NCBI GenBank assembly: GCA_017883165.1
Contig: JADGOC010000016.1
Coordinates: 1 to 42,735, forward strand
Reading direction: 5' to 3'
From: Acidobacteriota bacterium
GTDB lineage: Bacteria > Acidobacteriota > Vicinamibacteria > Vicinamibacterales > CAVVIG01
DNA: 42,735 bases
Made by a program: the position numbers and the translations under genes. The notes below the pieces were generated by a model that did not search any database, had not been told where the DNA came from, and saw only the letters and a program-made list of their open reading frames with translations. Positions 1-42,735 of this stretch are shown here, piece after piece (within the stretch, counting starts at the first letter, position 1; each line of letters starts with the position of its first letter).

Positions 1-354
1 GAGACCGTTCGCCTGCACCGGTGGGACGAGATCGCCCTGGAAAAAGTGACCGAGATGCTGTCGCGCAAGATCGTGACGGGCGCCCGCGAGATGCTCGCGC
101 AGATCTATTTGAAGCGCGGCTGCCTCGTGCCGATGCACTCGCACGAGAGCGAGCAGATGACCTACATCCTGCAGGGCGCGCTCAAGTTCCAGATCGGCGG
201 TGAGGAGATCACGGTGCGCGAGGGCGAGGTGCTGCATATTCCGTCGTGGGTCGAGCACCAGGCGGAAGCGCTCGAGGACACGTTCGAGCTCGACGTGTTC
301 AGCCCCATCCGGCAGGATTGGCTGAATCACACGGACGACTATTTCCATCGATGA
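1..354 (+). CDS. Cupin-domain protein, 5' end cut by window edge
   Basis: The reading frame is open from the first base (E-T-V-R-L-H-R-W...) with no start codon before the conserved part, so the true start lies upstream; GTG at 46 is only an internal candidate. About 117 residues are visible and form a single cupin barrel. Cupin motif 1 is seen as a Gly followed by H-S-H-E-S-E, and motif 2 as G-E-V-L-H-I-P-S-W-V-E-H, which gives the usual His/Glu metal ligands. The end (F-S-P-I-R-Q-D-W-L) is typical of small stand-alone cupins of about 110-120 residues. Substrate and reaction cannot be told from sequence; such proteins are often sugar-binding or small metal enzymes. lemA follows after 21 nt on the same strand, so co-transcription is possible. 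Confidence 0.8.
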   Translation, partial: ETVRLHRWDEIALEKVTEMLSRKIVTGAREMLAQIYLKRGCLVPMHSHESEQMTYILQGALKFQIGGEEITVREGEVLHIPSWVEHQAEALEDTFELDVFSPIRQDWLNHTDDYFHR

Positions 355-375
355 GCCGGTGAGAGGCACGAAGTC

Positions 376-936
376 ATGATCTTCCTGATTCCGATCGTCA
401 TTGTCGCGCTGCTCGTGGTGTGGGCGATTGCCAGCTACAACCGTCTGGTCGGCCTGCGCAACCAGGTGTTGAACGGCTGGCGGCAGATCGACGTCCAGCT
501 GAAACGCCGGCACGATCTCATTCCGAATCTCGTCAACGCCGTCCGGGGATCGATGGATTTCGAGCGCGACACGCTCACCGCGGTGATGGACGCGCGCGCC
601 AAGGCGCAGGGCGCGACCGGCCCCGCCGACGCCGCGCAGAAGGAAGGCCAGCTGTCGCAGGCGCTCGGGAAGCTCTTCGCGCTCGCCGAGAACTATCCGA
701 CGCTCAAGTCGAACGACAACGTGAAGATGCTGCAGGAAGAGCTGTCGAGCACGGAGAACAAGATCGGCTTCGCGCGCCAGTTCTACAACGACATCGCGAC
801 CAAGTTCAACACGGCCCAGCAGGTGTTTCCCACGAACATCTTCGCGGGCATGTTCGGGTTCAAGCCGGAGGAGCTCTTCGAGATCACCGACGCCGCGGAT
901 CGCGCCGTGCCGCAAGTCGATTTAGCGCGGCACTGA
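376..936 (+). CDS. lemA: LemA family membrane protein
   Basis: The protein has 186 residues and matches the LemA family along its length: an N-terminal membrane helix (residues 2-20), then the conserved Y-N-R-L-V stretch, W-R-Q-I-D-V-Q-L-K-R-R-H-D-L-I-P-N-L-V and a helical bundle ending F-N-T-A-Q-Q-V-F-P-T-N. LemA proteins are inner-membrane anchored helical proteins whose biochemical role is unsettled. The ATG at 376 has a GAGAGG Shine-Dalgarno at 361-366. An HtpX-like protease follows 47 nt downstream, and this pairing is common in bacteria; it suggests a shared role in membrane-protein quality control, which is inference. Confidence 0.93.
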   Translation: MIFLIPIVIVALLVVWAIASYNRLVGLRNQVLNGWRQIDVQLKRRHDLIPNLVNAVRGSMDFERDTLTAVMDARAKAQGATGPADAAQKEGQLSQALGKLFALAENYPTLKSNDNVKMLQEELSSTENKIGFARQFYNDIATKFNTAQQVFPTNIFAGMFGFKPEELFEITDAADRAVPQVDLARH

Positions 937-952
937 CGCGCGGCGCTGGGCT

Positions 953-974
953 ACCACGAAGTGTCCTTTGTGGT
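953..974. repeat. Small hairpin between lemA and htpX
   Basis: ACCAC at 953-957 pairs with GTGGT at 970-974, and the stem extends by GAA/TTT (one G-U pair) to 8 bp around a 6-nt loop. It lies 9 nt before the htpX start, and no clear Shine-Dalgarno is visible for htpX. There is no T-run, so it is not a standard terminator. It may be a dispersed repeat or a translation-tuning structure. Confidence 0.45.
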
Positions 975-983
975 GAATCGGCC

Positions 984-1964
984 ATGAATCTTTTCGAACA
1001 GCAAGCCTCGAACCGGCGGCGGACGTGGCTGGTGATGCTCGCGTTCATCGCCTTCCTGTTCATCCTCGGCTTCGGCTTCGACACCTTCTACCTCGGCACC
1101 GCCGGCGGCTTCGTGCCGGTCGGGTCGCTGATCGCGCTCGGCGTCGGTTCGGCGTCGGCCGCGACGAGCTATTTTTCCGGCGACCGCGCCGTGCTGCTGG
1201 CGACGGGGGCCAAGCCGATCGCCGACGTCGAAGCCTCGGCCGCCGACGCCGACAAGCTGAAGCTGAAGATGCTCGACAACGTGGTGGACGAAATGGCGAT
1301 CGCGGCCGGGTTGCCGCGTCCGCCCGTCTACATCGTCCCCGATGCCGATCCCAACGCCTTTGCGACCGGACGCGGTCCCGGGCACGCGTCGATTGCCGTG
1401 ACGCGCGGCCTGCTCGACGCGCTCGATCGCGACGAGCTGCAGGGCGTCGTCGCGCACGAAATGAGCCACATCAGGAATCTCGACGTGCGCGTCATGACGA
1501 TCGTCGCGGCGCTGGTCGGCGGCGTGGCGCTCTTGTCCGACTGGGCGCGCCGCGGCATGTGGTGGGGCGGCGGGTCGCGCCGGCGCGGGAGCGACCGCGA
1601 GGGCGGCGGCGGCATCGCCGGCCTCCTGTTCTTCGTCGTGTGGATCGTCGCGATCATGCTGGCGCCGCTGCTGGCGCAGGCGCTGGCGATGATGGTGTCG
1701 CGCCGCCGCGAGTATCTGGCCGACGCATCGGGCGCCGAGCTGACGCGCAACCCGATGGGGCTCGCGCACGCGCTGGAGAAGATCGACGCTGCCGTCGCGC
1801 CGACCCAGGCGATCAACCGCGGCTCGGCGCACATGTGCATCGCCGATCCGCTCGGCCGTCAGGCCAATCTTCGGGAAGACGGGTCCTGGTCCAACCTGTT
1901 CGCGTCGCATCCGCCGATGGCCGCGCGGATCGCGGCGCTCAAGGAAATGTCGTTCCAACGTTAG
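984..1964 (+). CDS. htpX: HtpX-like M48 zinc metalloprotease
   Basis: The 326-residue integral membrane peptidase has the M48 zinc signature H-E-M-S-H (His158, Glu159, His162) and a third ligand, Glu243, in E-Y-L-A-D-A. Two N-terminal membrane helices (about 14-32 and 38-56) and two helices flanking a Gly/Arg-rich loop (about 170-235) match the HtpX plan. Family members cleave damaged or misfolded membrane proteins at the cytoplasmic face. The start is the ATG at 984, because the conserved N-terminus (M-N-L-F-E-Q-Q) begins there; longer in-frame extension upstream overlaps lemA and is not protein-like. It sits behind lemA and ends 10 nt before the M28 peptidase gene. Confidence 0.92.
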   Translation: MNLFEQQASNRRRTWLVMLAFIAFLFILGFGFDTFYLGTAGGFVPVGSLIALGVGSASAATSYFSGDRAVLLATGAKPIADVEASAADADKLKLKMLDNVVDEMAIAAGLPRPPVYIVPDADPNAFATGRGPGHASIAVTRGLLDALDRDELQGVVAHEMSHIRNLDVRVMTIVAALVGGVALLSDWARRGMWWGGGSRRRGSDREGGGGIAGLLFFVVWIVAIMLAPLLAQALAMMVSRRREYLADASGAELTRNPMGLAHALEKIDAAVAPTQAINRGSAHMCIADPLGRQANLREDGSWSNLFASHPPMAARIAALKEMSFQR

Positions 1965-1974
1965 GAGAAGACAC

Positions 1975-4143
1975 GTGAGCTTCATGCGTCGTCTGTTCGT
2001 CGTGCTGGTGGCCTGCTGTGCGGCGTCGCTCGCGTCCGCATGGGTGTCGGCGCAAAGCGCGCCACGCCCGGCCGATCCGCGCATCCGCGGATTCTCCGAG
2101 CAGGCCAGCGCCGCCGAAGCCTCGCGCGAGCGCGAGATCAAGGCGCTGCCGTCCGCGAAAGCGGCGGAGGCCGACTTCGACGTCATGACCGCCGAGCCGC
2201 ACAACACCGGTTCGCCGTACGAGATCAAGCTCGCCGACTACATCGCTGACGGCTTCAAGCAGCTCGGCTTCGACGTGACCCGCTACGAATACAGCGTCCT
2301 GCTCCCCTGGCCGAAAGAGCGTCGCATCGACATAATCGCGCCTGACGCGTTGAAGCTGCAGGTCGAAGAGGACACGATTCCCGGCGATCCGTGGGCGGCC
2401 AAGCCCGGCATCCTGCCCGCGTACAACGCGTACTCGCCGTCGGGCGACGTCACCGGCGAGATCGTGTACGTGAACTACGGCGTCCCCGCCGATTACGACA
2501 CGCTGAAGACGCTCGGCATCGACGTCAAGGGCAAGATCGTCCTCACGCGCTATGGCGGAAGCTGGCGCGGCATCAAGCCGAAGGTCGCGGCCGAGCACGG
2601 CGCGATCGCGTGCATCATTTATTCGGACCCGCGGGACGACGGGTATTTCAAAGGGGATGTGTATCCCGACGGTCCGTACCGCGGCTGGGGCATGATTCAG
2701 CGCGGCAGCGTGATGGACATGCCGCACTATCCGGGCGATCCGTCGACACCGGATCGGCCGTCGAAGCCGGGCGTCGAGCGTCTGCCGATGGACAAGATCG
2801 AGACGTTCGCGGCGATTCCGGTGCAGCCGATGTCGTATCGCGACGGCCTGGAAATCCTGAAGCGGCTGAAGGGGCCCGTGGCGCCGGAAGCGTGGCGCGG
2901 CGCGCTGCCGGTCACGTATCACGTCGGCCCTGGCCCGGCGAAGGTGCACATGACGCTGCAGATGGACTACGGGCAGCGGCGTCTCATCGACGTCGTGGGG
3001 CGGATCACCGGCGCCGAATTCCCCGACGAGTGGGTCATCGTCGGATCCCACCGCGACGCGTGGGTGTTCGGCGCGGCCGATTCGGTGAGCGGGCACGTGT
3101 CGATGATGAGCGTGGCGCGCGCGATGAGCCAGATGATGAAGAGCGGCTGGAAGCCGCGCCGCAGCATCTTGTTCGTCAGCTGGGACGGCGAGGAGCCGGG
3201 GCTGCTCGGATCGACTGAGTTCGTCGAGGATCTCGCGAACGATCTCAAAGCGAAGACGGCCGTGTACATAAACCGCGACTCCGGCGCGGGCGGGCCGTTC
3301 TTCGACAGCAGCGCCGTGCATTCTTTGACGCCGTTCGTGCACGAGCTCACGCAATCGATCGCATCGGATCAGCCGTCGAAGACCCTCTACGACCGCTGGC
3401 TGGAGCGGGCGCGCGAGCGGAACCCGCCGAAGGACGGGGAGCCGGCGCTCGCGGCGCCGGTGGTCGGCGCGCTCGGTTCGGGTTCCGACTACACGGCGTT
3501 TCTCGATCACATCGGCGTCGCCTCGCTCGACATGGGTTTGAGTGGGACCGGCGACGGGGCGTATCACTCGACCTACGACGACCCGGCGTGGTTCAAGAAA
3601 TTCATCGATCCGGACTTCAAATACAGCGTGCTTGCGGCCCAGGTGACCGGTGTCGCGGTGCTGCGGTTCGCCGACGCGCAAGTGCTGCCGTTCGACTACG
3701 AGTCGTACGGCAAGCAGATTCTCGAATACGTGGACGAGATCGAGAAGGAGGCGTCGGCCAAATCGGCGGTCGATGCGCGGCAGGTGGACTTCGCTGGTTT
3801 GAAGTCGGCGGCCGACGCGTTCGCGCGCGCGGGCTCCGACGCCATGCAGCAAGCCGACCGGCTGCTGGCCGGCGGCGCCGGCACGCCGGCGCTTTCTGCC
3901 ATGAATCAGCGCATCATGATGACCGAGCGCGACCTCATCGAACCAGCCGGCCTGCCGGATCGGCCGTGGTTCCGACACACGATCTACGCGCCGGGCCTTT
4001 ACACTGGGTACGGCGTCAAGACGATTCCCGGTGTGCGCGAAGCCATCGATGCCGGCAACTTCACGCGCGCCGCCGAACAGGCGAAGATAGTCATCCGCGC
4101 GCTGCAGCGCGCAACGCGGACGCTCAGCGGCGCGGGATCATAA
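1975..4143 (+). CDS. Secreted M28 peptidase, glutamate carboxypeptidase II type
   Basis: A GTG start at 1975 has AGGAG at 1963-1967. The 722-residue product opens with a signal peptide (R-R then a hydrophobic run ending near A-S-A-W-V-S-A-Q, cleavage about residue 26). Order of domains: M28 first segment, PA insertion (about 140-300), catalytic M28 part, and a C-terminal transferrin-receptor-like dimerisation domain (from about 600). All five di-zinc ligands expected from human GCPII are present: His359 (H-R-D-A-W), Asp369, Glu407 after the catalytic base Glu406 (W-D-G-E-E), Asp435 and His531 (Y-H-S-T-Y). It should be an active periplasmic or extracellular exopeptidase; its substrate peptide is unknown. 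Such peptidases are abundant in Acidobacteriota. Confidence 0.93.
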   Translation: MSFMRRLFVVLVACCAASLASAWVSAQSAPRPADPRIRGFSEQASAAEASREREIKALPSAKAAEADFDVMTAEPHNTGSPYEIKLADYIADGFKQLGFDVTRYEYSVLLPWPKERRIDIIAPDALKLQVEEDTIPGDPWAAKPGILPAYNAYSPSGDVTGEIVYVNYGVPADYDTLKTLGIDVKGKIVLTRYGGSWRGIKPKVAAEHGAIACIIYSDPRDDGYFKGDVYPDGPYRGWGMIQRGSVMDMPHYPGDPSTPDRPSKPGVERLPMDKIETFAAIPVQPMSYRDGLEILKRLKGPVAPEAWRGALPVTYHVGPGPAKVHMTLQMDYGQRRLIDVVGRITGAEFPDEWVIVGSHRDAWVFGAADSVSGHVSMMSVARAMSQMMKSGWKPRRSILFVSWDGEEPGLLGSTEFVEDLANDLKAKTAVYINRDSGAGGPFFDSSAVHSLTPFVHELTQSIASDQPSKTLYDRWLERARERNPPKDGEPALAAPVVGALGSGSDYTAFLDHIGVASLDMGLSGTGDGAYHSTYDDPAWFKKFIDPDFKYSVLAAQVTGVAVLRFADAQVLPFDYESYGKQILEYVDEIEKEASAKSAVDARQVDFAGLKSAADAFARAGSDAMQQADRLLAGGAGTPALSAMNQRIMMTERDLIEPAGLPDRPWFRHTIYAPGLYTGYGVKTIPGVREAIDAGNFTRAAEQAKIVIRALQRATRTLSGAGS

Positions 4144-4181
4144 CGACGGGCGGGGCAGTCCCCCGCGCAGGCGAGGTGCGC

Positions 4182-4622
4182 ATGGCGATCGATCGACAGG
4201 GAACAGGGCTGGCCATCGTCAGGATCTGCCTCGGCGTCTTTTTCATCTTCGAAGGACTGGGCAAGATCCGTTGGTTCGTCGACGCGTCGATTCTGAGCGT
4301 TCAGTTCGCCGACTGGATGCAGAAGGCGGCGCCCGGATCGATCGCGCACGCGTATCTCGAACGCATCGCCGTTCCATGGGTGAACGTCTTCGCCCGGGTC
4401 GTGCCGCTCGGCGAGCTCTCGTGCGGCCTCGCGCTGCTCTTGGGGATCTGGACGCCGCTCTTCGCCTTCATCGCGTTTTTCATGGCGCTGAACTTTCAGC
4501 TCGCCGGCGGCGCAGTGTTCCGATTCAGCTTTCTGACGAGCGGCTACGGCTTGCCGGTGCTGGGATCGACGCTGGGCCTGACCATTGGAGGCGTGCGGCT
4601 TCCGTGGAGCGTCCGCGGCTGA
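4182..4622 (+). CDS. DoxX-like small membrane protein
   Basis: The 146-residue protein is almost wholly hydrophobic with four predicted membrane helices. The opening I-V-R-I-C-L-G-V-F-F-I-F-E-G-L-G-K and the G-E-L-S-C-G-L-A-L-L-L-G-I-W-T-P segment are the DoxX/thiosulfate-quinone-oxidoreductase small subunit pattern. The ATG at 4182 has an AGGCGAGG Shine-Dalgarno about 6 nt upstream. It follows the M28 peptidase after 38 nt on the same strand and is the last gene before a convergent rhomboid gene. Specific function is unknown; DoxX-like proteins are often linked to redox or quinone chemistry. A 6-bp GC hairpin lies just past the stop without a T-run. Confidence 0.8.
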   Translation: MAIDRQGTGLAIVRICLGVFFIFEGLGKIRWFVDASILSVQFADWMQKAAPGSIAHAYLERIAVPWVNVFARVVPLGELSCGLALLLGIWTPLFAFIAFFMALNFQLAGGAVFRFSFLTSGYGLPVLGSTLGLTIGGVRLPWSVRG

Positions 4623-4691
4623 CTACGCGGGCGTGGCACGCCCCTTCCGCGCGGTTCGCGACGACGAGGCTTGCCGAAAGGCTTGTGAGGA

Positions 4692-5450
4692 TCAGTGGAC
4701 GCGCCGGTCGACGTCGTCGGCCCGCCCGCCGGAGTACACGTCGAACTTCTTGCGGGTGCGGTTGATTTTCCACTTGAGGTAGCGGTACTTCAGCTCCGAG
4801 ATCGGATGCACGCGCGCGTTCTGCAGATACAGATACGCGACGAGCAGCCCGCCCAGGTGCGTGGCGTTCGCGACGCCGCCGGGCGCGCCGATCGACGACA
4901 GGAGCTCGATTGCGCCGATGATGGCGACGAAGATCCTCGCCGGGATCGGAAACACGAAGTACATGTAGATCGGCCGGTCGGGGAAGTAGATCGCGTACGC
5001 GAGCAGCAATCCGTAGACCGCGCCGGACGCGCCGATCACGACCGAGTAGTGCACCTGCTGCGCGAACTCGAATGGCAGCAGTGAAAACAGAATCGTCAAC
5101 GCGGCGGCGCCGATGCCGGTGACGAAATAGAACTTCAGGAAATAGCGCGTGCCCCACACGCGCTCCAGCTCGGCGCCGAACATCCACAGCGCCAGCATGT
5201 TGAACGCAATGTGAAAGATGCCGCCGTGGACGAACATGTACGTGGCCAACTGCCAGAGTCGGAGCTGGCCGATGACGGCATTTGGCCGCAACCCGAGGAG
5301 CAGGATCAGCGACGGCACGAACGTCGTCACGACGAACATCGCGACGTTGGCGGCGATGAGCGCCTTCAGCGCGGTTGAGACGGGCCCGGGCCCGAAGGAA
5401 AACGACGACACGTACGAGGATCGGGGCCGGGACAGTGGATAGCGGGGCAC
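4692..5450 (-). CDS. Rhomboid intramembrane serine protease
   Basis: The 252-residue protein has at least six membrane helices and the rhomboid catalytic pattern: H-G-G-I-F-H-I-A-F-N-M (His75, His80, oxyanion Asn84), the nucleophile Ser142 in G-A-S-G, and His198 in N-A-T-H-L-G-G. It should cleave single-span membrane proteins within the bilayer. The tail after residue 210 is basic and cytoplasmic, resembling other bacterial rhomboids. The GTG start at 5450 has AGGGAGA a few bases upstream, lying in the 12-nt gap after murJ, so it is probably the last gene of the murJ transcript. Substrate cannot be inferred. Confidence 0.93.
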   Translation of the reverse strand: MPRYPLSRPRSSYVSSFSFGPGPVSTALKALIAANVAMFVVTTFVPSLILLLGLRPNAVIGQLRLWQLATYMFVHGGIFHIAFNMLALWMFGAELERVWGTRYFLKFYFVTGIGAAALTILFSLLPFEFAQQVHYSVVIGASGAVYGLLLAYAIYFPDRPIYMYFVFPIPARIFVAIIGAIELLSSIGAPGGVANATHLGGLLVAYLYLQNARVHPISELKYRYLKWKINRTRKKFDVYSGGRADDVDRRVH

Positions 5451-5462
5451 AAGTCTCCCTCT

Positions 5463-7109
5463 TCAGCTTCGATCAGTTTCAGCAACTTTCGTCACGACCG
5501 CCACCAGATCGTCGAACTCTCGGATCCGCAGTAGTTTCGCCGATCCCGCCAGGGCGATGAGCCCGAGGCCGATCGCCGCGGCCAGACGAGTCGCCTGCGC
5601 CACAAAATACTCCCCGGGCAGCACGACGCGCAGGGCCGCCTGGACACCCAACGTGACGGCAGTCATCGCGAGGCCGGCCGCAACGGTTTTCAGCAGCACG
5701 ATCGCGAGCCGCCCGCCGTCGATGCCGTGCAACGCCTTGCGCAGCAGCCACGCGAGCAGCAGTCCGTTGGCGAGCGCCGCGACGGAGGTGCCGAGCGCAA
5801 GCCCGCGGAATCCCATCACCCGCACGAGCGCCACGCTCAAGATGACGTTCACCGCGATGGTGCAGACGCTGACGACAACCGGCACGCGGCTGCGACGGAG
5901 CGCGTAAAACGTGGGCGATGCGATCCGGACGGTCGAGTAGCCGACGAGACCGAGCGCATAGAAGCGCAGCGCCGCCGCTGTCTGCATCGTGTCGGACGGC
6001 AGGAAGTGTCCGCGCTCGAACAGCAATCGGACGATCGGCGCGGCCAGCGCCAGCAAGCCGAACGTCGCCGGGATGTTGAACATCAACATCATCGCGATGC
6101 CGCGCGACACCGTCGCTCTGACGCCGTCCACGTCGTCGATCGCCGCGTGCCGCGAGACCGCGGGAAGCACCGCCGTGCCAATCGACACGCCGAAGAGGCC
6201 GATCGGAAGATACATCAGACGAAAGGCATAGGTCAGCCATGAGACGGCACCGGTGCCCTGGCTGGTCGCCAGCAGCGTGTTCACGAAGATGTTGACCTGC
6301 GTCGCGGCGAGGCCGATGGTACCCGGCCCCATCAGCAGCAGCACCTGGCGCAGCCCCGGGTCGCGCCAGTTGAGATACGGCTCGTACGCAAAGCCTTCGC
6401 GCCTGAGCGGCCGCCATTGCACGGCGACCTGGCCGACGCCGCCGACGAGCGCCGCGATGGCAATCGCCATGATGCGGGGAAGGCCGATCGCCGGCATCAG
6501 CGGAACGAGCGCAAACGCGCACACGATCGTGGCGACGTTGAACATCGCCGGCGCGAGCGCGGGGACGAAATAGTGGTGCAGCGAGTTCAGCATCCCCATC
6601 ATTGCCGCCGCGATCGCGACCATCGTGAGAAACGGCAGCATGACGCGCGTCAGACGAATAGTGAGCTCGAGCTTGCCGGGCACGGCCGCGAAGCCGCCGG
6701 CATACGCGGTCACAATCGGCCGCGCGAACACGATGCCGACGAGCACGGCGACGCCGGTGAGGAGTAGCAGCGCGTTCACGACATTGTTGCCGAGGCGCCA
6801 CGCGTCGCGCTTGCCGTGTCGCGTCAGATGACGCGTGAAGGTCGGTACGAAGGCGGCGCTCATCGCGCCTTCCGCAAACAGATCGCGCACGAGGTTGGGA
6901 ATGCGGAACGCCACGATGAACGCGTCCATGTCGTTGCCGGCGCCGAAGAGCGCCGCGAGCACCTGATCGCGCGCGAGCCCGAGGATGCGGCTGGTCAGCG
7001 TCGCCGCGCCCGTGAGGCCCGCGGACCGCGCCAGGCGCACCCCGGCCGATTCCGTGACTTCCGGCCGGTGTTCGGATGCGGACACTGTCGATGATGTCTG
7101 GGAAGTCAC
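5463..7109 (-). CDS. murJ: Lipid II flippase MurJ (MviN family)
   Basis: The 548-residue polytopic protein has about 14 membrane helices and the MurJ core: S-R-I-L-G-L-A-R-D near the start, F-R-I-P-N-L-V-R-D-L-F-A-E-G-A-M-S-A-A-F-V-P, and G-A-V-S-W-L-T-Y-A-F-R-L-M-Y-L-P-I-G-L-F-G-V. It moves lipid II to the periplasmic side, the step after MurG and MraY of the neighbouring dcw cluster. The longest frame starts at GTG 7109, directly against the T-run of a terminator with no room for a Shine-Dalgarno. The conserved family N-terminus begins near Val24, whose GTG codon is at 7040, so 7040 (525 residues) may be the real start. A promoter between 7109 and 7040, or read-through, would be needed. Confidence 0.95.
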   Translation of the reverse strand: MTSQTSSTVSASEHRPEVTESAGVRLARSAGLTGAATLTSRILGLARDQVLAALFGAGNDMDAFIVAFRIPNLVRDLFAEGAMSAAFVPTFTRHLTRHGKRDAWRLGNNVVNALLLLTGVAVLVGIVFARPIVTAYAGGFAAVPGKLELTIRLTRVMLPFLTMVAIAAAMMGMLNSLHHYFVPALAPAMFNVATIVCAFALVPLMPAIGLPRIMAIAIAALVGGVGQVAVQWRPLRREGFAYEPYLNWRDPGLRQVLLLMGPGTIGLAATQVNIFVNTLLATSQGTGAVSWLTYAFRLMYLPIGLFGVSIGTAVLPAVSRHAAIDDVDGVRATVSRGIAMMLMFNIPATFGLLALAAPIVRLLFERGHFLPSDTMQTAAALRFYALGLVGYSTVRIASPTFYALRRSRVPVVVSVCTIAVNVILSVALVRVMGFRGLALGTSVAALANGLLLAWLLRKALHGIDGGRLAIVLLKTVAAGLAMTAVTLGVQAALRVVLPGEYFVAQATRLAAAIGLGLIALAGSAKLLRIREFDDLVAVVTKVAETDRS

Positions 7110-7136
7110 AAAAAAGGCCCTCGTTGCCGAGGGCCT
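7110..7136 (-). terminator. Rho-independent terminator after yqeY-like gene
   Basis: On the minus strand a perfect 9-bp GC-rich stem (7136-7128 with 7123-7115) with loop GCAA is followed by six T residues (7115-7110). It lies about 75 nt past the YqeY-family stop and ends exactly where the longest murJ frame would begin. This is the clearest intrinsic terminator in the window. Confidence 0.85.
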
Positions 7137-7147
7137 AAGGGAGGATG

Positions 7148-7193
7148 GATGAGAAGGCGTGTCTTTTGTGCCGTCTCATCAAGGTTAGACGGC
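7148..7193 (-). other. Two mutually exclusive hairpins upstream of terminator
   Basis: Positions 7170-7176 can pair with 7187-7193 (7 bp, 10-nt loop), or, as part of 7170-7180, with 7148-7158 (10 of 11 bp, 11-nt loop). Both cannot form at once. They lie between the YqeY-family stop and the terminator at 7110-7136. Neither overlaps the terminator stem, so this is not a textbook attenuator. It may be a 3' UTR structure. Confidence 0.4.
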
Positions 7194-7210
7194 CGGAGCG
7201 CGAAAAAAGT

Positions 7211-7663
7211 TTAGCCACCGGCGAGCCGCTGGCGCACGAGCTCGTTGACCGTCTTGCCATCCACATTCTGACCGGCCAGCCTGGCCATCACGGCCTTCAT
7301 GACGCGTCCCGTGTCCTTCGGCGACGTGGCGCCGGTTTCGGCGATGGCCTCGTCGACGGCGCGCCCCACGGCCGCGGGATCGGCCGCCGGGGGCAGGTAG
7401 GCGTCGAGCACGCGAATCTCGGCGGCTTCCTTGTCAGCGAGGTCCTGGCGGCCGCCGCTGGTGAACTGCTCGATCGAGTCCTTGCGCTGCTTGACCAGCG
7501 AGGCCACCACCTGCCGAGCTTCGTTGTCGTCGAGGTCGTGCCCTTTTTCGATGCTGCGGTTCATGAACGCCGCCTTGAGCATGCGCAAGGCGCTCAGCCG
7601 CGCCGGGTCCTTCTTGCGCATCGCATCGGCGATCGCCGCGCTCACGTCAGCGGTCAAAGACAT
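7211..7663 (-). CDS. GatB/YqeY domain protein
   Basis: The 150-residue protein matches the YqeY family along its length: A-M-R-K-K-D-P-A-R-L-S-A-L-R-M-L-K-A-A, then R-K-D-S-I-E-Q-F, E-I-R-V-L-D-A-Y-L-P, and D-T-G-R-V-M-K-A-V-M-A-R-L-A-G-Q-N-V-D-G-K near the end. The domain is homologous to the tRNA-contacting C-terminal part of GatB amidotransferase, but stand-alone YqeY lacks the catalytic domains and its role is not settled. The ATG at 7663 is the family start; longer upstream extension is not conserved. No good Shine-Dalgarno precedes it, because an 8-bp tandem array (7665-7696) abuts the start codon. Confidence 0.9.
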   Translation of the reverse strand: MSLTADVSAAIADAMRKKDPARLSALRMLKAAFMNRSIEKGHDLDDNEARQVVASLVKQRKDSIEQFTSGGRQDLADKEAAEIRVLDAYLPPAADPAAVGRAVDEAIAETGATSPKDTGRVMKAVMARLAGQNVDGKTVNELVRQRLAGG

Positions 7664-7664
7664 T

Positions 7665-7696
7665 GGGATTGAGTAATCGGGTAATCGAGTAATTGG
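7665..7696. repeat. 8-bp-period tandem array, four units
   Basis: Four degenerate octamers in perfect register (for example GTAATCGG at 7673 and GTAATCGA at 7681) fill the space just upstream of the YqeY-family start. They belong to the wider set of short-period arrays described in the findings. Confidence 0.75.
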
Positions 7697-7719
7697 TGTC
7701 GACTGATTGCCGGCAGAGG

Positions 7720-8445
7720 CTACTGGCCGCCGCCCGGTTTTTTCGGCTGCGCGGGCTGGCCGGGCGGGGCCGCGATCATGCCCGGCACCGACGATCCGAC
7801 TGGCATGGCCGACGCTCCCGGATACGCGCCCGGCGCGGCGGCCGGCGTGCCGCCTTGCGGCAGCACCAGCGGGCCCGGCGCGGGCGTCACGCCCGGTGTC
7901 TGCATCGGCGTGTTCTGCGGCGCGGGATTCGCGACCTGCGGCGGCGGAAACTGATTGAAGACCGGAGCCTGATTTGGCACGTCCTGCTGGTCGTCGCCAA
8001 CCGGGGCAGCGGGCCGCGGGAACGGCTGGAATGCCTGGGGTTGCGGAAACACCGGCGGCGCGGCGCTGCCAGACGTCGCCGACATCGGCGGCGCGGGCGT
8101 CGGGATGATGGCGATGCGATCGAACCGCGAGAGGTTCGGCACGATTTCGGCGCGCGGTGACGCCACGTAGCCGCTGACCGTGCGAAGCAGCGTGTCGAGC
8201 GCCTGGGTCTCCGGGACGTTGTCCAGCTGCAGCGTCAGCGGCGGACTCGGCACACGGTCCGCATTCAGAATCTTGGTCTGTCCGACCTTCGCCCATTCGG
8301 CGAGGATCTGGCGCAGCGTCGCGTCCTTCGCGATGACCGACACCCGGCCGTCGCGCATCGTGATTTGCACGTCGGCCGACGCCGTGGAAGCGGCCGCCAG
8401 ACCGGCGACGAAGACGACGAATAGAAGAGCTGCCTTCAACCGCAT
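7720..8445 (-). CDS. Exported protein with STN-like domain and Pro-rich tail
   Basis: The 241-residue product starts with a signal peptide (M-R-L-K then a hydrophobic core ending A-S-A, about residue 24). Residues about 26-105 (V-Q-I-T-M-R-D-G-R-V-S-V-I-A-K-D-A-T-L-R-Q-I-L-A-E-W and L-T-L-Q-L-D-N-V-P-E-T-Q-A-L-D-T-L-L) look like the secretin/TonB short N-terminal (STN) domain. From about residue 115 to the end it is a Pro/Ala/Gln/Gly low-complexity tail with no secretin barrel. It is probably periplasmic. The role is unknown; the domain normally helps outer-membrane channels bind partners. It sits between an SDR and the YqeY gene, with a TATAAT element just upstream, so it may have its own promoter. 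Confidence 0.7.
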   Translation of the reverse strand: MRLKAALLFVVFVAGLAAASTASADVQITMRDGRVSVIAKDATLRQILAEWAKVGQTKILNADRVPSPPLTLQLDNVPETQALDTLLRTVSGYVASPRAEIVPNLSRFDRIAIIPTPAPPMSATSGSAAPPVFPQPQAFQPFPRPAAPVGDDQQDVPNQAPVFNQFPPPQVANPAPQNTPMQTPGVTPAPGPLVLPQGGTPAAAPGAYPGASAMPVGSSVPGMIAAPPGQPAQPKKPGGGQ

Positions 8446-8455
8446 GGACTCAGTA

Positions 8456-8485
8456 ATTATACCTATTTCCTGCGGAAATAGTCGA
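8456..8485 (-). promoter_or_regulatory. Candidate promoter with embedded inverted repeat
   Basis: On the minus strand TCGACT (8485-8480) and a perfect TATAAT (8461-8456) are separated by 18 nt, 11 nt upstream of the STN-protein ATG. Nearly the whole spacer is a perfect 8-bp inverted repeat with a 3-nt centre (8463-8481, arms CTATTTCC and GGAAATAG), which would suit a dimeric regulator. It overlaps the last codons and TAG stop of the upstream SDR gene, so coding constraint could be the cause. Confidence 0.45.
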
Positions 8486-9425
8486 TCACTTGCGTGAGAA
8501 TATCGTCGAGCGTGTAATGGGTTTTGTACCCGATCATCTTGCTGATCTTCGTCAGGTCCGGCACGCGGCGCGGCATGTCCTCGAAGCCTGATTCATACGC
8601 TTCGTCGTACGGGACGAGCTTGATCGCCGACTTCGATCGGCTGAGGTCGCGCACCCGCTCGGCCAGGGCCGCAATCGTGATTTCTTCGGTGTTGCCGATG
8701 TTGATCACCTGACCGATGGCCGACGGCTCGTTGACGAGCTTCAACAACGCGCCGACGACATCGGCGACGTGGGTGAACGCCCGCCGCTGCGTGCCGTCGC
8801 CGAAGACCGTGATCGGCTCGCCGGCGAGCGCCTGCCGCACGAAGTTCGGAATCACCATCCCGTACTGCCCGGTCTGGCGCGGCCCGACGGTGTTGAAGAA
8901 ACGGACGATGATGACGGGGAGCTTGCGTTCCTTCCAGTACGCGAGCGCGAGGAATTCGTCGATGGCTTTACTGCACGCGTAGGCCCAGCGGTGCTTGGGC
9001 GTCGGCCCCAGCACGAGATCGGAATCTTCGCGGAACGGGACGTCCTCGCTCTTGCCGTACACCTCGGAGGTCGACGCGATGACGACGAGCTTCTTCTTCT
9101 TGTTCGCGTGCTTCAGCACGACCTCGGTGCCGTGCACGTTGGTTTCGATGGTGTAGACCGGCTGTTCCACGATGAGTTTCACGCCGACGGCCGCGGCGAA
9201 GTGAAAGACGACGTCGCTGCGATCGATGAGCTCGGCGAGCAGCGGCTCGTTCTCCACCGAATCGATGAAGTACTCGAACCCGGCGCGTCCCTTGAGGTGC
9301 GCGATGTTGTCGAAGGATCCGGTCGAGAGGTTGTCGATGATCAGCACCTGATGACCCTGCTCGAGCAACGCTTCGGACAGGTGGGATCCGATGAATCCGG
9401 CGCCGCCAGTGATCAACGCTCGCAC
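8463..9425 (-). CDS. NAD-dependent nucleotide-sugar epimerase/dehydratase (extended SDR)
   Basis: The 320-residue protein has the NAD-binding motif G-G-A-G-F-I-G-S-H at its N-terminus, D-N-L-S-T-G after strand 2, the catalytic S-T-S-E-V-Y-G serine region and an intact Y-A-C-S-K (YxxxK) pair, then R-F-F-N-T-V-G-P-R-Q and F-G-D-G-T-Q-R-R-A-F-T-H-V-A-D. These are the marks of extended SDRs acting on NDP-sugars (UDP-glucose 4-epimerase, UDP-glucuronate decarboxylase and relatives); which one cannot be decided here. The GTG at 9425 is chosen because the fold begins V-R-A-L-I-T-G-G and AAAGGA lies upstream; longer frames overlap the aminotransferase gene. It follows that gene after 13 nt. Confidence 0.88.
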   Translation of the reverse strand: MRALITGGAGFIGSHLSEALLEQGHQVLIIDNLSTGSFDNIAHLKGRAGFEYFIDSVENEPLLAELIDRSDVVFHFAAAVGVKLIVEQPVYTIETNVHGTEVVLKHANKKKKLVVIASTSEVYGKSEDVPFREDSDLVLGPTPKHRWAYACSKAIDEFLALAYWKERKLPVIIVRFFNTVGPRQTGQYGMVIPNFVRQALAGEPITVFGDGTQRRAFTHVADVVGALLKLVNEPSAIGQVINIGNTEEITIAALAERVRDLSRSKSAIKLVPYDEAYESGFEDMPRRVPDLTKISKMIGYKTHYTLDDILTQVIDYFRRK

Positions 9426-9438
9426 GTGTGGTGTCCTT

Positions 9439-10551
9439 TCATGAGACGACTCCCGACCCCTTGTTGACGATGGCGGCGGCGACGGCGTCGGCGTCCTCAT
9501 CGCTCAGCCCAGGATGAAGCGGCAGCGACAGGATTTCCTCGCAGGCACGGTTCGCGATCGGGCAGTCGGCGGGCCGGGTGTCGGCGAGCGCCGGCTGACG
9601 GGGAATCGGAATGGGGTAGTGGATCAGCGTCTCGATGCCGTCCGCGGCGAGGCGCGCCTGCAGATCGGCCCGCGCCTTCGCGCGCACGACGAAGAGATGA
9701 TAGACGTGGCCCGCGTCCATCTCCCGAGGCATCTCAATCGCCGGGCTCGCGGCGGCGAGGGCCGAGCGATAGCGCGCCGCGAGCGCGCGCCGTCTGGCGG
9801 TCCAGCCCCGCAGGAACGGCAGCCGCGCACGGAGTACGGCCGCCTGCATCTCATCGAGCCGCGAGTTGACGCCCGCCTCTGCGTGATGGTAGCGATCGGT
9901 CTGTCCACCGTTTCTCAACCGTCTGACGCGATCGGCCAGCGCGCGATCGCTCGTGACGACGGCGCCGGCGTCGCCGAGCGCGCCGAGATTCTTCGTCGGA
10001 TAGAAGCTGAAGGCGCCGGCAATCCCGATGGTGCCGACCGGCCGCCCGCCGGACGTCGCCAGGTGCGCCTGACAGCAGTCTTCGACGACGGCGAGGTTGT
10101 GGCGGGACGCCAGACGGCCGATCGCCTCCATGTCGGCCGCCTGGCCGTACAAATGCACCGGCAGGATCGCGCGGGTCCGCGGGCCGATCGCGCGCGCCAC
10201 CTGCTCGGGATCGAGCGTCAGGCGCTCGGGATCGATATCCGCGAACACGGGGCGCGCGCCCGCCATGACGACCGCGAGCGCGGAGTAGGCGGCCGACAAT
10301 GGCGTCGTGATGACCTCGTCGCCCGGGCCGATGCCGAGCGCGCGCAGGATGAGTGCGATCGCGTCGGTGCCGTTGCCGACGCCCACGCTCGACGCCGCGC
10401 CCATCGCCGCCGCGAATTCCGACTCGAACGCCTCGACTTCTGGACCAAGCACGTACCAGCCGCGCGCGACCACGCGCTCGATCGCGCCGCGGACCGCCGC
10501 CCCGTCTTCACGCGGCGCGAGCGTCATGAACGGAATGTGCCGCGCCGTCAC
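9439..10551 (-). CDS. DegT/DnrJ/EryC1/StrS-family PLP sugar aminotransferase
   Basis: The 370-residue protein has the family landmarks in order: V-G-V-G-N-G-T-D-A (about 56-64), the PLP-ring stacking and binding segment V-V-E-D-C-C-Q-A-H with Asp158, and the Schiff-base lysine Lys187 in F-S-F-Y-P-T-K-N-L-G. The C-terminal I-H-Y-P-I-P-I-P motif is also typical. Such enzymes add an amino group to a keto-sugar nucleotide, giving an amino-deoxy sugar. It overlaps the upstream SDR by 4 nt (GTGA at 10548-10551) and is followed 13 nt later by another SDR, which suggests dehydratase/epimerase and transaminase steps of one pathway. The exact sugar is not determinable. Confidence 0.92.
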   Translation of the reverse strand: MTARHIPFMTLAPREDGAAVRGAIERVVARGWYVLGPEVEAFESEFAAAMGAASSVGVGNGTDAIALILRALGIGPGDEVITTPLSAAYSALAVVMAGARPVFADIDPERLTLDPEQVARAIGPRTRAILPVHLYGQAADMEAIGRLASRHNLAVVEDCCQAHLATSGGRPVGTIGIAGAFSFYPTKNLGALGDAGAVVTSDRALADRVRRLRNGGQTDRYHHAEAGVNSRLDEMQAAVLRARLPFLRGWTARRRALAARYRSALAAASPAIEMPREMDAGHVYHLFVVRAKARADLQARLAADGIETLIHYPIPIPRQPALADTRPADCPIANRACEEILSLPLHPGLSDEDADAVAAAIVNKGSGVVS

Positions 10552-11567
10552 GCGCGCTCCGCCGCCGGGCCGACGTACTGACTGAAATGCGCGCGATAGA
10601 ACGCGACGGTGTCGCGGAGGCCGTCGCCGAGCGAGACGCCCGGTGCCCAGCCGGTCGTCCGCTTGAACTTCGTCGAGTCGGCGTAGAAGCTGCCGATGTC
10701 GATCGCCTTCTTGTCGGCCGGCCACTCGACGTATTCAACGCGCCCCGATCCGGCGGTCTTGACGAGCAGCGTCGCCAGATCGCGATGGCTGATCGCCTCG
10801 TTGCCGCCGACGTTGAAAACCTCGCCGTTGCAGCGATCGTCGGCCCCCGCCCGTAGGAACGCGTCGGCCGCGTCGTCGACGTACACGAAATCGCGAAGCT
10901 GCGAGCCGTCGCCGTAAATCTGAATCGGACGATTTTCGATGGCCAGCCGGATGAACCAGCCGATGAAGCCCTGCCGGTTGTGCTTGATCAGCTGCCGCGG
11001 CCCGTACACGTTGGTGAGCCGCAGCGAGCAGGCGCGGATGCCGAAGACGTTGTTGTAGACCAGATGGTAGTACTCGCCGGCCGCTTTGTTGATGCCGTTG
11101 ACGTCGGTCGGCCGGACCAGCTGCGACTCGTCCACCGGCAGCGAGTCGGGGCGCCCGTACACCTGACGCGTCCCCGCGAAGACGACCTTGACCCCCGGAT
11201 TGTGGTTGCGGCACGCCTCGAGCACCGTCAACTGGCTGCGGCAGTTGATCTCGAGATCCGTGTACGGATCGCGCATGCTGTCGATATGGCTCACCTGCCC
11301 CGCGAGGTTGAAGATCACCGCGCGGTCGCGCACGAGATAGTTCATCGTCGTCTGCTGGCGGATGTCGGCCACGTTGACGTGCAGGCGATCGGCGATGCCG
11401 TCGATGTTGAACAGGTTCCCGCCGTAGTCGTCGATGAGCGAGTCGACGAGCAGGACGTCCGCGTCGAGCGCGACCAGACGGCGCGCCAGATTGCTGCCGA
11501 TGAATCCGAGGCCGCCGGTGATGAGCACCTTCCGGCCGCGATAAAACGCGCGATAGTCGAACGTCAC
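10548..11567 (-). CDS. Extended SDR, NDP-sugar epimerase-like, Asn in place of catalytic Tyr
   Basis: The 339-residue protein has the Rossmann motif T-G-G-L-G-F-I-G-S-N (residues 17-26), V-F-A-G-T-R-Q-V-Y-G, and R-L-T-N-V-Y-G-P-R, so it belongs with NDP-sugar epimerases and 4,6-dehydratases. Where most relatives have YxxxK it has N-G-I-N-K (Asn157 and Lys161), so the catalytic Tyr is absent from its usual place. I recall related proteins with the same V-N-G-I-N-K block, which would make it a subfamily trait, not a mutation. GTG at 11567 overlaps the upstream glycosyltransferase stop (GTGA). It probably supplies the sugar used by the adjacent glycosyltransferases. Confidence 0.85.
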   Translation of the reverse strand: MTFDYRAFYRGRKVLITGGLGFIGSNLARRLVALDADVLLVDSLIDDYGGNLFNIDGIADRLHVNVADIRQQTTMNYLVRDRAVIFNLAGQVSHIDSMRDPYTDLEINCRSQLTVLEACRNHNPGVKVVFAGTRQVYGRPDSLPVDESQLVRPTDVNGINKAAGEYYHLVYNNVFGIRACSLRLTNVYGPRQLIKHNRQGFIGWFIRLAIENRPIQIYGDGSQLRDFVYVDDAADAFLRAGADDRCNGEVFNVGGNEAISHRDLATLLVKTAGSGRVEYVEWPADKKAIDIGSFYADSTKFKRTTGWAPGVSLGDGLRDTVAFYRAHFSQYVGPAAERA

Positions 11568-12373
11568 GGGCGCGGCGGGCTCGGATAGACGCGATTGGCC
11601 GGATCGGCGGCGGTCTTGGTGAGCGGGACGACGTCGGGGCTCCGGTGCTGGCGGCGGACGACCAGGGCGTACCACAGGATCAGCAGGTCGCGGCCGGTCC
11701 GGACGAGGCGCCGATAGTTGAAGAATTCCGACGTGCCGAACGCGCGGTGGTAATGGTGCACCGGCACTTCGGCGATCCGGAAGCCGGCGTCCTGAATCTT
11801 CTTCATCATCTCCACGCAGATGATGCCGCTGGTCTTCTCGAGGTTGATGCGGTCGAAGATCGTGCGCCGCATCAGGCGGAAGTCGCAGTCGACGTCCCGC
11901 AGCCTCAGGCCGAACAGGATCCTGACGATGTGATGATAGAGCCGCCCGATGATGATGCGGTGGAGCGGATCGGCGCGGCTGATCTTGTAGCCGTTCACCA
12001 GGTCCACGTCGGGCGACATCCTGGCCCACAGCGCGGCGAGCTCCGCGGGGTCGTACTGCGCGTCGCCGTCGGTATAGAAGATCAGCTCTTTGGTGGCCGA
12101 GCGGAAGCCGGTCTGCAGGGCGGCGCCGTAGTCGCGGTTCCGTGGGTGGTGGATCGCGCGGACATGATCGGGGTACGTGTGCACGAGCTCGTCGGCGACT
12201 TCGGCCGTCGCGTCGGCGCTGCCGTCGTCGATGACGAGCACTTCGTAGTCGGGCGTTAGCTCCGAGGCGGCCTTCACGGCGCGGATCACCATGCTCGCGA
12301 TGGTGCCGCTGTCGTTGTACGCCGGGAAGAAGACGCTCAGACCCGGGGGCTTTGGGGCCGGGGAAACTGACAT
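11564..12373 (-). CDS. Family 2 glycosyltransferase
   Basis: The 269-residue protein has a GT-A fold: F-F-P-A-Y-N-D-S-G-T at the N-terminus, V-I-D-D-G-S-A-D-A-T, and the metal-binding Y-T-D-G-D-A-Q-Y-D-P (DxD). A later D-V-D-C-D-F-R-L-M-R and H-Y-H-R-A-F-G-T-S resemble polyprenyl-phosphate glycosyltransferases. No membrane helix is obvious apart from a weakly hydrophobic stretch near residue 235. ATG at 12373 follows a 35-nt gap after the next glycosyltransferase gene, with AGGCG upstream as a weak Shine-Dalgarno. It likely transfers a sugar to a lipid carrier; donor and acceptor are unknown. Confidence 0.9.
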   Translation of the reverse strand: MSVSPAPKPPGLSVFFPAYNDSGTIASMVIRAVKAASELTPDYEVLVIDDGSADATAEVADELVHTYPDHVRAIHHPRNRDYGAALQTGFRSATKELIFYTDGDAQYDPAELAALWARMSPDVDLVNGYKISRADPLHRIIIGRLYHHIVRILFGLRLRDVDCDFRLMRRTIFDRINLEKTSGIICVEMMKKIQDAGFRIAEVPVHHYHRAFGTSEFFNYRRLVRTGRDLLILWYALVVRRQHRSPDVVPLTKTAADPANRVYPSPPRP

Positions 12374-12408
12374 GTGAAAAAGCGCCTAAACCATAGCATG
12401 AAAAGGGG

Positions 12409-13152
12409 TCACCGCGAGCCTCGCACCGCCGATCCTTTGGTGCCGATGAGCCGCCACGGCGTGATCGCCGATTCGAACAGGACCGCGCGGGAGAGCTTCG
12501 ATTCGCCCTCGCGGCGCTCGACAAACGTGATCGGCACTTCGCCGATGTGGGCGCCGCGCCGCGCCGCGACGAAGAGCATCTCGACCAGAAATGAATAGCC
12601 GTCGGAGATGAAGCGATCGAGCGGCAGAGACGCCAGCGTCTCGCGCCGCCAGCAGCGGTAGCCGCTCGTGCAGTCGCGCGCGGAGAGCCGCGTGACCGAG
12701 CGGATGTACATGTTGGCGAAGCGGCTGAGCAGCCGCCGCCGCATCGGCCAGTTGCGAATTTCTCCGCCCGCCACGTAGCGCGATCCGATCACGACGTCGG
12801 CGCGGTCGGTCGCCGCGATCAGATCGGGCAGATGCGCCGGATCGTGGGAGAGGTCGGCGTCCATCTGGCAGATCACGTCGACCGGCTCGTGGACGGCCTT
12901 CTTGATGCCGTCGATGTACGAGCGGCCCAGGCCACGCCGCGCCGTGCGGTGCATCACCTCGATCCGTCCGGGATGCTCGCGGGCGAGTTGGTCGGCGAGC
13001 TCACCTGTGCCGTCGGGCGACTGGTCGTCGACCACCATGACGCGGACGTTGGGGTGCGCCATGAGCCCCGCGACGAGCACCGGCAGATTCGCGCGCTCGT
13101 TGTAGGTCGGCACGATGACGAGGGCGGTCGTCGCCGTTGTTGCGGTCGCCAT
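12409..13152 (-). CDS. Dolichol/polyprenol-phosphate mannosyltransferase-like GT2
   Basis: The 247-residue protein closely follows DPM1-type enzymes: V-I-V-P-T-Y-N-E-R-A-N-L-P, V-V-D-D-Q-S-P-D-G-T, C-Q-M-D-A-D-L-S-H-D-P, V-I-G-S-R-Y-V-A-G-G and the C-terminal R-R-E-G-E-S-K-L-S. These enzymes make polyprenyl-phosphate-mannose or similar activated sugars at the cytoplasmic face. It lacks the C-terminal membrane helices of Dpm1/GtrB types, like eukaryotic and actinobacterial soluble forms. The start ATG (13152) shares one base with the preceding TGA, which implies translational coupling. The activated lipid-sugar would feed a periplasmic glycosyltransferase not present in this window. Confidence 0.9.
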   Translation of the reverse strand: MATATTATTALVIVPTYNERANLPVLVAGLMAHPNVRVMVVDDQSPDGTGELADQLAREHPGRIEVMHRTARRGLGRSYIDGIKKAVHEPVDVICQMDADLSHDPAHLPDLIAATDRADVVIGSRYVAGGEIRNWPMRRRLLSRFANMYIRSVTRLSARDCTSGYRCWRRETLASLPLDRFISDGYSFLVEMLFVAARRGAHIGEVPITFVERREGESKLSRAVLFESAITPWRLIGTKGSAVRGSR

Positions 13153-14018
13153 CAGGGCCGTCCCTCGAAACGCAACGACGAGATCTGCTCGGAGACCAGG
13201 CCCACGAGCAGAATCACGACGCTCAGCAGGATCAGCAGCACTGAGGAATTGGTGACGTGCGACTGCGTGACGATGGTCCACACCGCGTACGCGGCGCCGA
13301 CGACGAAGGCGGCGGCGCTGACGGGCAGGAAGACGCGCAACGGGCTGTAGATCGTGATCACCTTGATGAGAATCAGGAAAAACCCGACGCCGTCGGACGC
13401 GAGCCTGATCTTCGACGCACCCTGCCGCACCCGCGCCTCGACCGGCTCGAACCGCACGCTGTATCCCGCCTTCATGAACGCCAGCGTGGTCGTCGTCGGC
13501 GTCGAGAAGCCGTTCGGGATGAGGTGCAGGAACTCGGCCAGGCACGCGCGCCGCGCGGCGCGGAAGCCGGACGTCAGATCCGGAATGCGTTGCTCGGTGA
13601 GATAGCTCGCGATGGCGTTCAGCACCGCGTTGCCGAGCCGGCGCGCGACGCCGGCCTGCGTGGCGCGCGAGCGCGCTCCGATGACCAGATCGTACGCGTC
13701 GAGGTGCGAGACCAGACGCAGCGCGTCGCCGGGAGGATGCTGGCCGTCGGCGTCGATGATGAGGACAAACGCGCCGGTGGACTGGCGGATGCCGCTCTTG
13801 ACGGCGGCGCCGTTGCCCTTGTTGTACGGATGGCGAATCACGCGTGCGCCGGCGGCCGCCGCGCGCGCGCCGGTGTCGTCGCTCGATCCGTCGTCGATCA
13901 CGAGGATTTCGTGCCACGCGGCCGCGGACCGTAGCGCCGTGATGAGCGGACCGATGGCCGGAGCTTCGTTGAATGCGGGGATGATGACCGAGGTTAGCGT
14001 CGCCGGCGCGGGGCTCAT
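13152..14018 (-). CDS. Family 2 glycosyltransferase with two C-terminal membrane helices
   Basis: The 288-residue protein has a GT-A catalytic domain (V-I-I-P-A-F-N-E-A-P-A-I, V-I-D-D-G-S-S-D-D-T, I-I-D-A-D-G-Q-H-P-P) to about residue 215 and two hydrophobic helices at about 225-250 and 260-280. This is the plan of membrane-bound polyprenyl-phosphate glycosyltransferases such as GtrB and ArnC relatives. F-L-I-L-I-K-V-I-T-I-Y-S-P-L-R at the domain boundary is typical. It overlaps the YchF-like gene by ATGA (14015-14018) and the next glycosyltransferase by one base, so three genes are tightly coupled. Confidence 0.9.
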   Translation of the reverse strand: MSPAPATLTSVIIPAFNEAPAIGPLITALRSAAAWHEILVIDDGSSDDTGARAAAAGARVIRHPYNKGNGAAVKSGIRQSTGAFVLIIDADGQHPPGDALRLVSHLDAYDLVIGARSRATQAGVARRLGNAVLNAIASYLTEQRIPDLTSGFRAARRACLAEFLHLIPNGFSTPTTTTLAFMKAGYSVRFEPVEARVRQGASKIRLASDGVGFFLILIKVITIYSPLRVFLPVSAAAFVVGAAYAVWTIVTQSHVTNSSVLLILLSVVILLVGLVSEQISSLRFEGRP

Positions 14019-15133
14019 GTGGCGAACCGGAAGTTGATGATGTCGCCGTCCTGCACGACGTACTCTTTGCCCTCGAGCCGCACCTCGCCGTGATCGCGAC
14101 ACGCCGCCATCGCGCCGCGCGCCATCAGGTGATCGTAGCTGACGACCTCAGCGCGGATGAACCCTCGCGCGATGTCGCTGTGGATCTCGCTCGCGGCGAG
14201 CTGCGCTGTCGTGTGGCGCGGAATCGACCAGGCGCGGCACTCGTCCTCGCCGACCGTGAAGAACGAGATGTAGCCCAGCAAATCGTAGCTGGCGCGGATG
14301 ACGCGGTCGAGCCCCGATTCCTTCAGCCCCAGATCGGCGAGAAACGCCGAGGCGTCCGCGGCCTCGAGTTGCGCGATCTCGAGCTCGATCTTCGCGCACA
14401 CCGCCACCGCGGCCGTGCCGGCCCGCGAGAGGAACGACGTGAGGCCGGCGGCCTCGGACGCGCGATCGATGCGCGTCGCCGCCTCGCCGCCCGCAGACAA
14501 CTGCGTCTCGTCGAGGTTGATGACGATCAGCAGCGGCTTGGCCGAGAGAAACTGAAAACCGCGCAGCCGCTTGAGGTCTTCGCCCTTGAGTTCCAGCGAC
14601 CGCAGCGGCCGGCCCTCCTCGAGTGCGGCCTTGCAGATCGTGACGACGTCGCGCTCGCGCTCGAGCTCGGGCGAACGGCCCTTCTTGAGATCGCGCTCGA
14701 GCCGTTCGAGCCGCCGTTCCGCGACCCCCAGGTCGGCGAGGATGAGCTCGTCTTCCATGGCCTGCGCGTCGCGTGCCGGGTCGATCGATCCGGACGCATG
14801 CGGGATGGCGGGGTCGTGAAAGGCGCGCAGCACGTGGACCAGCGCATCGGCGTTCTTGTAGGCGGCGACGTCCACCAGTCCCTGCGCACCGCCCGAGGCG
14901 CCCGCGGCGGCGAGATCGGTGAATTCAACCGTCGCCGGCACCCGCTTTTTCGGGTTGTACATCGCGGTGAGACGATCGAGGCGCGCGTCAGGCACTTTTG
15001 AAATGCCGATGACCGCCTCGCCCTTGCCGTGCGCCGCCCGCGCGGTTTCCCGCGCGCTCGTCATGAGCTGAAACAGCGTGGTCTTGCCGCTTGACGCGAA
15101 ACCGATGAGAGCTGCCCGTAGCAAACCTTGCAT
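14015..15133 (-). CDS. Divergent YchF/Obg-family GTPase with TGS domain
   Basis: The 372-residue protein has the YchF layout: G domain with a helical insert (about 100-190), and a C-terminal DUF933/TGS domain ending D-G-D-I-I-N-F-R-F. The sequence departs from true YchF at key points. The P-loop is G-F-A-S-S-G-K-T-T (residues 11-19), not the G-L-P-N-V-G-K-S-T usual in YchF. The switch II region reads F-T-D-L-A-A-A-G-A-S-G-G-A-Q-G. The NxxE base-recognition motif appears as V-I-N-L-D-E. It is therefore probably a YchF paralogue with altered nucleotide binding. It is the first gene of the minus-strand glycan run, divergent from mraZ with a 219-nt gap. Confidence 0.82.
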   Translation of the reverse strand: MQGLLRAALIGFASSGKTTLFQLMTSARETARAAHGKGEAVIGISKVPDARLDRLTAMYNPKKRVPATVEFTDLAAAGASGGAQGLVDVAAYKNADALVHVLRAFHDPAIPHASGSIDPARDAQAMEDELILADLGVAERRLERLERDLKKGRSPELERERDVVTICKAALEEGRPLRSLELKGEDLKRLRGFQFLSAKPLLIVINLDETQLSAGGEAATRIDRASEAAGLTSFLSRAGTAAVAVCAKIELEIAQLEAADASAFLADLGLKESGLDRVIRASYDLLGYISFFTVGEDECRAWSIPRHTTAQLAASEIHSDIARGFIRAEVVSYDHLMARGAMAACRDHGEVRLEGKEYVVQDGDIINFRFAT

Positions 15134-15173
15134 GGTAACACGCGGGCGGGGCCCAACCGCCTCGCGACCCCTA

Positions 15174-15187
15174 TGGCTGGTGGCTGG
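15174..15187. repeat. Two tandem heptamers (TGGCTGG)
   Basis: Two perfect TGGCTGG copies lie in the divergent region upstream of the YchF-like gene. The same unit recurs at the mraY-murD junction (23196-23221). Confidence 0.6.
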
Positions 15188-15275
15188 GCCAGTTCCTCGT
15201 ATTTGGGCACCAGACCCAGCAGGCGATTAAAAGGCGAAAATTTGGCGTAACTTACTGACGGACGGGATTTTGCGG

Positions 15276-15304
15276 TTGACATCCCATTGAGCCTCTTCTA
15301 CTAT
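15276..15304 (+). promoter_or_regulatory. Sigma-70 promoter of the dcw cluster
   Basis: TTGACA (15276-15281) and TACTAT (15299-15304) are separated by exactly 17 nt. The -35 is perfect and the -10 matches TATAAT at 4 of 6 bases. Transcription would begin near 15311, inside the GTGG operator boxes. It is the only strong promoter seen ahead of the 14-gene plus-strand cluster. Confidence 0.85.
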
Positions 15305-15306
15305 CC

Positions 15307-15332
15307 AGGTGGAAATTTGTGGATATAAGTGG
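15307..15332 (+). promoter_or_regulatory. MraZ operator: three GTGG boxes at 10-bp spacing
   Basis: GTGG occurs at 15309-15312, 15319-15322 and 15329-15332, an exact 10-bp period, each followed by A and separated by AT-rich 6-nt spacers. MraZ is known to bind short G-rich direct repeats of about 10-bp period upstream of its own gene (TGGGN boxes in E. coli, AAAGTG boxes in mycoplasmas). The boxes sit at the predicted transcription start, suitable for autorepression. The third box contains a GTG in frame with mraZ, which argues against that codon being the start. Confidence 0.8.
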
Positions 15333-15352
15333 AGTCAAAGAAGAGGTTTGGT

Positions 15353-15793
15353 GTGTTTAGGGGCAACGCGCCGGCCCGCATCGATGACAAGGGACGACTC
15401 AAGGTTCCCAACGCCTTTCGATCCCTGCTCGAAAGCAAGTACGGCCGCGAGCTGTTCCTGACGAGCCTCTCCGGCGAATACGTCCGGATCTATCCGATGC
15501 CCGTGTGGCTCGAGCTCGAACAGAAGCTCGCCGACATGCCGTCGACGCATCCGGCGAAGCTCCGCTTTCTCGATCGCGTCAACTATTTCGGCCAGATCGC
15601 GGAGCTCGACGTGCAAGGCCGCGTCCTCATCCCGGTGCGTCTGCGCGACGCGGCGACGATGGCGGGCGATGTGGACGTGCTCGGGCAAGTCAGCTACCTC
15701 GACGTCTGGAATCACGATCGATTCCTCGCCAAGCTGCAGCGCGAGCCCTACACCGACGAAGACGCGCGCGCTCTCTCGGAGTTCGGGATATGA
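15353..15793 (+). CDS. mraZ: Transcriptional regulator MraZ
   Basis: The product begins F-R-G-N-A-P-A-R-I-D-D-K-G-R-L-K-V-P-N and carries a second AbrB-like half with D-V-Q-G-R-V-L-I-P; the two D-x-x-G-R motifs are the MraZ hallmark. It forms a ring-shaped DNA-binding oligomer that represses its own operon. I chose GTG 15353 (146 residues) because the family starts at M-F-R-G and AGAGG lies 6 nt upstream; the longer frame from GTG 15329 (154 residues) begins within the operator. Its stop overlaps the rsmH start as ATGA. Confidence 0.95.
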   Translation: MFRGNAPARIDDKGRLKVPNAFRSLLESKYGRELFLTSLSGEYVRIYPMPVWLELEQKLADMPSTHPAKLRFLDRVNYFGQIAELDVQGRVLIPVRLRDAATMAGDVDVLGQVSYLDVWNHDRFLAKLQREPYTDEDARALSEFGI

Positions 15794-16674
15794 CGGGCCA
15801 CGTTCCAGTCCTCACCGCCGAAGCGCTGCAGTTCCTGCAGCCGGCGCGCGGCGGGCTGTTCGTCGACTGCACAGTCGGTCTCGGCGGGCACACGCGCGCG
15901 CTGCTCGAAGCGGGCGCGACGCGCGTCATCGGCCTCGATCGCGACCTCGACGCGCTGGCGATCGCGCGCGAGACGCTTGCGCCGTGGCACGACCGCGTCG
16001 AGCTCGTGCACGCCGATTACCGCGCGCTCGACGACGTGCTGGATCGCCGCGGCATCTCGCTCGTGGACGGCGCGCTCGCCGACCTCGGGGTGTCATCGCT
16101 GCAGTTCGACGCGCCGGGACGCGGCTTCAGCTTTCAGCGCGACGAGCCGCTCGACATGCGCATGGATCGCAGCGGCGGCGACACGGCCGCCGATCTCGTC
16201 GCGCGCTCCAGCGAGGAGGAGATGGCCGACGCGATCTTCCAGTACGGCGAGGAGCGCTTCTCGCGCCGCATCGCGCGCGCGATCGCCGCCGCGCGGCGCG
16301 AGGCGCCGATCGCGACGACCGGACAGCTCGCGGCGATCGTGCGCCGCGTCATTCCGCGGCGCGGCTACACGCGGATCGATCCCGCGACGCGCACTTTCCA
16401 GGCGCTGCGCATCTGGGTGAACCGCGAGCTCGAAGGGCTCGACCGTTTCATCGAGACGGCGGCGCGGCGGCTGCGCGCCGGCGCGCGGCTGGTCGTCATC
16501 ACCTTCCACTCGCTCGAGGATCGCATCGTCAAGCACACGCTGCGGGCGCTTGAGCGCCGCGAGGCGGCGGTGACGGTGTTGACGAAGAAACCGGTGACGC
16601 CGCTCGACGATGAAGTACAGCGCAACCCCCGCGCGCGCAGCGCGAAGCTGCGGGCCGCGGAACGCGTCGCATGA
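15790..16674 (+). CDS. rsmH: 16S rRNA (cytosine1402-N4)-methyltransferase RsmH (MraW)
   Basis: The 294-residue SAM-dependent methyltransferase shows H-V-P-V-L at the start, the SAM-binding D-C-T-V-G-L-G-G-H-T-R-A-L-L, the family motif A-D-L-G-V-S-S-L-Q-F-D, R-G-F-S-F with D-M-R-M-D, and F-H-S-L-E-D-R-I-V-K near the end. It methylates the N4 of C1402 in the ribosomal decoding centre. It is the normal second gene of the dcw cluster and overlaps mraZ by 4 nt. The protein is somewhat short of the common 300-315 residues but all motifs are present. Confidence 0.97.
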   Translation: MTGHVPVLTAEALQFLQPARGGLFVDCTVGLGGHTRALLEAGATRVIGLDRDLDALAIARETLAPWHDRVELVHADYRALDDVLDRRGISLVDGALADLGVSSLQFDAPGRGFSFQRDEPLDMRMDRSGGDTAADLVARSSEEEMADAIFQYGEERFSRRIARAIAAARREAPIATTGQLAAIVRRVIPRRGYTRIDPATRTFQALRIWVNRELEGLDRFIETAARRLRAGARLVVITFHSLEDRIVKHTLRALERREAAVTVLTKKPVTPLDDEVQRNPRARSAKLRAAERVA

Positions 16675-16698
16675 GCGCCTGAGGCGAGAGAGCACACC

Positions 16699-17088
16699 AT
16701 GCCCGAATCCTTTGAATACGCCGTCAAGAAAGACGTTCGGAACAATCCGATCGTCCGCGAGGTCGACGAGGCGCGCCAGCGCGAGCTGTGGAAGTCGGTC
16801 GGCATCGCGGGCCTGCTCGTCCTGGTGCTGCTGTTCTCGGCGTGGCAGCACTTCGAGCTGCTGCGCCACGGCTACCGGGTCGAAGAGCTCCAGCACGAGC
16901 GCGCGGCCGAGGAAGATGCGGCGCGGCATCTGCGGCTCGAAATCGAGTCGCTCAAGTCGCCCCGGCGCATCGAGCCGCTGGCCCTCGAAAAGCTGCACCT
17001 GGTCGCGCCCACCCGCGACGAAGCGATCGTGATTGAACGCGTGCTCCCGGCCGATCCCCCGGCCAAATCGGTTGTAGCGTCGCGGTGA
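16699..17088 (+). CDS. ftsL: Cell division protein FtsL
   Basis: The 129-residue protein has the bitopic FtsL plan: a charged cytoplasmic N-terminus (1-32), one membrane helix (about 33-52, G-I-A-G-L-L-V-L-V-L-L-F-S-A-W), and a periplasmic coiled coil (about 55-95) with H-L-R-L-E-I-E-S-L and S-P-R-R-I-E. Sequence conservation in FtsL is low, so position between rsmH and ftsI is major evidence. It acts in the FtsQLB complex that activates septal synthesis. ATG 16699 has a GAGAGA-type Shine-Dalgarno about 10 nt upstream, and the gene ends 4 nt before ftsI. ftsB is not in the window. Confidence 0.88.
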   Translation: MPESFEYAVKKDVRNNPIVREVDEARQRELWKSVGIAGLLVLVLLFSAWQHFELLRHGYRVEELQHERAAEEDAARHLRLEIESLKSPRRIEPLALEKLHLVAPTRDEAIVIERVLPADPPAKSVVASR

Positions 17089-17092
17089 TCGC

Positions 17093-19147
17093 GTGATCGA
17101 TCGCATCCAGCGCGTTCTCACGCGCACCGAACCTCCACAGCCGGGCGACGTCGACTGGCGCGCCACGCTCAAGCGCCGGATCGTGGTCGCCGCGGTGATC
17201 TTCGGGCTGTGGGCCGCCGCCATCGAGGCGCGGCTCGTGTACCTGCAGGTGTACAGCCACGCCGATCTGGTGGCGAAGGCCTCGAAGCAGCAGATGCACC
17301 GGATCGAGGCGCCGGCCGAGCGCGGCGACATCGTCGACCGCAAAGGACACGTGCTCGCCACGAGCGTGGACGCCGATTCGATTTTCGCCGTGCCCTCTGA
17401 AATCGACAACCCGGACGAGACGGCAGCGAAGCTCTGCGACGCGTTCGGCGACTGCACGGCCAAGGAGCGGCAGTCGCTGAGCGAGCGCCTGCATCAGGCG
17501 CGCTGGACCTACGTCCGCCGCCAGGTCCCGCCCGACGAAAAACGCCGCGTCGAGACGCTCAATCTCGACGGCATCAAGTTCATGAAGGAGAGCCACCGGT
17601 TCTACCCGAACACGGAGCTCGCGGCGCACCTGCTCGGATACGTCGGCGTCGACAACGTCGGGCTTGGCGGCATCGAGGCGGCGTACGACTCGCAGATTCG
17701 CGGCAAGCCGGGAACCGTCCTGATTCAGACCGACGCGAGGCAGCACGCGTTCAGCACGCGCGTCACCCGCCTGCCGACGGCCGGATCGACCGTCGAGCTG
17801 ACCATCGACGAGTTTCTGCAGCACGTGGCCGAGCGGGAGCTGCACGCGGGTGTGATTGCCAACCACGCCGCCGGCGGCAGCGCGATCATCATGAACCCGC
17901 ACACCGGCGAGATCCTCGCGATGGCCAACGAGCCGACGTTCAACCCGAACGCGTATCGCGATTCGCAAGAGCTCGAGCGCCGCAACCGCGCCGTGCTGGA
18001 CCTGTACGAACCGGGTTCGACGTTCAAGGTCGTGACCGCGTCGGCGGCGATCGAAGAAAAGGTGATGCCGCTCGATACGATGATCGACACCAACCCGGGC
18101 CAGATCCGGATCGATCGCACGCGCGTCGTGCACGACATGAGGAACCACGGCGTCCTGTCATTCTCCGACGTCATCGTCGAATCGAGCAATGTCGGCGCGA
18201 TCAAGATTGGCTTCAAGGTCGGCACCGAGCGGATGAGCGACTACGTGCGGCGCTACGGATTCGGCCATCCGGTCTCGGCCGATTTTCCCGGCGAGAGCTC
18301 CGGCATCGTGTGGAAGCCGGAGAAGATGACCGACAGCGCACTCGCCTCGGTGTCGATGGGCTACCAGATCGGCGTGACGCCGCTGCAGATGGCGGCGGCG
18401 GTCAGCGCGGTGGCCAACCAGGGCCAGCGCGTCGAGCCGCGCGTCGTCCGCGCGATCTACCGCGACAATCGGCGGTACGGCATTCAACCCAAGATTGTCC
18501 AGCGGACCACGAGCGTGGACACCGCCGCCACGTTGACGACGATCATGGAAGACGTCGTCGAACGCGGCACGGCGCGAGCGGCGCAGATTCCCGGTTACAC
18601 GATCGCGGGCAAGACCGGCACTGCGGCGAAGCTCGTCAACGGCCACTACTCGCACTCCGACTACAACGCGTCGTTTGTCGGCTTTCTGCCGTCGCGCGAT
18701 CCGGCTGTCACGATCATCGTAGTCATCGACTCGCCGCACGGCGCCGGCTATACCGGGGGCGTCGTGTCGGCGCCGGTGTTCAAGCGCATCGCGGAATCAA
18801 CGCTGCGGTACCTCGGCATCGGCCCGACGATCAACCCGGCGCCGGCCGTGCTGGTCGCGCGCCACTCCGACGAGCCAAACGTGCCGACCTCGGCACGGCT
18901 GCCGGCGGAGCCAGTTGTGAGTCTCGTCGCGGACGCCGCACCGGGCACGATTCCCGACCTGCGCGGCTTGAGCGCGCGGCAGGCCGTGCGCACGATCGTC
19001 AAGCTGGGGCTCATCGCCCGCATGTCGGGCGACGGTGTCGTCGTAACTCAGGAACCGGCCGCCGGCACGCCGCTCGAATCGGGCGGGGTCTGCCGGCTCG
19101 TCCTCGAGCGCACGCCGCGCCGCCGCGAGAGCTCGCCGCAGCCATGA
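17093..19147 (+). CDS. ftsI: Septal transpeptidase FtsI (PBP3 type) with C-terminal PASTA domain
   Basis: The 684-residue class B penicillin-binding protein has one N-terminal membrane helix (about 28-46), the dimerisation/pedestal region with R-G-D-I-V-D-R, and a transpeptidase domain with the three active-site motifs: Ser309-T-F-Lys312, Ser364-S-N366 and Lys507-T-G-T. Unlike proteobacterial FtsI, it ends in a PASTA-like domain (about 618-673, I-P-D-L-R-G-L-S to R-L-V-L-E-R) joined by a flexible linker. It crosslinks septal peptidoglycan with FtsW. GTG 17093 lies just after ftsL; its stop overlaps the murE ATG (ATGA). Confidence 0.96.
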   Translation: MIDRIQRVLTRTEPPQPGDVDWRATLKRRIVVAAVIFGLWAAAIEARLVYLQVYSHADLVAKASKQQMHRIEAPAERGDIVDRKGHVLATSVDADSIFAVPSEIDNPDETAAKLCDAFGDCTAKERQSLSERLHQARWTYVRRQVPPDEKRRVETLNLDGIKFMKESHRFYPNTELAAHLLGYVGVDNVGLGGIEAAYDSQIRGKPGTVLIQTDARQHAFSTRVTRLPTAGSTVELTIDEFLQHVAERELHAGVIANHAAGGSAIIMNPHTGEILAMANEPTFNPNAYRDSQELERRNRAVLDLYEPGSTFKVVTASAAIEEKVMPLDTMIDTNPGQIRIDRTRVVHDMRNHGVLSFSDVIVESSNVGAIKIGFKVGTERMSDYVRRYGFGHPVSADFPGESSGIVWKPEKMTDSALASVSMGYQIGVTPLQMAAAVSAVANQGQRVEPRVVRAIYRDNRRYGIQPKIVQRTTSVDTAATLTTIMEDVVERGTARAAQIPGYTIAGKTGTAAKLVNGHYSHSDYNASFVGFLPSRDPAVTIIVVIDSPHGAGYTGGVVSAPVFKRIAESTLRYLGIGPTINPAPAVLVARHSDEPNVPTSARLPAEPVVSLVADAAPGTIPDLRGLSARQAVRTIVKLGLIARMSGDGVVVTQEPAAGTPLESGGVCRLVLERTPRRRESSPQP

Positions 19148-20676
19148 CGTGGGCCGAACTGCACGGCGTCCTCGTGGGCCGCGGCCTGATTCGCGCGGAC
19201 GCGGCGCCGAGCGCCGACACGGCGGCCGGCGTCGTTACCGGAATCGCCTACGACTCGCGTCAGGTCGCGCGCGGCCAGGTGTTTGTCGCGCTGAAGGGGC
19301 TGCACGCCGACGGCGCCGCGTTCGCGCGCCAGGCGATCGAGCGCGGTGCGGCGGCCGTCGTGTCGGAACAACCGGCGCCGGCCGGGGTGCCCGGGGTGAA
19401 CATCCCGTGGGCGACGGTCGAGGACGCGCGGCTGGCGCTCGCGCTGCTCGCGGCGGCGTTCTACCGGCACCCGAGCGCCGACATGCGGGTCGTCGGCATT
19501 ACCGGCACCAACGGCAAGACGACGACGGCGTACCTCATCGCGTCGATCTTCGAAGCGGCGGACATCCGATGCGGCGTGCTCGGGACGGTCGCGTACCGGA
19601 TCGGCCCTGGTGAGAACGACGTGCGCGAAGCGGCGCGCACGACGCCCGAGGCGCCCGACGTGCAGGGTCTGCTGCGGGAAATGGTCGATCGCGGCTGCGG
19701 CGCCTGCGCGATGGAGGTGTCGTCGCACGCGTTGTCGCTGCGGCGCGTGGACGGGATGACGTTCGCGGCGGGCGTGTTCACGAACCTGACGCGCGATCAC
19801 CTCGACTTTCATGAGGACATGGAAGCATATTTCCAGGCGAAGCGGCGGCTGTTCGAGATGCTGCCGCGCGATGCGCCGAGCCTCATCAACATCGACGATC
19901 CGCGCGGCGGCGCGCTGGCCGAGGCCGCCGGGCGCCCGGTCACCTATGCCATCAATCGGCCCGCCGACATCGCGCCGGGTCCGCTGTCGTTCTCGCTCGA
20001 GGGGCTCAGCTTCGACGTGCGGACGCCGCGCGGCACTCTGCACGTCCGCTCGAAGCTCGTGGGACGCCCGAACGTCTACAACATTCTCGCTGCCATCTCG
20101 ACGGCGACGGCGCTGGACGTGCCATTCGACGCGATCGAGCGCGGGCTGCAGGCGCTCGACGGCGTGCCCGGACGGTTTCAGGTCGTGTCCGGCGCCAAAG
20201 ACGAAGTCACCGTCGTCGTCGACTACGCGCACACCGACGATGCGCTGCGCAACCTGCTCGAGACGGCGCGTCCGCTCGCGCGGGGCCGGCTCATCACCGT
20301 TTTTGGCTGCGGCGGCGATCGCGATCGTACCAAGCGGCCGTTGATGGGCGCCGTCGCCGGCCGGTTGAGCGACTTGATCGTGATCACCTCGGATAACCCG
20401 CGCAGCGAGGATCCAGCGCGGATTATCGAGGAGATTCAGCGCGGGATCACATCTGACACGCGGCGCGACAGCGAGCAGCGCCTGATGGCGATCGTCGATC
20501 GCCGCGCCGCCATCGCGAAGGCGATTGAGCTGGCGCATCCGGGCGATCTGGTGCTCATCGCCGGCAAGGGGCACGAAAAGTATCAGGTGATCGGCGACCG
20601 CGTGCAGCCGTTCGACGACGTCGCGGTCGCGCGTGAGGCGCTGACGCGCTGGCGGACCAACTCGGGCGTCGTGTAG
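19144..20676 (+). CDS. murE: UDP-MurNAc-L-Ala-D-Glu--meso-diaminopimelate ligase MurE
   Basis: The 510-residue Mur ligase has the ATP-binding loop T-G-T-N-G-K-T-T-T (about 120-128), the E-V-S-S-H-A-L segment, and the third-residue specificity motif D-N-P-R (417-420), which selects meso-diaminopimelate over lysine. F-T-N-L-T-R-D-H-L-D-F-H and V-V-D-Y-A-H-T-D-D-A-L are also diagnostic. It works in the cytoplasm, adding the third stem residue. The ATG overlaps the ftsI stop, and the gene ends 9 nt before murF. Confidence 0.97.
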   Translation: MTWAELHGVLVGRGLIRADAAPSADTAAGVVTGIAYDSRQVARGQVFVALKGLHADGAAFARQAIERGAAAVVSEQPAPAGVPGVNIPWATVEDARLALALLAAAFYRHPSADMRVVGITGTNGKTTTAYLIASIFEAADIRCGVLGTVAYRIGPGENDVREAARTTPEAPDVQGLLREMVDRGCGACAMEVSSHALSLRRVDGMTFAAGVFTNLTRDHLDFHEDMEAYFQAKRRLFEMLPRDAPSLINIDDPRGGALAEAAGRPVTYAINRPADIAPGPLSFSLEGLSFDVRTPRGTLHVRSKLVGRPNVYNILAAISTATALDVPFDAIERGLQALDGVPGRFQVVSGAKDEVTVVVDYAHTDDALRNLLETARPLARGRLITVFGCGGDRDRTKRPLMGAVAGRLSDLIVITSDNPRSEDPARIIEEIQRGITSDTRRDSEQRLMAIVDRRAAIAKAIELAHPGDLVLIAGKGHEKYQVIGDRVQPFDDVAVAREALTRWRTNSGVV

Positions 20677-20685
20677 GGCCGCGAC

Positions 20686-22104
20686 GTGCCGGAGGCGTCA
20701 GAGATTCAGCTGACCGCGGAGTGGATCGCCGCGGTGGTGTCGGGCGCGCTGGTCAGCGGCCGCGCAGAGCAACGCTTCGCCGGCGTTTCGATCGATACGC
20801 GCACGCTCGGCGCCGGTGAGTTGTATATCGCCATCCGTGGCGAGCGCTTCGACGGCGCGGAGTTCGCCGAGGCGGCGATCGCGGCGGGCGCAGCCGGAGT
20901 GATGGTGCCGCGCGGCCGGCGGGGCGTCGCGCGACCGCCGACGGCGGTGCCGGTGGTGATCGAAGTCGGCGACACGACGGCGGCCCTGCAGGCGCTCGGG
21001 CACGCTGTCCGCATCGAGTCGGGCACGAAGGTCGTGGCGATCACCGGCAGCGCCGGCAAGACCACGACGAAGGAAATGACGGCGGAGCTGCTCGCGTCGC
21101 GATATCGCGTGATTCGCAACCGGGGCAACTTCAACAACCACATCGGGCTGCCGCTGTCGCTCATCGACCTGAGGCAGCGGCCGGATATCGCAGTCGTCGA
21201 ACTAGGCATGAACCACACCGGAGAAATCAGCGTGCTCGTCGGACTCGCCGAGCCGGACGTGCGCGTGTGGACGAATGTCGGCGAGGCCCACCTGGAGTTT
21301 TTCGCGTCGGTCGATGCGATTGCCGACGCCAAGGCCGAGATCTTCGAGCGCGCGACGCCGGCGACCTTGCTCGTCGCCAACGCCGACGACGAGCGGATCG
21401 TGGCGCGGCTGCCGCGCTTCGCGGGACGCGTGATGACCTTCGGCATCGACCGCGACGCGGACGTTCGTGCCACCGCAGTTATGGATCGCGGGCTCGAAGG
21501 CACAACCGCGCGCGTCTCGGCCGGTCGCGAGACGATCGAACTGAAGACGTCGCTCGTTGGCCGCGGCAACCTCGCGAATGTGCTCGCGGCCACCGCCGTG
21601 GCGCTCGAGTTCGACATCCCGCTTGCCGCGATCGCCGAACGCGCGCCGACCCTCCGGCCGGCCGGCCGCCGCGGAGAGGTCGTCCGTCTCGCGCGGGGCG
21701 TGACGATCATCGACGACAGCTACAACGCGAATCCGACGGCGACACGCGGCGCGCTCGATGTCCTGGCGGGTACGGCTCCGGCCACCCGTCGTGTCGCGGT
21801 GCTCGGCGAAATGCTCGAGCTCGGCGCGCACGCCGTCCGGCTGCACGAAGAGGTGGGCCGTGCGGCCGCCCGCTCGCGTCTCGACCTGCTGATCGCTGTT
21901 GGCGGCGCCCCGGCGGAAGCGCTCGCGGCCGCCGCGGTCGCCGCGGGCATGCCCCGCGCGAGCGTCCGGCACTTCGCGGGGAGCGACGACGCGGCCGATG
22001 CCGCCGTGTCGATGATTCGCCCGGGCGATCTCGTGCTCGTGAAGGGGTCGCGCGGCGTCCGGACCGATCGCGTGGTGGATCGACTGAAGGCGGAGTTCGC
22101 CTGA
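20686..22104 (+). CDS. murF: UDP-MurNAc-tripeptide--D-Ala-D-Ala ligase MurF
   Basis: The 472-residue Mur ligase has the ATP loop A-I-T-G-S-A-G-K-T-T-T-K, N-R-G-N-F-N-N-H-I-G-L-P-L, V-V-E-L-G-M-N-H-T-G-E-I and D-D-S-Y-N-A-N-P, all characteristic of MurF. It adds the D-Ala-D-Ala dipeptide in the cytoplasm. GTG 20686 follows the murE stop by 9 nt with AGGG just upstream. Its TGA shares one base with the mraY ATG. The D-Ala-D-Ala ligase that makes its substrate is not encoded here. Confidence 0.97.
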   Translation: MPEASEIQLTAEWIAAVVSGALVSGRAEQRFAGVSIDTRTLGAGELYIAIRGERFDGAEFAEAAIAAGAAGVMVPRGRRGVARPPTAVPVVIEVGDTTAALQALGHAVRIESGTKVVAITGSAGKTTTKEMTAELLASRYRVIRNRGNFNNHIGLPLSLIDLRQRPDIAVVELGMNHTGEISVLVGLAEPDVRVWTNVGEAHLEFFASVDAIADAKAEIFERATPATLLVANADDERIVARLPRFAGRVMTFGIDRDADVRATAVMDRGLEGTTARVSAGRETIELKTSLVGRGNLANVLAATAVALEFDIPLAAIAERAPTLRPAGRRGEVVRLARGVTIIDDSYNANPTATRGALDVLAGTAPATRRVAVLGEMLELGAHAVRLHEEVGRAAARSRLDLLIAVGGAPAEALAAAAVAAGMPRASVRHFAGSDDAADAAVSMIRPGDLVLVKGSRGVRTDRVVDRLKAEFA

Positions 22105-23189
22105 TGCTGTACCACCTGCTGTATCCGTTCCACACCCGCTTCTCCGTCGTGAACGTGACGAGGTACATCACGTTCCGTACGGCTGCCGCGAGCTTGTCCG
22201 CGCTGGCGATCAGCCTCGCGCTCGGTCCGTGGATGATCGCGAAGCTCCACGAATTTCAAATCGGTCAGGTCATCCGTCAGGAAGGGCCGATGACGCATCG
22301 CGCCAAGGGCGGGACGCCGACGATGGGCGGGCTGCTGATTCTGACGGCGGCGCTCGTGCCGACCTTGCTCTGGGCGGACCTCACTAATCTCTACGTCTGG
22401 ATCGCAGTCTTGACGACGACTGCATTTGGCGGCGTCGGATTTGCCGACGACTACCTGAAGATCGTTCGCCAATCGCATCACGGGCTCTGGCCGCGTTACA
22501 AGATCCTCTATCAGGTGCTCATCGCCGCGGCGGTCGGCATCGTCCTGCTCGTGCTCGCGAAGCACGGCCTGTACAACACCCAGCTGGTCTTTCCCTTCTT
22601 CAAACGGCTCCAGCCGGATCTCGGCTGGTGGTACCTGGCGTTCGCGGTCTTCGTGTTGGTCGCGTGGTCGAACTCGGTCAACCTGACCGACGGTCTCGAC
22701 GGGCTGGCCATCAGCACGTTTGCGATTGCGGCGGCCGCGTTCACCGCGCTGGCGTACGTGACCGGGAACAAGCTGCTGGCGGACTACCTGCTGCTTCCGC
22801 ATTTTCCGTACGACGCGGAGCTGACGGTGTTCTGCGGCTCGCTCGTCGGCGCGTCGCTCGGCTTCCTTTGGTACAACTCGTACCCCGCCGAAATCTTCAT
22901 GGGCGATGTCGGATCGCTCGCGCTCGGCGCCGCGCTCGGCACGGTGGCGATCCTCCTCAAGCAGGAATTGCTGCTCGGCATCGTCGGCGGCGTGTTCGTG
23001 CTCGAGGCGCTCTCCGTGATCATCCAAGTCGGCTCGTTCAAGCTGACCGGCAAGCGCGTCTTTCGGATGGCGCCGCTTCACCACCATTTCGAGTTGATCG
23101 GCTGGAGCGAGCCGAAGGTGATCACGCGCTTCGTGATCGTCGCGATCATCTTTGCGTTGTTCAGCCTCACGACGCTGAAGTTGAGGTGA
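22104..23189 (+). CDS. mraY: Phospho-MurNAc-pentapeptide transferase MraY
   Basis: The 361-residue protein has ten membrane helices and the MraY signatures: K-G-G-T-P-T-M-G-G (69-76), the paired aspartates Asp115-Asp116 in G-F-A-D-D-Y-L-K, N-L-T-D-G-L-D-G-L-A, G-D-V-G-S-L-A-L-G, and the C-terminal A-P-L-H-H-H-F-E. It transfers phospho-MurNAc-pentapeptide to undecaprenyl phosphate, making lipid I. The start ATG overlaps the murF stop by one base. The TGA at 23187 overlaps a further ATG at 23189 that opens only a 7-codon frame, within a heptamer array before murD. Confidence 0.97.
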   Translation: MLYHLLYPFHTRFSVVNVTRYITFRTAAASLSALAISLALGPWMIAKLHEFQIGQVIRQEGPMTHRAKGGTPTMGGLLILTAALVPTLLWADLTNLYVWIAVLTTTAFGGVGFADDYLKIVRQSHHGLWPRYKILYQVLIAAAVGIVLLVLAKHGLYNTQLVFPFFKRLQPDLGWWYLAFAVFVLVAWSNSVNLTDGLDGLAISTFAIAAAAFTALAYVTGNKLLADYLLLPHFPYDAELTVFCGSLVGASLGFLWYNSYPAEIFMGDVGSLALGAALGTVAILLKQELLLGIVGGVFVLEALSVIIQVGSFKLTGKRVFRMAPLHHHFELIGWSEPKVITRFVIVAIIFALFSLTTLKLR

Positions 23190-23195
23190 TGGAAG

Positions 23196-23221
23196 TGGCT
23201 GGTGGCTGGTGACTGGTGGCT
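23196..23221. repeat. 7-bp-period array at mraY-murD junction
   Basis: Tandem units TGGCTGG, TGGCTGG and TGACTGG, followed by a partial fourth unit, fill the intergenic gap in perfect 7-bp register. The murD GTG start (23216) lies at the end of the third unit. The same unit occurs upstream of mraZ. Confidence 0.8.
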
Positions 23222-24574
23222 TTTGACGTCGATGGCAAACGCGTGACGGTCGCGGGTGCGGCGCGGAGCGGACTCGCGGCGGCGAAGCTCCTCGTCGATC
23301 GCGGTGCGCACGTCACGCTTTCCGAGACGCGCGCGGAGGTGCCGGAAGCGGCGGGTTTGCGCGCGGCCGGCGTGACGGTCGAGCTCGGCGGTCACAAGAC
23401 CGAGACGTTCACGTCGGCCGATCTCGTCGTGCTCAGTCCCGGCGTGCCGCCCGATCAACCGGCGGTGCGGGCGGCGCGCGAGCGCGGCGTCACGGTCATC
23501 GGCGAAGTGGAGCTCGCGTCGCGGTGGCTGCGCGGCCGCGTGATTGCCATCACCGGCACGAAAGGAAAGTCGACGACGACCGAATTGACGGGACGGATTC
23601 TCGAAGCGGCGGGATTCACGGTCACGGTGGGCGGCAACATCGGATCGCCGCTGAGCGCGCAGGTGGCGGAGTCGACGCCCGAGACGCTGCACGTGGTCGA
23701 GACGAGCAGCTTTCAGCTCGAGCAGACCGACACGTTTCACCCATGGATCGCGGTGATGCTGAATTTTTCGCCCGACCATCTCGACCGTCATCCGAGCGTC
23801 GCCGTGTACGGCGAGGCGAAGGCGCGAATCTTTGAAAACCAAGACGCGGGCGACTGGGCGGTGATCAATGCCGATGATCCGGCCGTGCTCGATCTCGCAC
23901 GGCGCGGGCGCGCCACGAAACGGTACTTCGCGCGGCGCGAGCCAATCGCCGAAGGCACGGCCATCGAAGACGGGTGGATCGTGGACCGCCGTGGCATCTC
24001 GACTGGGCGGCTCGTGCCCCTCGACGCGATTCACCTGCTGGGGCCGCACCTGGTCGCCGACGTGATGGCGGCCGCCACAGTGGGCGCGATCGCCGGCGCC
24101 GCGCCGGTGGCGATGACGGCGGCGGTTGAGGCGTTCGACGGCCTCGAGCACGCCATGGAGCTGGTGGGCGAGCGCGGCGGCGTGCGATTCGTGAACGACT
24201 CGAAAGCGACCAACGTCGAGTCGGCCCTGCGATCGATCGAAAGCTTCGATGCCGGGCTCGTCCCGATCATCGGAGGCCGCTTCAAGGGAGGCGATCTCAG
24301 ACTGCTGCGCGCGGCGCTCGCGTCGCGCGCGAAAGCAGTCGTCGCCATCGGCGAGGCGCGGCCGCTGATTCGGGACGCGCTGGCGGGTGCCGTCGCGGTG
24401 CACGAAGCGGCGTCGCTCGATGAGGCGGTCCGGAAAGCGTTCGAGCTGGCGAAGCCGTCAGGCGTCGTGCTGCTCGCGCCGGCGTGCGCGAGCTTCGACA
24501 TGTTTCACGACTACGCGGAGCGCGGCCGGATGTTCAAGGAGGAGGTCGCACGAATCGTCACGCGTGAGCCGTGA
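23216..24574 (+). CDS. murD: UDP-MurNAc-L-alanine--D-glutamate ligase MurD
   Basis: The 452-residue Mur ligase has an N-terminal Rossmann-like UDP-binding region (V-A-G-A-A-R-S-G-L-A-A-A-K), the ATP loop I-T-G-T-K-G-K-S-T-T-T, F-S-P-D-H-L-D-R-H and F-V-N-D-S-K-A-T-N. It adds D-Glu to UDP-MurNAc-L-Ala. The start GTG 23216 is forced by an in-frame TGA at 23210 and lies inside a heptamer array; no Shine-Dalgarno is visible, so translation may depend on re-initiation after the short frame at 23189-23212. The 3' end and TGA fall inside the left arm of a 32-bp inverted repeat. Confidence 0.96.
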   Translation: MAFDVDGKRVTVAGAARSGLAAAKLLVDRGAHVTLSETRAEVPEAAGLRAAGVTVELGGHKTETFTSADLVVLSPGVPPDQPAVRAARERGVTVIGEVELASRWLRGRVIAITGTKGKSTTTELTGRILEAAGFTVTVGGNIGSPLSAQVAESTPETLHVVETSSFQLEQTDTFHPWIAVMLNFSPDHLDRHPSVAVYGEAKARIFENQDAGDWAVINADDPAVLDLARRGRATKRYFARREPIAEGTAIEDGWIVDRRGISTGRLVPLDAIHLLGPHLVADVMAAATVGAIAGAAPVAMTAAVEAFDGLEHAMELVGERGGVRFVNDSKATNVESALRSIESFDAGLVPIIGGRFKGGDLRLLRAALASRAKAVVAIGEARPLIRDALAGAVAVHEAASLDEAVRKAFELAKPSGVVLLAPACASFDMFHDYAERGRMFKEEVARIVTREP

Positions 24575-24688
24575 GCAGTCGTCAGTCGGTTTTCGCGGTG
24601 AAGGACTGGCTGCTGGGAACGCAGGCTGCCCCGGCCTGCGAAGCTGGTGCCCTTGCCCGAAACCGACTGATGACTGCTGACGGCTCAC
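24564..24688. repeat. 125-bp inverted-repeat element made of heptamer arrays
   Basis: A left arm (24564-24595, 32 bp) and right arm (24658-24688, 31 bp) are inverted copies differing by two substitutions and one inserted T. Each arm is itself a 7-bp-period array (for example GACTGAT then GACTGCT in the right arm). The 62-bp centre holds a smaller perfect hairpin (7-bp stems 24620-24626 and 24634-24640). The left arm includes the murD stop. There is no coding frame and no obvious target-site duplication. Confidence 0.85.
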
Positions 24689-24743
24689 GGCGATTCTCTC
24701 GAACGTTCTCGGCATAGTTTCGGGCGGAATACCGTTCAGCTTT

Positions 24744-24773
24744 AGGGGGAGGTTCCGGCAGGCCGCGGCCTGC
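24744..24773 (+). promoter_or_regulatory. Distant Shine-Dalgarno plus 16-bp perfect palindrome before ftsW
   Basis: A strong Shine-Dalgarno-like AGGGGGAGG (24744-24752) lies 30 nt upstream of the ftsW ATG, too far for normal use. Between them sits a perfect 16-bp palindrome (24758-24773). If it folds as a hairpin the effective spacing falls to about 14 nt. The element could tune ftsW translation, since ftsW is not coupled to murD. Confidence 0.45.
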
Positions 24774-24782
24774 GTCACGCAT

Positions 24783-25883
24783 ATGGCGCGCAAGCTCAAG
24801 TCAGATCGGGTGCTCTTCATCGCCACGCTGCTGCTGGTCGGCCTCAGCATCGTGATGGTGTACAGCGCGTCGGCCGTCCTCGCGTTCGAGAGGAGCGGCC
24901 GTCCGTACTTGTTTCTCATCAAGCAAGGCATGTGGGCCGCGCTCGGCATGGCGGTGCTCGGCATCGTCATGCGCATCGACTATCGCAACTATCGTGAGCC
25001 CGCGTTCATCTGGACCTCGCTCGGCGTCGTCGCGGTCGGCCTCGTCGCCGTGTTCTTCAGCCCGCCGGTCAACCACGCGCGCCGCTGGTTCGGGATCGGC
25101 GGCCTCGGCGTGCAGCCGTCGGAGTTGGCCAAGCTGACCGCGATCTTCTTCATCGCGGCGCTCCTCGAGCGGCGCATGCACCGGATCAACGACCTGCGCT
25201 ACTCGCTGCTGCCGATCGGCATCGTGATCGCCTGCCTGGTCGCGCTCATTCTGCCCGAGCCGGACTTCGGCACTTCGATGTCGCTCGTGCTCATCGCGGC
25301 GATCATGATCTTCGCGGCCGGCCTGAACTACACCTACATCGTCGGTGCGGCGCTCGTGGCCTTGCCGACCGTCGCCATTCTCGTGTGGAGCTCCGCGTAT
25401 CGCCGGCGCCGCTTCCTGACGTTCCTGAATCCCTGGTCGGATCCGCTCGGCGACGGCTTTCAGATCATCCAGTCGTTCATCGCGGTCGGCACGGGCGGCG
25501 TGTGGGGACGCGGCTTGATGAACGGCGTGCAGAAGCTTTTCTACTTACCCGAGCCTCACACCGATTTCATCTACGCGGTCATTTCCGAAGAGCTCGGTTT
25601 GATCGGCGCCACCGCCGTCGTGATTTGTTTTCTCGTGATCACCTGGCGCGGCCTGCGCATCGCGCTGCGCGCTCCGGACGGCTTCGGCGCCTTCCTCGCG
25701 CTGGGGCTGACGACGATGGTGTCGGTGCAGGCGCTCGTCAACATCAGCGTCGTGCTCGGGTTGTTGCCAACCAAAGGCATTGCGCTGCCCTTTGTCAGCG
25801 CCGGCGGGTCGTCGCTGCTGATCAACCTACTCGGCATGGGCATTCTCTTGAACGTGTCGCAGCACGCATCGTCAGAGGCATGA
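24783..25883 (+). CDS. ftsW: Septal peptidoglycan polymerase FtsW (SEDS family)
   Basis: The 366-residue protein has about ten membrane helices and SEDS signatures: V-Q-P-S-E-L-A-K-L, the catalytic-site loop E-P-D-F-G-T-S, S-E-E-L-G-L-I-G-A and the C-terminal G-L-L-P-T-K-G-I-A-L-P-F-V-S-A-G-G-S-S. It polymerises glycan strands with FtsI. FtsW is chosen over RodA because of its place between murD and murG; the sequences alone are close. The ATG directly follows the 208-nt murD-ftsW gap, the largest within the cluster. Its TGA is immediately followed by the murG ATG. Confidence 0.95.
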   Translation: MARKLKSDRVLFIATLLLVGLSIVMVYSASAVLAFERSGRPYLFLIKQGMWAALGMAVLGIVMRIDYRNYREPAFIWTSLGVVAVGLVAVFFSPPVNHARRWFGIGGLGVQPSELAKLTAIFFIAALLERRMHRINDLRYSLLPIGIVIACLVALILPEPDFGTSMSLVLIAAIMIFAAGLNYTYIVGAALVALPTVAILVWSSAYRRRRFLTFLNPWSDPLGDGFQIIQSFIAVGTGGVWGRGLMNGVQKLFYLPEPHTDFIYAVISEELGLIGATAVVICFLVITWRGLRIALRAPDGFGAFLALGLTTMVSVQALVNISVVLGLLPTKGIALPFVSAGGSSLLINLLGMGILLNVSQHASSEA

Positions 25884-26987
25884 ATGGCCGAACCGCTGCG
25901 CGTCGTGATCGCCGGCGGCGGCACCGGCGGCCACCTGTATCCGGGCGTCGCGGTAGCGCGGGAGCTCCTGTCGCGCCGGCCGGACGCGCAGATCTCGTTT
26001 GCCGGCACCGCGCGGGGCATCGAGGCGCGCATCGTGCCGCGCGAAGGGTTCCCGCTGGACCTGATTCGCAGCGGCGGCCTCAAGGGCAAGTCGATCGCGG
26101 ATCGCGTGCGAGGCGCGTGGCTGCTGCCGATGGGCCTCGCCGATGCCTGGCAGATCGTGTCCGCGCGGCGCCCGCATCTCGTGATCGGCGTCGGCGGGTA
26201 CAGCTCGGGGCCGGTGGTGCTCGTCGCGTCGCTGCGCAACACGGCGACGATGCTGCTCGAGCAGAACGCGGTGCCCGGGCTCACCAACCGGATGCTCGCG
26301 CCGGTTGTCCGCGCGGCGGCGGTGACGTACGACTCGACGCAGGCGTTCTTTGGATCGAAGGCGTTCATCAGCGGCAACCCGGTTCGGCCGGAGTTTTTCG
26401 TGGTCGGACCCGGAAAGGGGTCGGGCATCGATGACGACAGTGATCACAGGACGAGGGTTTTAGTCTTTGGCGGCTCTCAGGGCGCGCACGCGATCAACAT
26501 GGCCATGGTGGAGGCAGCGCCGGAGCTGGCGGGGGTCGGTTCACATCTTCGTCTCACGCACCAGACGGGAGAGCGAGATGTGGAGATGGTGCGCACCGCC
26601 TACCGGCAAGCGGGGTTTTCGGCCGACGTCGAGCCGTTCCTCTACGACATGGGACGGCAACTCGGACAGGCGGACGTAATCGTCTGCCGAGCCGGCGCGA
26701 CGACGCTGGCGGAAATCACGGCGGCGGGTAAGGCGGCGATTCTGATTCCGCTGCCGACCGCCACCGACGATCACCAGCGCAGGAACGCCGAAGCGCTCGC
26801 CGCCGCGGGCGCGGCGGAGATCCTGCTGCAGGCGGACGCGACGGGGCGGGCGCTGGCCGGCCGGATCCTCGCGCTCGCCGGCGATCGCGATCGCCGGGCG
26901 CGCATGGCGGCGGCGGCCCGCGCGCTGGCGCGCCCCGATGCGGCGCGCGTCATCGTCGATCGGGCGCTCGAACTGGTGGGCATGTGA
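25884..26987 (+). CDS. murG: Lipid II synthase MurG (GlcNAc transferase)
   Basis: The 367-residue GT-B enzyme has the N-terminal G-loop G-G-G-T-G-G-H-L-Y-P-G, V-G-G-Y-S-S-G-P, E-Q-N-A-V-P-G-L-T-N, the second G-loop F-G-G-S-Q-G-A-H, and C-R-A-G-A-T-T-L-A-E-I with D-D-H-Q-R-R-N-A for UDP-GlcNAc binding. It adds GlcNAc to lipid I at the inner face of the membrane. Between the domains there is a roughly ten-residue acidic insertion (G-I-D-D-D-S-D-H-R-T) not usual in the family. CAGAGG upstream serves as Shine-Dalgarno. Confidence 0.97.
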   Translation: MAEPLRVVIAGGGTGGHLYPGVAVARELLSRRPDAQISFAGTARGIEARIVPREGFPLDLIRSGGLKGKSIADRVRGAWLLPMGLADAWQIVSARRPHLVIGVGGYSSGPVVLVASLRNTATMLLEQNAVPGLTNRMLAPVVRAAAVTYDSTQAFFGSKAFISGNPVRPEFFVVGPGKGSGIDDDSDHRTRVLVFGGSQGAHAINMAMVEAAPELAGVGSHLRLTHQTGERDVEMVRTAYRQAGFSADVEPFLYDMGRQLGQADVIVCRAGATTLAEITAAGKAAILIPLPTATDDHQRRNAEALAAAGAAEILLQADATGRALAGRILALAGDRDRRARMAAAARALARPDAARVIVDRALELVGM

Positions 26988-26997
26988 GAACCGGGTC

Positions 26998-28404
26998 GTG
27001 CTAGGCAAGACGCGGCGCGTGCATTTCATCGGGATCGGCGGGATCGGCATGAGCGGGATCGCCGAGCTGCTCGCCAATCTCGGGTACTTGGTCAGCGGGT
27101 CGGACGAGAAGCGATCGCCGACGACCGATCGCCTGGCGTCGCTCGGCGTCCGCGTCGAGGTGGGGCACGACGCGGCGCACGTCGGCGAGGCCGACGTGGT
27201 GGTGGTGTCGTCGGCAGTGCGGCCGACGAACCCGGAAGTCCGCGAGGCGGCGCGGCGTCAGATTCCGGTGATTCCGCGCGCGGAAATGCTGGCGGAGCTG
27301 ATGCGGCTCCGCTACGCGATCGCGGTCGCCGGAGCGCACGGGAAGACGACCACGACGTCGATGATCGCCGTCGCGCTCGAACGCGCCGGCCTCGACCCGA
27401 CGGTCGTCATCGGCGGGCGCCTCAGCGCCTTCGGCAGCAACGCGCGGCTCGGCAAGGGCGAGCTGATGGTCGCCGAGGCGGACGAAAGCGACCGGTCGTT
27501 TTTGAAACTGTTTCCGACAATTGCAGTGATTACGAACATCGACCACGAGCATCTCGAAAACTACGGCGGCTTCGACGACCTGCAGCAGGCCTTCGTCGAC
27601 TTCGCCAACAAAGTGCCGTTTTACGGCGCCGTCGTCGCGTGCGCCGACGACGGGAATCTTGCCGCGGTGCTTCCGCGCATGACGCGGCGCGTGACGACGT
27701 ACGGCCTCGAAGCAGCGCACGCGGACCTGTCGGCGATCGACATCGTGCTCGGTCCGTTCACCGTCGCCGCGACCGTCACGCGGCGCGCGCGCCGCGCCGG
27801 CGCCGACGCGGTGGCCGCCGTGACGCTCGGGAAGCTGGCGCTCCGGGTCCCCGGCCGCCACAACCTGCAGAACGCGCTGGCGGCCGTCGCCGTCGGCCTG
27901 GAGCTCGGTCTGCCGTTCGAGCGCGTGGCGGCGGGTCTTCACGAATTTCGCGGCGCGGAGCGGCGCTTCGAAGTGCACGGCGAAGCGGGCGGCGTGCTCG
28001 TTGTCGACGATTACGGCCACCACCCGACGGAAATTGCGGCGGTGCTCGCCGCGGCCCGCCCGCTCAATCGGCGCATCGTCGTGGCATTTCAGCCGCACCG
28101 CTTCTCGCGCACCTCCGCGCTGATGAAGGCCTTCGGCCCGGCGCTGTCGGGCGCCGATCACATCGTGCTGACCGACATCTACAGCGCCGGCGAGGACCCG
28201 ATTCCCGGCGTCACCATCGACGCGCTGGCGGCGGCGATTCGCCGGGACGTGCGCGCGGAGGTGGACGTCGTGCCGCGGCTGGACGATCTCGTGGCGGCGA
28301 TCGTGCGCGTGGCGCGCGCCGGCGACGTCGTCATCACCCTTGGTGCCGGCTCGATCGGCGGCGTGGCCGATCGGTTGATCGCGGCGCTCGGAGGGCGCGC
28401 GTGA
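26998..28404 (+). CDS. murC: UDP-MurNAc--L-alanine ligase MurC
   Basis: The 468-residue Mur ligase has the UDP-binding loop G-I-G-G-I-G-M-S-G-I-A-E, the ATP loop A-G-A-H-G-K-T-T-T-T-S, E-A-D-E-S-D-R-S-F, N-I-D-H-E-H-L-E-N-Y and D-D-Y-G-H-H-P-T-E, all MurC-specific. It attaches L-Ala, the first stem residue. I chose GTG 26998 because the conserved protein begins K-T-R-R-V-H-F-I-G; a longer frame from ATG 26938 would overlap murG. Its TGA overlaps the ftsQ GTG. In many genomes murB and ddl come next; here they do not. Confidence 0.97.
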   Translation: MLGKTRRVHFIGIGGIGMSGIAELLANLGYLVSGSDEKRSPTTDRLASLGVRVEVGHDAAHVGEADVVVVSSAVRPTNPEVREAARRQIPVIPRAEMLAELMRLRYAIAVAGAHGKTTTTSMIAVALERAGLDPTVVIGGRLSAFGSNARLGKGELMVAEADESDRSFLKLFPTIAVITNIDHEHLENYGGFDDLQQAFVDFANKVPFYGAVVACADDGNLAAVLPRMTRRVTTYGLEAAHADLSAIDIVLGPFTVAATVTRRARRAGADAVAAVTLGKLALRVPGRHNLQNALAAVAVGLELGLPFERVAAGLHEFRGAERRFEVHGEAGGVLVVDDYGHHPTEIAAVLAAARPLNRRIVVAFQPHRFSRTSALMKAFGPALSGADHIVLTDIYSAGEDPIPGVTIDALAAAIRRDVRAEVDVVPRLDDLVAAIVRVARAGDVVITLGAGSIGGVADRLIAALGGRA

Positions 28405-29267
28405 GCCCGGTTGCCGCGCCGGCCGATCGCCGTTTTCGCCGCGCGCACCTCAAGCCGTCGCGCCGGCGTCGCCACTGGCGATCGCTCGTCAAGCCGGCCG
28501 TGAAATCCGGGTTGGTGGGCCTGCTGATCATCTACGGCGTCTATCGCGGCTCGACCGTCGTTGCGCACGCGCGTGTGCTGCAGATCGATCGCATCGTCGT
28601 GCGGGGCAACGAGCGCCTATCGAAGGGCGAGGTGCTTGCGGTGCTGAGCGGACTGCGGGGCGAGAGCCTAATGTGGACCGATCTCGACGCGTGGCGCCGC
28701 CGCCTGCTCGCGTCGCCGTGGGTGCGCGATGCGGCGCTGCGGCGGTCGCTGCCGTCGACGGTCGAGGTCGTGGTGCTCGAGCGGCAGCCGATCGGCATCG
28801 GACGGCTCGCGGGGGAGATGTATCTGGTCGACGACCGCGGCGTCGTCATCGATCAGTACGGCCCGCAGTACGCGGATCTCGATCTGCCGATCATCGACGG
28901 CTTGTCGGCGCCGCCGGGTGAGGGCATGACCGACGAGCGGCGGGCGGAGCTGGCGGCGCGTGTGATTGCGGCGCTCCGGGCGAAGCCGGACATCGCGCGA
29001 CGGCTGTCGCAGGTCGACGTCAACGACGTGCACAACGCGTCGGTGATTCTCGCCGGCGATCCGGCGGTGATCGAGCTTGGCGACGATCAGTTTCTTCAGC
29101 GGATCCAGTCGTATCTGGAGCTGGCGCCGACGCTGCGGGAGCGGGTGCCGGACATCGAGTACGTCGATCTGCGGTTCGACGAGCGGATCTACGTGCGGCC
29201 TGCCTCCGCGCCTGCGGCGCTACGGCAAAGCAAGCCCGCGGGCAAGGAATTAGGAAGTAAGAAGTAA
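28401..29267 (+). CDS. ftsQ: Cell division protein FtsQ
   Basis: The 288-residue bitopic protein has a basic cytoplasmic N-terminus, one membrane helix (about 35-52, G-L-V-G-L-L-I-I-Y-G-V-Y), then a POTRA domain (I-D-R-I-V-V-R-G-N-E-R-L-S-K-G-E-V-L) and the FtsQ beta domain (P-S-T-V-E-V-V-V-L-E-R-Q-P-I-G, Y-L-V-D-D-R-G-V-V). It recruits FtsL/FtsB and later proteins to the septum. GTG 28401 overlaps murC (GTGA). The last residues (G-K-E-L-G-S-K-K) and the TAA stop are encoded by a 7-bp array, so the C-terminus appears to have been remade by the repeat. Confidence 0.93.
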   Translation: MSPVAAPADRRFRRAHLKPSRRRRHWRSLVKPAVKSGLVGLLIIYGVYRGSTVVAHARVLQIDRIVVRGNERLSKGEVLAVLSGLRGESLMWTDLDAWRRRLLASPWVRDAALRRSLPSTVEVVVLERQPIGIGRLAGEMYLVDDRGVVIDQYGPQYADLDLPIIDGLSAPPGEGMTDERRAELAARVIAALRAKPDIARRLSQVDVNDVHNASVILAGDPAVIELGDDQFLQRIQSYLELAPTLRERVPDIEYVDLRFDERIYVRPASAPAALRQSKPAGKELGSKK

Positions 29268-29287
29268 GAAGTCGGAATTACGAATTC
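29246..29287. repeat. Six-unit 7-bp array between ftsQ and ftsA
   Basis: Six heptamers in unbroken register (42 bp), such as GGAATTA at 29246 and again at 29274, and AGAAGTA at 29260. The array contains the ftsQ stop codon (29265-29267) and ends 7 nt before the ftsA Shine-Dalgarno. Confidence 0.88.
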
Positions 29288-29302
29288 GGACCCGGAGGCA
29301 GA

Positions 29303-30541
29303 GTGGCGCGCAAAGAACGGTATCTGGTCGGTCTCGATGTCGGCACGTCGAAGGTGACCGCGGTGGTCGGCGAGATGCTCGACGGCGACGGGCTCGACAT
29401 CGTGGGGATCGGCGTGGCCGAGTCGCGCGGGATTCGCCGAGGCGTCGTGGTAAATCTCGAGGCGGCGGTCGACTCGATCAAGAAGGCGATCGAGGAAGCG
29501 GAGCTGATGGCGGGGGTCGAAATCGATTCCGTCCATCTCGCGCTGACCGGTCCGCACATCAAGGGATTCAACAGCCGCGGCGTGATCGCGGTGGCGGGCA
29601 AGAACCGCGAGATCACGCGTGAGGACGTGCGCCGCGCGATCGACGCCGCCAAGGCGGTGTCACTGCCGACGGGCCGCGAGATTCTGCACGTGCTGCCGCA
29701 GGATTTCGTCGTCGACGAGCAGGACGGAATCGGCGCGCCCGTGGGCATGACCGGCGCGCGCCTGGAGGTCAACGTCCACATCGTCACCGGCAGCCAGAGC
29801 TCCACCCAGAACATCGTGGCGTGCGTGAACCGCGCGGGCGTGACGGTGGCCGAGACCGTGGTCGAGCAGCTCGCGGCGAGCGAGTCGGTGCTGACCGAGG
29901 ACGAGAAGGAGCTCGGCGTCGCGCTGGTCGACATCGGCGGCGGGACGACCGACATCGCGATCTACGAGCGGGGCAGTCTGTGGCACACGGCGGTCGTCGG
30001 CGTCGGCGGCGATCACTTCACCAACGACATCGCCGTCGGCCTGCGGACGCCGGTGCCGGACGCGGAGAAGATCAAGCGCAAGTGCGGCTGCGCGCTGTCG
30101 GGCATGGTGGACGAAGACGACACGATGGAGGTGGCGAGCGTCGGCGGGCGCAAGCCGCGCGTGATGCCGCGGCGCATCCTGTCGGAAATCCTGCAGCCGC
30201 GCGCCGAGGAGATCTTCCATCTCGTCTGGGACGAAATCCGCCGCGCCGGCTACGAGAAGAGCCTCAACTCCGGCATCGTCCTGACCGGCGGCGGCGCGAT
30301 TCTGGACGGGATGCCGGAGATCGCGGAGCAGATTTTCGACCTGCCGATCCGGCGCGGCTGCCCGAGCGGCGTCGGCGGTCTCGCGGATCACGTGAACAGC
30401 CCGACGTTTGCGACCGGTGTCGGACTCGTGTTGTACGGATACCGAAATTCCGTGGGTGAGATGGCGCGCGTGCCGGTGGGCGCGGGCGCGCTGGGTCGGG
30501 TCGCGGGACGCCTCCGCGGCCTCTTCAAAGAATTCTTTTAA
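29303..30541 (+). CDS. ftsA: Cell division protein FtsA
   Basis: The 412-residue actin-like ATPase begins Y-L-V-G-L-D-V-G-T-S-K-V (phosphate 1 motif) and has D-I-G-G-G-T-T-D-I-A (phosphate 2), L-T-G-G-G-A-I-L-D-G-M (adenosine motif) and the FtsA 1C domain. The C-terminus (G-R-V-A-G-R-L-R-G-L-F-K-E-F-F) is a clear amphipathic membrane-targeting helix. It tethers FtsZ to the membrane. GTG 29303 has GGAGG at 29294-29298, so unlike most cluster genes it is translated from its own site. ftsZ follows 15 nt later. Confidence 0.97.
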   Translation: MARKERYLVGLDVGTSKVTAVVGEMLDGDGLDIVGIGVAESRGIRRGVVVNLEAAVDSIKKAIEEAELMAGVEIDSVHLALTGPHIKGFNSRGVIAVAGKNREITREDVRRAIDAAKAVSLPTGREILHVLPQDFVVDEQDGIGAPVGMTGARLEVNVHIVTGSQSSTQNIVACVNRAGVTVAETVVEQLAASESVLTEDEKELGVALVDIGGGTTDIAIYERGSLWHTAVVGVGGDHFTNDIAVGLRTPVPDAEKIKRKCGCALSGMVDEDDTMEVASVGGRKPRVMPRRILSEILQPRAEEIFHLVWDEIRRAGYEKSLNSGIVLTGGGAILDGMPEIAEQIFDLPIRRGCPSGVGGLADHVNSPTFATGVGLVLYGYRNSVGEMARVPVGAGALGRVAGRLRGLFKEFF

Positions 30542-30556
30542 AGGAGCGACGCGCAC

Positions 30557-31885
30557 ATGGCCGATTCCAACATCACTCACAACGCCGACGACACGCGGCT
30601 GCGGCTGCGGCTCGAGGAAGAGGGAAGCGCGGGCGCGCGGATCAAAGTGATCGGCGTCGGCGGCGGCGGTGGCAACGCCGTCAACCGCATGGCGAGAGTG
30701 GGTCTCGAAGGCGTCGAGTTCATCGTCGCCAACACGGATCTGCAGGCGCTCCGGAACAACGCCGCGCCGATCAAGCTGCAGATCGGCAGCAAGCTGACCA
30801 AAGGGCTGGGCGCGGGCGCCGATCCCAACGTCGGCCGCTCGGCGGCGCTCGAGGACACCGAGAAGATCATCCAGGCGCTCGACGGCGCCGACATGGTCTT
30901 CGTCACCACCGGGCTCGGCGGAGGCACCGGCACCGGCGCCGCGCCGGTGATTGCGAGCCTGGCGAGCGAGCTCGGCGCGCTGACGATCGCGGTCGTCACC
31001 AAGCCGTTCAAGTTCGAAGGCCGGAAGCGCCAGCTGCAGGCCGAGCGCGGACTGGAAGCGCTGCGCGACTGCGTCGACACGATCATCACGATCCCCAACG
31101 AACGGCTGCTGACGATCATCGATCGCACGACGCCGCTCACCGACGCGTTCGCGACGGCCGACGATGTGCTGAGGCAGGCGATTCAGGGGATCTCGGATCT
31201 CATCCTGGTGCCCGGTCTCATCAACCTCGACTTCGCCGACGTGAAGACGATCATGGCCGGCATGGGAATGGCGATGATGGGCACCGGTATCGCCGAGGGG
31301 CCGGACCGGGCGATCGAGGCAGCGCGCCGCGCGATCTCGAGTCCGCTCCTCGAGGGCGCGTCGGTCAACGGGTCGCGCGGCGTGATCATCAACGTGACCG
31401 GCGGCCCGGATCTCTCGCTGGTCGAAGTAAGCGAGGCGTCGCTCATCGTGCAGGAAGCGGCCGACGAAGATGCGAACATTATCTTCGGCGCGGTCGTCGA
31501 TCCGTCGCTCAAGGGCAAGGTGAAGATCACGGTGATCGCCACCGGCTTCGGCCAGCCGGCCACGGCGCGGCCGGTGACATCGGGCGCGCAGACGCCGGTC
31601 GACATGATGCAGTACGCCGATCTTTCGCGCGTCCGCGCGGACGCCGGCGCGACGGGAAACGCGGGGCCCGACCGGCTCGCGTCGGCGCGTTTGTCGATCG
31701 CGCGGCGCCCGCTGCTCGATCTTCCGTTGGCGGCGGCGCCGGGCGCCGCGGGGGGCGATTTCCCCGCGTCAATACCTCCAGGGGCCGCGGCGGCTCCCGA
31801 CGGCGCGGGCTCGGGCCTGAACGCGGACTTCGACCTCGGCACGACGTTCGACGTGCCGGCGTTCCTGCGGCGTCAAGAAGGCTGA
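30557..31885 (+). CDS. ftsZ: Cell division GTPase FtsZ
   Basis: The 442-residue tubulin homologue has [12 protein letters not shown], the GTP signature G-L-G-G-G-T-G-T-G (T4 loop), the T7-type segment N-L-D-F-A-D-V-K, and a C-terminal conserved peptide (D-V-P-A-F-L-R-R-Q) after an Ala/Pro/Gly-rich linker (about 335-420). A 30-residue charged N-terminal extension precedes the core. It polymerises into the Z-ring, tethered by FtsA through the C-terminal peptide. ATG 30557 has AGGAG at 30542-30546. It is the last gene of the dcw run. Confidence 0.98.
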
Positions 31886-31893
31886 GCGACGTC

Positions 31894-31909
31894 ACGCCCG
31901 GCTGGGCGT
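31894..31909 (+). terminator. Weak hairpin after ftsZ
   Basis: ACGCCC and GGGCGT form a perfect 6-bp stem around a 4-nt loop, 8 nt after the ftsZ stop. There is no T-run, so intrinsic termination is doubtful. The rest of the 140-nt gap contains two alternative GGCG/CGCC hairpins near 31968-31990 and no clear promoter. Confidence 0.35.
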
Positions 31910-32025
31910 CCGTCATGGTCGATCGCGTCGATGGTAAAGTAGATAGATCCACGGCACTCGAGAACGCCGGCGTCTGAGCGCCAACGGGCGCACGGCCCCG
32001 GGGTTTCTCGACTCGCCGGGCGGCC

Positions 32026-33780
32026 ATGAAATCCTGGGAACAGCGCGAACGCGCACTCTCCGTCCTTTCGAAAGAGATCGGCTACATCCGCAAGCCGCAC
32101 GGCGACCGTCTGCGTGTGGCGCTCGCGTTTCCGAACACGTACTGGGTCGGCATGTCGAACCTGGGGTTCCAGACGGTCTACCGTCTGTTCAACGACCAGG
32201 CGGACATCGTCTGCGAGCGCGTCTTCCTGCCGCCGAAGCAGGAGCTCGCCGAGCTCATGGCCAGCAAGGCCGAGCTCGTCACGCTGGAATCCCAAACGCC
32301 GGTGAGCGAATTCGACGTGTTCGCCTTCTCCGTCTCCTTCGAGTGGGACTACGTGAACGTGCTCACGCTGCTGCGCCTCGCGGGGCTGCCGCGCTACGCG
32401 GCCCAGCGCAGCGAGCGCCATCCGCTCGTCGTGATCGGTGGCGCCGTGACGTTCGTCAATCCCGAGCCGCTCGCGCCGTTTGCCGACGTCATCGCGGCCG
32501 GCGAAGGCGAAGTGCTGGTGCCGGCCTTCGAACGCGCCTTCGCGGCGGCGTCGGGACGCGCGGAGATGCTGCGGCTGCTCTCGCGCGAACGGGGTTTCTA
32601 CATTCCTTCGTTCTACGAACCGCAATACGACGGCAACGGCCGGCTGACCGGTTTTGCGACCAACGCCGCGGGCGCGGACGCCGGCGCGCCGGTGCCGGTG
32701 CGGAAAGCCGCCGTGAAGACGACCGACGCGCTTGATCCGCCGGCCACGAGCATCTTCACGCCCGACACCGAGTTCGGCTCGCGCTTCCTCATCGAGGTCG
32801 TTCGCGGCTGCGCGAATCTGTGCCGGTTCTGCTGGGCCGGCTACAACTACCTGCCGGTGCGCGCGTTTCCGGCCGATCGCATTCTGCACCTCGCCGAAAC
32901 GGCGCGCGTGCACGCGAACCGGGTCGGGCTCGTCTCCATCGCGCTCTGCGACCACCCGGAGATCGACCGGATTCTGGCGCGCCTCCTCGAAATGGGGTAC
33001 GCCATCAGTCCCGCCTCGCTGCGCCTCGACGATCTGACCGAGTCCATCGTCCGCGTCCTTCGCAAGAGCGGCGAGCGGACGATTACGATCGCGCCGGAGA
33101 CCGGGTCCGATCGCCTGCGCCGCGTGATCAACAAGACGGTGACCAACGACGAGATCCTCGATCGCGCCGAGTTGATCTTCGCCAATGGGATCGAGAACCT
33201 GAAGCTGTACTACATGATCGGCCTCCCCACGGAAACAGACGACGACCTGGTGGCGATTCGCGATCTGACGTTACAGATGCGCGACCGCATGCTGGCGCAT
33301 GCCAAAGGCCGCGGCACCATCGGCCGAATCATCGGCAGTGTGAATCCGCTCATCCCCAAGCCCGGTACCGCGTACCAGTGGCTGCCGATGGAGGATCCCG
33401 CGACCATCGACCGAAAGATCAAGCGGTTGCGCAGCCTGACCGCGGATATCGACAACGTCTACTTCAACATCAAATCCGAGCGGCATTCCTACTACCAGGC
33501 GCTGTTGTCCCTCGGCGATCGCCGGGTCGCGCCGACAATCGAGGCGGCCGAGCGCAACGGCCAGAACTGGCGCGCCGCCGTCGCCGAGACCGGGCTCGAC
33601 GCCGACTTCTACATCTTCCGCGACCGTACCGGTGACGCCGCGCTGCCGTGGGACATCATCGACGGCGGCATGAAGGCGTCGTTCTTCCACGCGGAGTTCG
33701 ACAAGGGGCTGCGCGAAGAATGGACGCTGCCGCCGAAACGGCAGCAGGAGAACGCGCGCCTCCTGCCGGTGATTCAATAG
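32026..33780 (+). CDS. B12-binding-like radical SAM protein
   Basis: The 584-residue protein has an N-terminal region (about 25-190) resembling a cobalamin-binding domain in layout (A-F-P-N-T-Y-W-V-G-M-S-N-L-G, V-I-G-G-A-V-T-F-V-N-P-E-P) and a radical SAM core with Cys262, Cys266 and Cys269 in C-A-N-L-C-R-F-C-W-A-G, the CX3CX2C that binds the 4Fe-4S cluster. I-A-P-E-T-G-S-D-R-L-R-R and Y-Y-M-I-G-L-P-T-E-T follow. It resembles the family I know as TIGR03960; in other bacteria that family often accompanies a second domain of unknown function and RNase E/G, neither of which is here. The reaction is unknown. Confidence 0.85.
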   Translation: MKSWEQRERALSVLSKEIGYIRKPHGDRLRVALAFPNTYWVGMSNLGFQTVYRLFNDQADIVCERVFLPPKQELAELMASKAELVTLESQTPVSEFDVFAFSVSFEWDYVNVLTLLRLAGLPRYAAQRSERHPLVVIGGAVTFVNPEPLAPFADVIAAGEGEVLVPAFERAFAAASGRAEMLRLLSRERGFYIPSFYEPQYDGNGRLTGFATNAAGADAGAPVPVRKAAVKTTDALDPPATSIFTPDTEFGSRFLIEVVRGCANLCRFCWAGYNYLPVRAFPADRILHLAETARVHANRVGLVSIALCDHPEIDRILARLLEMGYAISPASLRLDDLTESIVRVLRKSGERTITIAPETGSDRLRRVINKTVTNDEILDRAELIFANGIENLKLYYMIGLPTETDDDLVAIRDLTLQMRDRMLAHAKGRGTIGRIIGSVNPLIPKPGTAYQWLPMEDPATIDRKIKRLRSLTADIDNVYFNIKSERHSYYQALLSLGDRRVAPTIEAAERNGQNWRAAVAETGLDADFYIFRDRTGDAALPWDIIDGGMKASFFHAEFDKGLREEWTLPPKRQQENARLLPVIQ

Positions 33781-33781
33781 G

Positions 33782-34084
33782 CTACGACGCGATCGCGGCC
33801 TGCGCCTCGTATTCCTGAAACGCCTCGAGAATCAGCTCCCGCAGCTTGCTCTGGGCCGTCACGTCGACGACCGGCCGCAGCAGGGCGAAGCTCCGGCGCT
33901 CGCCGTTGACGCTGTACTGCCGCGCCGGAAACGTGACGTTGCGGCCGCTGCCGCCGCGCCGCTCCCAGATCCCGAACCCGATCAACTTGAGACCGTCGAG
34001 CGGCCCTTCGCTGAAATGCAGCTCGGCGTCGGCGAGCTTTCCCGGCGGATTCCCCTTGTCGTTCGGCGTAATCTTGATCGTCAC
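33782..34084 (-). CDS. Small SpoVG-like protein
   Basis: The 100-residue product from GTG 34084 has AGGGGAG 7 nt upstream. The longer frame from TTG 34192 has no ribosome site and a poor N-terminus. The pattern strand - G-F-G-I-W-E-R-R - V-T-F-P-A-R-Q-Y - R-R-S-F-A-L-L-R-P-V - L-R-E-L-I-L-E-A-F-Q-E-Y resembles SpoVG, a small nucleic-acid-binding regulator with V-A-M-P-S-(R/K) and a C-terminal helix. The match is from memory and weak, so function is not assigned. It is convergent with the radical SAM gene, the two stop codons being one base apart. Confidence 0.6.
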   Translation of the reverse strand: MTIKITPNDKGNPPGKLADAELHFSEGPLDGLKLIGFGIWERRGGSGRNVTFPARQYSVNGERRSFALLRPVVDVTAQSKLRELILEAFQEYEAQAAIAS

Positions 34085-34272
34085 TTTTGCGCTCCCCTGA
34101 TAACAATGACAACAGAGATGACAGGCGAACCTCGTCACATCAAGGGCGATGCCGCCGACCTCTCGCGGAACGTCCGGTGGAACCTGCGGCAAAAATGATG
34201 GTTAGGGGATGAGAGTGGTGAGGTGTCGGAGAAGGCCGGCCTGGGGCGGCGAAAACGCCAACCAGCGTTGCC

Positions 34273-34653
34273 TCACTGACCGAGAATCAGTACCTGCGCC
34301 ATCGCGAGATCGTCGGAATGCGTAATGGTGAGGAGCGAGGAATGCCCGCCGATGGCCGTGAAGCGCCGGGCGGCGCCGCCGTGCAACTGCAGGCGCGGGG
34401 GACCGCCGCCCCGGATCACTTCGACGTCGCGCCACAGCACACCCTGGGTGTGACCGGTGCCGAGCGCCTTCATCGCCGCTTCCTTTGCTGCGAAGCGTCC
34501 GGCAAAATGAATGGCCGGCACGCGCCGGCGCGTGCAGTACGCGATTTCGATGTCGGTGAAGATACGGCGCAGAAAACGTTCGCCGTGCCGCTCGATGACG
34601 TCGGCGACGCGATCGATGTCGGTCGCGTCGAGTCCGAGGCCAATGATGTTCAT
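34273..34653 (-). CDS. acpS: Holo-[acyl-carrier-protein] synthase AcpS
   Basis: The 126-residue phosphopantetheinyl transferase has the two family motifs: G-L-G-L-D-A-T-D-I-D-R-V (Asp9) and R-F-A-A-K-E-A-A-M-K-A-L-G-T-G (Glu58, Lys62), which bind Mg2+ and CoA. It converts apo-ACP to holo-ACP for fatty-acid synthesis. ATG 34653 has GAGGGAG upstream. Its start codon overlaps the start of pgeF on the other strand. Downstream (34085-34272) lies a 188-nt stretch with no gene, only a 4-bp GGCG/CGCC hairpin and a 10-bp palindrome near 34233. Confidence 0.96.
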   Translation of the reverse strand: MNIIGLGLDATDIDRVADVIERHGERFLRRIFTDIEIAYCTRRRVPAIHFAGRFAAKEAAMKALGTGHTQGVLWRDVEVIRGGGPPRLQLHGGAARRFTAIGGHSSLLTITHSDDLAMAQVLILGQ

Positions 34654-35503
34654 GCTCCCTCAGCCTAACGACGGTTTCGCGTGGGTGCAAGCCTCGGCCG
34701 GACCCGCGCTCGTGTGCCGGGCGCTCGAGCCGGTCGCGCATCTTTTTACGACGCGCGGTTGGAGTCTGGGATCCCAGACCGCCGGCGATGCAGACGACGG
34801 GTGGGGCCAGGTGGCCGCCGCGCTGGACGTCGACGCGGCCAGCCTCGTGCGGGCACATCAAGTGCACGGCGCTGTCGTGCTCGTTCGCCGTGCAGGGCAG
34901 ACGGACGCACCAGTAGATGTTTCGCGCAGCCGTCCCGACGCGGACATCATCATCTCGAACGATTCGGACGTGGCGCTCGCGATTCAAACGGCCGACTGCG
35001 TCCCGCTCCTGTTGGCCGACCGCCGCACGGGTGTTGTGGCCGCGGCGCACGCCGGCTGGCGCGGTCTGGCTGCTCGAGTGCCCGCGGTGGCGGTCGATGC
35101 GCTGGCGCGCGAATTCGGCAGCCGCCCCGAGGATCTCGTCGCGGCCGCGGGGCCATCGATCAGCGCTTTGCGCTACGAAGTGGGCATCGAGGTGCGGGGG
35201 AGCTTTGAACACGCCGGTTGTTCGACCGCACAGCTCGCGCGCTGGTTCTCTCCGGCGGCGCGATCCGAGCATTCTTACTTTGACGGCTGGGCCGCGGTGC
35301 GCGACCAACTCGAGTCGGCGGGTGTGCCCACCGACCAGATTCATGTCGCGGCGCTGTGCACGGCGACTTATCCGGCCCTCTTCTGCTCGTATCGGCGCGA
35401 CGGCACGCCGGCCGGAAGAATGGCGGCCGTTGTGCGGGCGCGGCTCACGAGCTCCCAGCCTCATCCATCGCCGCGTTCGCCAGCCGATCCGCGTGCTCGT
35501 TGA
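34652..35503 (+). CDS. pgeF: Peptidoglycan editing factor PgeF (YfiH/laccase-domain)
   Basis: The 283-residue protein has the zinc-site triad of the family: His72 in H-Q-V-H-G, Cys116 in T-A-D-C-V-P-L-L-L-A-D, and His133 in A-A-H-A-G-W-R-G-L. YfiH/PgeF removes mis-incorporated L-Ser (in place of L-Ala) from MurC-derived peptidoglycan precursors in E. coli; related proteins were earlier called polyphenol oxidases. Three in-frame ATGs (34643, 34646, 34652) precede the conserved part; 34652 is chosen as the shortest. It reads over the acpS start on one side, and its last 59 nt overlap the end of the RNase H gene. The last 20 or so residues are a nonconserved P/S/R-rich tail. Confidence 0.88.
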   Translation: MLPQPNDGFAWVQASAGPALVCRALEPVAHLFTTRGWSLGSQTAGDADDGWGQVAAALDVDAASLVRAHQVHGAVVLVRRAGQTDAPVDVSRSRPDADIIISNDSDVALAIQTADCVPLLLADRRTGVVAAAHAGWRGLAARVPAVAVDALAREFGSRPEDLVAAAGPSISALRYEVGIEVRGSFEHAGCSTAQLARWFSPAARSEHSYFDGWAAVRDQLESAGVPTDQIHVAALCTATYPALFCSYRRDGTPAGRMAAVVRARLTSSQPHPSPRSPADPRAR

Positions 35504-35858
35504 GCGCGCGTCCGACGTGCTCGAATGTCACGCGGCCGATCTCGTGCGCCAGCAGGCGGGCCTTCCCATGCAGCGGCTGCAGACCCGGGTGCTTCACTTT
35601 GAAGCGCCCGAGCATCTGCTGCACGAGCAGCAGGGAATCCGAGCGCACGTGGAGCTGTCGGTGGCCGTGCGTCTTTGCCCACTCGAGCGCGGCGATCAAG
35701 CCGCGATACTCCGCCACGTTGTTGGTTGCGATCCCAATCGACTCGCCGAACTCCTCGACGAGCGTCCCGTCGGCGCCTTCGATCCGGACGCCGAAACCCG
35801 CCGGCCCCGGATTGCCCCGGGCGCCGCCGTCGATGTACGCGACGATGTGATCGGACAC
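35445..35858 (-). CDS. rnhA: Ribonuclease HI-type protein
   Basis: The 137-residue protein has the RNase H fold with carboxylates Asp10 (Y-I-D-G-G-A-R-G-N-P-G-P-A-G), Glu50 (N-N-V-A-E-Y-R-G-L), Asp74 (R-S-D-S-L-L) and Asp124 (E-H-A-D-R-L-A-N). It lacks the basic protrusion of E. coli RNase HI and so resembles the shorter type found in Gram-positives and archaea. It would cleave RNA in RNA-DNA hybrids. GTG 35858 is the start; no strong Shine-Dalgarno is seen. Its 3' end overlaps pgeF tail to tail. Confidence 0.9.
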   Translation of the reverse strand: MSDHIVAYIDGGARGNPGPAGFGVRIEGADGTLVEEFGESIGIATNNVAEYRGLIAALEWAKTHGHRQLHVRSDSLLLVQQMLGRFKVKHPGLQPLHGKARLLAHEIGRVTFEHVGRALNEHADRLANAAMDEAGSS

Positions 35859-35888
35859 GGGTGTGCTAGATGCGGATCGTCACGGGCG

Positions 35889-36647
35889 CTACGGGGTGGA
35901 CTGGTTGACGTCGGTGCCCGCGTCCGCGGCCGGCGCCGTCGAGACGGGAACGAAAAAGAGGATGCGGTTGCAGTGGTCGCACTGGTTGATGGCGTCGTTG
36001 CGGCGGACGGTGTTGAAGACCTGCGGGCGTAGCCGGACGTGGCAGATCGTGCAGACGCCGTCGCGCGCCTCGGCGACAGCGACGCCGTTGCGCTTGCGGG
36101 CCACCTGCTCGAACAGCGCGAGCACCTGCGGGCTCAGGCCGGTGACGACGCGTGTGCGCTCGCCGCGCAAGCGCTCGAGCGCGGCCTGGAGCTCGGTGCC
36201 CTCCGCGGCGATCTGCTGCCGCTCGCCGTTCACCGCCTTCACGTCAGCGGCGAGCGCGGCTTCGGCCTTCTTCAGCGCCGCGGTGAGGTCGTCGGCCGCG
36301 AGCATCAACTCCAGCTCTTTGTCCTCGAGCGTCTTGATCTCGCCCTGCGCGAAGGCGATTTCCTTCTGCACCGCGGCGTATTCGACGTTGGTCTTCACGG
36401 CCATCGCCGTCTCGCGGAACTTGGACAGGCGACCCTGCTGGACGGCCACGTCCTTCTCGATGGCGCGCCGCGCGTGCTGGTTCTCGACCAGGTGCTCTTT
36501 GGCGGCGGCGACGTGCTGACCCACGGCCTCGAGCCGTGCCTCCAGGGCTTTTTCCCGATCGGGTTCCTCGGCGAGACGGCGCTCGGCGTCGTGCGAGGCC
36601 GAGTCGAGCCGCTGCAGGGCAATGAGACGTTCGAGATCAGAATTCAT
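35889..36647 (-). CDS. C4-type zinc-ribbon coiled-coil protein
   Basis: The 252-residue protein is a long coiled coil (about 1-170, rich in E/A/L/K/R) followed by a zinc ribbon with Cys199-x-x-Cys202 and Cys223-x-x-Cys226. This matches the DUF164-type family, widely conserved and of unsettled function; a nucleic-acid-related role is often guessed. ATG 36645-36647 has no clear Shine-Dalgarno. It lies downstream of rpoD and the tRNA, across a long stem-loop, with a 30-nt gap to the RNase H gene, so it may be in the same transcript as either. Confidence 0.85.
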   Translation of the reverse strand: MNSDLERLIALQRLDSASHDAERRLAEEPDREKALEARLEAVGQHVAAAKEHLVENQHARRAIEKDVAVQQGRLSKFRETAMAVKTNVEYAAVQKEIAFAQGEIKTLEDKELELMLAADDLTAALKKAEAALAADVKAVNGERQQIAAEGTELQAALERLRGERTRVVTGLSPQVLALFEQVARKRNGVAVAEARDGVCTICHVRLRPQVFNTVRRNDAINQCDHCNRILFFVPVSTAPAADAGTDVNQSTP

Positions 36648-36691
36648 TCAATGCAGTAGTGAAGTCCGCCTTCGCCAAGGCTCCGGCGGGA

Positions 36692-36748
36692 CACCTTCGC
36701 GTGGGCTTGCCGCGCCGAAGCGCTCGGCGCAAGCCGGGCGCGAAGGTG
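36692..36748. repeat. Long GC-rich stem-loop between tRNA and zinc-ribbon gene
   Basis: Arms 36692-36701 and 36739-36748 are perfect 10-bp complements, followed inward by a 7-bp match (GGCTTGC/GCAAGCC) and a third (CGCCGA/TCGGCG), giving a stem interrupted only by small bulges. The preceding 36664-36691 holds another partial hairpin. There is no T-run. It starts at the tRNA 3' end, so it may protect or delimit that end, or be a dispersed repeat. Confidence 0.7.
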
Positions 36749-36819
36749 GGCCCACCAGGATTCGAACCTGGAACATGCCGGTTATGAGCCGGCGGCTCTA
36801 ACCGTTGAGCTATGGGCCC
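36747..36819 (-). tRNA. tRNA with CAT anticodon (Ile2 or elongator Met)
   Basis: The minus strand folds as a full cloverleaf: acceptor GGGCCCA/TGGGCCC, D-arm GCTC/GAGC, anticodon stem GCCGG/CCGGC with loop CTCATAA (anticodon CAT), T-arm CCAGG/CCTGG with TTCGAAT, discriminator A. A G1:C72 pair excludes initiator tRNA-fMet. CAT may be elongator Met or the lysidine-modified tRNA-Ile2; the GGGCCCA acceptor and R-C-C-G-G-type anticodon stem look more like Ile2 to me, but this is not decisive. CCA is not encoded. It begins only 8 nt after the rpoD stop, so it is probably cut from the rpoD transcript. Confidence 0.93.
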
Positions 36820-36827
36820 GCTCAATT

Positions 36828-38546
<1,719 letters not shown>

Positions 38547-38551
38547 GTATC

Positions 38552-38586
38552 AGTCCTTCAATCTGCAGTCTTCAATCTTCGATTCT
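38552..38586. repeat. Five-unit 7-bp array between dnaG and rpoD
   Basis: Five heptamers in register on the plus strand (for example CAATCTG at 38559 and CAATCTT at 38573), 35 bp. The dnaG stop (38572-38574) and its last four codons lie inside it. The rpoD Shine-Dalgarno (AAGGA on the minus strand, 38558-38554) is in its first unit. Confidence 0.87.
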
Positions 38587-40335
38587 GTGCAGTAGATCTT
38601 TCTTCTTTTGCCACAACGCGTCAATTTCGTGCCCGTGCTGGCCGGCGCCCAGCCCCTGCAGCCGGTCGATTTCGCGCTGGATCGCCGCACGGTCCCGTTC
38701 CCACCTGAGCCGTTTGATCGCGCGGGAACACTCGATCGCCGGGGCCGGCGAGGCGGCGGTCGCCGCAATGCCGGTGACGAGCTGGGCGTTCACAGTACTT
38801 AGACGCTCCAACAGGGTGGTTGGTAAGAGATCCACCGGGCCGTCGTGCAGGCTCCGCGCCACCTCGAAGATTTCACGGCAGGCCAGGCTTTCGAGGTCCT
38901 CGGCGTCCAGCTCGGCCAGGGCGTCGAGCGCCGGGCCGGTATTGTGAATCAGCCCCCAAATCAGGCCTTTTTCGGCGTATTTCATCTGGCCAAACGACGG
39001 CAGCTCGCGCGAGGTGAGCGTCGTCCGGCGGCTGACGGCGGCCTTACGAATTTCGGCTCGGACCACCTCTTCTGTCACCCTCGCTTTGTGCGCGATCCGG
39101 TCGGCGAACTGATCGCGGGCGGCGGCGTCGGGGATCCGCGCGGCGACCTCGAGCATCTTGCCGAGGAATTGCCGCCGGCTGTCGTCGTGTCCGAAATCGA
39201 GCCCCACGGCGGCCTGATCGAGCAGATACTCCAAGTACGGCCGGGAACTGCGCAGCTTTTCGCGGTAGCGATCGGCGCCGTTCTTTCTGATGAAGGTATC
39301 GGGATCTTCGCCCTTGTCCAGCACCACGACGTTGACCTCGAAGCCTTCGGCGACCAGCAGCTCGCACGAGCGGACCGCCGCGCCCTGGCCCGCGGCGTCC
39401 GGGTCGAAGCTTAGGACGATCTTCGTCGTGAAGCGCCGCAACAGCTGCGCCTGCTGCAAGGTGAGCGCGGTCCCGCACGACGCGACGACCGGCGCCGCCT
39501 GGCTTTGGAACACCTGGGCGAAATCGAAGTAGCCTTCGACGAGGACCGCGTATCCAAGCTTCCGCACGCCCGCCTTGGTCAGATTCAAGCCGTAGAGCGT
39601 CCGCCCCTTCGAGTAAATCGGCGTTTCCGGCGAGTTCAGATATTTCGGCATCTGATCGGCATCCATCGCCCGGCCGCCAAAGGCGATGACCGACCCGGTG
39701 TCGCGGCAGATCGGCACCATCAGACGGTTGCGGAACCGGTCGACCACCTCGCCGTTGTCGCGCTGGACGACGAGGCCGCTCTGCACGAGCAGCGGCAGCG
39801 TGAAGCCCTGCTTCAATAGGCGGCTTTTCAGCGCGTCCCGCGATTGCGGCGCGTAGCCGAGCCCGAGCTGCTGAATCGTCTGCGCGCTGATGTCGCGATC
39901 CTTCAGCTGCTGGCGCGCGCGCGCGCCGGCCGCGCCCGCGAGCTGCTCGACGAAGTAGGCTGCGGCGATCTCGTGGATCTTGAGCATCGCCTCGCGAAGC
40001 CCCGAATCGCGCCGGGCGGCGTCGTCTTCGCCCTCGGTCTGCTCGGGCAGGGCGACGCCGAATTTCTGCGCGAGCATCTTGACGGCGTCCTGGAATCCCA
40101 GCTTCTCGTGCAGTTCGAGGAACTTGAACACGTCGCCGCCGACGCCGCAGCCGAAGCAGTGGAAGAAGCCCTTCTCCGGGTTGACGTTGAACGACGGCGT
40201 TTTCTCGGAGTGAAACGGGCAGAGTCCTTTGTACGTCGTGCCCGCGCGCTTGAGCGGCACGTACTCCTGCACGACCTGCACGATGTTCGCCTGCAGGCGC
40301 AGATCATCGATGAACGGCTGGGGGAATAGGCCCAT
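38572..40335 (-). CDS. dnaG: DNA primase DnaG
   Basis: The 587-residue primase has an N-terminal zinc finger with Cys39, His42, Cys60 and Cys63 (C-P-F-H-S-E-K-T-P-S-F and F-H-C-F-G-C-G), the RNA polymerase core with the TOPRIM motifs V-E-G-Y-F-D and F-D-P-D-A-A-G-Q, and a C-terminal helicase-binding region. It primes replication with DnaB. ATG 40335 abuts an octamer array (40337 on), which leaves no Shine-Dalgarno. The C-terminus (R-I-E-D) and stop are encoded by the heptamer array before rpoD. Confidence 0.98.
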   Translation of the reverse strand: MGLFPQPFIDDLRLQANIVQVVQEYVPLKRAGTTYKGLCPFHSEKTPSFNVNPEKGFFHCFGCGVGGDVFKFLELHEKLGFQDAVKMLAQKFGVALPEQTEGEDDAARRDSGLREAMLKIHEIAAAYFVEQLAGAAGARARQQLKDRDISAQTIQQLGLGYAPQSRDALKSRLLKQGFTLPLLVQSGLVVQRDNGEVVDRFRNRLMVPICRDTGSVIAFGGRAMDADQMPKYLNSPETPIYSKGRTLYGLNLTKAGVRKLGYAVLVEGYFDFAQVFQSQAAPVVASCGTALTLQQAQLLRRFTTKIVLSFDPDAAGQGAAVRSCELLVAEGFEVNVVVLDKGEDPDTFIRKNGADRYREKLRSSRPYLEYLLDQAAVGLDFGHDDSRRQFLGKMLEVAARIPDAAARDQFADRIAHKARVTEEVVRAEIRKAAVSRRTTLTSRELPSFGQMKYAEKGLIWGLIHNTGPALDALAELDAEDLESLACREIFEVARSLHDGPVDLLPTTLLERLSTVNAQLVTGIAATAASPAPAIECSRAIKRLRWERDRAAIQREIDRLQGLGAGQHGHEIDALWQKKKDLLHRIED

Positions 40336-40336
40336 A

Positions 40337-40430
40337 TGGTGATGTGGTGACGTGGAGATGTGGTGATGGAATGGTGGGCGATCGGCAGGCCGTCACCACA
40401 TCACGCCGTCATCCCATCACGCCATTCGCC
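40337..40430. repeat. Facing octamer arrays with 14-bp inverted repeat
   Basis: Left array: four 8-bp units from 40337 (TGGTGATG at 40337 and again at 40361). Right array: five 8-bp units at 40391-40430 (such as CATCACGC at 40399 and 40415), complementary in sense to the left unit. The innermost perfect pairing is 14 bp (40339-40352 with 40391-40404) around a 38-nt loop. It fills nearly the whole 98-nt gap between mutS2 and dnaG. Confidence 0.87.
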
Positions 40431-40433
40431 CCC

Positions 40434-42735
40434 TCACTCTTTTAACTCCACAACAGTGACCCCGCCTCCGCCCTGGTCCGGCGGCGCCGTGGCGAACCTG
40501 GCGACGAGCGGATGCTGCCCGAGAAACCCGGCCAGCGCCCGCTTCAACTGGCCCGTGCCGTATCCGTGAATGAACCGCACGGTGCGTTGATCGGTCAGGA
40601 GCGACTCGTCGAGGAACCGTTCCGCGCGCGAAATGGCCTCGTCCACGCTACAGCCGATCACGTTCAGATCCGACGGCCCAGCTTCGCGCGGCTGGAGCTC
40701 CACGTGGACGTGGACCTTGGCCGGCGCCCCTGGCGACGTTGACGCGCCGGAGACGAAGCGCAGATCGCGGACGCTCGAGCGCATGCGCTTGCCGCGCACA
40801 TCGAGATCGGCCGTGCCGTCGTGAATCGAGGTGACGATCGCCTCGAGACCCAGCCCACCGACGATGACGCGGTCGCCCACGGAAACATCGGCGAGTTCAG
40901 ATTTCAGATTGCTGATGGCAGATGGCGAGTCCCGCGGATCTTCGCCCGCCAGCACCCGTTTCGCCACGTTGTCGACGGCGGCGCGGGCGTCGCTGCGCGC
41001 GGCTCCCGTGTCACCGGTGGACACCAGACGCGGCGCGCTCGCGATGGCCGCCGTCTTCGCTTTCAGCTCCGCGATAACGTCGTCGATCTCCTTGCGCGCC
41101 TGGCGCACCTGCGATTCGAGCTCCTCGTTCAGGCGCCGCTGGAACGTCTCCTCGCGCTGGTGCAGCGCCTCCTCACGCTGCTGCATCCGCCCCTCGGCGG
41201 CGTGGAGCGTCTCGCGCTCGCGCGCCGCCAGCCGCTGCTCGTGCTCGAGGGCGCGCATGTCGCGATCGATCTTGGCGAGGTGCTCGGAGAGTTTCGCCTC
41301 GCGGGCGGTGAGGTTCTGGCGCGCGGCGGCGACGACCGACGGATTCAGCCCCAGCCGCCCCGCGATTTCGAGCGCGAGGCTGCGCCCCGGCGAGCCGTAC
41401 AGCAGCTGATAGGTCGGCGCAAACGTCTCGGCGTCGAAGCCAAACGCGGCGCTGGTCACCCCGTCGGTCGTCGACGCGTACGTCTTGAGCGCGTCGTAGT
41501 GGCTCGTCGCCACGAGCGTCGCGCCGCGCCGGCGGAAGTGATCGACGATCGCCACGCCGAGCGCGCCGCCTTCGATCGGATCGGTGCCGGACCCGACCTC
41601 GTCGAGCAGCACCAGCGCGGGCACCGCTAGGCTCTTGTCCATCGACGCGATGTTGGCGACGTGCGCGGAGAACGTGCTCAGGCTGGCGTCGATGGACTGC
41701 TCGTCGCCGATGTCGGCGAAAATCGATCGGAACACCGGCAGCCGCGAACCTTCCGCCGCCGGAATGCGCAACCCCGCCTGCGCCATCAGCGCGAGGAGCC
41801 CCGCCGTCTTGAGCGCCACGGTCTTGCCGCCGGTGTTCGGCCCGGTGACGAGCAGCGCCGTCGCCGGCGGAATGATCTTGATCGTGACCGGCACGGCGCC
41901 CTTCACCAGCGGATGCCGCGCCGCCTGAAGCTCGAACGCGCCGTCGGTCGAGAGCACCGGCTCGATGCCGTCGACCTCCTCGGCGTAGCGCGCCCGCGCC
42001 TGCAGCACGTCCAGCTCGGTCGCCGCCTCGATCGTGCGCTGCAGGTCGCCCGCCCGCGCGCGGAAGGCGTCGGTCAGGGCCAGCAGAATCCGCCGGATCT
42101 CCTCGTGCTCAGCCTCCTCGAGGGCGACGATGTCGTTGTTGATCTCGACCGTGCTGAGCGGCTCGAGATACAGGCTCGCGCCGCTGGTCGATGCGCCGTG
42201 CACGATGCCCGGAATGTGGTTGCGATGCTCGGCCCTGATGACGAGCACGTAGCGGCCGTTGCGCTCGGTCACCACCTGTTCCTGCAGATACTTCGCCGTC
42301 TCCTTGCCGCGCAGATACGATTCGAGCGTCCCGCGCAGCCGCGTCCGCTGCTTCCGCAGCCGATCGCGAATCAGCTTCAGCTCGGGGCTCGCGTGGTCGA
42401 CCACGTCGCCCGACGGCTCGATCTTGTCGCGCGTGTGCGCCGTTTCACCCTTGAAGGAGGCGGCGCCGCCGCTGGCTGCTTCGAGCAGCGGAAACGAGGC
42501 GGCCGCGCGGCGGATCGCCACGCGCGTCTCGTCGACCGAATCGAGGAAGCTGGCGAGCGCGAGCAGCCGGAGCGGCTCGAGCGCGCGTCCTTGGACGGCC
42601 AGGAGCGAGAGAATCTGCGGCAGCTCGTCGGTCGCGCGCAGCGGAAAGAGCGCGTTCGCCGACAGGAACGTCGCGGTCTCGGTGGTCGCCGCGAGCAGCT
42701 GCGCGACTTTCTGTGGATCGGTTGACGGCGCGAGC
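40434..42735 (-). CDS. mutS2: Endonuclease MutS2, 5' end outside window
   Basis: About 766 residues are visible; the frame is open to the right edge, where it reads L-A-P-S-T-D-P-Q-K-V, close to the usual MutS2 N-terminus, so perhaps 20-30 residues are missing. ATG 42521 is internal. Domains: lever/clamp, ABC ATPase with Walker A T-G-P-N-T-G-G-K-T, Walker B L-L-L-D-E-V-G-S-G-T-D-P, A-T-S-H-Y-D-A-L-K, a long coiled coil, then a C-terminal Smr nuclease domain (V-I-G-C-S-V-D-E-A, F-I-H-G-Y-G-T-G-Q-L). MutS2 acts in recombination control and ribosome rescue, not mismatch repair. A heptamer array (40896-40923) is inserted in the linker, coding S-A-I-S-N-L-K-S-E-L. Confidence 0.95.
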   Translation of the reverse strand, partial: LAPSTDPQKVAQLLAATTETATFLSANALFPLRATDELPQILSLLAVQGRALEPLRLLALASFLDSVDETRVAIRRAAASFPLLEAASGGAASFKGETAHTRDKIEPSGDVVDHASPELKLIRDRLRKQRTRLRGTLESYLRGKETAKYLQEQVVTERNGRYVLVIRAEHRNHIPGIVHGASTSGASLYLEPLSTVEINNDIVALEEAEHEEIRRILLALTDAFRARAGDLQRTIEAATELDVLQARARYAEEVDGIEPVLSTDGAFELQAARHPLVKGAVPVTIKIIPPATALLVTGPNTGGKTVALKTAGLLALMAQAGLRIPAAEGSRLPVFRSIFADIGDEQSIDASLSTFSAHVANIASMDKSLAVPALVLLDEVGSGTDPIEGGALGVAIVDHFRRRGATLVATSHYDALKTYASTTDGVTSAAFGFDAETFAPTYQLLYGSPGRSLALEIAGRLGLNPSVVAAARQNLTAREAKLSEHLAKIDRDMRALEHEQRLAARERETLHAAEGRMQQREEALHQREETFQRRLNEELESQVRQARKEIDDVIAELKAKTAAIASAPRLVSTGDTGAARSDARAAVDNVAKRVLAGEDPRDSPSAISNLKSELADVSVGDRVIVGGLGLEAIVTSIHDGTADLDVRGKRMRSSVRDLRFVSGASTSPGAPAKVHVHVELQPREAGPSDLNVIGCSVDEAISRAERFLDESLLTDQRTVRFIHGYGTGQLKRALAGFLGQHPLVARFATAPPDQGGGGVTVVELKE
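40896..40923. repeat. Four-unit 7-bp array inside mutS2
   Basis: Four heptamers (TTCAGAT, TTCAGAT, then two degenerate copies) and a weaker fifth lie within the mutS2 coding sequence, on the plus strand. They keep the frame open and encode a linker just before the segment V-S-V-G-D-R-V. Confidence 0.82.

What the first reader, a model, noticed from the sequence alone, without database searches (positions are those of the whole stretch)
7110..7193. Terminator ends exactly at the longest murJ start, preceded by exclusive hairpins
The T-run of a strong intrinsic terminator touches GTG 7109. Translation of murJ from 7109 would need read-through and has no ribosome site. Two mutually exclusive hairpins upstream raise the possibility of conditional read-through into the lipid II flippase gene. 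The simpler reading is that murJ starts at 7040 from its own promoter.
Basis: partly seen in the sequence, partly recalled or inferred. Interest (0 to 1): 0.5.

Follow-up and report, generated by a model that had tools for sequence, protein, structure and literature searches.

The report
Stress-promoter small RNA beside murJ
The odd terminator in front of a cell-wall gene is most likely the end of a separate, widely conserved small RNA gene that looks switched on by a stress sigma factor and able to cover ribosome-binding sites of other genes, so it is a newly recognised regulator of a familiar type.

Summary
The terminator is real and its T-run abuts GTG 7109, but it is not best read as part of a murJ switch. 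On the minus strand, the 100 bases after yqeY look like a complete small RNA gene: an ECF (sigma-E-like) promoter AAACTTT-N14-CGTCTAA (7212-7185), a predicted start near 7180, a 5' hairpin, a conserved AUCCAUCCUCC able to cover Shine-Dalgarno sites, and an intrinsic terminator (7136-7110), giving about 71 nt (z = -6.6). A covariance model finds it in 81 family/order genomes of 396 relatives searched (11 family labels; Acidobacteriota, Vicinamibacterales), one copy in nearly all. Terminator pairs covary at 9 of 9 positions. It persists where murJ is not downstream, and one draft genome carries it inverted between yqeY and murJ. Relatives suggest murJ starts near GTG 7085, not 7040. Best explanation: an ECF-sigma-driven, perhaps Hfq-assisted, trans-acting anti-Shine-Dalgarno sRNA, like RybB/MicA and FoxI/FoxJ in kind, matching no Rfam family at threshold. 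No transcript evidence; sigma factor unidentified; target test inconclusive.

The parts
7206..7212 (-). -35 element AAACTTT of an ECF (sigma-E-like) promoter; overlaps the yqeY stop codon (7211-7213)
   Evidence: coordinates; mean column identity 0.86 over 74 matches; AAC to CGTC/AGTC spacing 17 nt in 57 and 16 nt in 16 of 74
7185..7191 (-). -10 element CGTCTAA of the ECF-type promoter
   Evidence: mean column identity 0.91 against 0.53 for the spacer and 0.40 for the following 7 bases
7110..7180 (-). predicted small RNA, about 71 nt; 5' end inferred from distance to the -10 box, not mapped
   Evidence: RNA fold -32.9 kcal/mol, z = -6.59, 0 of 200 shuffles as stable; covariance model matches
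7148..7180 (-). 5' stem-loop GATGAGA.GGC / GCC.TCTCATC
   Evidence: conserved mostly by sequence, no covariation on the unfitted alignment, some on the fitted one; absent in L056 and L063
7140..7150 (-). conserved segment ATCCATCCTCC complementary to Shine-Dalgarno sequences; unpaired in the predicted fold except 7150-7148, which close the 5' stem
   Evidence: mean column identity 0.94; TCCATCCTCC invariant in the 13-sequence alignment apart from one inserted C in L030
7110..7136 (-). intrinsic terminator: stem 7136-7115 and T-run to 7110
   Evidence: 9 of 9 pairs with changes on both sides, 97.9% of cells paired
7211..7663 (-). yqeY (150 aa plus stop), upstream neighbour
   Evidence: Pfam YqeY 3.2e-44
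5463..7109 (-). murJ open frame; start more likely near GTG 7085 than 7040 or 7109
   Evidence: Pfam MurJ 2.1e-114; aligned N-terminal extensions

Best explanation
The element is a free-standing small RNA gene on the minus strand between yqeY and murJ. An ECF-family sigma factor (promoter AAACTTT-N14-CGTCTAA) starts an RNA of about 71 nt near 7180. It ends at the terminator whose T-run touches the murJ frame. The RNA has a 5' stem-loop, an exposed UCCAUCCUCC segment and a terminator with a U tail. It probably acts in trans, perhaps with Hfq: under envelope or related stress the CCUCC segment pairs with the Shine-Dalgarno region of several mRNAs and blocks ribosome binding. Shown by sequence: promoter-like elements, RNA architecture, conservation, occurrence without a co-oriented murJ, presence of an hfq gene. 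Inferred: transcription and its start, the sigma factor, Hfq use, repression, targets.
For: The element appeared downstream of yqeY in 12 of the 29 yqeY relatives fetched, before any model was made. Model R1 found 73 of 396 relatives. Model R2, built from those matches, found 87 of 396: 81 same family or order and 6 weak in other classes. Conservation is in islands: -35 0.86, -10 0.91, anti-SD 0.94, spacer 0.53, bases after the -10 0.40. Promoter spacing is 16-17 in 73 of 74. The terminator covaries in 9 of 9 pairs; the score for all pairs is 0.499 against 0.153 in shuffles and at most 0.147 when slid. RNA z = -6.59. The gene is inverted between yqeY and murJ in L090, and 12 of 74 matches have no same-strand murJ within 700 nt. 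No strong rival partner for the terminator arm. The promoter pattern occurs 45 times in 100 relatives against 5 for the reversed pattern; by my classification 23 are this RNA and 22 others, several before MacB/FtsX permease, PadR, HlyD and Hsp20 genes. Hfq gene present. No Rfam family reaches threshold at the locus.
Against: No transcript evidence. 62 of 74 matches have murJ downstream on the same strand, which also fits a murJ leader. The cognate sigma factor was not found: 3 of 17 non-rpoD Sigma70_r2 genes have an AAC-N15-18-CGTCTA site upstream, none with the AACTTT block. In the own genome the looser pattern AACTT-N14-17-CGTCTAA gives 3 hits and 3 control hits. Targets: CarboxypepD_reg/TonB-type genes pair better than 21 window genes (p = 5e-4), but the starts were picked by their SD and by eye, and shuffled seeds do nearly as well (22 of 300 at least as good). 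Two relatives lack the 5' stem-loop (L056, L063). That stem shows no covariation in the unfitted alignment, and its longest helix averages 5.0 pairs against 4.2 in shuffles, 6 or more in 19 of 64. The model searches and the fitted alignment select for the conserved elements. The inversion rests on one draft assembly.
Confidence: 0.8

Rival explanations
1. Attenuator: the ECF promoter makes a leader for murJ and the terminator controls read-through into murJ under envelope stress.
For: murJ lies within 700 nt downstream on the same strand in 62 of 74 matches; the T-run abuts the murJ frame here. Hairpin 1 is paired in 61.4% of cells, a value reached by only 13 of 500 shuffles.
Against: Hairpin 1 reaches 6 or more pairs in 8 of 64, contains the -10 box, and one slid version pairs better (69.3%). 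The leader has no strong partner for the terminator arm. The element is inverted in L090 and without same-strand murJ in 11 further matches. yqeY-murJ adjacency also exists without the element (e.g. L004, L008, L010, L012), so synteny is explained by the gene order. The anti-SD segment (0.94 identity) is unexplained by this model.
Confidence: 0.08
2. Ordinary yqeY terminator with nothing else: the upstream conservation is incidental.
For: A terminator after yqeY is expected; the consensus scan is not above chance.
Against: Promoter and anti-SD islands are conserved more strongly in sequence than the terminator (0.63) or the spacer, and the whole unit keeps its order across 11 family labels.
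Confidence: 0.08
3. A short protein-coding gene on either strand (MRRHKRHAFSSILP on minus; the SD-like AGGAGGATGGATG on plus).
For: Both reading frames exist in the window; the plus strand shows GGGAGGATGGATG, AGGAGGATGGATG in relatives.
Against: On minus, an ATG in the first 18 or so bases after the -10 region occurs in 8 of 74. On plus, the frames opened there have unrelated lengths, e.g. 12, 21, 82, 99, 280, 397 codons, and promoter and terminator point the other way.
Confidence: 0.02

Closest known systems
Sigma-E-dependent sRNAs RybB and MicA (enterobacteria; PMC1804206, passages read)
   Same: Promoter resembles -35 GGAACTTTT and -10 GTCAAA; short RNA (MicA about 70 nt, RybB about 80 nt); rho-independent terminator shown for rybB; conserved position between the same neighbours.
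   Different: No Rfam family matched at threshold; different neighbours and phylum; -10 is CGTCTAA; targets untested; the C-rich anti-SD segment lies next to the terminator rather than at the 5' end (RybB seed position recalled).
FoxI and FoxJ of Fusobacterium nucleatum (PMC11005410, passages read)
   Same: Sigma-E-driven sRNAs with C-stretch seeds repressing outer membrane protein mRNA, outside Proteobacteria; FoxJ was first misannotated as a 5' UTR, much as this element could be mistaken for a murJ leader.
   Different: FoxJ is about 156 nt; sequence relation not tested; targets here unknown.
Anti-Shine-Dalgarno sRNAs of Alphaproteobacteria: AbcR/alpha-r15, alpha-r14/NfeR1, MmgR, CcsR/cuckoo (PMC7143759 and PMC10253847, passages read)
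   Same: AbcR, alpha-r14 and MmgR carry CU-rich anti-SD motifs thought to pair with ribosome-binding sites; the CcsR operon lies behind an RpoHI/RpoHII promoter.
   Different: alpha-r14 has three anti-SD loops, here one linear segment; suhB/MmgR scores 16.9 bits against a gathering score of 41; neighbours here are yqeY and murJ, not a DUF1127 gene as for CcsR.

Membership tests
Sigma-E/ECF-dependent trans-acting sRNA (functional class) | ECF-type -35/-10 promoter immediately upstream | tested here: met
   AAC-N16/17-CGTC or AGTC in 73 of 74 matches; island conservation. Sequence only.
Sigma-E/ECF-dependent trans-acting sRNA (functional class) | Ends at an intrinsic terminator with U-tract a short way downstream | tested here: met
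   (structure and covariation; the transcript itself was not tested)
Sigma-E/ECF-dependent trans-acting sRNA (functional class) | Transcription depends on a sigma-E-like factor | not testable with these tools
   cognate sigma not identified
Sigma-E/ECF-dependent trans-acting sRNA (functional class) | Represses outer membrane protein mRNAs | tested here: inconclusive
   better predicted pairing than background, but not clearly beyond shuffled seeds (22 of 300)
Sigma-E/ECF-dependent trans-acting sRNA (functional class) | Hfq available | tested here: met
   one Hfq match, 6.2e-21, in the own genome; binding not tested
Rfam sRNA families incl. suhB/MmgR (RF00519) | Reaches the curated gathering score | tested here: not met
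   only a tRNA reaches it in the window; suhB 16.9 of 41 bits
murJ leader attenuator | Conserved mutually exclusive terminator/antiterminator pairing | tested here: not met
   hairpin 1 poorly conserved; no strong leader partner for the terminator arm
murJ leader attenuator | Always upstream of and co-oriented with murJ | tested here: not met
   L090 inverted; 12 of 74 (L090 included) without same-strand murJ within 700 nt

The most novel reading that the evidence does not exclude
The RNA copies the anti-Shine-Dalgarno tail of 16S rRNA and is the noncoding arm of an ECF envelope-stress response in Acidobacteriota. It lowers translation of exported and outer-membrane proteins as a class. Related C-rich RNAs with ECF-like promoters (weak matches L278, L279, L280 in other classes; extra copies in L288, L289, L291) would make it one member of a phylum-wide set, supporting an early origin of ECF-driven riboregulation.
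Probability: 0.3. Interest if true: 0.75.

Novelty: new member of a known kind. Interest (0 to 1): 0.55.

Why it matters
Regulatory RNA in Acidobacteriota is little studied: a review table counts 4 distinct annotated sRNAs for the phylum (PMC9029176, passage read). A deeply conserved candidate RNA with a readable stress promoter and an anti-SD segment offers a direct test of whether ECF-driven repression by small RNAs, known from Proteobacteria and Fusobacteriota, exists in another distant phylum. It also warns that a terminator in front of a cell-wall gene may end a separate RNA gene rather than regulate that gene.

Tried and rejected
Rfam: no family at gathering score except a tRNA elsewhere in the window; the permissive search gave only sub-threshold matches.

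Rejected as a conserved element. The same count for the inner three pairs of the 5' stem shows 82.3% of cells paired but no covariation, and a helix of 6 or more in 19 of 64, so that stem rests on sequence conservation and on the fitted alignment.

Antiterminator: longest helix between leader and terminator 5' arm 4.8 on average against 4.4 shuffled; 6 or more in 9 of 74. Rejected.

Own-genome promoter pattern: 3 hits against 3 control hits, uninformative; the stricter pattern over 100 relatives was informative. The control there is the pattern read backwards, an imperfect control.

Cognate sigma factor: 18 Sigma70_r2 matches in the own genome, rpoD among them; of the other 17, AAC-N15-18-CGTCTA sites lie upstream of L119, L124 and L127. 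Not resolved.

Targets: AGGAGGATGG-N0-6-ATG in 16 genomes gave 33 sites against 2 for the reversed pattern; 9 are the reverse strand of the RNA gene itself. Of the 33, 30 were looked at. By eye, gene starts include TonB/CarboxypepD-type genes (L182, L207), an amidohydrolase-like gene (L201) and others (L180, L198, L202); many sites are not at gene starts. The energy test on own-genome genes (16 of 30 loci used, 14 dropped by eye for lack of a clear signal-peptide start; 21 background genes) did not beat shuffled seeds at 5%. Inconclusive.

Matches dropped: of the 74 aligned matches, 10 were left out of the 64-sequence alignment: L056 and L063 (no 5' stem), L095 (no CCTCC), L101 (no promoter), L102-L104 (diverged), L065 and L092 (boundary misplaced by my script), and one duplicate, which I take to be L089 (identical to L082). 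Leaving out diverged ones favours a tidy alignment.

Exact 18-mer scan of named genomes: 26 records, 24 titled as Acidobacteria/Acidobacteriota/Terriglobia/Vicinamibacterales/Luteitalea and 2 others (Acidimicrobiaceae, Alcanivorax). R1 does not match those two; R2 gives 9.0 and 17.7 bits, so they look like chance.

Papers: searches showed no description of this RNA in the titles and abstract starts listed; three listings were capped (20 of 62, 12 of 111, 10 of 23), and only open-licence papers are held. The cuckoo RNA family paper is not held.

Full report
What was checked. The minus strand after yqeY (stop 7213-7211) reads AAACTTTTTTCGCGCTCCGGCCGTCTAACC..., then the stretch with the two drawn hairpins, then AGGCCCTCGGCAACGAGGGCCTTTTTT directly before GTG 7109. 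The scan finds the terminator on the minus strand (stem 7136-7115, 9 pairs, 7 of them G-C), although the number of terminator-like sites in the region is not above shuffles, and it finds no sigma-70-like promoter. The 106-nt region folds at -37.0 kcal/mol, z = -4.63, with the second hairpin and the terminator but not the first hairpin. yqeY and murJ are confirmed by Pfam.

Relatives. A yqeY search in 198 genomes gave matches in 147; 29 loci other than the window's were fetched. After yqeY, 12 of these 29 carry the same unit: an AAACTTT-like box, a CGTC core, in most a short stem-loop, CCATCCTCC, and a terminator with T-run. Three of the 12 (L002, L005, L018) have no murJ match in the locus. 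Two (L014 and L018) have lost the 5' stem-loop but keep the -35 box, a CGTC core, the anti-SD segment and the terminator.

Model searches. A covariance model built from six of these (R1) found 74 matches in 73 of 396 relatives. A second model from those 74 (R2) found 87 of 396: 81 in genomes labelled same family or order, under 11 family labels, and 6 in other classes with E of 5e-6 or worse. An even draw over the phylum gave 36 of 396, 10 of them outside the order, with E between 4.3e-8 and 5.3e-4. The unit is single copy in nearly all genomes with a match; G036, G046 and G056 have two or three. Of 26 named records with the 18-base core, 24 are Acidobacteriota by title and 2 look like chance; some titles say Vicinamibacterales or Luteitalea.

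Promoter. In 73 of 74 matches AAC and CGTC (AGTC in two) are 16 or 17 bases apart, and the -10 is mostly CGTCTAA, CGTCTAT or CGTCATA. Column identity is 0.86 for the -35, 0.91 for the -10, 0.53 for the spacer, 0.40 for the bases after the -10 and 0.94 for the anti-SD segment (a model-fitted alignment). This resembles the sigma-E promoter of enterobacteria, -35 GGAACTTTT and -10 GTCAAA as given in PMC1804206 (passage), and the RpoE -35 GGAACTT in PMC8103513 (passage). The pattern AACTTT-N13/14-CGTCTAA occurs 45 times in 100 relatives against 5 for the reversed pattern. By my classification 23 of the 45 are this RNA. The other 22 were read. Ten of their proteins went to Pfam: MacB/FtsX permeases (L142, L166, L178, the last in the own genome), PadR regulators (L137, L167, L168), an HlyD-type protein (L172) and Hsp20 (L176) reached their cut-offs; L170 (DUF4097) stayed below it and L163 had no match. 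This supports an ECF regulon with envelope functions. The sigma factor itself was not identified: of 17 non-rpoD Sigma70_r2 genes, three have an AAC-N15-18-CGTCTA site upstream, without the AACTTT block.

RNA. If transcription starts just after the -10 region, at 7180, the RNA is 7180-7110, 71 nt. It folds at -32.9 kcal/mol, z = -6.59, 0 of 200 shuffles as stable, into a 5' stem-loop, a linear segment with CAUCCUCCCUUA, and the terminator. By eye, the same layout is predicted for most of the 74 matches. On the fitted alignment, all 9 terminator pairs change on both sides with 97.9% of cells paired; the covariation score over all pairs is 0.499, against 0.153 in shuffles and 0.147 at best when slid. 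The 5' stem is kept mostly by sequence; on an unfitted alignment its inner pairs are 82.3% paired without covariation, and its longest helix averages 5.0 pairs against 4.2 in shuffles.

The two exclusive hairpins. The first hairpin pairs the -10 box (GCCGTCT) with AGACGGC. In 64 relatives it is 61.4% paired, a little above its shuffles (59.8%; 13 of 500 reach it) and below one slid version (69.3%), and a helix of 6 or more exists in 8 of 64. In a transcript that begins after the -10 box, its 5' arm is not present. It would exist only in RNA from upstream, such as a yqeY read-through transcript. The leader also offers no strong rival partner for the terminator's 5' arm (4.8 pairs on average against 4.4 shuffled and 8.7 for the terminator itself; 6 or more in 9 of 74). 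I reject a conserved switch of this form.

Relation to murJ. yqeY lies within 150 nt upstream on the same strand in 65 of 74 matches; murJ follows within 700 nt on the same strand in 62 of 74. This synteny is expected, because yqeY and murJ are close neighbours also without the RNA (L004, L008, L010, L012, L016, L020, L026-L028). Twelve of 74 have no same-strand murJ within 700 nt. One of them, L090, carries the RNA gene inverted, with promoter, anti-SD segment and terminator intact, between a forward yqeY and a forward murJ. That inversion rests on one draft assembly. In 16 relatives a sequence of the form TG[TGC][GC]NTA[CT]G[CG]T, like an extended -10 of murJ's own promoter, lies between the terminator and murJ (chance level not estimated); none was found in the window. 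Residues encoded upstream of 7040 are matched in close relatives (SxS(E/D)(H/Q) in L032, L033, L035, L036), and a GTG or TTG aligns with GTG 7085 in three of them. I take 7085 as the likeliest start, with no clear ribosome site.

How it works, most likely. The segment AUCCAUCCUCC is complementary to GGAGGAUGGAU, that is to Shine-Dalgarno sequences and bases after them. The natural reading is a trans-acting repressor that covers ribosome-binding sites, made when an ECF sigma is active, with Hfq (gene present) as a possible helper. Targets are open. Own-genome CarboxypepD_reg/TonB-type genes (63 domain matches; 16 starts used) pair better than 21 window genes (median -12.1 against -8.6 kcal/mol, p = 5e-4), but the starts were chosen by their SD and by eye, and 22 of 300 shuffled seeds separate the groups at least as well. 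I count this as inconclusive.

Known relatives in kind. FoxI and FoxJ of Fusobacterium are sigma-E-driven sRNAs with C-stretch seeds, and FoxJ had been taken for a 5' UTR (PMC11005410, passages). AbcR, alpha-r14 and MmgR carry anti-SD motifs (PMC7143759, passages). CcsR RNAs lie behind a stress-sigma promoter (PMC10253847, passages). The present RNA matches none of the Rfam models at threshold. Literature searches listed no account of it; three of the listings were capped. I therefore call it a new member of a known kind: a new candidate sRNA family that would work like sigma-E-dependent and anti-SD sRNAs, with promoter and architecture tested by sequence and the function not tested.

Noticed in passing
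L138, L165, L147/L179, L169, L158, just downstream of the AACTTT-N-CGTCTAA site: A conserved protein of about 28-30 aa with one hydrophobic stretch (for example MYFDFDVSSNAEALVALLLVCALVAVAFI; only its first residues were read in L158) follows the same promoter type in several relatives; possibly an unannotated stress-induced membrane miniprotein.
   Followed up: partly
L278:820-930 -, L279:726-833 -, L280:875-978 +: Weak R2 matches in other classes of the phylum with C-rich segments and terminators, and CCGTAGA-like boxes in L278 and L280; possible distant or analogous sRNAs, with no yqeY match in the stretches fetched.
   Followed up: partly
L288:714-806 -, L289:746-848 +, L290:653-729 -, L291:773-859 +, L104:974-1066 -: Extra copies of the RNA gene in genomes G036, G046 and G056 (family label f11), with no yqeY match in the stretches fetched and, where shown, altered anti-SD segments such as GCTCCTCC or CCCTCCTCC.
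   Followed up: partly
L142, L149, L166, L178, L137, L160: Start codons 6-8 bases after the promoter stretch ending in CGTCTAA, as expected for leaderless mRNAs from this promoter type.
   Followed up: no
between terminator and murJ in 16 relatives, e.g. L036, L054, L056, L070; also L090: A recurrent TGnnnTACGCT-like sequence (TGCTACGCT in L090) before murJ looks like an extended -10 promoter of murJ itself; chance level not estimated.
   Followed up: partly
L119 and L127 (own genome contig C258, 54268-54952): Two divergent ECF-type sigma genes whose shared upstream region has an AAC-N-CGTCTA site facing each; candidates for autoregulated sigma factors.
   Followed up: partly
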